DNA of 64,000 nucleotides from Anthracocystis setariae. Lineage: Eukaryota > Basidiomycota > Ustilaginomycetes > Ustilaginales > Ustilaginaceae. The DNA is taken from contig CAKMXJ010000042.1 in the NCBI GenBank assembly GCA_928724745.1, positions 186,001 to 250,000 on the forward strand. Reading direction: 5' to 3'. Of this stretch, positions 1 to 64,000 are shown piece by piece; position 1 is the stretch's first letter, and every line of letters begins with the position of its first letter. Position numbers and translations under genes: made by a program. The notes beneath the pieces were generated by a model. That model was not told the DNA's origin and ran no database searches. It saw only the letters and a program-made list of their open reading frames with translations.

Positions 1-806
1 TAGGTAAACTTGATAGGACTTGGGGGAAGAGGTTGATGCCAACCATTCTCCTTGATCTCTCGTAGGAACGTCGAATCTGGTCCGCCGCGCTTGATGCTGA
101 CCAGCTGAATCTCGTCGTCATCGTCATCGTCATCGTCATCGTCGGCGTCGCTGTCGTCATCAACGACTTGCAGAGACTGCTTATGCTTGGGAGTGTTGCG
201 AAAGCTTGCTTCTTCTTGGTCGTCGTCGTCGTCGTCATGTTGGTCATTATCTTGGTTGGCGAGAAGACGACTGGTGGAGGCGCGTTGAGTGCGACTGGGT
301 GTTGCAAAAGCGCGTGAAGCGTTGGAGGGTGCGGGAGAGTGGGTGGCAGGGCAGGTGCGCGCAGGTGAAGGCGAGACAGGTTGGGTCGGGAGGGTAGCAA
401 GTGGCTGGGTGGATGCGGGTGGAGTATGCGTCAAGGCTTCTGACGAGCTTGGCGGAGTGGGCAGACCTCCCGGGGCATCGAGGATGGCTTTGGAACGACG
501 AGTGGACTCGAGTTGCCGGGTGTGTTGGTGCGAAAGCGGCTTGTTGAGCGATGCGATGGCAGAACGCTTGCGAGGGCTGGTTAGGATGTTGAGCTTGGCA
601 GTGTGATTGTGACTGGGCAGACCGATGGTCGGGTCTGGCAGATTGTAGAGAAAGCTGTTGGAGACGAGAGGAGAGGAGGGCGGTTCGGATGGCTGCATGG
701 ATATGGAAGCGTTGGCAGCGGCAGGGTAGGGAGACATGTTTTCGTCGTTGGTAGGGTTAGATCTAGCGTGTCGCCTGAAAGAGGTTGCTCTAGTTGGCGA
801 GAGCAT
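1..806 (-). CDS. Unrecognised S/T-P-rich acidic protein, cut by the left window edge (3' end missing)
   Basis: A minus-strand reading frame is open from an ATG at 806 (in-frame TGA just upstream at 815-813) to the edge of the window, giving at least 268 residues. It has no stop in the window, so the C-terminus lies outside. The N-terminal part is rich in Ser, Pro and Thr with several SP/TP sites (for example LTSPRKR, LPTPPS, RNTPKHK). A run of Asp encoded by a TCATCG-type repeat (about 111-148) precedes a more conserved-looking stretch containing IQLVSIKRGG and LREIKENGW. The abundance of TP/SP sites would suit a phosphorylated, perhaps nuclear, regulator, but this is inference. I do not recognise the family. 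A second in-frame ATG lies at 737. Confidence 0.7.
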   Translation of the reverse strand, partial: MLSPTRATSFRRHARSNPTNDENMSPYPAAANASISMQPSEPPSSPLVSNSFLYNLPDPTIGLPSHNHTAKLNILTSPRKRSAIASLNKPLSHQHTRQLESTRRSKAILDAPGGLPTPPSSSEALTHTPPASTQPLATLPTQPVSPSPARTCPATHSPAPSNASRAFATPSRTQRASTSRLLANQDNDQHDDDDDDQEEASFRNTPKHKQSLQVVDDDSDADDDDDDDDDDEIQLVSIKRGGPDSTFLREIKENGWHQPLPPSPIKFT

Positions 807-1200
807 GTCTTGTCAAGGTTGTGAAGGAAGAAAGGGAGAAGGAGGGCTGAGGCTCTTGTGTTTCGCTCGTTCGACGAAAGGGTCAAGGAGGCAGAGGCAG
901 AGGTAGAATGGATTGACGGACGGGAAAGTGTTGAGGATGCGCAAGTTGAATGAAATGAAGTCGACCGGAGCGCTACTGATGAAAGAGTGGCGGCGCGTCG
1001 ACCTGGAGCGATCGCTTCGATGTGGTACGAGATCGAGATGGGATTTTGACACTTGTTCGTTTGGCCTATGATGTGGAATGCGAATGGTCAAGAAGGTCGT
1101 AGTTCTGGAAACAAAGACTGACACCAGTAATGTGGTACAATATCATGATCTGAGCCCAACCGTCTGTGCCTTGTCGTACAAATTTGGTCTGCATACGCCT

Positions 1201-1234
<34 letters not shown>

Positions 1235-1932
1235 AGAAGCAGGCAGACGAGTGCGCTTTCCTGTCAGCTTTCAGCTTTGAATTTTCCCCTTTTGGCTTTC
1301 AAGGCTTTCCTTTTCCTTTTTATTTGAGAGCCAAAGCTAAATAAGCATTGAGTTGCGCACTGCATGACATACAGTAGCACAACCACACCTCTCCTCCTTC
1401 AACGCGAGACCCTGAATTTATGGTCGCGGAGTCATCACGTGCCAATTGTTTTGCGGGTAAAGTAATGTTAGAAAAGCATACGTTGACAATCTTGGTTTGA
1501 CAATGTTTCCATTCCCTGTCAGATCGACGCGATACACACCTATTCGTTATAGCTTTTTAAAAGTCACGTGCAGAAGTCAGATGAGTTCGGCCGAATTTGA
1601 CTTTTTTTTCGACATTGACTCTGATTCTGCCGTGTCCAGAAATGGCTCTGTCGACTGGCCACGAAAATGGCTCGGCAAAGGAAGAATAGCCTGTCGCCCA
1701 GCTGCAAGAGCCAACGGCCAACGGGCCAAGCCCAAAGCCAACGCCTACAAACAGCGGCTACACAGCCAGCAGAGCCAGAGAAGCACCACACTTTGGCTCG
1801 AGGCGACGAGTGCGAAACTGCGTCTTGGCTGGGTAAATTAGTGTCAGAGCAACGACAGACCGGGATCTGTCAAGACAGTCCAGTGCGCGCTCCTCACCAC
1901 CTTCTTGCTTCTCACCATCAAGACTATCCAAA
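807..1932. other. Intergenic region upstream of eS26 and the left-edge gene
   Basis: Divergent spacer between the minus-strand left-edge gene and eS26. No convincing gene was seen on either strand. It contains a GCA microsatellite at 1201-1229. It should hold both promoters; no clear TATA box was identified. Confidence 0.6.
1201..1229. repeat. (GCA)9 microsatellite
   Basis: Nine uninterrupted GCA units followed by GCG. The tract lies outside any supported gene. Confidence 0.9.
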
Positions 1933-3255
1933 ATGACCAAGAAGAGACGATCCGGCGGGTAAGTTATCAGCACCACTAAAACAATGCATCAGCATTACAA
2001 TCGCACCTATGCCATACGACGAAACAAGCAAGCCTTGCCAGAACATAGACACCTTCCAGCACCACCAATCGCCAACCCATTACAACTATCACAATCCATA
2101 TCAACTCCAGGTCATATCATACAGTGTACCCAACCATCGTCAGCACGGTCAGGACCAGCATCACGAGCGCAGCGCATCACAAAAGATTGCACAGAGTCAC
2201 GCCATCAGACCACTACATCCAGCCCGTTCGATCAATTCTACTGGGATACTTGCCTTGGCACGATATGGCACGAGTTTGTATCTGCATCGACGTTTCGCAA
2301 GCATCAGCAACATGCATTGCAAGCTTTGATGAAGAGAGCGCCCCCAACATTGGTCAGGCGCAGACAAGTCCGAAACAGCGATCTTGACAATCTCGCCAAA
2401 GCGGCGCTCTCAATTACTCGACCTTTATACTCGTATCGGCAGCCATCTTCCTAGCCTGACTAGATCTGGTCTCGTATTGTCGCTGCAAAGATCACAACAC
2501 AGTCTGCCCTCGATCTTTCATTCTTTAATAATGGATTCTTTCGCCAATCACCTTGGCTTTGCCTTTCAACTCGCTCCGACCTGATTTCCTCCATCATTCC
2601 TGTTCTTCATCGGCGAACCCAGCATTCACGGTCCAGCTCTTCTTGTTTGGTCTCGCATCCATTTCAACTCACACTCCAATACCAGTTCTAGCTCGCGCCT
2701 TGTTTCGAGATACAACCACCTTGCTCACACGACTCACACCGACACTTTATCATCCTTGTCCACCACACTCGATCCGCTTGTTTCCTCCTCGGCTCGGTGC
2801 ATCAGATTGTCATGCTTGTCTCCTTCCCGCACACCAACTTGCACTCGCTCAGATTTCACTTACACTTCTCAATCACACCCTATCTTCTCTCTCTCTCGAT
2901 TGACACTCACAGCCGCAACAAGTCTGGCCGAGGCCACGTTACTTTCGTGCGCTGCTCCAACTGCGCCCGTGCCGTCCCCAAGGACAAGGCCATCAAGCGA
3001 TTCACTGTTCGCAACATTGTCGAGGCCGCTGCCATCCGTGATCTGTCCGAGGCTTCGGTTTACCAGGAGTACGCCCTGCCCAAGCTCTACATCAAGGTCG
3101 TCTACTGTGTCTCGTGCGCCATCCACGCTCACATTGTCCGTGTTCGTTCGCGTGAGGGCCGTCGCAACCGTCTTCCCCCTCCTCGTGTTCGCTACAACAA
3201 GGACGGCAAGAAGATCAACCCCGCCGTCGCCCAGCTCCAGGCTAACCGTGCCTAA
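1933..3255 (+). CDS. RPS26: 40S ribosomal protein eS26 (two exons, long first intron)
   Basis: Small-subunit ribosomal protein of the mRNA exit channel. Exon 1 is 1933-1958 (MTKKRRSG plus two bases of a Gly codon). The intron is 1959-2912, starting GTAAGT and ending CACAG. Exon 2 is 2913-3255. The join restores Gly-Arg-Asn-Lys in frame and gives 122 residues, close to the usual 115-119. The four zinc-binding cysteines are present at C23/C26 (RCSNC) and C74/C77 (YCVSC), as is the family core [10 protein letters not shown]. The frame of exon 2 stays open upstream into the intron, so an intronless call would give a wrong N-terminus. The 954-base intron after codon 8 is very long for this genome. 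It converges on CFT1. Confidence 0.96.
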
Positions 3256-3702
3256 GCTTTCTTCCCCGCAAACAACATGTACATTTCATCTCGATGCTTG
3301 TCTCCTCCCCATAACCTCGACTCATCCCCATCCAGGCTGAGCAGAGAGTGGAACAGGCTATAAAAAGTTCATAGCATCGATTGCTTTCGCTTGCTTTGGA
3401 TATGCACACACACACACACACACACACATCCAAAAATGCTCATCTTCCTAAAACACATGTCGTTGCATGATGAGTCTGTGCCCCAAGATTGCGTTGAAGC
3501 GGTCGACATTGGAGCAAGTGCTCACACAGTGTCGATCTCGATAAGAGATTCGCCCTCCATGGCCTCACTTGGAGAACATCGCCGTTCAATCCGCTCGAAT
3601 GGGGCAGTCTGAATCGCTGCACTCGCTTTTCCTCCCACTTGATCGTTGAACGCTTCATTGCATACGAGCTTGAGTGCATGTCTCGTCTTACCATTAACCT
3701 CG
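3256..3702. other. Convergent 3' spacer between eS26 and CFT1
   Basis: Both flanking genes end here. It contains a (CA)12 tract at about 3405-3428. No further gene was seen. Confidence 0.6.
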
Positions 3703-6700
3703 TTACACTTGATCGAATCCAAGCCTGAGTCGCAGAAGATCTTTGAGTACCAACTGCACTCGTTTTTCATCCGACTTGATCCTCAACGCCTCTTGCTGTG
3801 CAAAGTCCAACTCGTCGTCATCATCATTCTTGTCGTCCTTCTCCTTCTCCTTCTCCTCATCTTCCGCCTCCCGCTTCCTCTTCCCATTACTCTTATCAGC
3901 CTTAACAACATCCAACCCATCCCACATTCCCCTGAGCGTCTTTACAACCTCGAGCATCTTGGGCCTAGACAAACCCAAGAACGTGTCCAACAACCTTGCG
4001 TCCAGGATCCCCTTGTTGAGCGAGCGCGAGACAAAGTCATTTCTAACCGCCCTAAACGCTCTCGGATTCAGCGCGGCCACATGCTGGACACTTCTAACCA
4101 ACTGACCCTGCAACACATGTAGTCGTTTTGCCACTTTTTCATCCGTCGCCGAAAGCGACTCCACCGCTCCCGAGGTCTTGGCCAACAACAATCGATTCCT
4201 CCCCTCCTCCCTCCCGCGCAATTCGGAATCGGACAACCATCTGCCTCTACAAACCGTTGCCGCCACCGCTTCGGACGCAGTCTGAAACTCGCTCCTCAAC
4301 AAAAGTCTCTGACCCCCCAACGACGTCGAGACATGAGGCGCATACTCGTACAATCGTATCACCCCCTTGCCACTGCCAAACCCTTTGAACCCACCCAAAG
4401 CATCGCCACTCGTCGACACCAACGACAGACGCTCGTTATACACCAGATACTCGCCCAGCGTCGCATTCTGCTCGTGAATATCCCGACCGAGCGACACAAA
4501 CTTGTACGGTTCCTCCTGGAACGCCAGGAACCAAAGCGAGCGTTTGGCATCCGTGAGCAGCACGAGGTTCTTAATCACGCGGATCGAGGTGATGTAGAAG
4601 GGACAGTCGAGAAACGCGACCGAGATCAACCATTCCTCCTTCTCGAATGCGCGCACGTACAGTTTCTGACCACACGTACTCACCAGCAACCCATTCAGAT
4701 CGGCAATAGCCGTCACGGGCGCCCTGGAATCATCACGACAAACCAACTTCAGCCGATAATCGCGCCCTACCTGGAACCTGGACGAAACCACCTCGATCAC
4801 CTCGAACAGATATACCGACCCCTTGGCGGTGCGATCCTCACCGTGAAACGTCGTCGTCCCAGCCGCGATGAGCTGCTTGACCCCGCTCTCGCTGCTCGGT
4901 GCATCGAGCGTGACCACCTCGAGCGCACTGACGGTTTCGTTCGCTTCGAACTCATACCCATCGATCGGCGTGGCTATGTCTTGGTGGATGAACAGTTCCA
5001 GTGCACCGCGACGACCCATGGACGGATGCGAGTCTTGGTTGTGCAAGTCGTCTTCGGTGCCGGTGACGATGGGCTCGCCGTCGTCGTCGAAGAGGACGAA
5101 GCGGTTCGACTGGATCGAAGCGGCGATCACGGTGCATGTGGGTGTGTGCGATACAACGCGCGTATACTCGCGCCCCGTGCGAACCACACTTGACATCCAC
5201 GTAGTCGACGAAAACAGTCCCGACGGGCAACGCCCGAGAAACAAGGTACCGGAACGGTCCAAATACGCGTACTCCGCCTCGAGCTCGGATGACGTGCAGG
5301 CGGGAATCGAGGAGAGCGATGAGATGTCACCTGCAGCCCAGTCGAGCAGTCTATACCCGCCTTGGGCAGTCCAGCACAGCACACTGGCTGAAGCCTCCCT
5401 CCCACCGCCGAACACCGCCACCGCATTCCCACCATCCCACTGCCCTTGCCGCCCATCGCGATCAACAGCAAGCGACAATACTTCCAACTGCAGCTTAGTC
5501 CAACGCCAAGAATCATCAGTCGACCTCGTGCCACCTGCCGGCGCGGCCAGCAACTGCACCAGACACTTGTTGAACGCCAACCCTTGCGCAACCTCCTCCC
5601 TCCCTGCCTTGCCTCGCCTCGCCTCGACTTCTTCAGTCGTCGGCCAAATATTGGCCGTGTACAGTGTCAGCAAGTTGTCCTGAGTCAGCGAGACGATGGA
5701 AAGCATATCGCCAATGTGACACGCAACCACCGCACCCGTGGTGGCCGATTGACCTTGCAGCAGCTCGTAGTGACGATCGGATTCGTAGCGCAGTCGTTGC
5801 GGTTGCCCATTGAGACAATGGTTCTGCCAAACCAGATGCAGATCCGGTAGGGTGTAGATGCGCACAACACCGGCATGGTCGTACGTGAAGAGGTAGGCTC
5901 GGGGGAGGTCGATCGATGTGACGCTTGTGCGGTTGGCGTTCAAAGCGGCGGGAGCGTCGAGATCGTCCTCGCCATAATCGACCTCTTCGTCATCATCGTC
6001 GTCATTGGAAAGCGAACTCGACTTGGTCTGCCCAGCTTGGCTCTGCACCTTGGCCGGGATCACTTGGTGCATCACCTTGAATGTATCCCGAAACACATTC
6101 GCGCAGATAAACCGAACATCTTCCTGTTGCGACAACAGCTCGAGCTTGACCCATTGCCGTTGCACAAAGTCGAAATGGAAGAGGTTCATGCGTCCATCAG
6201 CAGCGACAAGTACGACGTACTCGTTGGCGTCGATACTGGCGTGAACAATTTTCCCTTGCTTGGCGTCTGAGGCCGAAATTAGCTCGATTTGGTGTACGAG
6301 CTCGAGTGTGTCGACCGATAACGCCTGGAGCGCATCGTGTGTGACGCGGGCAATGACGTCTCCGCCGACCAGTCCGCCTGCAGAGATAGTCGAGCCAGAG
6401 AGCGGGACGGTGTTGGTCCACGTCGCTTGCTGGTGCAGCGATGTTGGTGTGGAAACCTCACCCGTGCTCGTGAACGCGACCGAAGAATTAGTCTGAGAGT
6501 TGGACGCGATCATGTGGATTCCTCCTTTCGCATCCCTGGCGACGACAAACACTCTGTCAAAGGTCGACACATCCTCCTCTCCTCCGGCAGGGACGAGTCG
6601 TGTACGGTCCTGAGGAACAAAGCGCGGATCAAGATAGATCAACCCAGACTGATTGCCCGAGCCACACGCACCAACCAGACCGTATCGCTTGGAAGATCCA

Positions 6701-8412
6701 GGCTGGTCTGCAGGCAGCTTGCGTCTGGAAATGCTATGCAATCCGCCGTGGGAGCGAATCTCGTCCAGTTTGCGCACCGTGAGCACAGTCTTATCCTTGC
6801 CCACCCCCCTCGCCTTCGCAGCGCCAGCGGCAGCGTCCGAGGTAGCATACAGATCGTCATCGTAATCGAGATCCATGTGGTTGCCATCCGCATCCGTGCT
6901 CACCGGCTCTTGCTTGATAGCCTCCGCCTTTTCTTGCTCCGACAGAGGCTTTTTGACCGACAAGAGGTCATACAGCACCGAGTCTCCAGCCATGGACGCG
7001 CTGAACAGGTAACCGCCACTTGCCAGCGCGTCTTTCTTGGAGCTTGACTTTGGGGTGGCAGCCGGCGGTGCGATGGCGAGACACGATGGCGGAGGTCCGG
7101 TTGCGGGGACGAGTTGTTGGGACATCGGAAACGACTGCTCCATGCGCTCCAGTCGGATCCCCTCGACACTTCTGCCGTCCAGTTGGCAGCGGAATCGGTA
7201 CACGTCACCGTTGACGAGTGTCAGCACACCCTCTGTCTCGGCGGTGAAGGCAAGTTGAGAGCCTTGCAAGTCTGCGACGCCGGGCACTTCGAGGACGGCC
7301 TCGGCCTCGATGGCAGAAATGGTCTTGAACCAGTTGTTGATCGCCGTGACGACCACGCGACCGCTCTGGTCGACGTGCAAGATGCACGACATGCAGACCA
7401 CGAGCACGCCTCCAAGCGTTTGTGGGCATGGGAGCATGTAGAGGCAGTCGTAGGGAAGCGGTGAGCTAGTGGTGACGACAGGATGCGCCGAGCGGACGGT
7501 ACCATCGTCGATAGCATCGGCCGAGGAGCCGAGCGTTGTGCCATCGAGGGATGCGGACAGGTCGAGTGTGAACAGGTAGACCGAAAAAGTGTCTTTTCGT
7601 TCGGCCAACAGACCAGTCCAGGTCGGTGAGTGGGAGAAGAGCACAGCGACTGTCGGCTTTTGGAAACCGGGCAGAAAGCAAAAGTCCTTGAGGTTGCGAA
7701 TCTTGGGATCCACTTCGCGCATGGTAAGCACAAAGGAAGGCGAGTATGGCAGACTCTCCATCTCGACTGCCGCAGCCATGGTGGCCGCATCTGCCTTATC
7801 TCTGCCCAGATCGAATCCGAGGTCGTCGTCAAAGTCAAAATCGGCTGCGTCACGGTAGAAGGGCAGGATGGCAAGTGCGTCGTGTGGAAGCAGCAGTGCA
7901 GCGCATCTCGAGAGAGGGTCGACGTTGAGATTAGGCTGAAAGAGGTTTGGCGTACCGTTGAGAAGCTGTGGCGCACGCTCATAGGTGTGGATAGAGACAG
8001 TCTCGAGATCGTCGGTGGCGTCGTTCCACTCTAGCAACGCAAGCTTAGCGTCAGAGAACGAGACAAGCAGGCGGTCTCGACCATCCTTATCGCTCGCTAG
8101 CGTCTCTACTCGCTGCAGCCCGGTCACGGTGCCGAACAGATTGTGTTTTCGAGTGACGACAAGCTTGTGTTGAGTCTCGCTGCTGCGGCTGCTACCGGTG
8201 CCGAACACGTCCTTTGAGGCTGGGCGCTCGTAAACGTCGTAAATGGTGAGAAGGTCATCGCGTGCAGTCACGAGTTGGGTGCGTAGGTTGCCCCGATGTT
8301 GATAAAGTTGCTGCTTGTTTGAGGGTGCAGGGCTGTGAAAGTGAAGCTTGAGAAAGATGGCGTGGGTGCATCCGCCAGGAGCGATCTCCTGCTGATGGTA
8401 GCCACTCGCCAT
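3703..8412 (-). CDS. CFT1: Cleavage and polyadenylation specificity factor subunit CFT1 (CPSF160)
   Basis: Large beta-propeller scaffold of the nuclear pre-mRNA 3'-end cleavage/polyadenylation complex. A single exon encodes 1569 residues from the ATG at 8412 (MASGYHQQE); a longer reading from an upstream TTG is not needed. The N-terminus (LRTQLVTARDDLLTIYDVY) and the repeated propeller strands fit the CPSF160/DDB1 family. The C-terminal CPSF_A region spans about residues 1165-1530, including VYLFEVIEV, VRAFEKEEWL and the LALL/LDARLLDTFLGL-like end segments. Acidic low-complexity inserts (around YDDDLY and NDDDDDEEVDYGEDD) and a Lys/Glu-rich insert near the C-terminus (KRKREAEDEEKEKEK) make it longer than yeast Cft1 (1357) or human CPSF1 (1443). 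Its upstream region was split by the retrotransposon insertion 270 bp away. Confidence 0.95.
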   Translation of the reverse strand: MASGYHQQEIAPGGCTHAIFLKLHFHSPAPSNKQQLYQHRGNLRTQLVTARDDLLTIYDVYERPASKDVFGTGSSRSSETQHKLVVTRKHNLFGTVTGLQRVETLASDKDGRDRLLVSFSDAKLALLEWNDATDDLETVSIHTYERAPQLLNGTPNLFQPNLNVDPLSRCAALLLPHDALAILPFYRDAADFDFDDDLGFDLGRDKADAATMAAAVEMESLPYSPSFVLTMREVDPKIRNLKDFCFLPGFQKPTVAVLFSHSPTWTGLLAERKDTFSVYLFTLDLSASLDGTTLGSSADAIDDGTVRSAHPVVTTSSPLPYDCLYMLPCPQTLGGVLVVCMSCILHVDQSGRVVVTAINNWFKTISAIEAEAVLEVPGVADLQGSQLAFTAETEGVLTLVNGDVYRFRCQLDGRSVEGIRLERMEQSFPMSQQLVPATGPPPSCLAIAPPAATPKSSSKKDALASGGYLFSASMAGDSVLYDLLSVKKPLSEQEKAEAIKQEPVSTDADGNHMDLDYDDDLYATSDAAAGAAKARGVGKDKTVLTVRKLDEIRSHGGLHSISRRKLPADQPGSSKRYGLVGACGSGNQSGLIYLDPRFVPQDRTRLVPAGGEEDVSTFDRVFVVARDAKGGIHMIASNSQTNSSVAFTSTGEVSTPTSLHQQATWTNTVPLSGSTISAGGLVGGDVIARVTHDALQALSVDTLELVHQIELISASDAKQGKIVHASIDANEYVVLVAADGRMNLFHFDFVQRQWVKLELLSQQEDVRFICANVFRDTFKVMHQVIPAKVQSQAGQTKSSSLSNDDDDDEEVDYGEDDLDAPAALNANRTSVTSIDLPRAYLFTYDHAGVVRIYTLPDLHLVWQNHCLNGQPQRLRYESDRHYELLQGQSATTGAVVACHIGDMLSIVSLTQDNLLTLYTANIWPTTEEVEARRGKAGREEVAQGLAFNKCLVQLLAAPAGGTRSTDDSWRWTKLQLEVLSLAVDRDGRQGQWDGGNAVAVFGGGREASASVLCWTAQGGYRLLDWAAGDISSLSSIPACTSSELEAEYAYLDRSGTLFLGRCPSGLFSSTTWMSSVVRTGREYTRVVSHTPTCTVIAASIQSNRFVLFDDDGEPIVTGTEDDLHNQDSHPSMGRRGALELFIHQDIATPIDGYEFEANETVSALEVVTLDAPSSESGVKQLIAAGTTTFHGEDRTAKGSVYLFEVIEVVSSRFQVGRDYRLKLVCRDDSRAPVTAIADLNGLLVSTCGQKLYVRAFEKEEWLISVAFLDCPFYITSIRVIKNLVLLTDAKRSLWFLAFQEEPYKFVSLGRDIHEQNATLGEYLVYNERLSLVSTSGDALGGFKGFGSGKGVIRLYEYAPHVSTSLGGQRLLLRSEFQTASEAVAATVCRGRWLSDSELRGREEGRNRLLLAKTSGAVESLSATDEKVAKRLHVLQGQLVRSVQHVAALNPRAFRAVRNDFVSRSLNKGILDARLLDTFLGLSRPKMLEVVKTLRGMWDGLDVVKADKSNGKRKREAEDEEKEKEKDDKNDDDDELDFAQQEALRIKSDEKRVQLVLKDLLRLRLGFDQV

Positions 8413-8676
8413 GTTGAAGGGGTCCGTCGACAGGCAAGCTCTCAAGCGCCCTATGCACTTGCTAGGCTCGCCTTACCTTGACGACTTGATCCAAAGCAAA
8501 GCAAAAAAATGCTTTTCGAATGCGAGATGGACCCTTACCACGGCGGGTATAATATGGTCATGCAAAGGTAGTGTGATGCTGGAAGATCTGTCAAACCGAG
8601 CTGAGCTTCGAGAGCAGCAGCAAAAGCGCACGACCGTTCTCGGCTGTCAGACAGCGAGACTTCCGACTTCCGAGAC

Positions 8677-8681
8677 CAGTC
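8677..8681. repeat. Left target-site duplication (CAGTC)
   Basis: CAGTC directly precedes the left LTR and recurs at 15056-15060 directly after the right LTR. Five base pairs is the normal Ty1/copia duplication length. Confidence 0.95.
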
Positions 8682-8913
8682 TGTGAAAAATAAATGAGAA
8701 ACTAACTGGAATTTCGGTTGCCAAAATGCGCGAATCTAGCCAACTTATATACAGATCTGAGGTTGCGACGTCTGTGCTGTAGCATATCGCATATCGTAGT
8801 GAAGTCGCTGATGCATACCGCATATCGCATATCGAAAGTGTGGATCGGGGAAACTATCGCGAACTAACATATTTTGTGGGTTTTATTCTTTTGACTCGAA
8901 ACAATTCTTAACA
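8682..8913 (-). repeat. 3' LTR (left copy), 232 bp
   Basis: Identical by eye to 14824-15055. On the element's sense strand it begins TGTTAAGAATTG and ends TTTTTCACA. It contains four copies of GCATATC in two pairs (about 8783-8797 and 8820-8834). Confidence 0.95.
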
Positions 8914-8923
8914 CTCCCCCTTC
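8914..8923 (-). other. Polypurine tract of the retrotransposon
   Basis: On the minus strand GAAGGGGGAG lies immediately before the 3' LTR, the expected position for priming plus-strand DNA synthesis. Confidence 0.85.
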
Positions 8924-9029
8924 GAGGCAAGAGTGTTGCGACATCGATATGATCGCTTGAAACTTGAGTGGCGGACTTCGTAGCAGGGGAAGGATTCTAG
9001 GAACGGAATTTGAAACTGTCTTTTTATAC

Positions 9030-9863
9030 TTATTCTTCATTGTCGCTGGTGTCTGAGAACGCTCTCGGATTCTCCATGCATCGCGTGACTACGACTTCGG
9101 GGTCATGCTCGCGCTCCAAGTCTTCGTCGTCCAGGGGCTCGCAGAGATCGTATCTAGCGAGGAAATCGAAGTATTCCCCGAGCATTTCGTTATTTCCCTC
9201 GAACCAATGTACGCTTAGCTGTTGGATTAGTAGTCGGAGTTGATAGTCGAAGCCAATGTATTCATCGAGCATCTGCATTGTCCTTTCTCCAGTGGTTCGG
9301 AGATTCTCGATGGTAGCGTTGAGAGCAGTGTCTTCGGCGCGTAACGTTCGCATAGTTGATTCGAAGTCGTTTCTTGCCGCCCGAAGTTCTCCCTGACGGC
9401 GAGCCTTGTCGAGTTGGGTTCTTCGTGAGTTGAGGGAACGGACATTGGTGTCTAGGGAGCAGGGTCTCTTCTTCTTGTAACAACGAAAACACTTAGTGCT
9501 ACGACTTCCCCGCTTGACAACCTTTGCTGGGTGCTGACATCGGTGCCCTCCTACTCTACAGGTTTGGCACTTTTCTTCAGGGTCCTGCCCTCCGTCATTC
9601 CCATCCTCAGCCTCCGGCTCCAACTCGACTTCCTCCTCCTCTTCTTCGCCGCCCTCGTTGTCCCCCTCCTGACCATCGTCCGAGTCCTCCTCCCCATTGT
9701 CCGCGACGTCGGACCCTCCTTCTTCGCTACCTTCACCGTCATCGCACACCATTTCCATCATGCGCCTCTGGATCACCGAACTGGTAGCGCTCCCATCAGA
9801 GTCGCTGCCGTCGTTGCTGCTGTCGCTTTCAAAGCGAATGTGAGTAGGGCGAACAGTCGCCAT
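9030..9863 (-). CDS. Accessory retrotransposon protein: acidic region, two CX2CX6C clusters, coiled-coil-like tail
   Basis: An intact 277-residue frame lies between the pol stop and the 3' LTR, on the same strand as gag-pol, from ATG 9863. Residues about 15-97 are Asp/Glu/Ser/Gly-rich and strongly acidic. Then come CQTCRVGGHRC, a 15-residue basic spacer and CFRCYKKKRPC, that is two CX2CX6C units. This resembles a fungal Zn2Cys6 binuclear cluster, whose spacer is usually 5-12 residues, and similar cysteine-rich proteins of basidiomycetes. A helical, charged segment with heptad-like spacing follows (about 145-220). The acidic tail ends SDTSDNEE. The function is unknown; a DNA- or nucleic-acid-binding accessory or regulatory role is inference. 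It is not related to Gag, Pol or an envelope by sequence (no signal peptide or membrane segment). Confidence 0.8.
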   Translation of the reverse strand: MATVRPTHIRFESDSSNDGSDSDGSATSSVIQRRMMEMVCDDGEGSEEGGSDVADNGEEDSDDGQEGDNEGGEEEEEEVELEPEAEDGNDGGQDPEEKCQTCRVGGHRCQHPAKVVKRGSRSTKCFRCYKKKRPCSLDTNVRSLNSRRTQLDKARRQGELRAARNDFESTMRTLRAEDTALNATIENLRTTGERTMQMLDEYIGFDYQLRLLIQQLSVHWFEGNNEMLGEYFDFLARYDLCEPLDDEDLEREHDPEVVVTRCMENPRAFSDTSDNEE

Positions 9864-10584
9864 AATGAGTGGTATAGAGAGGAGTGTGTGTGTGTGTGTG
9901 GAGGGGGATTTGAGTGTTGTCGGATGGTTGAATTACCTCCTCTTCGTCGATGTCGGCGATCCTATATATAACTTTCTCCCCCTACTTCGTAGCTCCACCT
10001 GTTTTGCTATACGTTTGCTTGAGAAATCATCTTGTCTTTACCATTTCGCACCGTTTTCGCTGTACAGCCGTAGCGAATGCTTGAGCTAGACTGCTAAGTT
10101 GCCTGTCGATGTCGCCATATCTGCGCACCTCCGTACGGTCTGATTTCGGTGCGCTCTATCCTCTTTGCGCCGTTATCGTTCTGCGCAATCTTAACGCTTT
10201 GTGCGTGCTTGTCTTCATGGTTGAGGCATCGGACCACTAATCAATCGTATTCCCTTTGACCTCCGGCGATTTCGGTCGACGAAGTCGTAGTATTTTCCTT
10301 GCACTTGATATCCGAAGTCACGTTCGGTGACGGTTCGGGACGGTAATTTTGAACGTCCCACCAAATTTAACTTTCCCTTTCGGGATCTCTAATTTTCTTT
10401 TCGTTCCTTTTCCTTGGTGCATCCGAATGAAGTTTATTTCGGATCACTTCGGTGTCTTCATTATGCTTTGTCCCCCCACCTTTGCCACGATGTCACCCCT
10501 ATTCTTGGTTTTGTGAACCTTGAGTGTACCCTTGGCCCACTTTACTTCACATGTGGCGCCGACCGTATAATTTTATTTTGAGTT
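9864..10584 (-). other. Spacer between pol stop and accessory ORF, with TATA-like and purine-rich tracts
   Basis: This 721-bp segment inside the element has no coding frame of note. On the minus strand it holds a purine-rich tract with GTGGGGGGA at about 10467-10484, resembling a second polypurine tract, and a TATATATA box at 9963-9970, about 100 bp before the accessory ATG. A (GT)n tract at about 9882-9900 would lie in the accessory 5' leader. Confidence 0.6.
9963..9970 (-). promoter_or_regulatory. TATA-like box upstream of the accessory ORF
   Basis: TATATATA about 100 bp upstream of the ATG at 9863 on the same strand. It suggests a separate internal transcript for the accessory gene; this is inferred from position only. 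Confidence 0.4.
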
Positions 10585-13500
10585 TTAGTGCATGTTGAGC
10601 ATGCGTCGGCCTTCCTCGATTTTCGTTGGCCCGAGTGACTTCGTGAGGCAGTCTGCCCTTTGTTGCAGCGTTGTCACCGGTACCACTTTTACATCGCCAT
10701 TCCCGACGTGTTCCCTAATGAAATGGAATCGCACGTCAATATGCTTAGTTCGTGCATGAAATTTCGGATCTGCAGCAAGTTGCCTAGCTGCAGTGTTATC
10801 GCAGTGAACCTTAGTTGATTCATATTGTCGAAGTCCAAGCTCCGCTAGCAGGGCACGCGTCCATATGATATCTTTGACAGATTCGGTTATGGCAATGTAT
10901 TCGGCTACGGTTGTCAAGTCGGCAACTAATCCTTGTTTCTTTGAGAGCCAGTTTATCGGAGATCCGTATACAACGGTTACTACACCGGTTGTGGACTTCC
11001 TATCGTCTGTGTCGCCAGCGAAGTCGGCGTCACTGTAGCCTTCCAGCACGTCTGACGTCGCATTTCCTTTATAGAAGTGGATTCCAATGTTTTGCGTGCA
11101 TTTTAGATAACACAGCAAATGTATGGCCCACTTCATTGACGTCTTCGTGGGATTTTGAAGTTCCTTACTAAGTCGCCCAGTGGCGTAGCTTATGTCGGGT
11201 CTCGTGCCTGTGGCCGCGTACAGTAGCGATCCGACAATCATCCTATATTTCTTGTGTTCGTTTTCGTCGAGTGCGGTGACATCGGGCTTTTCTTCTTTTG
11301 TCGGAAGCGGTGTTGTCGCACCCTTTTCATCCTCCTTTAGGAATTTTCCGACCAATCGCTTGATGTATGCCGATTGACTGAGTTTGGTTTCGTTTAGCCC
11401 CCATGTGACTTCTAGTCCGAGTATATACTTGAGCTTGCCTCCTTCAGTCATCTTAAATCGCTTGGTGAGTTCCTTCTTGTAGGTGTCCATGTCATCTTGT
11501 GACCTCGCAACGATCACGATGTCGTCAACATAGACCGCGATGATGCATAGCGACTTCGACAATGTTCCCAGTTTGTATACCCCGAAGTCACTTTCAATTC
11601 TTGTGAATCCCATTTCCCTGAGGCTCGCGTCAAGCCTCTCGTACCATTTTCTTCCTGCTTGCTTAAGGCCGTAGAGTGCCTTCTTTAGCTTTAATGTCTT
11701 GCCGTTCCAGTATCCTGGCGGCGGTTTCATGTAAATGTCTTCGGTAATAATCCCATTTAGGAATGCTGTGACAACGTCCATCTGTTCCATTTTCAGGTCC
11801 AGTGAGGTTGTCAGTGCAATTAGGATTCTTAACGTCGAGAACTTGAGTACTGGGGCAAATGTTTCCTCGTAATCGATTCCTTCCCGTTGTGTGAATCCCC
11901 TGGCAACGAGCCTTGCCTTATACTTGTCAAGAGATCCATCCGGGTTCAGCTTGAGCTTGTAAACCCATTTGCAGTCGACAACGTGGCCATCGTTAGCTGG
12001 TTTGGCACAGACTTCCCAGGTCTTGTTTTCCTTGTGGCTGGCTAGTTCCTTATCCATTGCTTCTTTCCATCTTGGCCAGTCCGTCCTTGATTGTGCGTCT
12101 TCGAGGCTAATTGGGTCAAGACTCTTCCTTGGCATCTGGTCGAAGTCGATCTGTGTCGTCAAATTCGCATATATGACTTCGTCCACTCCGTCCACTTCTT
12201 GAATTTCCACTTCTCCTTCGTTTTCTGGGTCTGTGACTTCGTTTGTTATGATCGATTCATTGCTTACTCGTGGGTTTTCGTCCACGTTTACTTGATTTGG
12301 CCGGAATGTATGGTTTTTCTTGGCGGGAAACTCACTTTCAACGAAGGTGACGTCCCTGCTTACTTTTACGTCTACTAGGTTGAAGTCGATAACGTCATAC
12401 GCTTTGTGTTCCTTGCTTGAGCCTAGGTGTATCATTTTTCTGCTCCTTGGTTGGAGTTTTGAACCTGGTCCTTGTTCGGCCCTCTGGATGTGTACGTAGG
12501 CTGTGCATCCGAATGGTCGAATCGTTTCGATATCCTTTTGAGCCTTATCTCCAAGGAACATTTCTTGTGGTGTTGTCGCAGCGCCAGTCCAATCGTTGGG
12601 TATGCGATTTCGAATGTGTCCTGCATGCATTGCCGCATGAGTCCAAAATCGCGTGGGTAATCCTGACTCATAGAGCATGCATCGGACCATGTCCATAATG
12701 GTTCGATTCATCCTTTCAGCGACACCGTTTTGCTGTGGCGTGTATGGCGCTGTACGCCTATGCTGTATACCATTTTCGGTTAGAAATTCCGACATCCTAT
12801 CGTTGATGTACTCCCCTCCGTTGTCACTGCGGAGGAATGCTACCTTTTGCCCCGTCATCGTAGTCATGTATTTGTGGTAGACTTGGAAGAACAGGGTGAC
12901 TTGGTCCTTCCACTTCATTGGTATGACAGTGACATGCCTTGAGTAGTCGTCAACGAAGGTGAGGACATATTTATTTCCTTTTAGGTCTTCTTCGTATGGA
13001 CCCATGACGTTGGAGTGAACCATCTCCAAGGGTCTGGTTGACTTCGAGTTTGATCTGTCAAATGGACTTCGCGTGTGTTTTCCCACCTCGCATACGTCGC
13101 ACTGGATTCTTATGGCAGTCTTGTTTGGGATTCTTCTGCCGGTCCCTGTCTCGATCGCTTCTTTAATTGATTTTGTGTTGGCGTGACCAAGCCGCCTGTG
13201 CCAGGCTTCGATGTCCGTGTCTTTGATATTTGTGAGGTTGGCGACCTCGCGTTCGATAGTGTGTCCTTGCAACACCATCATGTTTCCTTCGTATCTACAT
13301 TGTAGTATTTTCTTTCCATTTGAGCTGATTTCGGCAGCTATACCCTTTTGTCCTGTGTCGAAGTTAATCTTTGTTGATTTGATTAGGTTTGCAAGCGAAA
13401 TCAAGTTGGCCGACAGTTCTGGAGCGTAGAGCACTTCATCAAGTGTTACGACGTCACCCTGTCTGCCGTCTATGGTTGGTACGAATTCCACTTTTCCCGT

Positions 13501-14727
13501 TCCTTCGACCTTGACTTCCTGGCCTGTCGCCGTCCTAATTCGTAAATTTTCTCCTTTCCTCGTCAACGTGTGGAAGAACTCCTTCTTGTTCGTCATGTGT
13601 GACGATGCCCCTGAATCGAGGACCCATCCTTCATCTCTGATGTGACTTCGGTCAGCGAGGAGGGATTTGTGATTACCGATGTCATCGGCAATCACTTGAG
13701 CTGTACTTGCAAAGTGGAGATTGTATGCGGCTGCAGGGTCTGCAGTGTTCGACACGTCCGTTTCTTGATTGTTTTCTTCGCCGAATTGTGTGGAAGCCAC
13801 GTGAGCTGATTCCGTGGTCTTGGTCCCGGGTCTCTGTTTCGACATCATAGCACCTTTCCTGCAGTGTTCAGTGTGATGTCCTAGACGCCCACACTTTGTG
13901 CATCTGAGTCCACACACTGCCTGGATGTGGCCTGGTTTGCCACATTTGTAGCATGTACGAACGGCGTAGTTGTTGTGTTGTCGTGGGCCTACTTGTTGGG
14001 GTCCCACTGACATCGCCATTTCCAACCTGGTGTTTGAGCGCGTCGCTTGTTCTCGAAGTAGTTCTTCTTCTCGTGCTCTGAGCGACCTCAGAGCGTCGTT
14101 GTACCTTTCCAACTCGTTGACTTCGTCAATCGTTTGAGTGACCTTGTGTAATTTTCCATTTTCGTCCTGAAATTGAAATTCTCTTTTCATGAATTTCTTG
14201 TATGTGTCGTTTTCGTGTTGTATCATTGCTTTCCATTGGTTGTATTCTGGGCAAAGTCTGGTTAGTAGCGCTAGCATGCGCCGTTCGATGTCCATCTTGT
14301 CTCCGACTAGGTCTAATTGTTCGCATATTTTGGCGATTCTTGATGCGAATGAATCGACACTTTCCTTGTCTTCTTGCTTGATTGTGTTTAACTGGCTTCT
14401 TAGTATTACGAGCCTTAGGCTCAGCCTTTCTTCAAAATGTTCGCGAAGTCGCTCCCACATTTCGTGTGCGGAGTCTAGTGACTTCACCAGGTGTCTGTAG
14501 TCCTGACCAATCGCGTATAGTATCATACCTTTTGCCTTCATGGCTGCTTTGTCCCATTCTTCCTTCGATTTAGCGGAATTTTTACTTAGTTTATCCATAC
14601 TCTGCGTGATGCACATGTACACTTTACCTTTCGACATCATTACTGCAGTGAAGTCTTCCTTCCAAGCGAAGTAGTCGTCCAACGACTTGAGCTTGGGAAT
14701 GCCGAGGAGTCCACTTTCTTTTTCCAT
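10585..14727 (-). CDS. Gag-Pol polyprotein of Ty1/copia retrotransposon (open frame, altered catalytic residues)
   Basis: A single uninterrupted 1380-residue frame from ATG 14727. Gag occupies about residues 1-250, with a UBN2/DUF4219-like core, followed by two CCHC knuckles at C259 (CYKCGKPGH) and C276 (CTKCGRLGH). The protease has DSGAS at D371. Integrase has an HHCC pre-domain and the core. The second and third acidic residues are present (D635 in RSDNGGEY, E671 in GVAERM, spacing 35), but the first, normally Asp in the HSDVxGP motif, is Asn573 (HSNVMGP). Reverse transcriptase has D984 and YVDD at 1066-1069. RNase H has D1233/D1235 and CDN, but the usual TEAEY reads TVAEY (Val1274), losing the catalytic Glu. 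Gag and Pol are fused with no frameshift, as usual in copia elements. Expression is presumably from the 5' LTR. The substitutions predict impaired integrase and RNase H. Confidence 0.95.
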   Translation of the reverse strand: MEKESGLLGIPKLKSLDDYFAWKEDFTAVMMSKGKVYMCITQSMDKLSKNSAKSKEEWDKAAMKAKGMILYAIGQDYRHLVKSLDSAHEMWERLREHFEERLSLRLVILRSQLNTIKQEDKESVDSFASRIAKICEQLDLVGDKMDIERRMLALLTRLCPEYNQWKAMIQHENDTYKKFMKREFQFQDENGKLHKVTQTIDEVNELERYNDALRSLRAREEELLREQATRSNTRLEMAMSVGPQQVGPRQHNNYAVRTCYKCGKPGHIQAVCGLRCTKCGRLGHHTEHCRKGAMMSKQRPGTKTTESAHVASTQFGEENNQETDVSNTADPAAAYNLHFASTAQVIADDIGNHKSLLADRSHIRDEGWVLDSGASSHMTNKKEFFHTLTRKGENLRIRTATGQEVKVEGTGKVEFVPTIDGRQGDVVTLDEVLYAPELSANLISLANLIKSTKINFDTGQKGIAAEISSNGKKILQCRYEGNMMVLQGHTIEREVANLTNIKDTDIEAWHRRLGHANTKSIKEAIETGTGRRIPNKTAIRIQCDVCEVGKHTRSPFDRSNSKSTRPLEMVHSNVMGPYEEDLKGNKYVLTFVDDYSRHVTVIPMKWKDQVTLFFQVYHKYMTTMTGQKVAFLRSDNGGEYINDRMSEFLTENGIQHRRTAPYTPQQNGVAERMNRTIMDMVRCMLYESGLPTRFWTHAAMHAGHIRNRIPNDWTGAATTPQEMFLGDKAQKDIETIRPFGCTAYVHIQRAEQGPGSKLQPRSRKMIHLGSSKEHKAYDVIDFNLVDVKVSRDVTFVESEFPAKKNHTFRPNQVNVDENPRVSNESIITNEVTDPENEGEVEIQEVDGVDEVIYANLTTQIDFDQMPRKSLDPISLEDAQSRTDWPRWKEAMDKELASHKENKTWEVCAKPANDGHVVDCKWVYKLKLNPDGSLDKYKARLVARGFTQREGIDYEETFAPVLKFSTLRILIALTTSLDLKMEQMDVVTAFLNGIITEDIYMKPPPGYWNGKTLKLKKALYGLKQAGRKWYERLDASLREMGFTRIESDFGVYKLGTLSKSLCIIAVYVDDIVIVARSQDDMDTYKKELTKRFKMTEGGKLKYILGLEVTWGLNETKLSQSAYIKRLVGKFLKEDEKGATTPLPTKEEKPDVTALDENEHKKYRMIVGSLLYAATGTRPDISYATGRLSKELQNPTKTSMKWAIHLLCYLKCTQNIGIHFYKGNATSDVLEGYSDADFAGDTDDRKSTTGVVTVVYGSPINWLSKKQGLVADLTTVAEYIAITESVKDIIWTRALLAELGLRQYESTKVHCDNTAARQLAADPKFHARTKHIDVRFHFIREHVGNGDVKVVPVTTLQQRADCLTKSLGPTKIEEGRRMLNMH

Positions 14728-14811
14728 TGTGTTATCTTGTTACTTGGTTAATGTTTGTTGGTCTGATGTCGTATCTTTTTCTTTTACTTAGCTTTTGCAG
14801 AGGAGTAGCTT

Positions 14812-14823
14812 GGGCTCATAACC
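14812..14823 (-). other. Primer binding site matching the initiator tRNA-Met anticodon half
   Basis: Directly after the 5' LTR, the minus strand reads GGTTATGAGCCC (followed by AAGCT). This is complementary to the anticodon stem-loop GGGCUCAUAACC of fungal initiator tRNA-Met, not to the tRNA 3' end. Drosophila copia uses the same kind of half-tRNA primer (PBS GGTTATGGGCCC). Confidence 0.85.
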
Positions 14824-15055
14824 TGTGAAAAATAAATGAGAAACTAACTGGAATTTCGGTTGCCAAAATGCGCGAATCTAGCCAACTTATATACAGATCT
14901 GAGGTTGCGACGTCTGTGCTGTAGCATATCGCATATCGTAGTGAAGTCGCTGATGCATACCGCATATCGCATATCGAAAGTGTGGATCGGGGAAACTATC
15001 GCGAACTAACATATTTTGTGGGTTTTATTCTTTTGACTCGAAACAATTCTTAACA
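14824..15055 (-). repeat. 5' LTR (right copy), 232 bp
   Basis: Identical by eye to 8682-8913. It adjoins the primer binding site and so is the promoter-bearing 5' LTR of the element. Confidence 0.95.
14886..14893 (-). promoter_or_regulatory. TATA box in the 5' LTR
   Basis: The minus strand reads TATATAAG, about 62 bp before the inner LTR end. It is a good TATA match in the transcription orientation. Upstream of it lie the paired GCATATC repeats, possible enhancer elements. Confidence 0.6.
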
Positions 15056-15060
15056 CAGTC
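15056..15060. repeat. Right target-site duplication (CAGTC)
   Basis: Matches 8677-8681 exactly and directly follows the right LTR. Confidence 0.95.
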
Positions 15061-15384
15061 AACAGTGAATCCGGCTCACGAACAGAGCGTTGACGCAAAG
15101 GCCACAGGCGGAAGGAAAAAAAAAAAAAAAAGGGAACAAGGAACAAGGAACAGGACAAGGCGATCTACAGATCAGGAAGAAATTTAAGAGAGAGAGAGAG
15201 AGAGAGAGAGAGTCGACGCGTCTGGAGCCTATCGCGGATGTCTGCTCGCTTTTCGTCCAGGCCAGGGTCTAAGCGTACCAACCTTGTCGCCTTCAGTCAA
15301 GGCTTTGTCGTCATCTACAAATCTAGTCATCTCTGCTGCCACGGGTATCGCCTGCTTCATCTTGTCCCCTCTCCTCGGCGCACG

Positions 15385-15421
<37 letters not shown>

Positions 15422-15483
15422 CACCGTAATTGAAGGGGTTTCGAAACCGTCAGTTTCCCACATTATCGCATAGTCACAACAAC
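15061..15483. other. Upstream region of the WW gene, with simple repeats
   Basis: Contains a poly-A run (about 15116-15132), an (AG)n tract (about 15187-15212) and a (CA)n tract (about 15385-15419). It is the remaining half of the divergent CFT1/WW promoter region split by the retrotransposon. Confidence 0.6.
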
Positions 15484-17193
15484 ATGTTAGAGGAGGAAGA
15501 AGCTGTCGACTACGGAGAGGATGAACTCGAGATTCCGGTTGCCAGCCGAGACGAAGTCAGCCTGAACCTCGACGAGGAGCAAGAGCCAACGAAAGAGCCG
15601 GCCAACGAGGAACATGTGCCTCCTCAAGAATCAGCCGAGACAGCAGACAATGACGCAGCTGTCGCTGAAGAAGAGCCTGCCTCGACTACAGAGGCATCAA
15701 CGGTCCAAGCCAAGGATCCTCCAGCGTCACCGGGAAAGGAGCAAGCCGTAGAGTCAAGGGAAGAACAGCCCGAGCAAGCTGAGAAAGCCAACGACACTCG
15801 TGCAGCTTCCCCCACCGGAGGCAACAGGGACTCGAATAGACGCCGACAAAACGATGGCGAGGCAAGACGCAACGACGGGAACCAGCGAGGGAGAGAAGAG
15901 GGCAAGAACGACCTAGCGCCTGGTTGGCGGGCCATTAAATCGCGCTCGGGCGATGGCGAAGTGTACTATTACAACGAGAAGACCGGCGAAAGCAGCTGGA
16001 CCAAGCCGAAAGTCGCCCGGGAGCCGCGCAACAAAGCATCACAACCATCCCATTCGGAGTCTGGCCAGAAGGCAGCCCAAGGAGCAGGCGCAGGTCAGTC
16101 AGGCAAGAAGAAGAACCGAAAGAAGAACCGCAATCGTAATCGAGATGCTGTCAAAGTTGAAGTGGTCGGCGCGGCGAAGCAACAGCAGAACTCGCAGCGA
16201 CAGGCGGGAGGACGCGATCAGGGACGAGACCCAGGTCGAGCGAAGCAGGACAGCGATCAAAAGGGTGGCGCGACACCAGCAAGCCAACCGGAAAAGGCAG
16301 TTCAGAGCGATCAAGGATTTAGCATCAAGGGGAGTGCCCAGCGCAACACGGAGCCATCTCAATCCAAGGAAGCGGCAACGCAACAGCCTGAAAACGGACG
16401 CGCGAACCAGTCGGCGCAGAAAGAAGGCGACCAAGGCGCAAAACGAAAGAGAAATGGTGGCGCGCAAGACAACGCAAGAGGACGAGCAAGGGGCGATGGC
16501 AAGCAAGTTCCGAAAGCGGATGCCAACGGGGGCAATGCAAAGCGTCAACGCACAGATCGCGATGAACAAGCGAAGAACAGCAACGGGGGCGGTGCAGCAG
16601 CTGCGTCGGCGACGCCCCGTGCAGCCGCAAAGTGGTCCGAGGATGGGCCTCGGGACATGCGGACTGCTGACACTTGGCGACCTGGAGGCGATAGCAGCCG
16701 AGGAGGTTCACGGCACGCCGACGATGCCAGACGCGACGAGAGACGCGACCGTGAATCAAATGCAGCCGCGCCAGGATCTGACCGACGTAGAGATGGTGAT
16801 GGCAGGAACCAGGAAAGTGGAGGAGGCGAGCGAAGGCGAGACGATGGTCGTCAGCGTGCGGGCAATCAAGAGTCTCACTCTACGCCACGGAATGATGCGA
16901 ACAGGAGTTCGGACAAGCCGACCGGAGCCAACTCTGATTCGCCGCAGAAGAATCATTCGGGTCAGGCAGCTTTAGGCAAGAAAGTCAACGACGCAAGGGA
17001 GAGAGCAGGCAATGGAAACGGAAATGGAAACAACAGAGATCGACATCCCAACGAGGATGGCCGTGATCGTCATCGACAACAGCCAAGACAGCAGGGTCAG
17101 AAAGGTCAACCCAGAGAACTCAGCTCGATTAACTCGACTAATTCGCAGAACAAGCGCCAATGGGGAGCAGCAGGTCAGGCTCCCCCCGCCTGA
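15484..17193 (+). CDS. WW-domain protein with long charged low-complexity tail
   Basis: Encodes 569 residues from the ATG at 15484 (MLEEEEAVDYGEDE); the frame extends upstream only to a TTG. Residues 1-140 are acidic. A single WW domain lies at about 146-178 (GWRAIKSRSG, then VYYYNEKTGESSW and TKP), with both signature tryptophans, the aromatic YYY block and the proline. The remaining 390 residues are disordered and rich in Arg, Lys, Asp, Asn, Gln and Gly, with many RD/RG/DR pairs and basic clusters such as KKKNRKKNRNRNRD. That composition suits an RNA-binding or RNP-granule protein; the WW domain should bind a proline-rich partner. No closer family assignment is possible. It ends 118 bp from the convergent ALG14 stop. 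Confidence 0.85.
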   Translation: MLEEEEAVDYGEDELEIPVASRDEVSLNLDEEQEPTKEPANEEHVPPQESAETADNDAAVAEEEPASTTEASTVQAKDPPASPGKEQAVESREEQPEQAEKANDTRAASPTGGNRDSNRRRQNDGEARRNDGNQRGREEGKNDLAPGWRAIKSRSGDGEVYYYNEKTGESSWTKPKVAREPRNKASQPSHSESGQKAAQGAGAGQSGKKKNRKKNRNRNRDAVKVEVVGAAKQQQNSQRQAGGRDQGRDPGRAKQDSDQKGGATPASQPEKAVQSDQGFSIKGSAQRNTEPSQSKEAATQQPENGRANQSAQKEGDQGAKRKRNGGAQDNARGRARGDGKQVPKADANGGNAKRQRTDRDEQAKNSNGGGAAAASATPRAAAKWSEDGPRDMRTADTWRPGGDSSRGGSRHADDARRDERRDRESNAAAPGSDRRRDGDGRNQESGGGERRRDDGRQRAGNQESHSTPRNDANRSSDKPTGANSDSPQKNHSGQAALGKKVNDARERAGNGNGNGNNRDRHPNEDGRDRHRQQPRQQGQKGQPRELSSINSTNSQNKRQWGAAGQAPPA

Positions 17194-17311
17194 TGATGCA
17201 GCTTGCCACCCACAGCGCAGTCGAGACTGTAGATGCAATTTGCTCGAGATGCTCAAATGCATTGGGATTCTTTATGGTGTTTGAAGGTGAGATACGCTAT
17301 CCAGTTGTGTG

Positions 17312-18248
17312 TCATACAAGCCAGCCTGAGAAGAGAGTGTTGCTGGTGGCATTGGCTTTGGATCCTGCGTCCACGTTGGCTGGATCGCGCGGCCATTGTA
17401 GGACGAAGCGATCGACAAAGGGTCGAATGAGCTTGGCTGTGAGCGAGAAACTCTTGACTCTGGCGAAGGACTCGACGTAGATGAGCTTGGGTGATGGCAG
17501 GCCGAGCATCTAAGAGCGAACAAGACAAATCGGCATCAAGGGCAGAAACGAGGTTAGATCAGAAACGAGGTTAGATATCAGAGTCAATGTCACCAAGAAC
17601 TGAGCGGCATCAGGGAGAGATAATCAAGCGTGGACTGACCCTGAGAAGGTAGACGGCAGCTACGATTGGAACGCACGTGCCCGGGCCGTTCATCAGAATC
17701 ACATCGGCAAGCACACGCTGATGTTTCGGGACACCAGAGAGTCGCAGCAGTGGGCGCATGGCGACATGATCGATGCAGAACAGTACGCTTCTTGCCAAAG
17801 TTAGAGGAGTGGTGAGGAAACTTTGATGAACTCTTCTTGCGCGTGGGATTTCAATCACCTTTGCCGAAGGACGAGATGATGAGCTTGACGAGTTAAGCCT
17901 TGACTCTAGCTCTCTAGCTTTGTCGAGACTGAATCGATCTCCGGAAGAGACGAGATAGACACGCTGTTTGTAGCGATCCGTCGGAAGTGCCGATGCCAGT
18001 TGGAGCAGTTCGGTGGTGTGACCTCCGGAGCCGAGAAACACCCCCACCGTCAAGCCTTTAGGAGAATCAGATGATCCAGTGTCGCGGGTGGAACTTGACG
18101 CTCTGCGGGCCGGGAGAATAAACCAAAGACGAAGCAGGACGAGCGAGCCGAGAAGCAGCACGGCGAGGACCAAGCGCAGCGGTGGCAGCGGCGGTATGAG
18201 GTACAGAAGCAGACTCGGCGGCAGCACCTCGTTGATCGGTTGCTTCAT
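17312..18248 (-). CDS. ALG14: UDP-GlcNAc transferase subunit ALG14 (two exons)
   Basis: ER membrane anchor that recruits Alg13 to add the second GlcNAc in dolichol-linked oligosaccharide synthesis. Exon 1 runs 18248-17640, the intron 17639-17510 (GTCAGT..TTAG), exon 2 17509-17312; the join gives ...YLLR-MLGLPSPK... and a 268-residue protein (yeast 237). One N-terminal membrane segment (LRLVLAVLLLGSLVLL) is followed by the Rossmann-like start VGVFLGSGGHTTELL. Then come YLVSSGDRFSLDKA, LMNGPGTCVP, and in exon 2 KLIYVESFARV and DRFVLQWP, all family hallmarks. Translated alone, exon 1 reads through to an early stop, which would lose the conserved C-terminus. The start at 18248 was chosen because the membrane segment follows; in-frame ATGs further upstream add a non-conserved 60 residues. 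Confidence 0.92.
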
Positions 18249-21200
18249 GTATTGTTTGCCCACTTCGAGCCTGTATGCGATTGTGTCCATGTCGATCATT
18301 CCTATCATTCGTCCAGCCGAGCGAAGAAGAGTCAAGTGGTTAAAGAGAGGCTCATCGTCGAGAAGGTCAGTCGTTGCTGTGTCTTGCAGATCTTCCCGAA
18401 GTCCTCTCCCGGCATGCATGAGCCAACTCATGTTCCAACGTCAGGGTCCAGTCCCAAGCTCAAGGCTCCGAGTTCCGTCGAAACGAAGGAGGATCAATTT
18501 GCGTGAATGCATGTCGAGTCGAAGCGCTGCACAGGGGGATCATCGATCAAATGACCCCACCACACACACCCTCTCGAGATGGAAATTCGCCGATCCTGAC
18601 GCACTCATCTAGGAAGGCGATTTGAGCATGTGGATGCAAGCTGTCTGGTGATTCTTGATGGCCGGCGCTCTGCCACGCAGATCATTTCACAGATCCACGG
18701 CTCGTGCATGGTGTTCGATGGATCCGAGTCGGACATCACCATCGGTCTATCCATTGAAAGGCTTGATTCTGAGCTCTGTCCTTTCCCCCCACACAAATCG
18801 ATCCAAGTTCGTATCGACTTGGGAAGACAAGTCGAATCGAGTCGATCGCAGTCGTACTGTACTGTACTATACAGTTCAGTACAATTCAGTCACAACTTCT
18901 GCGATGAATTCTCGATCAGTTGAACAGCCTCACTGAAGCGTGGTCGCTGCTAGTGCACAGTGAACACGACAAATGAGGGTCGCAGAGGAGCCCCATCTTG
19001 GCCGCGAATGTTTGTTCGTCAAGCGAGCAAGAAGGGCTGCAAGGAAGACCCTTAGCCTGGCCTAATGGAGGAACCAAGACCTACCTGGCTGCAAAACAGG
19101 AACCATGACATCCTAAATGTCAGCCCTGGCGCCTCGCACAACAGACCGGCAGCATTAAGCAACAAGGGGCACAGAGTGGAACAGACTCAGCTCAGGTCCA
19201 ACAGACCGAGACCAAATCTGATAAGCCTCGTTTGCGCTTCTGTGACTTGAACAGGGTCGAGTGGAAGCCGGCTTAAGAAATGTGAGACCAAGCGTCGGCG
19301 AAGGGGCAACAGCATAGCTTAGCGTAGAGTATGATAGTAAGTACGATAAATCGGATGTTGTGCGTGGCACGCAGCGTTATGCAAGCTGAGCCGATCTACA
19401 TTTCGCTTCTGGCCGACAAAATCGGTCTTCAGGCTTGCTGGGTTAGTTTGGCTCCCTCACAGTGTAGCAATGCACTGCACTGCATTTGACCGTTAAGCTG
19501 ACTTGAGTAGGAGGCCGTCGTTGATCCACCTTGCTCGCGATGGATCATCCACTCAATTCGGGCATCGACGCCAGATTGATTCCATTGTTATGCTTATAAT
19601 ATTATCCTAAGCCGAACGCCTAGGCCGATACAGAAGCTTTCCGGAACAATGGACCGTTGCTCTGTTTTGGCTCATACAGCATCATGAGCATGAGTCAGTA
19701 GTTGATGGATCAAGAGCTTGACTGAGCTTGCAAACACCGAGAGAGAGAGAGGTCATCTAATACTGTAGGTCAGACCAAGAAGTTTCTACCAGAGTAGCAA
19801 GAGGATACCTTTGTAGGGAAGGCCAAATGCAAGCACTGCGAGCTGCACCCTGACCTAAGAGGTGCAGAAAGCATACATCGCTGTGGTGCGGCGACATGGA
19901 TGCGGGCGCGCTCTCTCGCTTTTGCACCTTGCAAGGTCGCCGTTGAAGGCTCTCTCCATCACATGCGGCCTCACTGTCGAAGAAGGCATCGTTGTTGATG
20001 CTCGTCTGTGAAGCCCGAATTTCGACGCAGCTCGTTGCAGAGAGAATTCACCGGCTTGCGCGACTAGTAGTGACTGACTGCACTACGGTTTCTGTGCTGT
20101 ATACTGTGGTGCACTTGTGATTTTGCAAAATGACTTGCTTGGTTGCGCGACCTCGACACGCTTCGTAAATCGCAAGCTTCGATGTCGACTGCCATTGACG
20201 TGCCCATCGGCAAAGTGGGCTGCCAAAAAAATTCGTTGCAAGCAAAAATATCCCTTCCCAATCACAGAGAGTGTAGTTCTTCTGGCTTTATTTGAGCACT
20301 GCGTCGCCTCTCTTATGTCTACGCATTTGGGCTTCGTTGTCTACCATCTGGCTACCCATTAGCAAGATGGAAGAAGAGGGAGCAGTAAACCATGTCGGCC
20401 CATGATGAGGTAGCCCTCAGCCGGAGGAATAGAAGGAGGCGTGCCACAAGGTTAAGCGGGGTTTCCAGTGTAGTGAAAAAGCGTCTCTGGGGCTGAGTGT
20501 GAAATTGAAAAACAGCTTATGCTAAGCAAAACCGGGCCCGTCGGCTCGACCGTTACCAAATCCTCGCGGCTTCAAACCGAAATGCTTTCTGTTCAAGATT
20601 AGGCGAGTCAAATTTACAGCTTCCCTATCGCTTGATGTGGTTCTGAAGTGCAGCACCGTAGTGTACTTGCGAGCAGCGATGCGAACGGTACCAACTGAAC
20701 CCATCCGGTCGGATCGTCGTCGTTGACGGAGGACCACCGTGTTGTCCTTTACCTTGGCTTTCCATAATTGCTTTCCTGTATTGTTCTGCATTCTTTTTTT
20801 TTATACATTATTTTTTTTATTGTAATTTATTTTTGGAGCATGCGAGCAGACCTCAGCTTTGCTCATCTTTAGGCGCGCGTGTGTTCTTACGGCGCCGTTT
20901 GCATCTGCTAAGCCACACGCCCACCCGCCTGCCTGCCTGCCTGCCTGCCTGCCTAACACGCTCAAGCTCCACACGCAAAAAAGAGCGCTCGTAGGTAATC
21001 AAACTTGTCCAAGGTCGCCCTGACTGAGGCCATGCAGTCTCACCTTCTGAGTCTAGAATCGACGCCCATCATCGCACTCGTCCTAAAGCACACGGCAGCC
21101 CCGACCACATACTGCACACATTTACAGTACTGTACAGCACAGTGCATTGCATCCGAGTGCAGTGTTCTCTGTGTCGTCAGACAAGTCATGCAATCAGTGC

Positions 21201-22529
21201 CATTGCAAAGTTGGCAGGCAGCAGCATTAACCTGTTTCATTTCCACGTTGCTTACTTATTCCCTGTATTTGCTCAGCGCATTGCAGAAGCTACAGTTCAC
21301 TACAGTGCAGCAACAAATTGTACTTTTTCAGCCTCCACCGAAATGACTGTTGTGTATACATTTTATTTACCATCTTCGCTCTCTGCCGCTCGTTCAGATT
21401 CGCTTAGCACATTCTACAGCGAAACAATCCAACTTGCTAAGCACCACATTGCCTCCTCACACCCACGCCCAACTGCTGACGGGCCAAGTCAAGGCAGTGA
21501 ACGCTTCTCCTCTACCCCTTCCTATCTCTCACATCCGCCCTCTCTGCTCCTCAGCTAAACCGAAGCAAGGTCGACTCTCTCCTCTCTCTCTCTCTCTCTG
21601 GTCAGGACTTGGTACAAGCCTCAGCTGGCTCCATCACCACTCCATCTCGCGCTCCTTTGGCCAGGCTGTCGTCGACTCGCTCTCCAGCTCGCATCAGATC
21701 CACCCTTCGTCTTGGCTAAGCTTTGCTGTGCATTTCCCTACCGCGGTCTTCCAGCTTAGTACACTACTGTCACTTGACTTCCCTCCCGCACCTGCCGTCG
21801 CCTTTCTCCATCTCGCTTCGACCTCAGCAGTGCACTCTAACCTAACCTCCCCTTACCAGCATTGATTGCCACTGGTCAGTCGCTTACGCACGCCAAACCT
21901 ACTTTCCTAATCCTCATCTGCCTGCCTGTCGCCAACATTCAGGCTTCCTACACCTCATCACATCTGGTTTGCAAATCGCTTACCACAGGTCGCCACAAGA
22001 TCTCGGCCACCTTTTGCAATCCGACAACGCCTTTCATCTGCCGTCTCTACGCTCAACTGTTCCAAGCGCTACACATCATCGCCTCGTTTGCGCGCTTCCA
22101 TACCGGTTACATCGCCTCGACCCCTTCCTTGGCAGACAGCAACCCTTATCATTCGACAGACCCAGGCTCTCGCGAACTTCGCCCCATCGGACCTTCGGGC
22201 AGCTTCATACCAGATCGTCTGTCTGCTTTCGCCTTCCGACACCACCTCGCTCAGCATCACCACACTTTGATTGATACTCGCAACTACCTGTGGTATCTTC
22301 AATTCAAATCCTTCAGATAGATCACCAAGAGGTAGACAGCATCTGCGATAGACATAATCAAACGCAAGCGCAGAGCGATCCTACAACACCGAGGTCATTA
22401 TCTGCTTTCAGCATCGTAGGTAGACAAGAGGCCGGCTTCGAACTTGGCGTTCTGTCGCCTCAGCCATCACTCGCCATCACTCCTCACAACGGCCGGTCGC
22501 CTCCTTCCCTTGAGCATGTCGAGCACAAC
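18249..22529. other. Gene-poor 4.3-kb region between ALG14 and the LON/RING gene
   Basis: No frame here looks like a real gene. The left half holds only short frames. From about 21,000 to 22,500 the plus strand is CT-rich, which keeps frames open without protein-like composition; this is probably promoter and a long 5' leader of the LON/RING gene. A GCCT repeat lies at 20927-20954 and a CT run near 21573-21600. A self-complementary TACTGTAC-rich patch is at about 18853-18882. No tRNA or 5S gene was found by eye. Confidence 0.5.
20927..20954. repeat. (GCCT)7 microsatellite
   Basis: Seven perfect tandem GCCT units in the gene-poor region. Confidence 0.9.
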
Positions 22530-25500
22530 ATGAGCTCAGCATCTACACAACATCTTCACAACGGCTGCAGTGACGGCTGCAGTCCGCGAGCTCTTCCAGA
22601 AAGCAGCTCTTCAGGACGCAATCGCCACAAGAGCCCCGGATCCAAGGTGACCCACAACCACCACAGCTCTTCCCCTCGACAATCACCGCAACCGCATGCT
22701 TCACCATCTCCTTCATCCCAGCAAGCGTCTCACGAGACAATGAGCCATCGAGTCTCGCCTCCTCGCGACACGGCCCGACATCCAAGCGATGGGCCATCAC
22801 ATCACCTTGCAGGCTCCGCCGGTGCAGCGGCGCCTTCAGAACAACAACAAACAGTATCCGCAGCAGCATCCACTTCGACTCCATCTGGTTCAGCTTCCAC
22901 CACCGGCATCAGCACCCCAGCAGCATCTACTTCAATGACCGCACCTAAGCAGGTCCGCCTTCCCACCGCCGCGCAACGTCGAAGAGCTCGCGAACTCGCC
23001 ACCGTGCTTCTCACCATGGCCACCTGTCACGGCTGTTCGCGTCCTGTGCAGGATCCAGTGACGCTACCCTGTGGTCATTCCTCGTGCCTTCAGTGCATCA
23101 AGGATTGCGTGTTGCCCAACAGGATCCCGTCCGAAGAGCAAGTACAACCACTGCCTTGCCTCACCCATCTACCGCCCCGACTTCCACTCACTCCCATGAC
23201 CGTGCCTTGCCCTGCACACGGTTGCCCTCGCTCAGCTATCGGCCGTGGAATAGGCGTATGGGCGGGCCATCAACCTCGCTACGGTCTTATCCCAACCTAC
23301 ACAGAGAGGCTGCCACTTGGACCGCAAGATGTTGGACCTGGAGCTCCGCCTGTCGATGGCTTCGTAATGGGCGTCGCCGACCACCCCTTGCGACTCACCG
23401 TCATTGGTCCCCAAACTCGTTCCAAAGCGCATCTTTTTGCTGTACCACCCCAGGGTGTTGAGCCAGCAACGTCAGCTGCCGGTGGCCAGCAGGCCGCTGC
23501 CACTCTGCTGCCTTCACTGGCGACCAGCAACATGCTTCGCACCGACGTCACACTCAGCAAAGCTGTTGCCATTCTCAAACGATACGCATCGTCCCCGCTT
23601 CCGCGACGAGAAAGACGAAAAATGATTGGACCCGCTGGTGCCTCATCTGGCATTGGCTCACGATCCAGGTACTCTAGACGCGGCCTCGCTCGGGGCTCGG
23701 CAGATCATCCGACATCAACGGGTGCTTCTTCAACTCCAAGATCACGGATTCGAATGCGCAACCACAGACAACGAGTCTCCGTCTCGGGCCCTTCCTTGTC
23801 GCACAGATTGCAGCGTTCAGGTCCCCCTCGAGCTGGCATGGGTATCTTTGGTAGGGACGAGTCCGAGCTGGAAAGCGGTACCGTTGGTGGTGTTCGCGCC
23901 GCTGTAGACTCGGATGATGAACACTCGCATTGCTCGAATCGCGGGTTTACGGAAGAGACCGATGATCCCAGCGCCGACGCCGCTCTCGAATCCATCCATC
24001 GCCGTAATACTGTCCGGTCGATGCAATCTTATGTTCACTGCGATGAAGATGAGGATAGCTGGACAATTCACGCTGGAACCGACGACGAGATTACCGAGGC
24101 AGAGGACGACCATCTCTGGCCTGATCAGGTGGGGGGTGCTTTCTCTCGTCCTGTTGCGTCAAGCATCGCTGCGCGAAGACGCGGCAAAGCTAAGCTCAAA
24201 CGCCGCCGTGGACGACGCAGTGACGACAGTATCTCCAGTGCCGCTTCCTTTAGGAGGAGCAATGCAGCTCACACCGACGGCAAGGTAGCCAAGAAGGACG
24301 CGGCAGACTCGGTCGAAGAAGATGCCCTTCGTCATGTTGACTCTGGCTGGAGCACCGAAGACTCGACTGCCAGCGCTTACCTCAAGAGTGAGGAAGGACG
24401 AGCTGAACACTTGGTCGATGCCGTCCACCGTCGACGCGCCCACCGATTGCACAACACCCTCAGCAACACCAGTGATGCAGACACGGACGCTGATTTGCAT
24501 GGGGCAGGTGCTCGCAATCGTGCTGTCGAGGCCAAGCACAGCCTTGCTCTCTCCTCCAAGCTTGGATCAAACGGCGAACCGCTCATTCAGACCGTAGCGA
24601 CGCTGCACGCTGAGCTAGTGGAAGTGCTCGAGTGCCAGCTCTGCTATCTGCTCCTGTACAATCCTCTTACGACGCCTTGCGGTCACACTTTCTGCAAGTC
24701 GTGCTTCGCTCGCAGTCTCGATCACGGCGATCGTTGCCCCCTCTGCCGTGCTGCCATGCCCAACTTTTCCTTCTTCCAGGATCATCGCGCCAACACCGCA
24801 CTTTTGAAGGTGCTCACTTCAGACACGGCAACGTTCTCGGATGAGGATGCCATGGACTCTGATTCGGAACAAAACGCACAAAATGCTGCGACAAGCACCT
24901 ATGCCGGTATATCGATTGCCATGGGCGCTGAAGGCAAGGACGGAGATGGCGGCGGTACACGGATTGGTCGCATCATTGATGACGATCCCGAGACAGCACC
25001 ACACCACTACGGCTTCAAGCGACTTTACGAACAGCGAAAAACTGCGATCGAGCAAGAGGAACGCGAGGCTCGATTGTCGACGCCCATCTTCGTTTGCACG
25101 CTTGCCTTCCCAGGAATGCCGACCATCCTGCACATTTTTGAGCCAAGATACCGTCTCATGGTGCGGCGTTGTCTTGAGAGCGGTAACCCTCGTTTCGGCA
25201 TGGTTCTGCCATCGAGAAGCAACGGTGGAACAGAAGAGTATGGTACAATGCTCGAAATTAAATCGGTTCAAATGCTCGCCGATGGACGAAGCATGCTCGA
25301 GACCGTAGGCTCGTACCGCTTCCGATTGTTGGAGAAGGGCTCATTGGATGGATACACGGTGGGTCGTGTAGAGCGAGTAGATGATATTTCGCTGGAGGAA
25401 GAGGCTGAGCTGGAGCGAGCTGTTCTCGTTCGCAGAGTCGAGCTGGAGAGGAAGCAAGCAGCGGAAGCAGCCACAGCAGCAGAAAGGCTGCATGCTCCCG

Positions 25501-26057
25501 CGATGGCTCCTTCGGCATCTGCTCCAGTGCGGACTCAGCCCAGCGGCGATGATGGTGGACAAATTGCAAGCGCAAGGCCTGAGCTTGCTAGACACGAATC
25601 CGATGCGCTCTCCATCTATCGATCTGCCCCCTTGGACGCCAGTTCTCTGCCCAGCTCGGAAGAGCAACAGCAGGCTCACACGCGGAACGCTGTTCCTCCT
25701 CAAGAACAAGAACAAGCCACCGCAGATGAAGATGGCCTCATGCCATTCAAACCCGTCCCCGCTGAGCCCTCGATCCATGAGTTGGTGGATATCTGTACTT
25801 CGTTCATCGAGACGTTGCGTTCGGGCTCGGCTCCTTGGCTGCTGTCTCGACTCAACCACACGTACGGTCCTATGCCAAGTGCGGATGAGGTCGAGAGGCT
25901 GGGATACTGGATGGCGCTGGTGATGCCGATCGACGAGCACGAAAAGGCCAAGCTGCTGCCGATCCGATCACGAAGGTTGCGATTATGCTTGGTGGTTCAC
26001 TGGATCGAGCAGCTGAGGCAGAGTTGGTGGTTCAATTCAGGTTGCACTGTTTCGTAG
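22530..26057 (+). CDS. LON-domain protein with two RING fingers (LONRF-like E3 ligase candidate)
   Basis: Encodes 1175 residues from ATG 22530; the frame is open a further 80 codons upstream but only from a GTG, so an upstream exon cannot be excluded. Residues 1-150 are Ser/Pro/His-rich. A first, incomplete-looking RING starts at C166 (CHGCSRPV...LPCGHSSCLQC). A long disordered, acidic and basic region (about 330-690) follows. The second RING is complete at 702-744 (CQLCYLLL, CGHTFCKSC, CPLC). The substrate-binding LON N-terminal domain covers about 851-1170 (FVCTLAFPGMPTILHIFEPRYRLM, WLLSRLNHTYGPMPSADEVERLGYWMALVMP split by an insert). This is the LONRF1-3 layout of RING plus LON; no Lon ATPase or protease part is present. 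It is a likely ubiquitin ligase, substrate unknown. Confidence 0.88.
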   Translation: MSSASTQHLHNGCSDGCSPRALPESSSSGRNRHKSPGSKVTHNHHSSSPRQSPQPHASPSPSSQQASHETMSHRVSPPRDTARHPSDGPSHHLAGSAGAAAPSEQQQTVSAAASTSTPSGSASTTGISTPAASTSMTAPKQVRLPTAAQRRRARELATVLLTMATCHGCSRPVQDPVTLPCGHSSCLQCIKDCVLPNRIPSEEQVQPLPCLTHLPPRLPLTPMTVPCPAHGCPRSAIGRGIGVWAGHQPRYGLIPTYTERLPLGPQDVGPGAPPVDGFVMGVADHPLRLTVIGPQTRSKAHLFAVPPQGVEPATSAAGGQQAAATLLPSLATSNMLRTDVTLSKAVAILKRYASSPLPRRERRKMIGPAGASSGIGSRSRYSRRGLARGSADHPTSTGASSTPRSRIRMRNHRQRVSVSGPSLSHRLQRSGPPRAGMGIFGRDESELESGTVGGVRAAVDSDDEHSHCSNRGFTEETDDPSADAALESIHRRNTVRSMQSYVHCDEDEDSWTIHAGTDDEITEAEDDHLWPDQVGGAFSRPVASSIAARRRGKAKLKRRRGRRSDDSISSAASFRRSNAAHTDGKVAKKDAADSVEEDALRHVDSGWSTEDSTASAYLKSEEGRAEHLVDAVHRRRAHRLHNTLSNTSDADTDADLHGAGARNRAVEAKHSLALSSKLGSNGEPLIQTVATLHAELVEVLECQLCYLLLYNPLTTPCGHTFCKSCFARSLDHGDRCPLCRAAMPNFSFFQDHRANTALLKVLTSDTATFSDEDAMDSDSEQNAQNAATSTYAGISIAMGAEGKDGDGGGTRIGRIIDDDPETAPHHYGFKRLYEQRKTAIEQEEREARLSTPIFVCTLAFPGMPTILHIFEPRYRLMVRRCLESGNPRFGMVLPSRSNGGTEEYGTMLEIKSVQMLADGRSMLETVGSYRFRLLEKGSLDGYTVGRVERVDDISLEEEAELERAVLVRRVELERKQAAEAATAAERLHAPAMAPSASAPVRTQPSGDDGGQIASARPELARHESDALSIYRSAPLDASSLPSSEEQQQAHTRNAVPPQEQEQATADEDGLMPFKPVPAEPSIHELVDICTSFIETLRSGSAPWLLSRLNHTYGPMPSADEVERLGYWMALVMPIDEHEKAKLLPIRSRRLRLCLVVHWIEQLRQSWWFNSGCTVS

Positions 26058-26522
26058 AGATCTTGCTTGGCACAACCCCCCTCATACCTTTCTTGACCCG
26101 TTGTATGTCACATGTTAGTTTCTGTATTGCATCGTATAAGTGGTTTTTTGGACTGCTCGTGACAAGATGAACGGTTGTATTGAAATGAGGGACAAGTGTT
26201 GGGTGGAGTAGTATCGGCCGGGAACAATAATGTACTGCGGAGACTTGGGTAATGCAGATGACCAAATGGCGGTGCAGAGACGACGAAGCTCCACATGGAA
26301 TTTGCAGAATTGCCTATCGGTCTGTGCGAGGATCTTGCAACTGCTACGCTGCATCGCTTGTCACCATGCTTATCCTCATCCTCATCACCATTACCGGCAT
26401 TAACGACACAACAACCAGATAGGTTTTTGTGTTTCTCCATTGTATCCAACATAGGCGCCGTACTTTCGTATCTAACTTCGGGCTCAGCTTCTAACTGGGC
26501 GGAGATCAGCGACCAACGCAAA
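26058..26522. other. Spacer between the LON/RING gene and glutaredoxin
   Basis: No gene apart from an in-frame 76-codon upstream extension of glutaredoxin from ATG 26295, judged less likely to be coding. It should hold the glutaredoxin promoter. Confidence 0.5.
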
Positions 26523-26921
26523 ATGGCAGCTAAGCAAGCAGCGGAGAAGCTCATCTCGGAGCACCTCGTCGCAGTGTTTTCCAAGAGCTACTGCCCGTAC
26601 TGTTCGCAGGCCAAGTCGGTGATCGACAAGCTCGGTCTTGACAAGAGCAAGGTCGGCATTCTCGAGCTTGACACCATGGGTTCCGAGGGTAGCGATATCC
26701 AGGTAAGCATCCGCAATATTGCGAAAGAGTAGAATGACGACAGCCAACTGATAACCTACCGAATCATTGCATTTATTCATGGTGCGAAATAGGCTTACTT
26801 GATGGAAAAGACCAACCAGAGGACTGTGCCCAACATCTTCATCAACCAGAAGCACCTCGGCGGTTGCAGCGACTTGTTGGACGCTCAGAAGAGCGGAAAG
26901 TTGCAGCAGCTTCTCAAGTAA
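26523..26921 (+). CDS. Dithiol glutaredoxin (two exons)
   Basis: Glutathione-dependent thiol-disulfide oxidoreductase. Exon 1 is 26523-26702, the intron 26703-26792 (GTAAGC..AATAG, branch-like CTGAT), exon 2 26793-26921; the join is in phase and gives 102 residues, the normal length of Grx1/Grx2-type proteins. The active site CPYC is at residues 24-27 ([13 protein letters not shown]). The glutathione-binding TVPN cis-proline motif (RTVPNIFI) and the GGCSDL motif are in exon 2. An in-frame ATG at 26295 could add 76 residues, but that stretch does not resemble a clean targeting peptide, so the short cytosolic form is preferred. Confidence 0.95.
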
Positions 26922-28442
26922 GCATCGTCGCCACGGGCTTCCTTGTGAGCCTACTTCTACACTTGAACGGAATAAAGGCGAATGACTACTCTGTTTTCAA
27001 ATAGTGTGCAAGGAGGTCAGAGCGAAGCGTGTGTGAACGCAGCTACGGCGATACCGACTGGAGGCTTCCACTAGAGTATGTGACAGCGGCGCATGCATGT
27101 TGTATGGCTGATGAATGACGGCCGCGGAAAAGGATTGCTTGTCAAGTACGACCACCTGCCAGCTGCACTGTGCAAGTAGCATTCGCTCTTGAGTGCGCTT
27201 CTGAGGCGTATGTGATGCAGAATGAAAGCTTGCGGCACAAACCCTTTCAGCTTTCCCTTGCGTTTTCATCTGGTTTAGCGTGGGCACAGATGGCTGACAA
27301 TAGATCTTGCACGACAGATCAGACCCTTTGCGATGCACAATAACCCCAACTCGATATTGCTGCAGACATATGAGCGCGCCGGCGGCTAGAAGTGCCGTCC
27401 AGCTCGGTGGTGGGTGCAACGGTGGTACTGTACGGAAACGTCCAAGCTTTTTTCACACAATGATAGTAGGCGGCTACGATTCTTTTCAACCTGTCAAGAC
27501 CGCCAAGTTCAGCCGGATAGTCAGCCTACTGTACCAGCTCAACGTCGATCCTTGCTCTCCTCCGCCTTCCAATCCTGCCATCCATGTCGTTGATCCTCGG
27601 TGTGCGATGACCTGCCACCAAAGAGCCACATGCAGGCGTTCTACTGTATTGACCGACAACGCAGACCCTTCCAATGGTCACGGAGCATAGAGCTTGGAGC
27701 TTGGCCCCCGTGCCAAAGTCGGTCGCTTAGCCGGACAACTCACACTGTCATTACAATCACAGAGTGTGATTTGAATCCGACCTGTCTCCTTCACAGCGGT
27801 TTGTCACTGACCCTCATCGGCTTCACTATCGTGATTCCTCGAACCTGGCCAAAATTGCCCGTACCGAAGCTCATGACTGATGGATGGGAGTAGCAACACC
27901 ACTAACGCCTAGTGTAGAGGCTGATTCGAGCCCATTATTAGGTGCGATCAGATTCCTTTCTTCACATCCTAGCATACTGCTGCGGAGCCCTGAAAGCTTG
28001 GGCCTCTCGAAACTTGATCATTGCAGAGGCGAGCATAGCTCAACCTATTGTGGCATGATCGCCCCGGCCTTGCACTGCTTCGCATTGCACACCATGTCAA
28101 ATGAGACGTGCCCGTCGATGAATTTTCATCGACTTACCGACATGCAGACCGCGGAAGATCATCAATCACACCCCCAGCCCTTGTGCCGAATGTATAAGTG
28201 GGTTGCCAAACCTGGCATCCTTCTAGAGTCAACTGACCGTCGTCTTTTCAATCTCGCCGCGCTCCAACCCCATAAGAAAACCGTGTCTCCGCCTTACCTG
28301 CTCTTTGTCTCTTTCGCTTCTCTTCAAAGACGCCGTCGCACCACTGCATTGCATGGACGAATGACACGGCTGCCTCTTCAAACAATTTATCAACATCTTC
28401 GCCATTGTCAACCATCCTCTCAACTGGATCGCCTCCACTCGT
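26922..28442. other. Spacer upstream of the 7-TM gene
   Basis: About 1.5 kb with short frames only, none of protein-like composition. It presumably contains the promoter and leader of the gene at 28443. Confidence 0.5.
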
Positions 28443-31400
28443 ATGCCACAGATGGTCCAAGCCATGCATGTTCAGGATGTTGAACCCCTTCCCGGATTTC
28501 CACTTGGTGACAATGCCACTGCACGAGAAGTTTTGACGCTCCTGAATGCACTAGCACATAAAGTTTATCCTAGAGGTTATTGGGAGGTGAAATGGATCAC
28601 CAGCGGTCTCAATCTCGCCATCTTCCTCGTTGTCGCGATGGCGATGCGTTTCTACCGATCGCGCAAGAACCCGGTTCCTCTGTGGCTATTCAAGTTGGAG
28701 AAGCGGCCAGTCCCTGTGAAGGAAAGCGACCATCAGAGCAGACTATCTTTTGCGCAGAAGCTCCGATCGACCTGTTTCCAAATCCTTAGATCACGAGCAT
28801 CAGCACCAAGTAAGGACTTCGAAAAATCCATCAAAGATGACGGAAACGAGGTAGAAGGAGGCAAAATCAGGATGGGTACCTTCATCACAGCATCTTGCGT
28901 CAATTGCCACCTCGTGCTCACTAGCACCTACGTCCTCCTGCTCTGCGTAACCGTCTTCGAGACGTGGATCAACCGCGACCCGTCCTCCACTCCACCATTG
29001 ATCGATATCGTCTTCCTCGAAGTCTTAATGGAAATTTCCGTGTTCTCCGTAGCTTACTTTGCGGCGTTGGGCTACATTGCTATTCTGTTACCAGCACTTC
29101 CACCCCGGTTGTGGAATGTCAGCATCATCAGCGGCTGGATCACAACTGCTATAATTGGTTTGTTGTCCATCGGTAACATTTCCGTCCATCTAAGCCAGAT
29201 ATCCAACAACCGCTACATCGTCTTTACCCTTATCACCGCGGAGGCAGAACAGCGTGGCGTCGAAAGCATCCTCGATCAGCCTGCAGATCAAGTGGTCATG
29301 CAAATCGCCAAGACGACGTACAAAATAGCGCTCGATATGGTATTCTGGGTCAGCTTCTCCTACCGAGTCGTTGCCATCGCCGGTTTATGTCTTTCAGGCT
29401 CATACCTGGTCATATTGATCATGCTGACGCGGAAAGCACTCGCCGAACTCGTACAACTTCGTAATGCTCCTCACTCCACTCCAATCCAGAGGATTTCTTC
29501 CACCAAAGCGACTGCTGTCACTACTTGGCCTTCAGCCTCGGTGCCTTTCAGTGCACCATACGTGCCAGGTCGACAAAGTGATCAGGAGGGCAATCCTTCG
29601 GCTCTACACCCGCTCAAAAAAAGCCTTACACCTCGCTCGATGGCTCGCGATCCTCCGCCGACACCTGCGCCAAGTGCGCCTCTCCCACTGCCTCCCGTCG
29701 ATACTGACTGTACCGATACGTCTACTCTCGCTCACAGCTCGGTCCTTTTATGCGGCTGTGAGAAGCATGGCGCCTTCCGACCTCCGTCCAATACTCTGCG
29801 TTCTGCATCGTGCAGCAGCCACGCTCAAGAGTCAGGCGAGTACAATCACGCAGCTTTGATGGGGCTTAGGAAGCGCGAAATGTCCAAAAGCCTATCCAGC
29901 AAGACCACCCTTTCGACTAAGCTACAAGATCAGGGCGGGTCCAGTGGGTCAGACGATTGGCGCTTTCCCTCAAATGGAGACGAGGCGAGCATCCCTACCT
30001 CGACATCTGTCTCAAGTCGGCATTCAGCCCCTGACTTGGGCCTTCGTTTGAGGTTCGATTCTGACCCAAATCTGTGGGCTTTCACCAGTCTTCATGACGA
30101 TCTTGCGTCCAACGAGGGATACATCGCCGTGTGTCGTTTTCTGTTCAACTGCATCATCGACCATGTTGCTGTCATGCTCCAATGTCTTGCTTTCGGCCTC
30201 GAAGCGGTAAGTGTCTTGATAGAAGGAGTGGGGCAGAGGTACTGATTGCTGACGCGAACCTTGTTTCTTATCGTTTGGATGATGTCGATGTCACACGATG
30301 CGGTGGATGATCAAGATCTTTATGGTGAAGATGCTCGAAAACATGTATCCTGCCAATGCTTACGAAGCGAGTATACAGAGAGCACATTTCGACATGGTGT
30401 TCTCCTGCACGTTCACGGTTCTCTACGTGATCAACTCCCTCAACCTGTTTGCCCCTTTCCTTCTCTTCCCTGCGTCTCAGGTAAAGCTGGCCACCATGCT
30501 TGCCAATCTTGCCTCGCCAAGTACCCGAACCCACTGTTCAGTTGGCGGGGATGGAAGCTTCAGACTTCGAAGGGGTTGGTCTAAGCGCAAAAGATCTCAG
30601 AGGGGACAAGGGAGGAGGCTGGTAGAAGGAGCGTCGAGTCAGATGATGCTCAAAACCGTCGACTCTTCTCGTGATCTCATCGCCCTAGCTAGCAAGGTGA
30701 CAAGCGAATCCTACTCGTCAGAACAGGCTCACCACGAAAGTCACTTGAAACTCAACGGTCGACGTTCGGACTCTCCGAATGGACTGGTGTATCCCCCAAG
30801 TACACCATCGTCGGTGGTCACCTGGCATATTGCCAGTCCAAAGATTGGATGGGATCAGTCGGTCGAAGGAGGTCCTTCGCGCAGGTCAGTGGAACATGTC
30901 CGTACACCTGTGGGTACGTTCGCAGCGCATGTGGCCGCCGTGATCAAGAAGCTTACCACCGCTCCAACAAGTGAACTCGATGCCAAAATTTCGACTTCCC
31001 GACCATCACCATCCGGCGAGGACTCGATCGTCAATGCCCTTGAAATTTTGGAAGAACCTGCAGTTGCAGGTGACAAGCGATCATATGGTGCCAGCACAGT
31101 CAGTCCACGGTCAATTGCGGGAAAACGTTTGCTGTTCTCCTCGGATGAAAGTACAGCAAGTATGTTTGGGAACAACGCTGTGGGAGGGGAGAGTGATTCT
31201 CATTCTCGCAACGAATCACGGACGGGGTCTGTGTTGCAGTCCAACTCTTCGGTGCGAGCTAGCGAGAGTGGTTCTGCTTGTCCAACACGCGAATCCTCTG
31301 GGACCAAACGAACGCCAGCCAGGCAGATGGTTTTGGACTCGCTCATTTCTTCTCACGCGCTGCCGATTCAGGGCTTCTACTGTCGGAACGTGGCACCACC

Positions 31401-31749
31401 CACTGGGTTCTCGGCTTGGAGACAAGTTGAATCTAGTGGTTCTTTCGAATCCAGCGTCTCTGTGCCAGACTACGACAGTTTTCTGCTTCCACGTCACCGC
31501 AAGAGATCGGTTGAGAGAGAGCAGGCTACATACGAGGCGGAGGAAGAGCTGGATTCGATCCGCAACGGCACTGACTCGGATGGTGGGGTTGCTCAGATGG
31601 GGATTGCGTCCAAGAGGAGACGACAGCGACTGCGACAGCACTTTCGAAGCCAGGTTGAACAGCCACCGTGTTTCAGCCCCCGATCCGCATCGATGGGGTT
31701 GCAGACTCTGCTCTCCCCGAAAGAGGAGACTGTGAAAGCGTTCCCGTGA
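28443..31749 (+). CDS. Seven-transmembrane, GPCR-like membrane protein (two exons)
   Basis: Exon 1 is 28443-30206, the intron 30207-30315 (GTAAGT, branch-like GCTGACG at about 30246, acceptor TCAAG), exon 2 30316-31749; total 1065 residues. The splice joins ...AFGLEA to IFMVKML inside a membrane segment, which supports it. Hydrophobic segments lie at about 52-71, 145-173, 186-220, 225-253, 298-328, 566-592 and 613-640. The N-terminus is short with an N-glycosylation site (NAT at 24). A 237-residue Ser/Thr/Pro-rich loop separates TM5 and TM6, and a 420-residue Ser-rich tail follows TM7. The layout (N-out, large third loop, long tail) matches G-protein-coupled receptors, but I see no signature of a named class, so the function is unassigned. 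A sensor or transporter-like role cannot be excluded. Confidence 0.8.
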
Positions 31750-33156
31750 TTGTCGCGATCCCACCGACTCCCAAACGAGCATCGTCGCGTGCTACGCAGA
31801 TCTCGTCGAATAACACCGAGGTGAAAGTAGGAGAAGTTTCGGTTGAGTCCGAGACATTTGGTAGGTCGCTTTAGGTTGCGGTTGTAGTTGAAAGTTTTTG
31901 CAAGGTTTTGTGATGGGGTTTCGGTGGTCGCTACCGTCGTCGGCTGGTAGGGTTGAGCTGGGAGAGGGGGTGCGTCGAATCCAGCTGGCAGTAGCTGGAA
32001 GGGATGCGATCGGTGATGTTGGTTACCGCAACGGTCTCGTGCTCTCATATGCACGAGTACTGGTACCACGACACGTCAAGTATGGATCGACAGGAGTCAG
32101 TTATCATACAGAAGCTGCTCTGCGTGGGATGTATTGTTCGCTGTCTCGCATACAGTCTGCATACATTCACCTGTGCGAGTGTGCAGCTTGTTGAAGTCGG
32201 GAGCTCCAAGACAAGGCTGGTAAGGACATGTATGGTGATGTGTAACCTCTCGCGCGAGCCTCATTCACATGCCCTTTTTAGCGCATGTAAAGACGCATGC
32301 AGTTATGCTCAGCCTGTATATACACTCACATCATCGTCGCTCACTCACGCTTCTTGGTGATCCATCATCTTGATTATCCTGTTCTAAGTTCAGACCTTAC
32401 TGGTTTTGGCGCAATCACACTGTATTCACCCCTAACTAGGTGGACGCACACGCAAAGCAACTGTCCATACTTGACCGGCAGGGGGGGGGTTAACGAGACC
32501 AGGAATTGGAGTGAAGTTTGTAATTATGAGGTTCTGAGCGTTGTCGGTGGGAGTATTTGTGACATCCCGATTGTGGGTTTGCCACTAGCGCCTTGCTCCA
32601 TGGGTAGGTGTAGAGCGGACCACGCTCATCATGTGACGTTTTTACGGCGTATACCCTATCATGGAGCGAGTAGGTCACAATGGTACTGACATGATCAGCG
32701 TCTGCATAGCGACAGCGCAGCAAATCGCACAAAACCTCATCAAACCACATTGCGGCTCCCCGTCATTTCAGGCTGAAATCCAACTCGGTTGTCCACGCAA
32801 TACCCGTCCATTTCTACACCGCAGCGCCGGACGAATCGGAACCACCATCGCGCCCCCACACACTCCGCCCATCCATTCGGGTGGCAACGAATCCAAACCC
32901 CAAGTCAAGTCAACCACAACACCCCCCCCCCGCGCAAATCCAGTCGCTTAAGCTTTCACTCCCAAGCTTAAATTTCGCCGCCACCTTTACGGTCGCTACC
33001 ATCACTACCATTAGTTTGGCCACAACTTACAATGGTCGATGGTCGATGTTCTGCGCGTGTTCGAGTAAAGATATCCGGACCCCCCCCCCCCCGGTCCCCA
33101 TCGCCTAGAATGCCTCTCGCATGAAACATGAGATCGAATTGCTTCGCAGCCTTGAA
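31750..33156. other. Convergent spacer between the 7-TM gene and BUR1, with C/G homopolymers
   Basis: About 1.4 kb without a convincing gene. It contains a G run near 32474, a C run near 32922-32932 and a C run near 33080-33093. Such tracts are prone to length variation or assembly error. Confidence 0.5.
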
Positions 33157-36081
33157 CTAGTACGAGTACGGATTGGCAGCTCCACCACCACCACCACCAC
33201 CACCACCACCGCCCGGCGGCGGTGGTCGATGTGGACGGGAGGGCAAACCATGTGGTTGTCTCTGCAACCCTGCTTGTTGTGATTGCTGTGGCGGGTGAGG
33301 TTGGTGATATCCACCAACCCCTCCTACTGCGGCAGGTCCACGTTGGTGGTTAGGATGAGCATATCTGCCCGCTCCTCCTCCTCCTCCTCCTCCGCCTCCC
33401 CCTGCCGCTCCCCCTGGGAAAGGATGCCTTCCCGCCTGTTTCTGCGCATGCGATGGGTAACCGCCTCGTTGCTGGTGTGAATAGCCATAGCCTGGCACGT
33501 ACCCCGCTAACGGTGGTGGATCCCACCCATCTGCTGCCCTCACCGCTGCACCAGCCACCGGCACTCCTCCTGCATTCATCGCCGTAGATGCAGGTGCGCC
33601 GCTGGGCCCCACCAACCCGCCATACGCCCTCCCTTGCGGCACCCCCACCGAAGTCTGCACCGATCCCGGTCCCGGTCCCGGTCCTGGTGCCGGTGCCGGT
33701 GCGATTACCGGCACTGGTCCTGGTGCCGGCGCCGGTTTCCAATCCCTCCTTCCACGATCCAGCTCCTTACTATGTTCGTACTTTGGCAAACTCTTGGGAT
33801 CGGCAGGCCAAGGCTTGGTCCAAAACCACTCATGTCTCAACGCTCCCTCCGCCGTCAACCTCTTCTTGGGATCGAGCACGAGCAGCTTATCGATCAAATC
33901 GGCACATTCCACACCTGCATCCACCACGTTGCGAAAATGGTCCTTAACCTTTCTCGGATGCGACCCAAAGTCGTGGCGCCCGGGAACTTCGGGATGCGCA
34001 TCCGGCCGCCCACTCGGATCGGCATCCTTCACTCCCGGCAAGGACGCCCATCCCGGGAAATTCGACTCGTTTGGCGATCCACACAATCCCGCAATCAGCT
34101 CGAGCTGATTGATCTCGGAAGTGCCTTTGAACAGCGGTCTGCCGATGATCATTTCGGCCAAGATACATCCGATCCCCCACATGTCGATGGGCGGTCCGTA
34201 CATCTTCTCTCCCGCCAACAACTCGGGTGGACGGTACCACCGGGTGACCACCATGTTGGTATACCTATTGGTGCCCCCTTTCCACCCGGTGCGCGTCCAG
34301 CTCTGCCCTGGATCCCTGTAGGGTCTTGCCAGACCGAAATCGGCAATCTGCAGTTCACCCTTGTTATTGATAAGCAAGTTGGCCGCCTTCATGTCCCTGT
34401 GCAAGATCCGGTTCTTGTGCAGATACAGCGTACCTTCGAGGAGCTGCTTCATGTAGAGCTTGATCTGCGAGTGCGCGAGCTGGATCGACGGATTCTCCAA
34501 CATGCCATTCAGATCGTGGTCCATGTACGGCTCGACCATGTACACATCTCCGAGCTTGCCGCGCTCGCCGGATGGCCGGTACGCCATGTCAATCACCGGC
34601 ACGATGGACGGATGCTTGAGCTTTTTGAGCAGCTTGATCTCGCGCAGCGCCGTGATGGGCAGTCCATCCTTGGCGTCGTGGATCGTCACTTTTTTGAGCG
34701 CCACAGGCGTGCCAGTGAGGATCTGCCGCCCCTTGAGCACCTCGCCAAACGTACCTTGACCGAGCTTGATCGAGATCTCATAGTCATCGAGCGACGAGCA
34801 GCCGACAAACTTTTTCTTGTCGAGTGGCACGGGCGCGCCGCGCGCCTTCCTGCGCTCGCGACCAGACATGGCGCGCGCGTCCGGACATTTGCGCGGTACG
34901 GAGGAGAGACGGACTGAGCGCGAGGCGGTGTCGTCGAGCGCGTCGCAGGTGATTTGAAAGTTGGCTTCGGGCAAGAGGTGAGCTGCGGCAGCCGCCGAGG
35001 TGGAGGAAGATTGCACGGTGGGAAGCGCGGTGCTGGGGACGCTGTTGACGACGGATTCTGAGCCGACGCGAGATGCAGAGGGAAGCACGGGCGATTCGAG
35101 CGTGTTGACTTTGGGATGAAGCGGGGCGCCGGGAGCGACGTTGTCGCCCTCTTTGCCACTGGGTTCACTTGCGGCTTCTTTGGGCGGCGAAGGGGGGATG
35201 GTTGGTGGGACAACTGCACTGAAGTTGGGTTTACGTTTCAGGAGGCCAGGCGGGGGCGAGTGAGATCTCTGACGTTTGAGAGAGGCTTGATTGTGCGGAT
35301 GTTCGAGTCGTGAGAGTGGCGGGGCAGGTTCAGCTCGGCCCATGCGTGAAGGGGGCCGTTGAGAATTGCCGTTGGATGAATGGTCGTTGGGCGGGGTGGG
35401 CGTCCAGCCCTTGAATGTTTGATCTCTCCCGGTGGCATGAGGAGGAGGAGGCGGAGGAGGAGGAGGGGCATTTGAAGAAGTGTCTCGTTCGCGTGCATTT
35501 CTGAGCCTTGCTTCGCCATCGTAAGCCCTATCGTGGCCGTCAGAGTGAAAGTCCCTTGAACGGTCAGGACCCCAACCTCGTTCGCGGGGACGATCAGCCT
35601 CCCTGTCCCATTTTTTGTCCGCACGGGAGTTGTTTCGCCATGCTCGACGATCGCCATGCCATTCGGCACCTCTTGCGCTCTCCCAGCCAGCTATTCCACG
35701 TGGATCCTCTGTGTGCCGCGCTGGTATGCGATGGATGTCAGCGTTGCCAGCTGGTGGATGGTGAGGTCGATTCCTCCACGCGTCTGCACCACTTTCATTG
35801 AGGCTTGATTTTGGTGCTTTTGGTGGAGATGGGCTTCTCGGATGCGATGCGGCAGGTGGCCTCTGTGGAGAAGGCGATCTGGGCTGGTAGCCTGCTGGTG
35901 CTGCTGGCGGTGCTGGTCTAGGTGGATGTGGAGGGGTCTTTGGCGGCGGTGGCACGAAAGGTGCGTCGCTCTGTGCTTGCGCGTCAGGTCGATCATCTAT
36001 GGCGCCCTCCTCAGGCTCATCATCATCCCAGGACAATGGCGGATCCTTTGGTCTTTGGGGAAACTTGTTGCGCATATTGCC

Positions 36082-36116
<35 letters not shown>

Positions 36117-36291
36117 AGCGGTGATGATTATTGTGACGATTGTACTGTTGATGAGAGCTTGACGGGGCTGAATTGGCAGCGGTAGATTGACGATGTGCAG
36201 CGAGACTTGCTTGTCCAGCTATGCGAATGCCTTGAGCTGCGCTCGAGCAAGAGGAGGAGGACGACGTGTCGTGGTTGGGGGGAGGCGGCAT
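33157..36291 (-). CDS. BUR1: CDK9-type protein kinase BUR1 (transcription elongation)
   Basis: Cyclin-dependent kinase that phosphorylates the RNA polymerase II CTD and elongation factors. It has 1044 residues in one exon from ATG 36291. The kinase domain covers about 504-825: GQGTFGEV loop, PITALREIKLLKKLKHP (PSTAIRE-type helix of the Bur1/CDK9 class), HRDMKAANLL, DFGLARP, a T-loop with an insertion (WTRTGWKGG) and the activating Thr in NRYTNMVVTRWYRPPE. The 500-residue N-terminal extension is disordered, with a run of about 12 His encoded by an ATG-type triplet repeat (36081-36114), Pro-rich runs and many RD/RE repeats. The C-terminal tail has PG repeats, poly-Gly and ends PYSY. Best match is fungal BUR1; CDK12/Ctk1 is the alternative. 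It is head-to-head with SLU7. Confidence 0.92.
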
Positions 36292-36682
36292 CGTCGGTCG
36301 CTGCGATTATAGACGTGTCATGGGTCGCTCGTCGTTGTTTCGGTTTGGATTGGAGAAGAGGGTGTGCGTCGAGATGTTGAGAGACAAGACGGGAGGAGGA
36401 AAGGAAGAAAGATATGTCAGTTGGGTTGGCGATGGTGGCATTCGAGAGCGTCGAGGTGCGCAATTGGTGCTGCTGCTGTGCTGCCTTAAATAATTTCTCA
36501 GATTTCTTCGCCAATTTCAGTGTTAAGCCGATGCATTACTCGACATTCTCGAACCAAAAAAAATGGAGCCAAAAGTGGAGCATCACACACCTCCTCAACT
36601 CAGCCCTTAGCACCACCATCATCCTCAACACACACACACACACATCCCACTCACCTTCTCTTAGGGGTTGGTATCGCTCACA
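36292..36682. promoter_or_regulatory. Shared divergent promoter region of BUR1 and SLU7
   Basis: A 391-bp spacer between two divergent start codons. It contains an A-rich run (about 36556-36563) and a (CA)n tract (about 36631-36646) close to the SLU7 start. No clear TATA box was seen. Confidence 0.5.
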
Positions 36683-38575
36683 ATGGCCTCAAGTGGGCCC
36701 TCTAGCTCCTCCGTCCCACCAGGCAAACTCTCACGTACCGAGTTTCGCCGCCTCAAGGACCTCGAGGAGGACCGAAAAGCCGGTCGCGCCCCCGCTGAGC
36801 TCGACGAAGATGGCAACATCATCAACCCTCACGTGCCCGCCTACATGGCCCAAGCGCCCTGGTACATGGACACAGGATCCCGCTCGCTCAAGCACCAAAA
36901 GAAACCAACAGACCCCTACGCAGTCAAAGCCGGCCTCAACGATTGGTACAGCCGCCACCAAGTCGACGACGTCAAAGGCAGCAAGTTCCGCAAAGGTGCT
37001 TGTGAAAACTGCGGCTCCATATCGCACAAGACGCGCGACTGTCTCGAACGACCCAGAAAGAAGGGCGCCAAAAAGCTCGGCAAGACTCTCAGGGGAGATG
37101 AAATCGTTCAGGAACCTCAAGGGTTGGACTATGCAGCCAAGAGGGATCGCTGGAATGGATACGACCCGTCCGAGCATGAGAAAATCGTGCAAGAGTTTGA
37201 AGCCATCGAGCAAGAACGTCGTCGTCTTAAAGAGCAACAGATCGACAATGCTACCTCGTCCGATCTCAAGCATGCCAAGAAGCTTGCGCAGAAGAGCCAG
37301 TCCAAGACGGACGCTGATGCGCTCGACTTTAGCTCGGACGACTCGGACGACAGCGACGACGACAAGTATGCCGAAAAGGCGGATGCGGTGGGTCAGAAGG
37401 TCGACACGGACAAGCGCATGACGATCCGTAACCTTCGTATTCGAGAGGATCGCGCCAAGTATCTCTACAATCTCGATGTCAACTCGGCATACTACGACCC
37501 CAAGACACGCACGATGCGCCAAGCGCCCAACCCGCACATCCGACCCGAGGATGCCGAGTATGCGGGCGACAATTTCGCACGTGCCCAAGGTGGCGATGCG
37601 GGGGCGCTCGCCAAGATGCAGCTGTTCTCATGGCAGGCCGAGGCGCGCGCTGCTGCTGCTGCTGCTAGTGGTGGAGGCGATTTGAATCTGCAAGCCAATC
37701 CGACTGCCAACGAGCGCCAGTTCCGCGAGTTTCAGGAGCGTAAAGAAAAGCTCAAAGAAAGCACCAAGGGTAGCATCCTGGACAAGTATGGGGGAGCAGA
37801 GCATTTCGATGCTTTGCCGAAGGAGCTGCTGACAGGGCAGACCGAGGTGTATGTTGAGTACAATCAGGCTGGTAAGGTGGTCAAGGGTGGGGTGGAGAAG
37901 GGGGTGGTGAGGAGTCGGTGGGAGGAGGATGCGGTGGAGAATAACCACACGTGTGTATGGGGTAGTTGGTATGATTTGGAAATGGGCGAGTGGGGGTATA
38001 GGTGTTGCAGGAGTAAGGTTTGGAATAGTTACTGTACGGGTGAGGCGGGTATCGAAGCAGCTAAGACGACTTTTACCATGCCAAAGGTCAGCAAGAAAGA
38101 GGTCAAGCAAGAAGTTGGTAGTAGCAGTAGTAGGCGGGGGAGTAGCAAGAAGCGTCAACGCTTACGTTCGTCGTCTTCCTCTTCCTCTTGCGCTTCCGAT
38201 TTGGAATCCGACGGCAGGAGACGAAACCTTGGCTATACATCTCGAAAAGATCTCGGCTCTGGCGACGTCTCCTCTCGACTCGACCAAACTGCCCTTGAAC
38301 GTGCCATCTTGGAGGAGAAAGCTAAAAACGATCCCAAACTCGCAGCCCAACTAGCAGCCGAAAAACAAAAACGCTTTCAAGCGCTTCCAGATTGGCTCAA
38401 AGATGCTGAAGCCATCAACGCAAAACATCGTCGCCACCAAACAGCCGTCGCAGACGACGCACACGTCTCGGAAGAACAACTAGAAGCCTACCGTCTCGTC
38501 AACCGCGCCACCACGCTTGGCGTTAGTCAAGATCCCATGGCAAATTATCACGATCAACAACAAGATCAATTCTAA
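36683..38575 (+). CDS. SLU7: Pre-mRNA splicing factor SLU7
   Basis: Second-step splicing factor needed for 3' splice-site selection. It has 630 residues from ATG 36683 (MASSGPSSSS); the frame upstream reaches only a TTG. Family landmarks are in order: the N-terminal KLSRTEFRRLKDLEEDRK, the PHVPAYMAQAPWYMD block, a CCHC zinc knuckle at C107 (CENCGSISHKTRDC), KKLGKTLRGDEIV, RWNGYDPSEH, LRIREDRAKYLYNLD, and the segment VWGSWYDLEMGEWGYRCC. Length is in the range of fungal and animal Slu7 (yeast is shorter at 382). Asp/Ser-rich and Ser/Arg-like inserts add length. It is expressed divergently from BUR1, so two RNA polymerase II/mRNA processing genes share one control region. Confidence 0.96.
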   Translation: MASSGPSSSSVPPGKLSRTEFRRLKDLEEDRKAGRAPAELDEDGNIINPHVPAYMAQAPWYMDTGSRSLKHQKKPTDPYAVKAGLNDWYSRHQVDDVKGSKFRKGACENCGSISHKTRDCLERPRKKGAKKLGKTLRGDEIVQEPQGLDYAAKRDRWNGYDPSEHEKIVQEFEAIEQERRRLKEQQIDNATSSDLKHAKKLAQKSQSKTDADALDFSSDDSDDSDDDKYAEKADAVGQKVDTDKRMTIRNLRIREDRAKYLYNLDVNSAYYDPKTRTMRQAPNPHIRPEDAEYAGDNFARAQGGDAGALAKMQLFSWQAEARAAAAAASGGGDLNLQANPTANERQFREFQERKEKLKESTKGSILDKYGGAEHFDALPKELLTGQTEVYVEYNQAGKVVKGGVEKGVVRSRWEEDAVENNHTCVWGSWYDLEMGEWGYRCCRSKVWNSYCTGEAGIEAAKTTFTMPKVSKKEVKQEVGSSSSRRGSSKKRQRLRSSSSSSSCASDLESDGRRRNLGYTSRKDLGSGDVSSRLDQTALERAILEEKAKNDPKLAAQLAAEKQKRFQALPDWLKDAEAINAKHRRHQTAVADDAHVSEEQLEAYRLVNRATTLGVSQDPMANYHDQQQDQF

Positions 38576-39327
38576 TCCCCAACTCTCAAACCCCTGCTTC
38601 CAAAACCAAAAAAATCTGCAATAACGCAAATGCAAAATGTGAGCATACTGTATCTCGAATGGGTTGAGGTGGGTTGGATTTGCTGACGCCGTGGAGATGC
38701 AGTGTGTACAAGTACAAGTAAATGGCAAATTTTGCCTTTTGGGTGAGATTCTGCTGTATCGAAACAAGAGAGGCGTGTGTGTGTATGTGTGTGTCAGCAA
38801 GCAAAGCTCGTCTTGCAAAGACGAGGAGTCGATTGTTCGCTCCCACCATCCCAGCGTCTCTACCATGCATCCTGGTTTGCTCGGCTAAGTGTCCACCACC
38901 GCAACGACCTCTCGAGTGATTTGAGACGTCTCAGATCTCTGTTCTGATAAAAATTGTGCGCACTGGGCCCTCTCCATCTCTAAGATGGCTGTTCCCTGGC
39001 AATATGAGCACCACCTCAAACACCCGTCACCTTGCATCCCCCTTCGCCGATTTCTCCACCTTTGGCCAATCCATGTGTCTGCCTTGTTCCGCAAACATCG
39101 AATCGAGCCACCAAACGCCCGGCGGTTCGCAATCGCCTCGTACGCGGCTACAAACAGATGCAAGGTGATCTATCTTGACGAGAACAAGCAAGGTAAAAAA
39201 AAAGAAAAAAAGCGGGATGGAAAACATCGCGGGCAGGCAGCAGCATGGGTGGGCAACAGCAGAGAATCCGGACAAGAGCCATCGAAGACACAAGTGGGAG
39301 CAGCAGGTCTTCCTAATCGCCTGCTCC

Positions 39328-39348
39328 CTTATCCCGAATCGGGATAAG
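39328..39348. repeat. Near-perfect inverted repeat, 10-bp arms
   Basis: CTTATCCCGA, one spacer base, then TCGGGATAAG. It could be a dimeric protein-binding site or a small hairpin; no flanking gene is close enough to assign it. Confidence 0.6.
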
Positions 39349-39519
39349 TCGGCAGCACACCCGTAAAAAAGGCTTGCACCGCAGAATGTGCGGGACAAAC
39401 CTCCCAACGTTGGGTCGCCAGAGCGCAAATGATCGTAAAAGTATTTGTCGCAGTCGGGAGCTAAAGAAAATCTCTTTTCATCGTCATCGTCATATGTCGC
39501 ATCAAAAAAAAAGGGAGGG

Positions 39520-39553
39520 TCGAGTCGAGTCGAGTCGGGCCGGGTCGGGTCGG
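39520..39553. repeat. GTCGA/GTCGG pentamer repeat
   Basis: Three GTCGA units followed by GTCGG-type units (GTCGGGCCGGGTCGGGTCGG). Confidence 0.75.
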
Positions 39554-40727
39554 TCGTTCATCGTTCCAGTTGCAGTCGAAATCGTTCGCTCGCGCATCCA
39601 CTCGGAGGGGGAAGTGTTTGCCGCTTGAGGGCCACAATACGAAACGACGACGCAATTTGCGCAACTGCAGGCTGGCTTTAAAGCCGAGGGCTGTAGCGCA
39701 CAAGATTGCGGATTCCATTGTCGCTGATCACGAATGAAACGTGTTGGGTGTAGCTCGCGCGCGCGGTTGGGTCTATCAAAGCGGCGGTCGTAACCGTGAA
39801 ACACACTTGACGAATCGATGGTCGTCGTCCTCAAGGTCTTTTCGAAATCCCAAGGTCGCTCGTCGCGTTGTTCAACGTCAGGTCGCTTCAGCAGAGTGAA
39901 ACTGTCCATCGCATCGCATCGCATCACGTTCGAGCGCTCAGGTTGCGGAGCACGAAAGGAGTCGACATCGTTGGTCTCGTTCAGGTCGATGGAATGGAAT
40001 GTGTAGTCGGTATCCGGAGTTGGTCCAGTCGGGCAGATCGTTAACACGCCAGTCGTCAAGAGGTTGAAACAGGCCGATCGGAAACAAATGTCGCTGCAGT
40101 TGACCCCAGGCTCTCCAAACGACCTTGCATTAGGTGTAGTAACGGGTCCGAGCCAGAACAGCCAACCGCAGCAGACACCTGGCCGAGTATCTCGAAATGT
40201 CGCTCGCTCTCCATCAAACGTTGTTCATCTCCTTTGTTCTTTTTCCCATAGTGTCGTCAAACATCGCCAGCACACATCTCTAGCTAGAAAAAAGGGGTCG
40301 GTGGTCGGGTCCAGTAGTCGGGTTCAGTGCACAAAAGCAGGCCTTCCAAATCGCGTTTCATCACCATCAATCCGCCCAGCCTTTACGCGACTGGGACTGA
40401 ATCAAAGCTTCAAAACAGACGCAGGAAAGACGTTTTGGGTACCAAACGCGCACACGGCTCTGACTCGACGAGCAGTCAACCCTTCCCCAGGATCTCGACG
40501 AAGGAGATCCGGATCACAGGCCAACCCCGCTGTCTTCGTAAGGAGACACCCGTTCTCACTGGGTTGCGGTCCACGCCACTGACTGGGGCTACCATAGAGG
40601 CAAAGCGGCCCAATCAACCACGGGATCTCGTCTCGCTGTAGGTGGCTGACTCCCTTGCTTCCCCGCTTTGTAGATAAAGGGCGTTTTGAGAGAGATGAAG
40701 GGGCTTGGTCTAGCTGCTGGTCGGATT

Positions 40728-40754
40728 CTGCTGCTGCTGCTGCTGCTGCTGCTG
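40728..40754. repeat. (CTG)9-type microsatellite
   Basis: Uninterrupted CTG triplets in the gene-poor region, not in a supported coding frame. Confidence 0.85.
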
Positions 40755-41132
40755 TCGGAAGATTCGATCTGAAACCGGTAAGAGATGAGGGCACGAAAGC
40801 GATCCGCATCTAGACTTTGGCGACGATGTCCAGCCCATCGGCTCGACACTGATCTGACGGCAAAGCGGTCGTAAACGGGGGGCACGGAAAACAAGGTGCG
40901 AGGCAACTCGTGGGTGCAGGGTGGTTTGTTGTTGTGCAACTTTGAGTCATCACGGACGCTGCAACTCGAGCGTCGTGCGGGGTCTCGTTCAAGGATAGAC
41001 TAGCTTCGTCGCAACGGTAGACTGTGGCAAGAAAAGGGAGTGATGGTCGAACAAGACGGGCGACTCACCTATGGGTGCTTGAGCAGGTCAAAGCTCGTTG
41101 GTCGATCAAGTTTGGTGAAGCGTGTCGTGTGA

Positions 41133-42095
41133 TCAATAGAGGACGGAAGCGGCAACACGGTAGCGTCCACCAGTGTCCTGAATGTCGAATGTGGCAGGTG
41201 CAAAATAAGTGTTGTGCCATCGGCGCATCAAACGCTGGGCTTCGGCAAAGGTCTGGCATCGAACGATGTACGAGGCAGTGGTGGCATCCTCGTTCGGTTT
41301 GGGCAACTTGACGACACCGCCGAGTACGGCATCATGAGAGCCACCATAACCTTTGGTGGTGTAACTGTATCCAGCATAAGAACGGCGATGTCCACGCCAC
41401 CGATCCTGCGGCCGAAGATCATATCTGGGTGCCAAGCGCTCTTCGAGCCTGGCCTCTAAAGTGGCCTGAGGGAGGTTGCGCAAAAGCACGAGCTTGCCTC
41501 TCTCGTACTCGATGAGATCCATAAAGAGCGCATAATCTAGCGGCCACGGTGAGTAGTACTTGCGGAAATAATCGTCGCGTTCCCTGTAAGTTAGCAACTT
41601 GGCGCTGAGCATCCTGCCACCAAGGATAGCGCCATGGGCGGTGGCTTCAAAGTCGCGCGTATGAGCGTCGTGGGAGAAGCTGACCATCGCTTTGCCGGCG
41701 GGACATAGAAACTTTGAGTAGAGAAACTCGATACTACCAAGGTCGTTGATTGTCTTTCTGCGAAGAGCAAGACGCTTGATGTCGGTAGGCGTGGCGGTAG
41801 GAGGAAGACCGGTTAGGAGGACGACTTTTTGCCCTTTAAGATGGCGATGTAGCAATTTGAGTTGTCTAGCTTCATGTTTAGCTTCATCAAATGGTTCAAA
41901 ATTCCGGTGACTCTTGAAAGATGTGCGGCCGGGTGAGGGAAAGGATGTGGTGCTGGATGAATGGAACGCAGCAACGTTTGGTGACGAGGTCACGATGGAT
42001 GGCAAGAGTCGAACCGAGTTTGATGCTTGGGAAGCTGCGAGCAGGGACGGTATCAGTGGGTCCGGCCGCAGTATTGGCGCCCTGAGAAGCACCAT
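41133..42095 (-). CDS. Probable mitochondrial RNA-binding (RRM-like) protein
   Basis: Encodes 320 residues from ATG 42095. The N-terminus (MVLLRAPILRP...LPSIVTSS) is Arg/Ser-rich and lacks acidic residues over about 65 positions, as in mitochondrial presequences. A first RRM-like fold covers about 88-168 (VVLLTGLPPTATPTDIKRL as RNP2-like, GKAMVSFSHD as RNP1-like). A second, weaker one begins at KLVLLRNLP and includes YIVRCQTFAEAQRLMRRWHNTYF near the C-terminus. I cannot name the orthologue; a role in mitochondrial RNA or ribosome metabolism is inference. It is divergent from MAD1, 312 bp away. Confidence 0.8.
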   Translation of the reverse strand: MVLLRAPILRPDPLIPSLLAASQASNSVRLLPSIVTSSPNVAAFHSSSTTSFPSPGRTSFKSHRNFEPFDEAKHEARQLKLLHRHLKGQKVVLLTGLPPTATPTDIKRLALRRKTINDLGSIEFLYSKFLCPAGKAMVSFSHDAHTRDFEATAHGAILGGRMLSAKLLTYRERDDYFRKYYSPWPLDYALFMDLIEYERGKLVLLRNLPQATLEARLEERLAPRYDLRPQDRWRGHRRSYAGYSYTTKGYGGSHDAVLGGVVKLPKPNEDATTASYIVRCQTFAEAQRLMRRWHNTYFAPATFDIQDTGGRYRVAASVLY

Positions 42096-42407
42096 CGTCG
42101 CAAGTAATAAAGCGAACAGGAAAAAGACGTCGAGAGAAAAGAGATGGATGGAGGAAGCAAAGATGGATGCAAAGCCTTAAAAATCCATTTTGAAATCCGA
42201 TGGCTGAGTCGCCAACTCGAAATTTCCATCGGTTGGGATCGGGCAAAGAATACGAATCGGGATTTCGATTTCCCCCCCTCCCCCCCAACCAACTCATGCA
42301 CAGTGAGCCAAAATACAGTAACATCAAAACACCCACGACCGTTCCGTTGATCTCGCGCTTTGCAACCACCACTCACTTGGTCATCAATCCGAGCCACAAA
42401 CCCAAAT
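42096..42407. promoter_or_regulatory. Shared divergent promoter region of the RRM-like gene and MAD1
   Basis: A 312-bp spacer between two divergent starts. It contains a C-rich run near 42270-42290. No other gene is seen. Confidence 0.45.
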
Positions 42408-45095
42408 ATGGACGGTCGTCGCACATCCTCGGCGGGCTCTGGTATCCCCATGCGTAGTGGTATCCCTCGTCCTGGCGGCGGTGCTCCGTCCACCAACGCT
42501 GAAGCTGCCTCTTGTGTCCCACGCCCGTCTTCGCGTATTGGCGTCTCGAGCGGTCCCATGGGAAGCTATCGCTCAGCCTCTGGTTCTTCGCGCGCATCTA
42601 TGGGTACTGCGCCTCCGTTGGCTGCAACATCGTCTCTCCTCCGACAGCCCCCTTCTAGTGCAGCTCCATCTACCCGTACCTACAGCGGCCTCGCAGGCAG
42701 GATCAGCACGCTCGCTCCACGACCACTCGACCCCAACACTTCGACCAACATGCTCGGCGATGATATCTCATCCGCATCAATCTTACTTGACACATCCATC
42801 GGTGTTGGTGGCCACAAACGCACCGTATCCGCTGCCGGCCTCGGAGACGATAGCAATGTCTCCTTCTCTGTCTCGGGCATCAAGCGGCCTCATCTGCGCA
42901 AGCTGTCTATGGACGGCACCTCACCTCTGCTCTTGCAGCCTGAGCTGCATCCAGCCGCAACTCCGCGCCCCGAGAGTCCCGCGTACGAAATTGCAATGCT
43001 GCGCACCCACTATGAGCACCAGCTCTTGGCCGAGGGAAGGAAGCACCAGAAGCTCGAGCAGGAGTATGAAGCAAAGTGCAAGGAACTCGACCGATTCAAC
43101 CGACAAAGGGTCGAACTCTTGGATGAGTGGGACAAGCAGCAAGAATCGATGCGCTCCAAGGAATCGGAATGGTCAGCCAAACGCCAAAGTATGGAGGATG
43201 AAATCGTTCGCTTGCGAAGTAGCAATTCGGAACTTACGCATCGCAACGATGAATTGTCCACCTCGTCTTCTACGCAGCTGACCGAGCTACGGTCGCGAGC
43301 GACTTGGCTCGAGTCTGACCTGGCCAAGGCTAAAGCGGAAGCGTCGGCGGCGCAGGCAAAGGCCAAGATGCTCGAGGACGATCTCGGCGCCACCAAAGCT
43401 GAGTTGGAAGATGTACAGAACGCATTGGATGACGAGCAAAAGATGCGCACACAGCTCGTCGACGAAGCACGCCTCGGTGGAGCAGAGCAGGGTCAAAAGA
43501 TCGCCGACGAGCTCGCCAGGCAGATGGCGCATTTGAGAAAACTTGAAGCCGAAAACGCCCACCTTGCCGCTCAAAACGGTCGCCTCGAGCAGCATGCCAG
43601 CAACGTCGAGCTGCTCAAGGAAGAAAAGAGGAGCCTCGAAGTTAAAGTGCGCCACCTCGACCAGCTTCGCGACCAGCTTGCGGCGGCCGAAACCGAAATT
43701 GCGCAGCTGAAACAGGACGAGAAAAGGTTTGACAACGTTGTTCGAAACGGAGATGAGGCACATGTGGAAGCGGCGTTTGCCGCCGCGGCTAATGTTGATT
43801 CTCGACTGCCTACTGTCAATGCTCCGGAGGTGGTGGATCGATATACGCTGCCGCGCTACCTTTCGCTGTTGCGCGGTACGGTTGCGGGGCTTTCTGCGCG
43901 CTGCAACTCGCTCGCCTCGACGGTGGACAAGTTGCGCACGCGCAATGCCGAGCTGGAAGAAGAGGCTAAGGATGTGGACGCCAAGGTGAACAAGTCGCAT
44001 ACGGAGCTGTCCAACATGCAGGCTGCGTTGGCGAGGGCGGACAAGACCGAGCACAGGATGCACGACGAGATCGCACGCCTCAAGACCATGCTCGCGTCGT
44101 ACGAAGAGGAGGAGAAGAACCTCAACAAGGCGTCGTACAATGGCGCGCATGCACAGCGGATCAGTCTGCTCGAGACCGAACTGGCCAGCGCCAAGGAGGA
44201 GAATGTCAAGTTGAGTGAGGATCTCGAACGCGTTAGTAAGGCGCTCAGCGAAAAGGAGACCAAGATGGATGTGGACCAAGGTGATGTCAAGGTTCAGCTC
44301 GAGACGGTACAGAGGGAGAAGGAAGGGTTGGAGGCCAAGGTGGGGAAGCTCGAAGCGGAGATTTTGCAGTTGGTTAAAGAGGTGGGAGAGATGGGTAAGG
44401 AGAATGAGATGTTGTGGCTGAGGGTTGGGAGGGGGGAGTTTGATCAGGAGCGCCAGCGATGTTTAGTTCTGCGGCAGAATCCTGTCTCGGTTGATGTTGA
44501 GATGCGCAAGAAGAACTTGGATGCGCTCAAGGCTGAGAACAAGTCGTTGCTCGAGCGTGTCGAAGAGCTTTCCTCCCTCGTCTCGTCGTCCACCTCGGCT
44601 ACGTCGACTGCTGGAGGTGTAGGGCAAGCGTTGATCCCACAATCGGTGGTGGACAATTTGAAACTCGACATCCAGGCGCTCGAGACCTCGATCGCGGCCA
44701 AAGACAAAGCCATGCTCCGACTCAAGCAAGTGTTTTCAGCCAAAGCCAACGAATTCCGTGAAGCCATGCAGTCGCTTTTCGGATACAAGGTCAAGTTCCT
44801 CGAGAACGGCAAAGTCAAACTTACCTCGACTTTCAATCGCTCCACCAACTCGACCAGTCTCATCTTTGAAAGCGAAGGCGCAAATGTTGGCAAGATGAAA
44901 CTCATGGGTGAGGCGGTAAGACATCCGGGGCTTGTCAATCTGACCGCGCTTAAGGAGTATTGGTTGGATCCACATGGGATTAGACAGAGTGTGCCATGCT
45001 TTTTGGCTGCGCTCAATCTCGAATTGTACGAAGGTTGCACCATGGCGGTTAGAAGGAGCAAGTTCGATGGCGAAGGTGACGATGACGAGGAGTAG
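42408..45095 (+). CDS. MAD1: Spindle assembly checkpoint protein MAD1
   Basis: Coiled-coil checkpoint protein that carries Mad2 to unattached kinetochores. It has 895 residues from ATG 42408 (MDGRRTSSAGSG); the longer frame starts at a TTG. Residues 1-190 are Ser/Pro-rich and disordered; about 200-680 is almost continuous coiled coil. The Mad2-interaction motif is recognisable at about 684-693 (CLVLRQNPVS, compare human KVLHMSLNPTS). The RLK motif that contacts Bub1 is R771-K773 (MLRLKQVF). The C-terminal RWD-like head follows (SLFGYKVKFLENGKVKLTS..., YLxxxxIPxFLA-type ending SVPCFLAALNLELYE). Convergent with the BTB gene. Confidence 0.95.
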   Translation: MDGRRTSSAGSGIPMRSGIPRPGGGAPSTNAEAASCVPRPSSRIGVSSGPMGSYRSASGSSRASMGTAPPLAATSSLLRQPPSSAAPSTRTYSGLAGRISTLAPRPLDPNTSTNMLGDDISSASILLDTSIGVGGHKRTVSAAGLGDDSNVSFSVSGIKRPHLRKLSMDGTSPLLLQPELHPAATPRPESPAYEIAMLRTHYEHQLLAEGRKHQKLEQEYEAKCKELDRFNRQRVELLDEWDKQQESMRSKESEWSAKRQSMEDEIVRLRSSNSELTHRNDELSTSSSTQLTELRSRATWLESDLAKAKAEASAAQAKAKMLEDDLGATKAELEDVQNALDDEQKMRTQLVDEARLGGAEQGQKIADELARQMAHLRKLEAENAHLAAQNGRLEQHASNVELLKEEKRSLEVKVRHLDQLRDQLAAAETEIAQLKQDEKRFDNVVRNGDEAHVEAAFAAAANVDSRLPTVNAPEVVDRYTLPRYLSLLRGTVAGLSARCNSLASTVDKLRTRNAELEEEAKDVDAKVNKSHTELSNMQAALARADKTEHRMHDEIARLKTMLASYEEEEKNLNKASYNGAHAQRISLLETELASAKEENVKLSEDLERVSKALSEKETKMDVDQGDVKVQLETVQREKEGLEAKVGKLEAEILQLVKEVGEMGKENEMLWLRVGRGEFDQERQRCLVLRQNPVSVDVEMRKKNLDALKAENKSLLERVEELSSLVSSSTSATSTAGGVGQALIPQSVVDNLKLDIQALETSIAAKDKAMLRLKQVFSAKANEFREAMQSLFGYKVKFLENGKVKLTSTFNRSTNSTSLIFESEGANVGKMKLMGEAVRHPGLVNLTALKEYWLDPHGIRQSVPCFLAALNLELYEGCTMAVRRSKFDGEGDDDEE

Positions 45096-45266
45096 CTCGG
45101 AGCAGACCTCAATGATGCTCTTTTCTCGATGGTACCGGTATACTTGTAGAATCGGATTCGAACGTTCAACGGTGACAAGATACGAACATGTAACAGTAAC
45201 TATAGCCCCCTCCTTTCGCTTCCCTTACGATGAGAGGAGGGTGGCATGTAATACTAAGCTTAGACT

Positions 45267-47699
45267 TCAGATCTGGTTCAGTTGGTGTTGGCATAGCTGT
45301 TTGATGGAATGGTAGCCGAGGTATTCGGCTTCGTCCATGAGTTCGTGCAGACGACAACGAAGTTGCAATTTGAGCGGTGTGAGTGCATTTGGAGCGTGCT
45401 CGTCGTTGTCGGTGTTGATGCTGTTGCGGGAGGGTGCAGCGATGCTGGCGGCGAGAAGACGGAAGGGAAGCTTGCGCGTGCGCAGAGTGTCGAGGATATC
45501 GCGATACAGATCGCCATTTCGGTCCAGGAAGATGCTTTTCGCTATCGGGACTACCGCGCGTGAGGTCGACAACGGTTGTCGACACGTCTTATCGCTTCTA
45601 AGATTAGCATGGTCTGGAGACGTGGTCTTGCAACGATCAGTGTCGGAAAGGTCGCTTGTGTGACATGTGGATGCATACGACCCATCAGTGGACTCACTTG
45701 CCGAAGCGAGCGTAGACAGCGAAGAGCTGCTAGATTGTGCCACCTCTGATTGAGAAAGACCAAGACCCGACTTCGTCTCATCGACCGTGGCCAGAGACCC
45801 GTTGGAATGGCCATCGCTTCGCTGAGTCCCAGTCCTTGTCGAGGACTTCGCATAAACATGGTTCACTGAGCTATAAGGTGTTGCCACGCCGGATTTTTCT
45901 GCATCATCCTCGAGACATGCACCATTGACAAGTCGAGGTTGATCTCCTGCCAGCCCTCTGAGAGTGGAGACGAGAGTGACAAATCTGGTGCCGCCTACAT
46001 TCAACTCGATTTGCTGTTCGTCGTGGGGGGCCTGTGTGATCCGAGCTTGTGGCGGTGAGAGACCTTGAGCCGATGCATTGTCGAGACGATTGGAGCGTTT
46101 TGTATAGCTCAGCCGCTCGATAGAATTGCCTTTGGAGCCAACGTTGCTTGGCGTGCGCAAGGAGACTATATCAGTGCTCGGAGAATCAGGGCTGAGAAAG
46201 GACGCATCAGCATCGATGAGAGAACTGATTGATGATGAAGCTGAATGAAAATTGAGTAGTGAGCTCTTGGGAGGCAGTGGAGGAGGAGGCAAGCATTGTT
46301 GAGGGGGAGGTTTGCGAGGTGGTAGGCGTTGAGGTTTGAAGGTCGGTCTGCGAGGTGGCTTTGGCTCGTCGAATCGCTTTGCCGATACACAGCTGGACAA
46401 GCTGCTATGCTCACTGCTGGTGCTGGGCGACAAATCGATCATGATTTGCCAAACACTCGGCTCGACGTGCATAGGGATATCCATGGCTTCCTCTTCTGGC
46501 TCTGACGGATCATCTTGCTCTATCGCTGGGGAGAGCCTACCGGTGGTTGCAGAAAAATCAAAGCGCAAATTGAACAAAGATTGCGATTTGCGTAAGCTCT
46601 CACGACGTTTCAAAGCAGCAGTGTCAGAGAAGCAGTATGGAGGTGGTGTCATCCACTGACCTCCTTTACCTTTGACGGATGTTGGCAGCTGAGCGGATTG
46701 CTGCCGACTGCCTTCATCTGCAACGTGCTCGGTCAGCTTTGAAGAGAGCCTTTTTGATTCGGTGGATTTGGATTTGGGCTTGAAGGCATATCCTTGGAGC
46801 GCAAGGATGAGGTCTCGGTCTGCTTGGGCGACACTGTTGCGCACTTTGTCAGACTTGTGAGACCTATCCGACCGGGCAGATTTGTCCGATCTGTCCGATT
46901 TAGCAACGCTGAACTGTGAGGGTGAAGGTCGATGTCCAAAGATTGCTTGACGAGGAGCCGAACTTATCGAGTCACCGGTAGATGGTCGACGAGGGATACT
47001 ATCATTCTGCCTGCTGCGCCTTTTTCCAGTCTCGAGAGGTGCAGGAGAATCTTGGATAGGGATGGATGGAGCCTGAGCGGTGGAAGAGGCGCGACTGTGT
47101 CTGCGTGCCTTGAAAAGACGACTTGCTGTTCCGAGGGCTGCCAAACGTGCACGTTGCGGCATGCTAGACAGGCTGCGAGAGCTGTGCATCCTTTCTTCAT
47201 CTTCGGAATCATCATCAAATTGGCTCTTGAACGGTTGCGGGGAGAGTTGGATGTCATAGTATGGTATGAATTCAGGCGGTACACAGGGCAGATCGCCAAG
47301 GGTGCTACTTCTGCTTGGATGCTGTGGGTCGAGGTCTGCATGTGGAAGGGCAGGAGAATGGAAAGGTTGTTGAATCATAGCGAGCTGCTTGTGATTGCGG
47401 TCAAGCGCTCCGAACTCGGAGGTGTCAGAGTCAAACAGTTGAGCAGGTTTGGCGTTCTGCGATGCGAGCGCTTCTGACTGTTTGGGTGAGGGCTTGTTTG
47501 GAGCATAGCTTATTGAAGGCGAAGCGGGTGAGGACGGCTCTTCTGATGGCTCAAGTGAGGCTGAACGAGAAGGGGCAAGCTTGGATTCCTGCACTAGCTT
47601 TGGCGAGTTGAAAGTTGGTTTTGGTGGGAGAAAGGCTTTGCTGATGGTGTCGGTGTTGGGAGACGACGTAGAGGAAAAGCGTCGAGATGCAGACAGCAT
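45267..47699 (-). CDS. BTB/T1 (KCTD-like) protein with a split domain
   Basis: Encodes 810 residues from ATG 47699. Residues 1-560 are disordered and Ser/Pro-rich, with SDKSARSD-type repeats and a proline-rich stretch (PPPLPPKSS) that could bind SH3 or WW domains. The T1/BTB domain starts at I564 (IELNVGGTRFVTLVSTL) and finishes with F724 (FLDRNGDLYRDILDTLRTRKLPF) and the closing helix (EAEYLGYHSIKQLC) at the C-terminus. Between the two halves sits about 115-130 residues of Ser/Thr-rich low-complexity sequence, where KCTD domains normally have a short loop. No channel or membrane segment is present. KCTD-type proteins often act as Cullin-3 adaptors; that role here is inference. It converges on MAD1 and diverges from the NDR kinase. 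Confidence 0.85.
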   Translation of the reverse strand: MLSASRRFSSTSSPNTDTISKAFLPPKPTFNSPKLVQESKLAPSRSASLEPSEEPSSPASPSISYAPNKPSPKQSEALASQNAKPAQLFDSDTSEFGALDRNHKQLAMIQQPFHSPALPHADLDPQHPSRSSTLGDLPCVPPEFIPYYDIQLSPQPFKSQFDDDSEDEERMHSSRSLSSMPQRARLAALGTASRLFKARRHSRASSTAQAPSIPIQDSPAPLETGKRRSRQNDSIPRRPSTGDSISSAPRQAIFGHRPSPSQFSVAKSDRSDKSARSDRSHKSDKVRNSVAQADRDLILALQGYAFKPKSKSTESKRLSSKLTEHVADEGSRQQSAQLPTSVKGKGGQWMTPPPYCFSDTAALKRRESLRKSQSLFNLRFDFSATTGRLSPAIEQDDPSEPEEEAMDIPMHVEPSVWQIMIDLSPSTSSEHSSLSSCVSAKRFDEPKPPRRPTFKPQRLPPRKPPPQQCLPPPPLPPKSSLLNFHSASSSISSLIDADASFLSPDSPSTDIVSLRTPSNVGSKGNSIERLSYTKRSNRLDNASAQGLSPPQARITQAPHDEQQIELNVGGTRFVTLVSTLRGLAGDQPRLVNGACLEDDAEKSGVATPYSSVNHVYAKSSTRTGTQRSDGHSNGSLATVDETKSGLGLSQSEVAQSSSSSLSTLASASESTDGSYASTCHTSDLSDTDRCKTTSPDHANLRSDKTCRQPLSTSRAVVPIAKSIFLDRNGDLYRDILDTLRTRKLPFRLLAASIAAPSRNSINTDNDEHAPNALTPLKLQLRCRLHELMDEAEYLGYHSIKQLCQHQLNQI

Positions 47700-49220
47700 G
47701 ATGGTGGCGCGTAGAGCGGTTGGTATCGCAGCAATGACGATGAGCTATGGGAATTGGTGAGTTGATGTTGAGTGTTGGCGCAGGGATCTGGACGCTAGGA
47801 TTTAGGCAGATATCTGAGTGGTGGTGGTGGCGGCGTTGCAAGGCGAAAGAATGGCACCGGTTTGGCTCATCGACCTTGCGGGTGTGCGAGCGTGTAGTCA
47901 CAGTGGTGCAGCAGGTTCCTTTGTGCGAGAGGGGCCCACGGATTACTGGAGAGATTGAAGCAACAAGCATTGTAGGTAAAAGCTGATTTGGGGTGGTTCC
48001 CTTTGTTTCTTCATTTGCAACACGTCGAATCTCCCACCAACATTGGATGCTTCTCTGTTTGCATCTGGACGGCTGTTTCTGCTTGATTCGAGCTTGTTTC
48101 AGATGGCTTGCGCAGTAAGGACAACGATACGACGCTAGCGTGGGAGAAAAGTTGGTGGCGGTTAGAGATGTCAGCCACCAGGCCTAATTGTGTTTGGTAG
48201 AAAAGCTTGGATGGAGAGGGTCCCTGGATAATTTCTAGCTGGATCGGGTGTGATGGCATTCTTGTCTAGCATGGCATCCACCAGCAGCAATAGAGAAGGT
48301 GAGTACAGTCTGCACAAACGACGGTCGCAACGAGCTGCCTGTCACTTGCAGACTGCCATATGGGAAGCGAAAAACTCGGCTTGCAAGCGGCAAGCGCATG
48401 AGGAACAATGTGGATTTGTACAGTATGCCGGGCCCTCGTGCGTTAGCAAAGGCCTTAGACAAGGTCGGTGTATCTCGAGATTACATGCTGGACTTGGTGA
48501 TGGCAACGACAGAAGTCGTGGGCGCATAGTGCCCGCGATTGCATTGACATACTGGGATCAACTGTCAAGGATGCCAAGGCTTGATCGTGACCAAGCTTTG
48601 CTGTGACAGTTTGGCGCTGTCAAAATCGGAGCTTTTGTGACCAAACACCAATCGGGTTAACTGTGGAGCCGATCTGCACACACACACACACACTTTTTAC
48701 TGTAGCAAGGCAGTCGAAAGGTCTGTGCGAATGGCCAGCACATCACCGACCAAACTGAGACAAACGCCGCTTGTGCCAGCCTAACCAATTTGCAATTATT
48801 ATTATAATTATTGGCTTGTCAAGAAGAGCAAACCACAAACCACACACACGCGCGTCAAAGTAGGCTTTTCTGCGTGGTCGGTGCTGCGTGCTGGCTGTGC
48901 TAGTTTCACACACACACTCACACACGCACTCCTTGTCATTCACTCTCACACTCTCACAGTCTTGCATAGCAACCTCATAGACTAACCGCTTAGCTCTTTG
49001 CACCCTCCCACTTGCACCTTTCACGCCTTCTACCACTTCATCTTGCCACACACACACACACACACACACACGCACTCGAAATCTTCGAGCTTGGATTCAA
49101 GCTTAATTCCGGTTGGCTCACTTGCCGTCACGCGCGTCTTGTCCCCTTTCTACGTCGCTTTCGGTGCACCCGATTTAGCTCGAGCTCGAGCTCTTGTCTA
49201 CCTATCTTTGACACCCAAAA
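47700..49220. promoter_or_regulatory. Divergent 1.5-kb region between the BTB gene and the NDR kinase
   Basis: Contains CA microsatellites at about 48677-48692, 48906-48926 and 49050-49072, the last close upstream of the kinase start. A weak 117-codon frame lies at 48253-48606 (plus), overlapped by frames on both strands; it is not accepted as a gene. Confidence 0.5.
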
Positions 49221-51367
49221 ATGGCTTACCGCAACGGTCTGCCCCAATCCGGCCAGTCACCCCTCCCGCAAACGCGTTCCCTGCCTCAAGTGCAGCAGCC
49301 CACCAACCAGTTGGCATATGGCGCTCAATATGCTGCTCCCATGGGCTATAATATGAATCTTGCTTCCAACCAAGGTCCACCCGTAGGATACGGTTTCAGT
49401 GCTGCTGGTCAAGGTGGCTTCGCTCAAAGTCAAGGTGCGTATCCTTCCTCTCATCAACCTCCCTCACGTTGCAAATCGCACACCATCGCTCACTTTACCT
49501 CTTCATCTTTCCTTGCTCATCTCCAACAGCGTATGCACAGCAGGCACAATACCAAGCACAGATCCACCAGGCTGCCATCGCCGCACAGGCACAGGCTCCT
49601 CCATCTCAACTTCAGCATCCCGCCATGTCCCATGCTGCTCAGCTCCAGCAGCAGCAGATCGCTGCTTCCCAACATCACGGCCTCCAAGCTCCTGGCTCCG
49701 GCTTTGCATCCCGTCAGCAAGCCAGCTCGCCCACCAACAGATCCCCCTCTCCCTCCGCTCGTCCTCTCAATCCTGCTCCACGAAGTCCCCAGTACGGCCA
49801 AGCACAGACCTACTCTCAGCAACAGCAACAGCAGCAATACTACCAGCAACAACAGCAACAGCAACAACAGCAACAGCAGCAACAGCAGCAACAGCAGCCA
49901 CAGCAGTACACTCAAGCTGGCGGATCCACCTCACCCAACCCTGCCAACGACAAGCCCGCCGACTACGTCTACTTTGAACGCTCCACAAGTGGCATGCAAA
50001 AGTCCACCATCGAGGCGGCCACCGGTGCCAAGTTGAAGCTCGAAAACTTTTACAAGGTGTACGTTGAGCAGGCCGTCGAGCGTATCAAGCGTGCTGCTGA
50101 GCTCGAAGACCGTCTCACCAGCCCTCCCGATGGCGTTCACCTTTCCGACGAGCGTAAGGCGCGTCAACTCGCTCAGCTCGGTCGGCGCGAATCCAACTTT
50201 TTGCGATTGCGAAGGACGCGTCTCGGACTCGACGACTTCCGCACCGTCAAAGTCATCGGCAAGGGTGCGTTTGGTGAAGTGCGATTGGTGCAAAAGACCG
50301 ACACGGGCAAGATCTACGCCATGAAAACGCTCAGGAAGAGCGAGATGTTTAAGAAGGACCAGCTAGCGCATGTGCGCGCCGAACGCGATGTGCTCGCCGA
50401 GTCCAACTCGCCCTGGGTGGTGCAGCTCTACTACTCGTTCCAAGACACGGCGTATCTGTATCTGCTCATGGAGTTCCTGCCGGGAGGAGATTTGATGACC
50501 ATGCTCATCAAGTACGATACCTTTTCCGAGGATGTCACGCGCTTCTACATGGCCGAGTGCGTGTTGGCGCTCGAGGGGATTCACAAGTTGGGTTTCATCC
50601 ACCGCGATATCAAGCCAGACAACATTCTGATCGATGCCAGGGGACACATCAAGTTGTCCGACTTTGGCCTGTCCACCGGCTTCCACAAGCAGCACGATTC
50701 GGCGTACTACCAGCGACTGTTTGAAGGCACCGCTGGCCAGAACCCGGCGCAGAGCGGGCGCAACTCGGTGGCGGTCAATTCGATCAACCTGACGCTGTCG
50801 TCCAAGGATACGATTGCTACGTGGAAGGCGAATCGACGCAAGTTGGCCTACTCGACCGTGGGCACGCCCGACTACATTGCCCCCGAGATCTTTCTGCAGC
50901 AGGGGTACGGAAACGAGTGCGACTGGTGGTCGTTGGGTGCGATCATGTTTGAGTGTCTTTGCGGCTATCCTCCGTTCTGTTCGGAGAATGCGCACGATAC
51001 GTATCGCAAGATTCTGGCGTGGAGGGAGACGCTGCAGTTTCCGGATGATATTCATCTGAGTCCTGAGGCGGAGGATATGATTAGGCGATTGATCACTGCG
51101 CCTGAGAACCGGTTGGGAAGGAACTCGGCCACCGAGATCAAAGAACATGCGTTTTTTGCTGGCGTGGACTGGAGTACGATTCGTCAGATCGATGCGCCAT
51201 TTATCCCGCAGCTAAAGAGCATCACCGATACGAGTTACTTTCCGACAGAGGATTACCAGGATGTTCCCGAGACGCCGCAGGGAGCGGATATTGGCGTGGG
51301 CAGCAAGGATCTCGCGTTCCTCGGTTATACGTATAGGAGGTATGAGAGTAATGAGACCGTGCTTTAG
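49221..51367 (+). CDS. ukc1: NDR-family kinase of the Cbk1/Orb6 type (Ustilago ukc1-like; two exons)
   Basis: AGC kinase of the morphogenesis (MOR/RAM) pathway controlling polarity and cell separation. Exon 1 is 49221-49434, the intron 49435-49529 (GTGCGT..AACAG), exon 2 49530-51367; the join restores a GCG Ala codon and gives 683 residues. The N-terminal 200 residues are Gln-rich with a poly-Gln run (49844-49896). The Mob-binding NDR N-terminal region ([22 protein letters not shown] split at residue limits) precedes the kinase domain from about 308: [26 protein letters not shown], an NDR-type activation-segment insertion, then [10 protein letters not shown]. The C-terminal hydrophobic motif reads [10 protein letters not shown] with the phosphorylatable Thr. 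U. maydis ukc1 is the named orthologue in this lineage; the symbol is by homology. Confidence 0.95.
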
Positions 51368-51722
51368 GAGGATGCAAGGGGAGAGAAAGGGGTGGGGAAT
51401 GTCGGGATTTTTTTCTTTCTTTCTTTCTCAGTTGGTGTGTGCGTGTGCGTGTGCGTGTGCGTGTGATGGTAGGAGGGGAGGGCCAAGTTTGTGATGGATG
51501 GGGGTGCAGGGTTTGGAGGTTGGGTGGGTTGGTATTGTTTCAAGGGATTGGTGTGAAGGGGGGGGGGGGTGGGATTGGGAGGAGTGATTTTTTTTTTTTT
51601 TTCATGTGGATTGGTAATTTAGTAGTAAGTGTGGGTGGGCGCACTTGCACATGCGAAGCAGGATGAGGAGGAGGGGTTCAAATTTACCGGGAAAGGGAAA
51701 GGGGGGGGGGGAATGGGGGATT
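51368..51722. other. Convergent spacer between the NDR kinase and GMC gene, repeat-rich
   Basis: Holds a TTTC repeat (about 51409-51428), a GTGTGC repeat (about 51435-51465), a G run (about 51558-51567), a T run (about 51588-51602) and another G run near 51701-51710. No gene is seen. These tracts are likely length-variable. Confidence 0.6.
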
Positions 51723-53744
51723 CTACAAGATGAAAGTGTTGATTGTTAGGATGATGATGGTTAGTGTAGTTATGAAAGGCAGGTTCGCAGTTGGGGTAGA
51801 GTTAGCTGCGTTGCTTGTTGTTGGTGGCGATGAGGTATTTTGAGCCATCCCCGCCCCCTTGGTGTTGTAATCTCTTATCACCATCTCTGCACCGATCTCA
51901 GCAAGACCATACGTAACACTCATTAAATGAGCACTGAAACTGATCGGCGGAACTGCTGCATCGATCACCCTGAGATTCTCAACGCCGTATACTTTTAAAT
52001 CCTTCCCCACCACACCTCCCAACTCGCGCGGTAGCATCGAGCACGTCGAGCTCGGATGAAACTCTGTTGCAACCACGGTTTTAATCCAACTCTCCCAATC
52101 GGCATCGGTCGCCACCGCAGAGCCGGGCGAAATTTCAGTAGAGATGTAGGTCGAGAGTGGTGGAGAGGTGGCTAGTTGACGCGCGAGTTTGAATCCCTCT
52201 CTCAGGATGGTGAGGTCGACGCGGTTGGAGAGGTATGCCGGATCGATCGATGGTGAAGTGAACGGGTCGATCGAGTTGATTTTAATACTTCCGCGCGAGA
52301 GCGGATGTTGGAGCGCAGCCTGCACTTGCACGCCACCAAAACTCAGTGCGAACAGCAGCTCGATCGGTCCAATCGAGGTTGGGAACAGCGTGTCCACCTG
52401 CGTCGAGTATGTGGCATTGTAGCCCGCTTTGACCGACGCAGGTGCATCGTACGCGGCGATGTTGGCAGCTTGATCGTCCTTCATCTGCGCTGTCATGTCG
52501 GACCATGTCGAGTTGCCAAAGATCGTGCTGCCGCTGACGTAGGCGATGGCGCTGTTGACGTACGAGTCGGCGGCAGCATCTCCAGTGACGCGGATGGGCG
52601 GCATTTCGACGCCAGAGGCAGGACTGAAGACGACGCCCGTAGAGAGATGGTCTTGCAGGTGGTATCCGACTCCAGGGAGATCCACTATGGTTGAAATACC
52701 GAGAGAGGAGAGCAAAGCCGAGTCGCCAATGCCAGATAGCTGCAGGATCTGGGGATCGTTGACCGCACCACCGCAGAGAATGACCTCCTTCCTCGCATTC
52801 ACGCTCGCCTTGGTGCTGGTGGACGATGCGGCGAACTCGACACCGCTCGCTACCGCCTCTCCCTGAGTCTGGTTGAAGAGCACCTTGGTAACGAGGTGGC
52901 CGGTGAGCACATCGAGGTTGGAGCGGTAGGTGACGGGGTCGAGGTATGCGGTGCGGGAGAAGCTCCTGGTCCAATTTGTTGGGTTGATGTTGGACGTCGC
53001 CAGGAAGGATCCCCAAGATTGGCCTGCGTCTGGGTTTGGCGAAGGAGGGATGCCGACAGCGGAAGCGGACTCCAGAAATGCACCGACTTGAGCATAAGTC
53101 TTTTGCGGATACGAGACATGCAGCGGCCCAGAGGATCCATGTGAATTTGCATCGTAACCAACCTGCAACATGGAAGTGGTGGCCTGATTAGGCGGGGTGA
53201 AGGTCTCGCTTTTTTTCATGGCGTCGAGCATGCGTTCCCAAGTCCAAGTGGCGTCATCGCCGATGAGGTTGGCCCATGCGGCTTGTTCAATGTCGCTATG
53301 TCTTACGTAGTAGAGGCCGTTGATGGCACTCGATCCGCCGAGCACTTTGCCTCTGGGCCAGGCGGCGGATCGTCCATTGAGGCCTGGTTGAGCGGTGGTC
53401 TTCCACTGCCAATCGTACTGGGTGTTGACGGAAGAGTCGTAGAGGTTGGCGGCGGGGACGAGGAATTTGGAATTATCGGCGTAGCCTGAGTCGCCGGCTT
53501 CGATGACGGCGACGGTGATGTTGGGGTTGGCAGAGAGACGGTTTGCGACGACGAGGCCGGCGAGACCACCACCGACGATGACGTAGTCGTATTCAGAAGA
53601 GAGCGAGGTGGCGTCCGCTACGATGGAGCGTCGGAAGAGCGAGTAATCTACGGGATGTTGGGGTATGGAGGCGGCCGCAGCGAGTTGCAGGGAAACAATT
53701 GCTAATAGTGCAAGAGTTGGTGCCGTGGCGGAGACGGACCTCAT
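51723..53744 (-). CDS. Secreted GMC oxidoreductase with a GPI-anchor-like C-terminus
   Basis: FAD-dependent glucose-methanol-choline oxidoreductase, 673 residues from ATG 53744. A signal peptide covers about 1-25 (hydrophobic LALLAIVSLQLAAAA). The FAD-binding GGGLAG is at 58-63 (YDYVIVGGGLAGLVVANRL), and the first GMC signature is around WPRGKVLGGSSAINGLYYVR. The catalytic pair is His563 (FHPSSTCSM) and His606 (FSAHLMSVTYG), 43 residues apart as in glucose oxidase. After the domain comes a Ser/Thr/Asn-rich spacer with N-glycosylation sites (NTSS, NSTP) and a hydrophobic tail (FITTLTIIILTINTFIL), which looks like a GPI-attachment signal. The substrate (aryl alcohol, sugar or other alcohol) cannot be told from sequence. 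It is probably an H2O2-producing or dehydrogenase activity at the cell surface. Confidence 0.93.
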   Translation of the reverse strand: MRSVSATAPTLALLAIVSLQLAAAASIPQHPVDYSLFRRSIVADATSLSSEYDYVIVGGGLAGLVVANRLSANPNITVAVIEAGDSGYADNSKFLVPAANLYDSSVNTQYDWQWKTTAQPGLNGRSAAWPRGKVLGGSSAINGLYYVRHSDIEQAAWANLIGDDATWTWERMLDAMKKSETFTPPNQATTSMLQVGYDANSHGSSGPLHVSYPQKTYAQVGAFLESASAVGIPPSPNPDAGQSWGSFLATSNINPTNWTRSFSRTAYLDPVTYRSNLDVLTGHLVTKVLFNQTQGEAVASGVEFAASSTSTKASVNARKEVILCGGAVNDPQILQLSGIGDSALLSSLGISTIVDLPGVGYHLQDHLSTGVVFSPASGVEMPPIRVTGDAAADSYVNSAIAYVSGSTIFGNSTWSDMTAQMKDDQAANIAAYDAPASVKAGYNATYSTQVDTLFPTSIGPIELLFALSFGGVQVQAALQHPLSRGSIKINSIDPFTSPSIDPAYLSNRVDLTILREGFKLARQLATSPPLSTYISTEISPGSAVATDADWESWIKTVVATEFHPSSTCSMLPRELGGVVGKDLKVYGVENLRVIDAAVPPISFSAHLMSVTYGLAEIGAEMVIRDYNTKGAGMAQNTSSPPTTSNAANSTPTANLPFITTLTIIILTINTFIL

Positions 53745-54730
53745 GACGGTGCAGCAAAGATAGCCAGGGGCGGAGGGGCAGGTGGATTAGGGATGCACGG
53801 GTACGAGGTGGTAATGGGCTCTGGGAGATGGAGGACGGAAGATGGTTAGGGACCAACCGATGGGCAAAGAGTAGGACGAGGGTGGTTGATATACATCTGA
53901 GTGGCATAGTGTAGGGTATCGTATTGCGACCAAGACGAGACATGGCGGATCTTGGGACGATCGGCACAGCATGAGCGTAGGCGGATAGAAGCAAAGCCAA
54001 GTCGAGCCAAGGAATGTGCGAACATCATGCAAGCCTGGATGCAGGCCTGAGCTTAACGAATCCTGCTCATCCTGATCTCTCGGCAGCTAAGCTCGGTTTG
54101 TTCGGTTGTAACCATCGGAACTTGATGCCTAAGCTTGCAAGCTTGGTTCTGCGTTGCGGTCGAATGGAAGCCACGCAATGCAGCGCAGACATGTACGGTA
54201 CAGCTCAGTGCAGTCTCCTGTAAGGTAACCGCGCAGGGCATCGCAGGAGCGACAACGGTGGACCCTTGCCAAGCTACAGGCTACAGCCCTTGGCAAATCG
54301 AAACGGATCGACATGTCGGTCACTCTGCACAAGTAGGAACCGCCGAGGGCACAAATTCGCCGAGATAGGTTACAGAGTAGAAACACGTCTTCGGCTCAAA
54401 ATGGGAATGAAATATAATAATGCCAAGACCCCCACCAACCCATGCTCGGCTGCCCCTTTTGTGCAAAATGGGCGTTCTTCTGGCTCGGCTTGGCGCAGCA
54501 GACAAATCAGAACGCCAGCATCTTCCGAGCCTTTTTTTTTTTTTTTTTGGTTTTTTTTGGCACCAAGTCCCTCACCGTACCGCGTTATTCGTGATGGCAG
54601 CTCGGTTACCACCGGCCACTTTGCTGATGGCTCATACAATCATCCACTCAAGCACGATGCCGCGTCCGCCAAAGGGGGGGGTTAAGACTGTTCGTCCATC
54701 TCAGTTTTTTCTGCGTCTGAGTGATTACAT
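53745..54730. other. Spacer upstream of the GMC gene and downstream of ChAPs
   Basis: About 1 kb. Short frames only, none protein-like. It contains a T run (about 54533-54549) and a G run near 54674. It should hold the GMC promoter. Confidence 0.5.
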
Positions 54731-57154
54731 CTAAAAGTCATACCCAGGCACCTTGAACGCCGTAGCATACGCAAAGTAGTTCTGCATCAACCGCAATATC
54801 GCCGGCGGCGGACTCATGCTCACTAGCGTGTAGCTCACCTTGGCCAACCCCTCGGTCTTGATCAGCTTGAACAGACTCGTCGCCACCGCACCGGGGAAGC
54901 TACCCTCCATGTACCATCGATGATGGTACGCCGTCAGTCGGATCGCAGTCCACAAGCTTCGCTGCACATCCTTGGCTTCCGTGTAGATCTCGAGCAAACG
55001 CAAATACGCCTTGGCCGAAAATTTGACGTCGACGCACCGCTGGAATGCATCGCGCGCTTCGTCCTTGTGCAACAGCCGCAGTGCCAGCTCGCCCAGAATC
55101 TCCCATTCGGTCCCCGTTTTGCGGTACGCCAGGTTCTGGCTGCGAAAGTGGGCGATTTCCGCACGCCAGATCGTGTAGACGCGCAGATCTTCGTAAAGCA
55201 CCATAAACAAATTGTCTAGCCAGCGCTCGCACAGCCGTTTGTCACGGAATGAGAAGCCCGTGTTCTTCTCCTTCTGGCGTGCTTCCGCCATGGCAATCGA
55301 CGCATCGTGCTCGCCGTTGACGATCGCGCCCGGCTTGCCATTCGCATTCGATCCGTTGTGAGACGTCGCCGAAAGGTCGCCTGCACCGGCAACAGCAGTA
55401 GATGCAGATTCGGACCTCTCGTGGCCAGCCGAGGCTTGTGCTGGCTTCTCAAGCGGTGGAGGTTCGATCACCGACGTTTGCGTTTGGTCCGCATCCTCGT
55501 CTTCGTCTTGCGGTGCAGACGGCTGGTTCATCGTCTTCATGTAGTCCTCCAGTTCTCGCTTCTCGCGCTCGTGATCCGATTCGGTCGAGATCTTGATGGT
55601 CGGAATCGAGTGCGACGACGCGTTCGCAGCCGAGTTGACCCCCAACTGCGACTTCTGAGCCGCATTGGCCGGAGCTTGCATCTCGCTGCTATCCATCTCG
55701 TCTTCGCTGTCGTCCGTCGAATCAGGTCGCTCGCCGTTGGCTTGCTTAGCACCAGCCAGAGCGTTCTGAGGCTGTGGTGGCGTAGAGGAAGCAATCGCAG
55801 GTGAGTCGACCGCAGCTACGCCCTCATCCTCCGCTGAACCCTCGGGTGCGGTCGCAGCAGCCTTTTGCGCGCGATATTCCTCCTCCATGACAAATACCGT
55901 CGATCGGTGCCTGAGCAGCTCGTCCCATCCAATGGCGCTCACTAGACGACCCAACAGCGTGTACGCCTTGGCGAATGTTCCGCGGAGCGCTGGTGCGGGC
56001 AATCGCAGAAGCGCCACATCGGCCTCGTTGTCTCTGGCACTCTCCTCATCCACCAGTGCGCTTTCGGTGATAAACGTCTTGATGGGCAAATGGCTGCGCG
56101 CTGGAGGCGGCATGCGGTGCAAATCCCTCTCGTTGTAGGTAAACATGGGACATGAGTTGAGCGTATACAGCGCCGACTCCCACTGACCCAGATCAATGTA
56201 GCATTCCGTGAGCTTGGCCCAGGTGACGAATTCGGATGGAGCACAATTGACGGCTTGCTTGGCCACCTTGAGCGCCCACTCAAACTTGCCTTTGGAGCGC
56301 AAAAATTCGACTTGAGCGTGAAGCAGGGCGTAGGACTGCGGAGTCTCCTTGATGGCGCTGTGCATGACTTGGACTGCTTTGATCTCTTCGTTCATGCCGA
56401 TGTAGGATTGTGCGACGAGCGCGGCCACCTCTGGCTCTCTTGCCCAGAGCTTCTCAAACAGATTGACCGCCTGCTCGTACCTGCCTGCTTCGCCAAAGTA
56501 CTTGAGGATGCCGGCTGTGAGGTGGTTGGAAACCACGGTGGCGACCTGAATTTCGGGATCGGAGCCGAGCTGCCAGCCTTTGAAGAAGAGGTTCTCTGCT
56601 GCTTGCAAGAAACGATGCTCGGCATCGTGGCTCGAGATCGGATCGAGCTTGCGGTAGCCGGCGAGACGGTAATTTGCATCATCGGCGTACAGGATAGCAC
56701 GAAGGAGTGCCGAAAGGTAGACCTCTTGCCAGATTTCTGGCGTGGTTTCGTGACGTTCGCCTCGCAAGTCGACCACGTAGGCATCGACACTTCCTGGGAT
56801 TCGGACTTCTACGCGCACATCGACGCGAGAAAAGGCGTTGAAGCAGCAGTATGCACCGCTCTTGAGCTTGTATGCGGCTTTACTCGAGAAGAAACCTGGG
56901 TTCTGGTCGAGTTCGTAGGTAAGACTGTTGATGTAGGCAGCGAGTGCCGCAGACGAGGAAGCGTCGACACCGGAAACATAGTGGTAGGAACCGATGTCAC
57001 GGGACCTGGCGCTGGTGCCGGCAGACTTGATGACATGGACGAGATCGGGGGGGCCAAGCTCACGGAAGGAGGCAAGCGTCTCTGTACGCGAAAGTAACGA
57101 CTCGCCAAGCTCGAGCTCGAAGAACTCGGGCTGCGAAAGGAAAGTGTCACCCAT
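54731..57154 (-). CDS. ChAPs family exomer subunit (Chs5-Arf1-binding; Bch1/Bud7/Chs6-like)
   Basis: Subunit of exomer, the trans-Golgi coat-like complex that sends cargo such as chitin synthase Chs3 to the cell surface. It has 807 residues in one exon from ATG 57154. The N-terminal block (ESLLSRTETLASFRELGPPDLVH split) and the segment YHYVSGVDASSSAALAAYIN are typical of the family. TPR-like helices run through about 200-360 (FEKLWAREPEVAALVAQSY, KVAKQAVNCAPSEFVTWAKL). A disordered insert (about 430-600) precedes the conserved C-terminal TPR half (WRAEIAHFRSQN, LRLLEIYTEAKDVQRSLW, AIRLTAYHHRWYMEGSFP), ending AFKVPGYDF. Only one ChAPs gene is in view; yeast has four paralogues. Divergent from uS12m. 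Confidence 0.92.
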   Translation of the reverse strand: MGDTFLSQPEFFELELGESLLSRTETLASFRELGPPDLVHVIKSAGTSARSRDIGSYHYVSGVDASSSAALAAYINSLTYELDQNPGFFSSKAAYKLKSGAYCCFNAFSRVDVRVEVRIPGSVDAYVVDLRGERHETTPEIWQEVYLSALLRAILYADDANYRLAGYRKLDPISSHDAEHRFLQAAENLFFKGWQLGSDPEIQVATVVSNHLTAGILKYFGEAGRYEQAVNLFEKLWAREPEVAALVAQSYIGMNEEIKAVQVMHSAIKETPQSYALLHAQVEFLRSKGKFEWALKVAKQAVNCAPSEFVTWAKLTECYIDLGQWESALYTLNSCPMFTYNERDLHRMPPPARSHLPIKTFITESALVDEESARDNEADVALLRLPAPALRGTFAKAYTLLGRLVSAIGWDELLRHRSTVFVMEEEYRAQKAAATAPEGSAEDEGVAAVDSPAIASSTPPQPQNALAGAKQANGERPDSTDDSEDEMDSSEMQAPANAAQKSQLGVNSAANASSHSIPTIKISTESDHEREKRELEDYMKTMNQPSAPQDEDEDADQTQTSVIEPPPLEKPAQASAGHERSESASTAVAGAGDLSATSHNGSNANGKPGAIVNGEHDASIAMAEARQKEKNTGFSFRDKRLCERWLDNLFMVLYEDLRVYTIWRAEIAHFRSQNLAYRKTGTEWEILGELALRLLHKDEARDAFQRCVDVKFSAKAYLRLLEIYTEAKDVQRSLWTAIRLTAYHHRWYMEGSFPGAVATSLFKLIKTEGLAKVSYTLVSMSPPPAILRLMQNYFAYATAFKVPGYDF

Positions 57155-57710
57155 GATGTGATGCGCTCGGAGGCTAAGCGACCAAAAGACTGTGGACCGC
57201 TAATCGAGGCTGACGTCGAGCTATATCTGCTGTTCCCGTGCGCGGCGATGTATTGTATGGGATCAAGAGAAGCAAGGAAGCGGAAGGAAAGGATGAGATG
57301 GATGAGTTAGAACAAAAACTGTGCACGGCAGGGATTCAAGTTTTGGATGGTTGGTGCGTGGCACAATCACAATCCTATTCCCATGCGACAGCGCCCTTTC
57401 GGCATTGCTGGCTGGCTGGCTGGCTGGCTGATGCGATTCCAAGTTTCGGCATCTGAGAGGAGGCGCGTTGGTCTCAACTCGCTCAGACACACACACACAC
57501 ACACACACACGCGCGCGCATTCCAAGACATTTCGCAACTCGGACGGTCGTGGTCAAATCGGCTTATTGTATGTTAGATTTCTGGACCTATCTCACGTGAC
57601 GACTCCCAACCTGCGACTTTTTTTTTGAGAAGTTCCTGTCGTCGTTGTCATTCCCAACTTGCTACATTCCCTTAACCATATTCTCATCTCTCGCCGCAAA
57701 CCACGCAAGA
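57155..57710. promoter_or_regulatory. Divergent region between ChAPs and mitochondrial uS12m
   Basis: A 556-bp spacer with a GCTG repeat (57407-57430), a CA tract running into CG repeats (about 57485-57518) and a short T run near 57619. No gene is seen. Confidence 0.5.
57407..57430. repeat. (GCTG)6 microsatellite
   Basis: Six tandem GCTG units in the ChAPs/uS12m divergent region. Confidence 0.85.
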
Positions 57711-58199
57711 ATGTCTTGGAACTTTTTACCCTCTGTCTTGCGCACTGCTGTTGCTGGGCCTTCCCGCTTGCCCATCACCGCCGCTGTTCGCACTTTCACC
57801 ACCTCCTCCCCTCTCTCGGTCACGCTTCAGCAGAACCTTCGCGGTGCACGCAAACCGCACCGTCCGCCCGTCAACAAAGTGCCCGCACTCGAATCCAAAC
57901 CTTTCGTCAAGGGTGTCTGCAGCAAGATCTTCACCACAAAGCCCAAGAAACCCAACTCGGCTATTCGCAAAGTCGCGCGTGTCAAGCTCTCCAACGGTCG
58001 TTCCGTCACCGCTTACATTCCCGGTGAAGGTCACAACTTGCAGGAACACTCGGTCGTGCTCGTCAGGGGTGGCAGAGTTCAGGATTGTCCCGGTATCCGA
58101 TATCACCTCGTAAGAGGTGCACAGGATCTGGCAGGTGTCGCCGGCAGACAAACAAGCAGATCAAAGTACGGTGCCAAGAAACCAAAGGCTGCTCCTTAA
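57711..58199 (+). CDS. Mitochondrial small-subunit ribosomal protein uS12m
   Basis: Nuclear-encoded mitochondrial counterpart of bacterial RpsL, part of the decoding centre. It has 162 residues from ATG 57711; the frame runs upstream only to a TTG. An Arg/Ser/Thr-rich presequence (about 1-38, [19 protein letters not shown]) precedes the core. Core motifs are [61 protein letters not shown] and the C-terminal [10 protein letters not shown]. These include the PNSA and the K(L)-rich loops where streptomycin-resistance changes map in bacteria. Single exon. Confidence 0.95.
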
Positions 58200-58551
58200 C
58201 ATCCTTCAATCAAGTGCCAGCAATCTCAGCTCAATCTCCTCTTCTCAATCCTTTCCAAGCTAGGCTGCGCTCAGCCTCTCGACTTTTGTTTCCTTTCCAA
58301 CTTCACTCACTTTGTATTATTACCCTTCATTACGCCATACAAGCCACATGTTGACTTCAGCTTTTTCCGCCTCTCGACTTGCCCTCCCTATGCTCCTAAC
58401 CCCTCTTCATCCGTCTTTTCTCGCCAAGACTCTCAGAAAGCATTCACCACAGAAACAGCTTGAACCCTCTATTGCAATCATGATTAGAGCTTGGGTATCA
58501 ACCTTACCTCGCTGCTCAAGTACTTCCGGCCAACTTGGACAACCTTCGCCC
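58200..58551. other. Convergent spacer between uS12m and the PH-domain gene
   Basis: 352 bp carrying the 3' regions of both genes. No further gene is seen. Confidence 0.6.
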
Positions 58552-61500
58552 CTACTTCTTGTAGTCGACCTTTCCCGTGTTCTTGAGCTTCGTCTCGCGC
58601 TCCAAATCCTCCCGAACAATCTTTTCAATCTCATACGAAATACACCGCACCCACACATCGCGCTCCGTCTTGGATCTCGCCCGCATCGCTACGTACTTGT
58701 GCGCCTTGTCTTCCAACGAAGGCACGTTTGGCGCTGCCCTCGTATCCATCGTCGTTGCGTTACGTGCATCCGTTTGGCTTTGATGCGAACCGCTGATTGA
58801 CACTCCTGGATTCGCGGGCGTGTTCACCCGCTCCGGTCGATACCGAATCACAAAAGTGCAGTCCTCGTCGTCATCTACCGAGAACAATCCATCCGCGTAC
58901 ACACGAGGCACACGATGACGTTTGCCACTGTTGGATCCACCCCCACCAATGCCTGAAACCGCTTGGGCAGGATCAGATCGTCCACTTTTGAGCATGTCCT
59001 CGCTCAGCTTGCCGCTATACACATAAGCATCTCGCAAGTGGATCACCAGCGCCTGTCGGCGATGAAAGATGCCGTTGTTTTGCCTCGCCCGTGCAGTGTT
59101 GACCGAACGCACCAGCTTGAAGCAGAGCAGACGACCTGCGATCAAAACAAAGTTGCGAGCCTTGAATGCGCCGTAGCTGCTCTTCTTGCGGAAAAGCTTG
59201 CCAGACTTGATGATGTTGCGACACCCCTCGATCGCGCACCAATTCCAGATGTTGCCCAACAAAGGAGACAGCTTGTCGTCGTTGATGCCTTGGATCGCCG
59301 TGGTGCGCGCCTTCTTGCCTGAGATTTGTTTCGCCATCTCGCCCACATCGATTCCAGCGGCATACATGAGCTCGATTGCATCTGCGCGCTCCCTTCGCCG
59401 CCAATACACCACCAGCTCCGAGATGCGCTCCACCCATTCTCTCGCGATCGGAGCGCTGAACGCTTCTACCAGAAATTTCTTGCCGTTGGTCAGTGTGATC
59501 TCGATCTGACGTGCTCGACGAAGTTCGTTGGCATCCTCGGCCGCCTCAAGACCTTCCTGGCCGCCGATGTCGCTCTTGGCGAGAAGGTCCTCCTCGTCGG
59601 ACTCTTGGTCTTGGCCAGGTGCGACCTCGCTCTCGTTCTTGTTCGTCTCGTTGAGAACACCTGCGCCGTTGCGTACAGGTTTGCGGCTATCATCCTCGCC
59701 TGGGCAGCGCGCAGGTCCACGGCCGACCGTCTTGATGGTATGGACGAGCTTAAGGTCGATGAAACCATCCGAGCCTCGGATCTGTTCAAATTGCCGTCGC
59801 TTCTCGAACGATTGGAACGCTTCAATCTGCGCTTGAAACTCCTCCTCTGTCTCGGCTGGGTGGCTGATTGCTTCCAACACGTTTTGACGCAGCGTCGCAA
59901 CGTCTTCGTCGCGACGTGCCTTCTTGTTGGCGCCCACAAATTTAGCCAAAGCCGTCTTGAATGCACTCCTCGATGCAGGCGTGCTGTGATGAGCTTGTCT
60001 GCCTTGTGTTGCACTGCTGGTTCTCGGCACACGCATGTCGCCTGCCTCGCGCAGCTGACTTGCAAGATGTCGGTCGGGTGGATAAGCGCGGCTCGTTCGA
60101 CAAATGTAGAGATGTCCGTCGTAAGTCGTGAAATAGAGACGGGTCAGCGCCCCTGATACAGGTTTGACACGCCACAAGAATCCCTCGACTGCAGGAGGTT
60201 CGGCCATAAATTGACCAGACCCTATCTGCACCGAAACCGGATAGTGAATCGCCGCCCTGAGCTCCAGGATGGCGGGGTTATTGTAGTCCCTGAGGAGCGC
60301 ACCACACAAGACCGCCCAGTGACGCGGCTCGTTTTCCACCGTCCTCTCGTTCACGATCCAGTCCAACTCAGCCCCACGGCGCCATGCAAGCTCGAGCGCC
60401 AAGCCGCGTTCCTGCGACAGTTTCATTAGTCCTTGCCAATGTGGGATGTTCTGCAAGAGTTTCCAAATCATCGAGATGACGTTGTGGCGATTGATGAGCT
60501 TGAAGCCTTCACCTCCATCACGGGACTCTCTGATCGAGCTAATCGCAAAGAGTCCACCCTGCTGCGAGCTGGCCTGACTGGCTGGGGTGGAAGTGCCTGG
60601 TCGCTCGACAGGCATCGTCTCTGGCACAGGGATCTTGACTTTGAGACCAAAGGCGGGTACATGCACCTCAAGTGATTCGGGAATTAGGTTTCCGAGCTCT
60701 CTCCAGAGCTCCCACATCCAATCTGCTGCTGTCGAGTGAGCTCGACAATCAAAGAGAGCAAAGTCGGTACCCTGCCTGCGCAGATGAATGCCTCTGATGC
60801 CTTGGTGGTTTGCCATGGCCTTCCATGGCTGATAAGTGAGGCAAAAGATTCGATCGATAGGGGAGTAGAGCGACAGGAAGGTGGTGCCGCGCGAAAGGTG
60901 GATCGTGTGTTTCAACGAAAGACGGTCACTGTGGCCTTGCAGCTTGTTTTTGAGAGATGCGTCAGACCAAAGTTCGAGCTTGCCCATTCGGAAGACAACC
61001 ACATATTCACGCCAAGCTTCTTCGCGTATAGCGAATTTGCGCGCCTGTAGCTCGTCAAAGTCCTTTGGAAGGTCTTCGCTCTGCGTCCACGCAAGCTTGA
61101 CGAGCATACGATCCTTCTTGAGAACAGATTTGCGAGTGATGATGCTCGTCTCGCTGACCTCAGTAGAAGGAGCAACGGCGTCGTTACTAGGGCTGTGGGT
61201 CTGGATGGCATTGGGCTGGGGCCTGGCGAGCACCTCCTCCGGTGGACGTGGCCGAGCATCCCCAGGAGAGCCGGCATAAGTCGATGCTGAAGCTTTCCGA
61301 CGCTCTGCCTTTCCTGCGAATAAGGAACGAGTAATGCGACTCTTGAAGATCGAGGAATCGCGAGCCGATGCCGTGTCGAACTTGACGGTCTTTCTGCGGT
61401 TTGGGCTTTCTTCGAGGTCTTCAGGTCTGCGAAGATCCGATGGTAGGGGATCGCAGACATCTGATCCGTTCTGATCGGTGGTATCGTCCGGAGGGGTTGG

Positions 61501-64000
61501 ATCGAGTGGAAAAGGATCCTGTTCCCGCAGATGAAAAGACGGAGCAGCGGAAAAGTCGTGGGTGGGCGTAAGACGGACCGGGGAAGTGACAGGCTGGACC
61601 ACGACAGCATGATCGCTGGCTGCGTCATTCACCACATCTGGCCTTTCTCCTAGGTCACTCTTGCGGCGAAGAAGCTGATGGACCAGTTCTGGGTGACTGG
61701 CCTCGACCGATTCCGGTGGTGCTGGATGCGTTAAAGCGTCAGACCTTGTCATAGTGCGAGCGACGCCGGAGGCTAAGCTCGAAGCGCGAGGCGCAATGCT
61801 ATTCGGATGCGTAGTTGAATGAATGGACGCATAGACGGACTTTGATGCCATTGTGGACTTCTCGGACCCGAGCAAGCTAGATGATCTGGCTACAATCTTG
61901 AGGTCGGGGTCGGTAGGTGATGTGACTGACCCATTTTGCGCGAAGTGTGTGATTGCTGTCTCGAAATCTTCGACTTGAGATTGCTGGACCTCTTCGTTTG
62001 TCGCGTCCAGTTCGCGATGTGAAGGTGGGCTGCTCTTGCGATCAAAGGCTCGCGCTCTCAGCCCGGTTCCGAGCTCTCCAGTTAGTGAAGACATCTTGGA
62101 CGCAATCTCGCTCCAGCCTTGACGTGCTTCGATAGGCATGGGCACCGACTCGTCTGGGTGAATAGTCTGGATCGAGGCAAGCGAAGGCTCCTGGATGAGC
62201 TTCCTTCGGGATGAGCCTGTACTGTCTTTCTTTGACACGTCCAAACGTGCTGGTCGGCTCTCGGACGTTTCGGCCGGTGTTTCCGCTGCGGCGGCATCTT
62301 GCGGAGACGTCATCGTCTGTGCGCCGGGCTCGGACTCGATAGCAGCAGATTTCTGAGCCTCGGATGCCTTATCATCCGCAACATCCTGTGCTTCTTGCGC
62401 GAGTAGAGTGATGACACCATCTGGGCTCTGCTTGAGATGGTCGACTTTTGCAGCATGCTCCTCGGCCTCCTTTTCAGCGACGCTCTCCATTGCTGTTGAA
62501 CGCTCTTCAGAGTCAGCCGGGGCGGCAGACTGACTACCGCAGGTGCATGGTTGAGACTTTCGCAGCTCGGATCGGCGCGCTTCGATGATGTCCCAAAAGC
62601 GCCCGCCGACCTGAAAGCTTTCTCCAACCCATTTGGTTCCACCGGCACTGGTGCCCACAGTGCCTGGCGGGACTCCTAACGTGCGAGCTGATGATCCGAC
62701 TCCGAACGAAGTCTCTGTGCCGCTGGCGGAAAGGTGACGTGAGTCCCTGATGGTGGAAGCAAAGCTCGTGGAGCGAGCTGCAGTACGACGACGACGGACG
62801 GCAAAGGGCGAAGACGTTTTGCGAGTGAGGACGGATGCGGGCGAACTCGAGCTGATTGCATCAGTGGCAGTCTCGGTGCGCGTAGGAGCCTTCTGGCTGC
62901 GCGAGCTGCGATTGCGCACTAAGCCATTGCGTTTAGGCACCTTGCGGAAGCTTCCGCGTGTTAGAAACTTGCGTGCGAGACTGGACCGAGCGCCTGCGGT
63001 GGCGCCGAAGCTGCCGTCGGTGACGACAGTGCCAAATGTATTGAGTGTGCCAGCTGTTGATGCTCTACTCATGCGACTCTGACGCGACAATTCGCGACTG
63101 TGATCATGAGCACGAGGTAGACCGTGGCTGGAAGGACCTGTGTGGTCGCGTGATGGCAGAGCGGAGCTGGCGTCTCGGCTGAACGTCAGGGATCGCTTGG
63201 TGGGCAGTCCCCTGCCCACACCTGCGCGTGATACCTTGGGTGGACTCTGGTGGATATCTTCGAGGTTGTTAGCAGATGGTGAATCTGCCAGGGTGGTCGA
63301 GCCATTAGGGATCTCGCTGGATGCATCGATGGCAGCAGCAGAGGTGGATTGCTCCCAAGAGGGGTGAAGGAGATCGTCCCGTTGAGGATGGGCAGGGGCA
63401 CTTTGGAATGTTGCGAGCGCATTCGCGTCGGTGTCGGTGTCAAAGGATGACTGGTGTCGCAGATAGCTGCTACGGGTATCATGAGTGGCGTCGTTATCGG
63501 CTCGAATGACGGTGGTGTCATTGCTGCTGTTGAAAGCTCGACGCTGGCTGCGATCGGGCTGGACATTCTGCTGATCGGCTGAAGTGATTTGAGCGTACTG
63601 CAACTGGCTGGGCGAGGTAGGAGAATTGATGGCCTCCTCGATATCGTTTAAGGGGAGATCAAGGATGGGGATGGCGATGGGCAAAGCATTGGGCGAGGAA
63701 GGGAAAGAAGCCGACGACTTTGAGCCTTCAGAGCCCACTCTTCGGTCTTGACGGAGAGCTGCGACACGCAAGTTTTCTGCGCTGCGGATGTTGCCAAATT
63801 TCTTGTCTCGGTTTGCAAGGACGCTGGCGTCGGTGTTGGAGCGAGCGAAGGGAGCGGTCGGCGTGGAGGGTTTCAAGATGGAAGTTGGAGGTTGAAAGGA
63901 GGCGACTGTGATGGTGCCGGGGAAGGACTGATTGCTCTTTCGCGAGAGCAGACGGAATCTTTTCTTTGTTGGGCTGGCTGAGCGTGAAGCGGGAGAGGAA
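58552..64000 (-). CDS. Large Spo71/Mug56-like PH-domain protein, cut by the right edge (5' end missing)
   Basis: The minus-strand frame is open from the TAG at 58554-58552 to the window edge (at least 1815 residues), with protein-like sequence (SPTKKRFRLLSRKSNQ) and no upstream ATG or stop, so the start lies outside. The N-terminal 900 residues are disordered and Ser/Thr-rich with basic patches. A Spo7_2_N/PH block (EEAWREYVVVFRMGKLELW, SLYSPIDRIFCLTYQPW) lies at about 60,750-61,100. A PH domain appears split by an insert (GFLWRVKPVSG...YICRTS, then FLVEAFSAPIAREWVERI). A C-terminal PH domain contains GKLFRKKS, ARNFVLIAGRLLCFKL and ERDVWVRCISYEIEKIV. Yeast Spo71 and fission-yeast Mug56/Spo7 use such domains to shape the prospore membrane by phosphoinositide binding. 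In a smut the role may be in meiosis/teliospore germination or general membrane organisation (inference). Confidence 0.88.
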   Translation of the reverse strand, partial: SSPASRSASPTKKRFRLLSRKSNQSFPGTITVASFQPPTSILKPSTPTAPFARSNTDASVLANRDKKFGNIRSAENLRVAALRQDRRVGSEGSKSSASFPSSPNALPIAIPILDLPLNDIEEAINSPTSPSQLQYAQITSADQQNVQPDRSQRRAFNSSNDTTVIRADNDATHDTRSSYLRHQSSFDTDTDANALATFQSAPAHPQRDDLLHPSWEQSTSAAAIDASSEIPNGSTTLADSPSANNLEDIHQSPPKVSRAGVGRGLPTKRSLTFSRDASSALPSRDHTGPSSHGLPRAHDHSRELSRQSRMSRASTAGTLNTFGTVVTDGSFGATAGARSSLARKFLTRGSFRKVPKRNGLVRNRSSRSQKAPTRTETATDAISSSSPASVLTRKTSSPFAVRRRRTAARSTSFASTIRDSRHLSASGTETSFGVGSSARTLGVPPGTVGTSAGGTKWVGESFQVGGRFWDIIEARRSELRKSQPCTCGSQSAAPADSEERSTAMESVAEKEAEEHAAKVDHLKQSPDGVITLLAQEAQDVADDKASEAQKSAAIESEPGAQTMTSPQDAAAAETPAETSESRPARLDVSKKDSTGSSRRKLIQEPSLASIQTIHPDESVPMPIEARQGWSEIASKMSSLTGELGTGLRARAFDRKSSPPSHRELDATNEEVQQSQVEDFETAITHFAQNGSVTSPTDPDLKIVARSSSLLGSEKSTMASKSVYASIHSTTHPNSIAPRASSLASGVARTMTRSDALTHPAPPESVEASHPELVHQLLRRKSDLGERPDVVNDAASDHAVVVQPVTSPVRLTPTHDFSAAPSFHLREQDPFPLDPTPPDDTTDQNGSDVCDPLPSDLRRPEDLEESPNRRKTVKFDTASARDSSIFKSRITRSLFAGKAERRKASASTYAGSPGDARPRPPEEVLARPQPNAIQTHSPSNDAVAPSTEVSETSIITRKSVLKKDRMLVKLAWTQSEDLPKDFDELQARKFAIREEAWREYVVVFRMGKLELWSDASLKNKLQGHSDRLSLKHTIHLSRGTTFLSLYSPIDRIFCLTYQPWKAMANHQGIRGIHLRRQGTDFALFDCRAHSTAADWMWELWRELGNLIPESLEVHVPAFGLKVKIPVPETMPVERPGTSTPASQASSQQGGLFAISSIRESRDGGEGFKLINRHNVISMIWKLLQNIPHWQGLMKLSQERGLALELAWRRGAELDWIVNERTVENEPRHWAVLCGALLRDYNNPAILELRAAIHYPVSVQIGSGQFMAEPPAVEGFLWRVKPVSGALTRLYFTTYDGHLYICRTSRAYPPDRHLASQLREAGDMRVPRTSSATQGRQAHHSTPASRSAFKTALAKFVGANKKARRDEDVATLRQNVLEAISHPAETEEEFQAQIEAFQSFEKRRQFEQIRGSDGFIDLKLVHTIKTVGRGPARCPGEDDSRKPVRNGAGVLNETNKNESEVAPGQDQESDEEDLLAKSDIGGQEGLEAAEDANELRRARQIEITLTNGKKFLVEAFSAPIAREWVERISELVVYWRRRERADAIELMYAAGIDVGEMAKQISGKKARTTAIQGINDDKLSPLLGNIWNWCAIEGCRNIIKSGKLFRKKSSYGAFKARNFVLIAGRLLCFKLVRSVNTARARQNNGIFHRRQALVIHLRDAYVYSGKLSEDMLKSGRSDPAQAVSGIGGGGSNSGKRHRVPRVYADGLFSVDDDEDCTFVIRYRPERVNTPANPGVSISGSHQSQTDARNATTMDTRAAPNVPSLEDKAHKYVAMRARSKTERDVWVRCISYEIEKIVREDLERETKLKNTGKVDYKK

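Follow-up and report, generated by a model that had tools for sequence, protein, structure and literature searches.

By analogy, the closest working parallels of the gene described here appear, from the accessible parts of the sources, to be Tas of the foamy viruses (PMC7390438) and the VANC proteins (PMC5735166). Tas (Bel-1) is a DNA-binding activator of both the LTR and an internal promoter, its gene has an internal promoter of its own, and the text available to us places its sites in the LTR and the internal promoter (PMC7390438). The VANC proteins of Arabidopsis VANDAL transposons are presented, in the available portions of two papers, as element-encoded anti-silencers whose short target motifs are enriched in the family of the element; the motif differs from one VANC to another, and coevolution of motif and protein has been proposed (PMC5735166, PMC10398659). 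Among plant LTR retrotransposons, additional ORFs (Grande gene23, RIRE2, Retand and env-like ORFs) are described in the part of the source at hand as conserved genes between pol and the 3' LTR, and the product of Grande gene23, which is driven by a separate promoter, as nuclear (PMC7264820). Boty (BcGypsy1) of Botrytis is a fungal LTR retrotransposon with an additional ORF, brtn, according to the accessible text (PMC8365987).

The gene followed up here, which we call ORF3, belongs to a young Ty1/copia element at 8682-15055 on the minus strand of the window, i.e. the whole 64-kb stretch of Anthracocystis setariae DNA that was analysed. The features of the element are as follows.

8677-8681, no strand: target duplication CAGTC on the side of the 3' LTR (sequence reading)
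8682-8913, minus: 3' LTR (TG...CA), identical to the 5' LTR; 23 family LTRs aligned
8744-8753, minus: LTR TATA box TGTATATAAG, 3' LTR copy (LTR alignment)
8783-8834, minus: heptad repeats CGATATG / CGGTATG in U3, preceding the LTR TATA box, 3' LTR copy (LTR alignment)
8914-8923, minus: polypurine tract GAAGGGGGAG (sequence reading)
8974-14450, no strand: 18 dispersed GACTTCG words (8 sense, 10 antisense), candidate ORF3 sites, in pol, spacer, ORF3 and 3' UTR
9030-9863, minus: ORF3, 277 aa, with acidic N-terminus, six-cysteine cluster and coiled coil (ATG to TAA; selection; relatives)
9198-9458, minus: predicted long helix or coiled coil of ORF3, residues 136-222 (structure models)
9459-9569, minus: six-cysteine domain of ORF3, residues 99-135 (alignment with 5 relatives, no Cys varying)
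9864-10584, minus: spacer between pol and ORF3 (sequence reading)
9963-9970, minus: TATATATA, some 105 bp before the ORF3 start codon, candidate internal promoter (sequence reading)
10585-14727, minus: gag-pol, 1380 aa, in Ty1/copia order (ORF and Pfam)
14808-14822, minus: primer-binding site GTTATGAGCCCAAGC (sequence reading)
14824-15055, minus: 5' LTR (TG...CA), identical to the 3' LTR
15056-15060, no strand: target duplication CAGTC on the side of the 5' LTR (sequence reading)

The fused gag-pol carries, in this order, gag, a zinc knuckle (below the Pfam cut-off), integrase and reverse transcriptase (RT). The position of the integrase before the RT in one pol (rve 566-664, RVT_2 901-1141), together with the TG..CA LTRs and the five-base target duplication, places the element in Ty1/copia (Pseudoviridae). 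The primer-binding site GTTATGAGCCCAAGC presumably matches the anticodon region of the initiator-Met tRNA. A 234-bp LTR at 8681-8914 is identical to the copy at 14823-15056, and five-base target duplications were also read in five other complete copies of the family. Within the LTR TATA box, TGTATATAAGTTGG is invariant in 23 of 23 aligned LTRs of the family; the heptad array upstream of it (CGATATG, at 8783-8834 and 14925-14976) has one extra unit in copies I and J. Seven of the ten copies with both LTRs have identical pairs and the others differ by 1, 3 and 3 changes, so that the family has been active recently. About 240 bp downstream of the element lies a minus-strand ORF (3703-8445) in which CPSF_A and RSE1/DDB1/CPSF1 propeller domains are recognised; since both are on the same strand, the 3' LTR faces this gene.

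The genome searched comprises 21.47 Mb in 36 contigs. Its copia elements were sorted into seven families (fam1 to fam6 and famA, names coined here; the window element belongs to fam1), not every RT row being assigned, and at least one copy of each family was inspected downstream of pol.

An earlier note on this DNA, made from the sequence alone, had reported an intact 277-codon frame on the gag-pol strand between pol and the 3' LTR, with an acidic region, two CX2CX6C clusters 15 residues apart, a coiled-coil-like segment and no membrane segment, and in all these points it holds. The frame at 9030-9863 (minus strand) reads from ATG to TAA without interruption. Residues 36-98 contain 31 Asp/Glu among 63 and a single Lys/Arg. 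The cysteine pattern is C99-x2-C-x6-C-x15-C-x2-C-x6-C135, and when the residues were shuffled 20,000 times it never reappeared. A helix is predicted at residues 136-222 or 141-222, with block pLDDT values of 74-96 from residue 141 on. The highest 19-residue hydropathy of the window ORF3 is 0.47, so that it has no membrane segment, and by the same measure (maxima 0.47-1.26) no transmembrane segment was found in the ORF3 of the seven families; an env-like protein was rejected on this ground. Foamy viruses have env, and in this the ORF3 elements differ from them. No sequence relation between Tas and ORF3 is known to us, and Tas is not known to have a six-Cys domain. Grande, RIRE2 and Retand are Ty3/gypsy elements. 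Their additional ORFs are antisense, unlike the sense ORF3, the env-like plant ORFs are reported to have membrane segments, and in the accessible part of the source none of the plant ORFs is described as combining a six-Cys product with a dispersed word (PMC7264820). Boty is also unlike the ORF3 elements, being named gypsy (PMC8365987) and having an antisense ORF (PMC7264820), as far as the available text of each goes; no six-Cys claim for brtn was found in the portion of PMC8365987 at hand.

The likeness to a Zn2Cys6 regulator that the earlier note saw was upheld for the cysteine pattern but not for the Pfam family. In the Zn2Cys6 pattern (PF00172) six cysteines are arranged as CX2CX6C-linker-CX2CX6C, and in fungal regulators the domain is usually N-terminal. 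Similar to Gal4 and Leu3, ORF3 has six cysteines at this spacing, a second cluster with basic residues and a coiled coil directly after it, but unlike them it is encoded by a retrotransposon, its Cys domain is central or C-terminal, and it falls below the PF00172 cut-off. The arrangement is strict in six of the seven families, the first cluster of fam2 being CX2CX11C. The Pfam scan of the window ORF3 gave no Zn_clus (PF00172) match, and over the families, fam5 left out, the best score was 10.5 bits (fam3) against a cut-off of 21. The Cys region of the window ORF3 has pLDDT values mostly below 50 in both structure models, and as proof of a binuclear cluster these models failed, both being of low confidence there. 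Nothing was retrieved by Foldseek with the first model (all matches at E > 3), PDB sequence searches gave nothing relevant, and a protein search with the fam4 Cys region gave no match at E <= 1. The Zn2Cys6 character of ORF3 thus remains a resemblance, not a Pfam family membership, and the six cysteines may bind zinc.

Three outcomes would have spoken against the earlier note's reading, namely a frame missing from the other family copies, homologues that are ordinary host genes at unrelated loci, and no purifying selection between copies; none of them was encountered. In fam1, 11 ORF3 loci were found (13 rows, two loci being split by insertions), and all 11 fam1 RT rows belong to them when matched by coordinates. 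Seven of the 11 copies are full length without a stop; copy F has one stop and copy K two, and H and J are interrupted. The frames measure 831, 834 or 849 nt, all multiples of three. Over pairs of subfamilies, with the decayed copy K left out, dN/dS was 0.059-0.165, for instance 0.059 for A-E (dS 0.55), 0.102 for A-B and 0.060 for B-E. Within subfamilies the ratio was 0.22-1.04 or undefined, and in pairs with K it was 0.15-0.57. The fam1 ORF3 is under purifying selection between subfamilies.

Among 5.8 billion proteins, two relatives of the window ORF3 were found with the single sequence and five with an alignment as query. Four of these come from contigs of 1.3-1.6 kb and the fifth, UTRI_00935 of Ustilago trichophora, from a contig of 1.9 Mb. 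The six cysteines are invariant in the window protein and its five relatives at 26-41% identity, as are Lys124, Arg127, Tyr129 and Arg133; in the relatives P0001 and P0002 the first Cys gap has 7 residues. A chance frame or antisense artefact is ruled out by the selection, by the length differences in multiples of three and by the invariant cysteines. The distant relative UTRI_00935 (P0005) is annotated as an uncharacterized protein.

An extra gene in a copia element, as the earlier note had it, is confirmed; as an oddity of one family it is not, since a third ORF with the six-Cys pattern is present in all seven families examined. None of 20,000 shuffles matched the pattern in any of the seven family proteins, and the ORF3 of fam2 and of famA have exactly six cysteines, all within the motif. 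An ORF3 row lies within 3.5 kb downstream and on the same strand for 68 of 81 copia RT (RVT_2) rows; conversely, 68 of 83 ORF3 rows sit behind a copia RT, and the same measure on the opposite strand gave an RT row for 0 of 83. Overlapping cross-matches and second pieces of one locus had been removed by hand before these counts. Judged by coordinates, several of the 15 ORF3 rows that are not behind an RT lie behind nested insertions or at contig starts, or are relics. All 16 ORF3 frames of fam6 are open and five of six in fam2; in famA the copy on contig C8 has ORF3 and that on C5 has lost it. The dN/dS of the Cys domain is 0.03-0.08 in fam4 and 0.06 in fam3 (one pair, saturated at dS 2.2), and that of the N-terminus is 0.36-0.46 in the two families; selection bears on the Cys domain in both. 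That all seven copia families examined have a third gene which is conserved and encodes a six-Cys domain is well supported. No description of a six-Cys third ORF in copia was found in the titles, openings of abstracts and passages covered, which came largely from freely accessible literature.

By RT the families form two clades, fam3/4/5/6 and fam1/2/A, with 45-50% identity across. Within the fam3/4/5/6 clade the ORF3 proteins are homologous (fam345-fam6 profile probability 97%). Across fam1 and fam2, comparison of widened profiles gave 69% with a score of 33.2, Cys-fixed shuffles having a mean of 18.7 and a maximum of 36.9 in 60, which is suggestive of homology; other pairs across the clades score below fam1-fam2. 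Old common descent of the ORF3 in both clades is the reading we prefer. Searches of the genome with ORF3 gave no clear host donor gene. A captured host gene was rejected as the main reading on this ground and because 68 of the 83 ORF3 rows follow a copia RT, although one solitary ORF remains. This 187-aa ORF (C20:160084-160419; L046:359-922, minus strand) has a six-Cys domain like that of fam3, fam4 and fam6, and more than 280 kb separate it from the closest copia RT row that lies upstream on the same strand; it may be a relic or a domesticated regulator.

Dispersed, family-specific words or palindromes were found in four families, fam1, fam3, fam4 and famA (the last read in part), and their presence there is well supported. 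In fam1 the word is GACTTCG, with 18 occurrences in the window element and 20 in copy fam1_E per 6.1 kb, where 2.5 are expected (Poisson P of 2e-6 after correction for 8192 words). In the window element 13 of the words are in pol, at all three codon offsets, two in the spacer, two in ORF3 and one in the 3' UTR; the fam1 LTR has none. Outside the element the word occurs 1.2 times per 7 kb, and over the whole window 28 times against 12.2 expected (0 of 100 shuffles). For calibration, eight host windows of equal size were counted; two of them held a word with a similar z-score, in 5 copies only, and these two words and a third host word had corrected P values of 0.01-0.02.

In fam3 the word is a 16-bp dyad, AACCCG-N4-CGGGTT, whose CCG-N4-CGG core we take to have the spacing of Leu3. 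At up to two mismatches there are seven in pol, three or four in the 5' LTR, and two (C15) or four (C36; three with 2 mismatches) in the spacer and the start of ORF3; shuffles of the LTR and spacer give an expectation of 0.01-0.04 there. Exact dyads number 7 and 9 per element and 0 in 57 kb outside. The fam4 dyad, AACAYTCA-N4-TGARTGTT, was found in the form AACACTCA-N4-TGAGTGTT 15, 16 and 17 times per fetched element when as many as 4 of the 16 bases may mismatch (0.3-0.4 in shuffles, maximum 4). Genome-wide there are 141 exact fam3 dyads (reversed-pattern control 0) and 71 exact AACAYTCANNNNTGARTGTT sites of fam4 (control 0), numbers that partly reflect copy number; among 50 listed places of the 141, 42 have a pol or ORF3 row of fam3 nearby, judging from the coordinates. 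In famA, GCGCACTT occurs 13 times in 2.7 kb of pieces from two copies, 1.3 being expected, and fam5, in the parts that were read, has one perfect AACACTCAACGTTGAGTGTT before ORF3. No dispersed word was detected in fam2, and none was clear in the parts of fam6 that were read. A palindrome of famA, TGCGCACTAAGTGCGCA, spans the pol stop codon (L040:342-358), and fam3 and fam4 dyads are also found at the end of pol.

By the counts across families and outside the elements, the words are nearly private to their own families. VANDALs are DNA transposons. Like the VANC motifs, the words of fam1, fam3, fam4 and, in part, famA are short, enriched in their own family and rare elsewhere, with none detected in fam2. 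Unlike those motifs, which are mainly non-coding and often tandem repeats in the available portions of PMC5735166 and PMC10398659, the copia words are dispersed and largely inside pol, and in running through pol they also differ from the Tas sites in LTR and internal promoter (PMC7390438, accessible text).

Several observations bear on whether the words are binding sites, and for what. The fam1 words lie on both strands and at all codon offsets, and the fam3 dyads in pol are read in two frames, as NPTSGS and KPDVGF, which points to double-stranded DNA. Retroelement Cys clusters often bind RNA, and ORF3 is encoded beside gag-pol, as would suit a second nucleocapsid or chaperone, a particle protein binding the genomic RNA through its six cysteines. 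Against this, pol in the four families checked already has one or two CCHC knuckles, and the nearly equal strand use of the fam1 words and the palindromic form of those of fam3 and fam4 again point to double-stranded DNA, so that we regard an RNA-binding role as highly improbable.

The dyads of fam3 and fam4 differ in sequence and occupy corresponding positions in pol. Six of seven are within 7 codons, a tolerance that was chosen after viewing the data, and random placement achieved this in 0 of 100,000 trials; at tighter limits, 3 of 7 are within 2 codons (73 of 100,000) and 3 of 7 within 4 (345 of 100,000). Two fam3 copies with 61% identity in U3 have two dyads in common there, each with 12 of 12 half-site bases unchanged and a variable centre; 8 of 389 windows of dyad shape are fully conserved in this U3. 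The second spacer dyad of fam3 keeps 11 of 12, which is not unusual (45 of 304 windows are as conserved). The synonymous rate in the dyads is not clearly lower than elsewhere in pol (dS 0.111 vs 0.175 in fam3, 0.139 vs 0.108 in fam4). A host factor might also be the reader of the words, or they might have arisen by mutation or a repeat process, the function of ORF3 being unrelated to them. The contact between ORF3 and words is putative, and fam2 has an ORF3 with no detected word, both of which would agree with this explanation; it is nevertheless distinctly unlikely, given that the words are nearly private to each family, that within one host fam3 and fam4 seem to have swapped whole sets of them at corresponding positions of pol, and that in fam3 they occupy two reading frames.

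The earlier note had offered control of the element's transcription, nuclear entry or targeting as possible roles. Words that are spread over the internal region and are not confined to promoters would be in keeping with a nuclear-entry, chromatin-tethering or integration-targeting factor that uses them as its grip on the cDNA. The fam3 dyads are, however, also present in U3 upstream of the TATA box, where their half-sites are kept at 61% U3 identity, and a factor of this kind is in our view quite improbable. The dispersed words favour DNA binding and self-regulation over these other options. For the regulator reading of the earlier note this means that nucleic-acid binding or transcriptional control gains support, conditional on ORF3 reading the words, while its captured host gene found no clear donor.

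A promoter of its own would be a further parallel with Tas: like the foamy-virus gene, ORF3 lies before the 3' LTR and has its own TATA box in three families, at -107 (fam1), -69 (fam2) and -55 (famA). These boxes suggest that ORF3 may have its own promoter and, it would follow, its own transcript. No canonical TATA was found before the first ATG in fam3, fam4 and fam6 or before the conserved Met in fam3-5. U3 and the spacer upstream of ORF3 share no 9-mer in fam1, and no shared words of U3 and spacer were found in fam1, fam2 and famA.

The elements evolve as mosaics. In two fam3 copies (L033 and L037) compared in 200-base windows, each confined to a single region, R-U5 and pol differ by 1.5-8.5% (15% in a 28-base end window), and the spacer, ORF3 and U3 by 24-42%. 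Between fam1 A and E, dS is 0.065 in pol vs 0.55 in ORF3, and in fam4 a similar divergence affects U3 and part of the ORF3 N-terminus, not the Cys domain. U3 and ORF3 are adjacent in the RNA, and a single template switch close to where pol ends can produce such a pattern, so that the linkage alone is no proof of function; it is compatible with a module of regulator and promoter. In fam1 the similarities of LTR and ORF3 sometimes disagree, B and E being near in the LTR and distant in ORF3.

We think it probable that ORF3 is an element-encoded, presumably dimeric, sequence-specific double-stranded-DNA-binding regulator of its own element, an activator or anti-silencer. In fam1 the protein would consist of an acidic disordered N-terminus resembling an activation region, a six-Cys Zn2Cys6-like domain and a dimerising coiled coil. 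It would be transcribed from its own promoter between pol and ORF3, enter the nucleus and bind the family-specific words or palindromes spread across its element; once bound, it may keep the chromatin of the element open and the LTR promoter active against CpG methylation by the host. The same binding evidence would fit an autorepressor or copy-number control, which damps transcription or marks copies for silencing and so limits harm to the host. Dispersed sites would suit repression at the level of chromatin, and fam1 has only 11 loci despite identical LTR pairs in 7 of 10 copies. Autorepression nonetheless seems unlikely to us, in that the acidic N-terminus of fam1 looks activator-like, and a protein that aids transposition would account more readily for the purifying selection seen on ORF3 in the families tested.

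To a broader picture we give somewhat less than even credence. A fungal copia lineage would possess private regulator-operator systems, with one Zn2Cys6-like dimer per family and its site written at least a dozen times into the element, pol included, at a cost in amino acids. Regulator, U3 and site array would diverge as a unit, gag-pol being homogenised by recombination, and the outcome would be sequence-specific self-activation or anti-silencing. If true, VANC or Tas would have a counterpart in a retrotransposon, with its own sequence-specific regulator and a dispersed site array in coding DNA. One could then test directly how elements evade silencing while the remaining genome stays silent, and the many regulator-site pairs of families and subfamilies in one genome could reveal how zinc-cluster specificity evolves. 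Annotation could be corrected as well, as smut genome annotations may list frames of the ORF3 type among the host genes.

In the fam1 ORF3, private C-to-T and G-to-A changes fall at CpG in 35 of 49 cases in copy K (contig C18), 7 of 8 in G and 6 of 7 in F (both on C4), and in copy E 0 of 3 C-to-T changes do so. The direction of change being assumed, the CpG decay in K, G and F is consistent with methylation of decaying copies.
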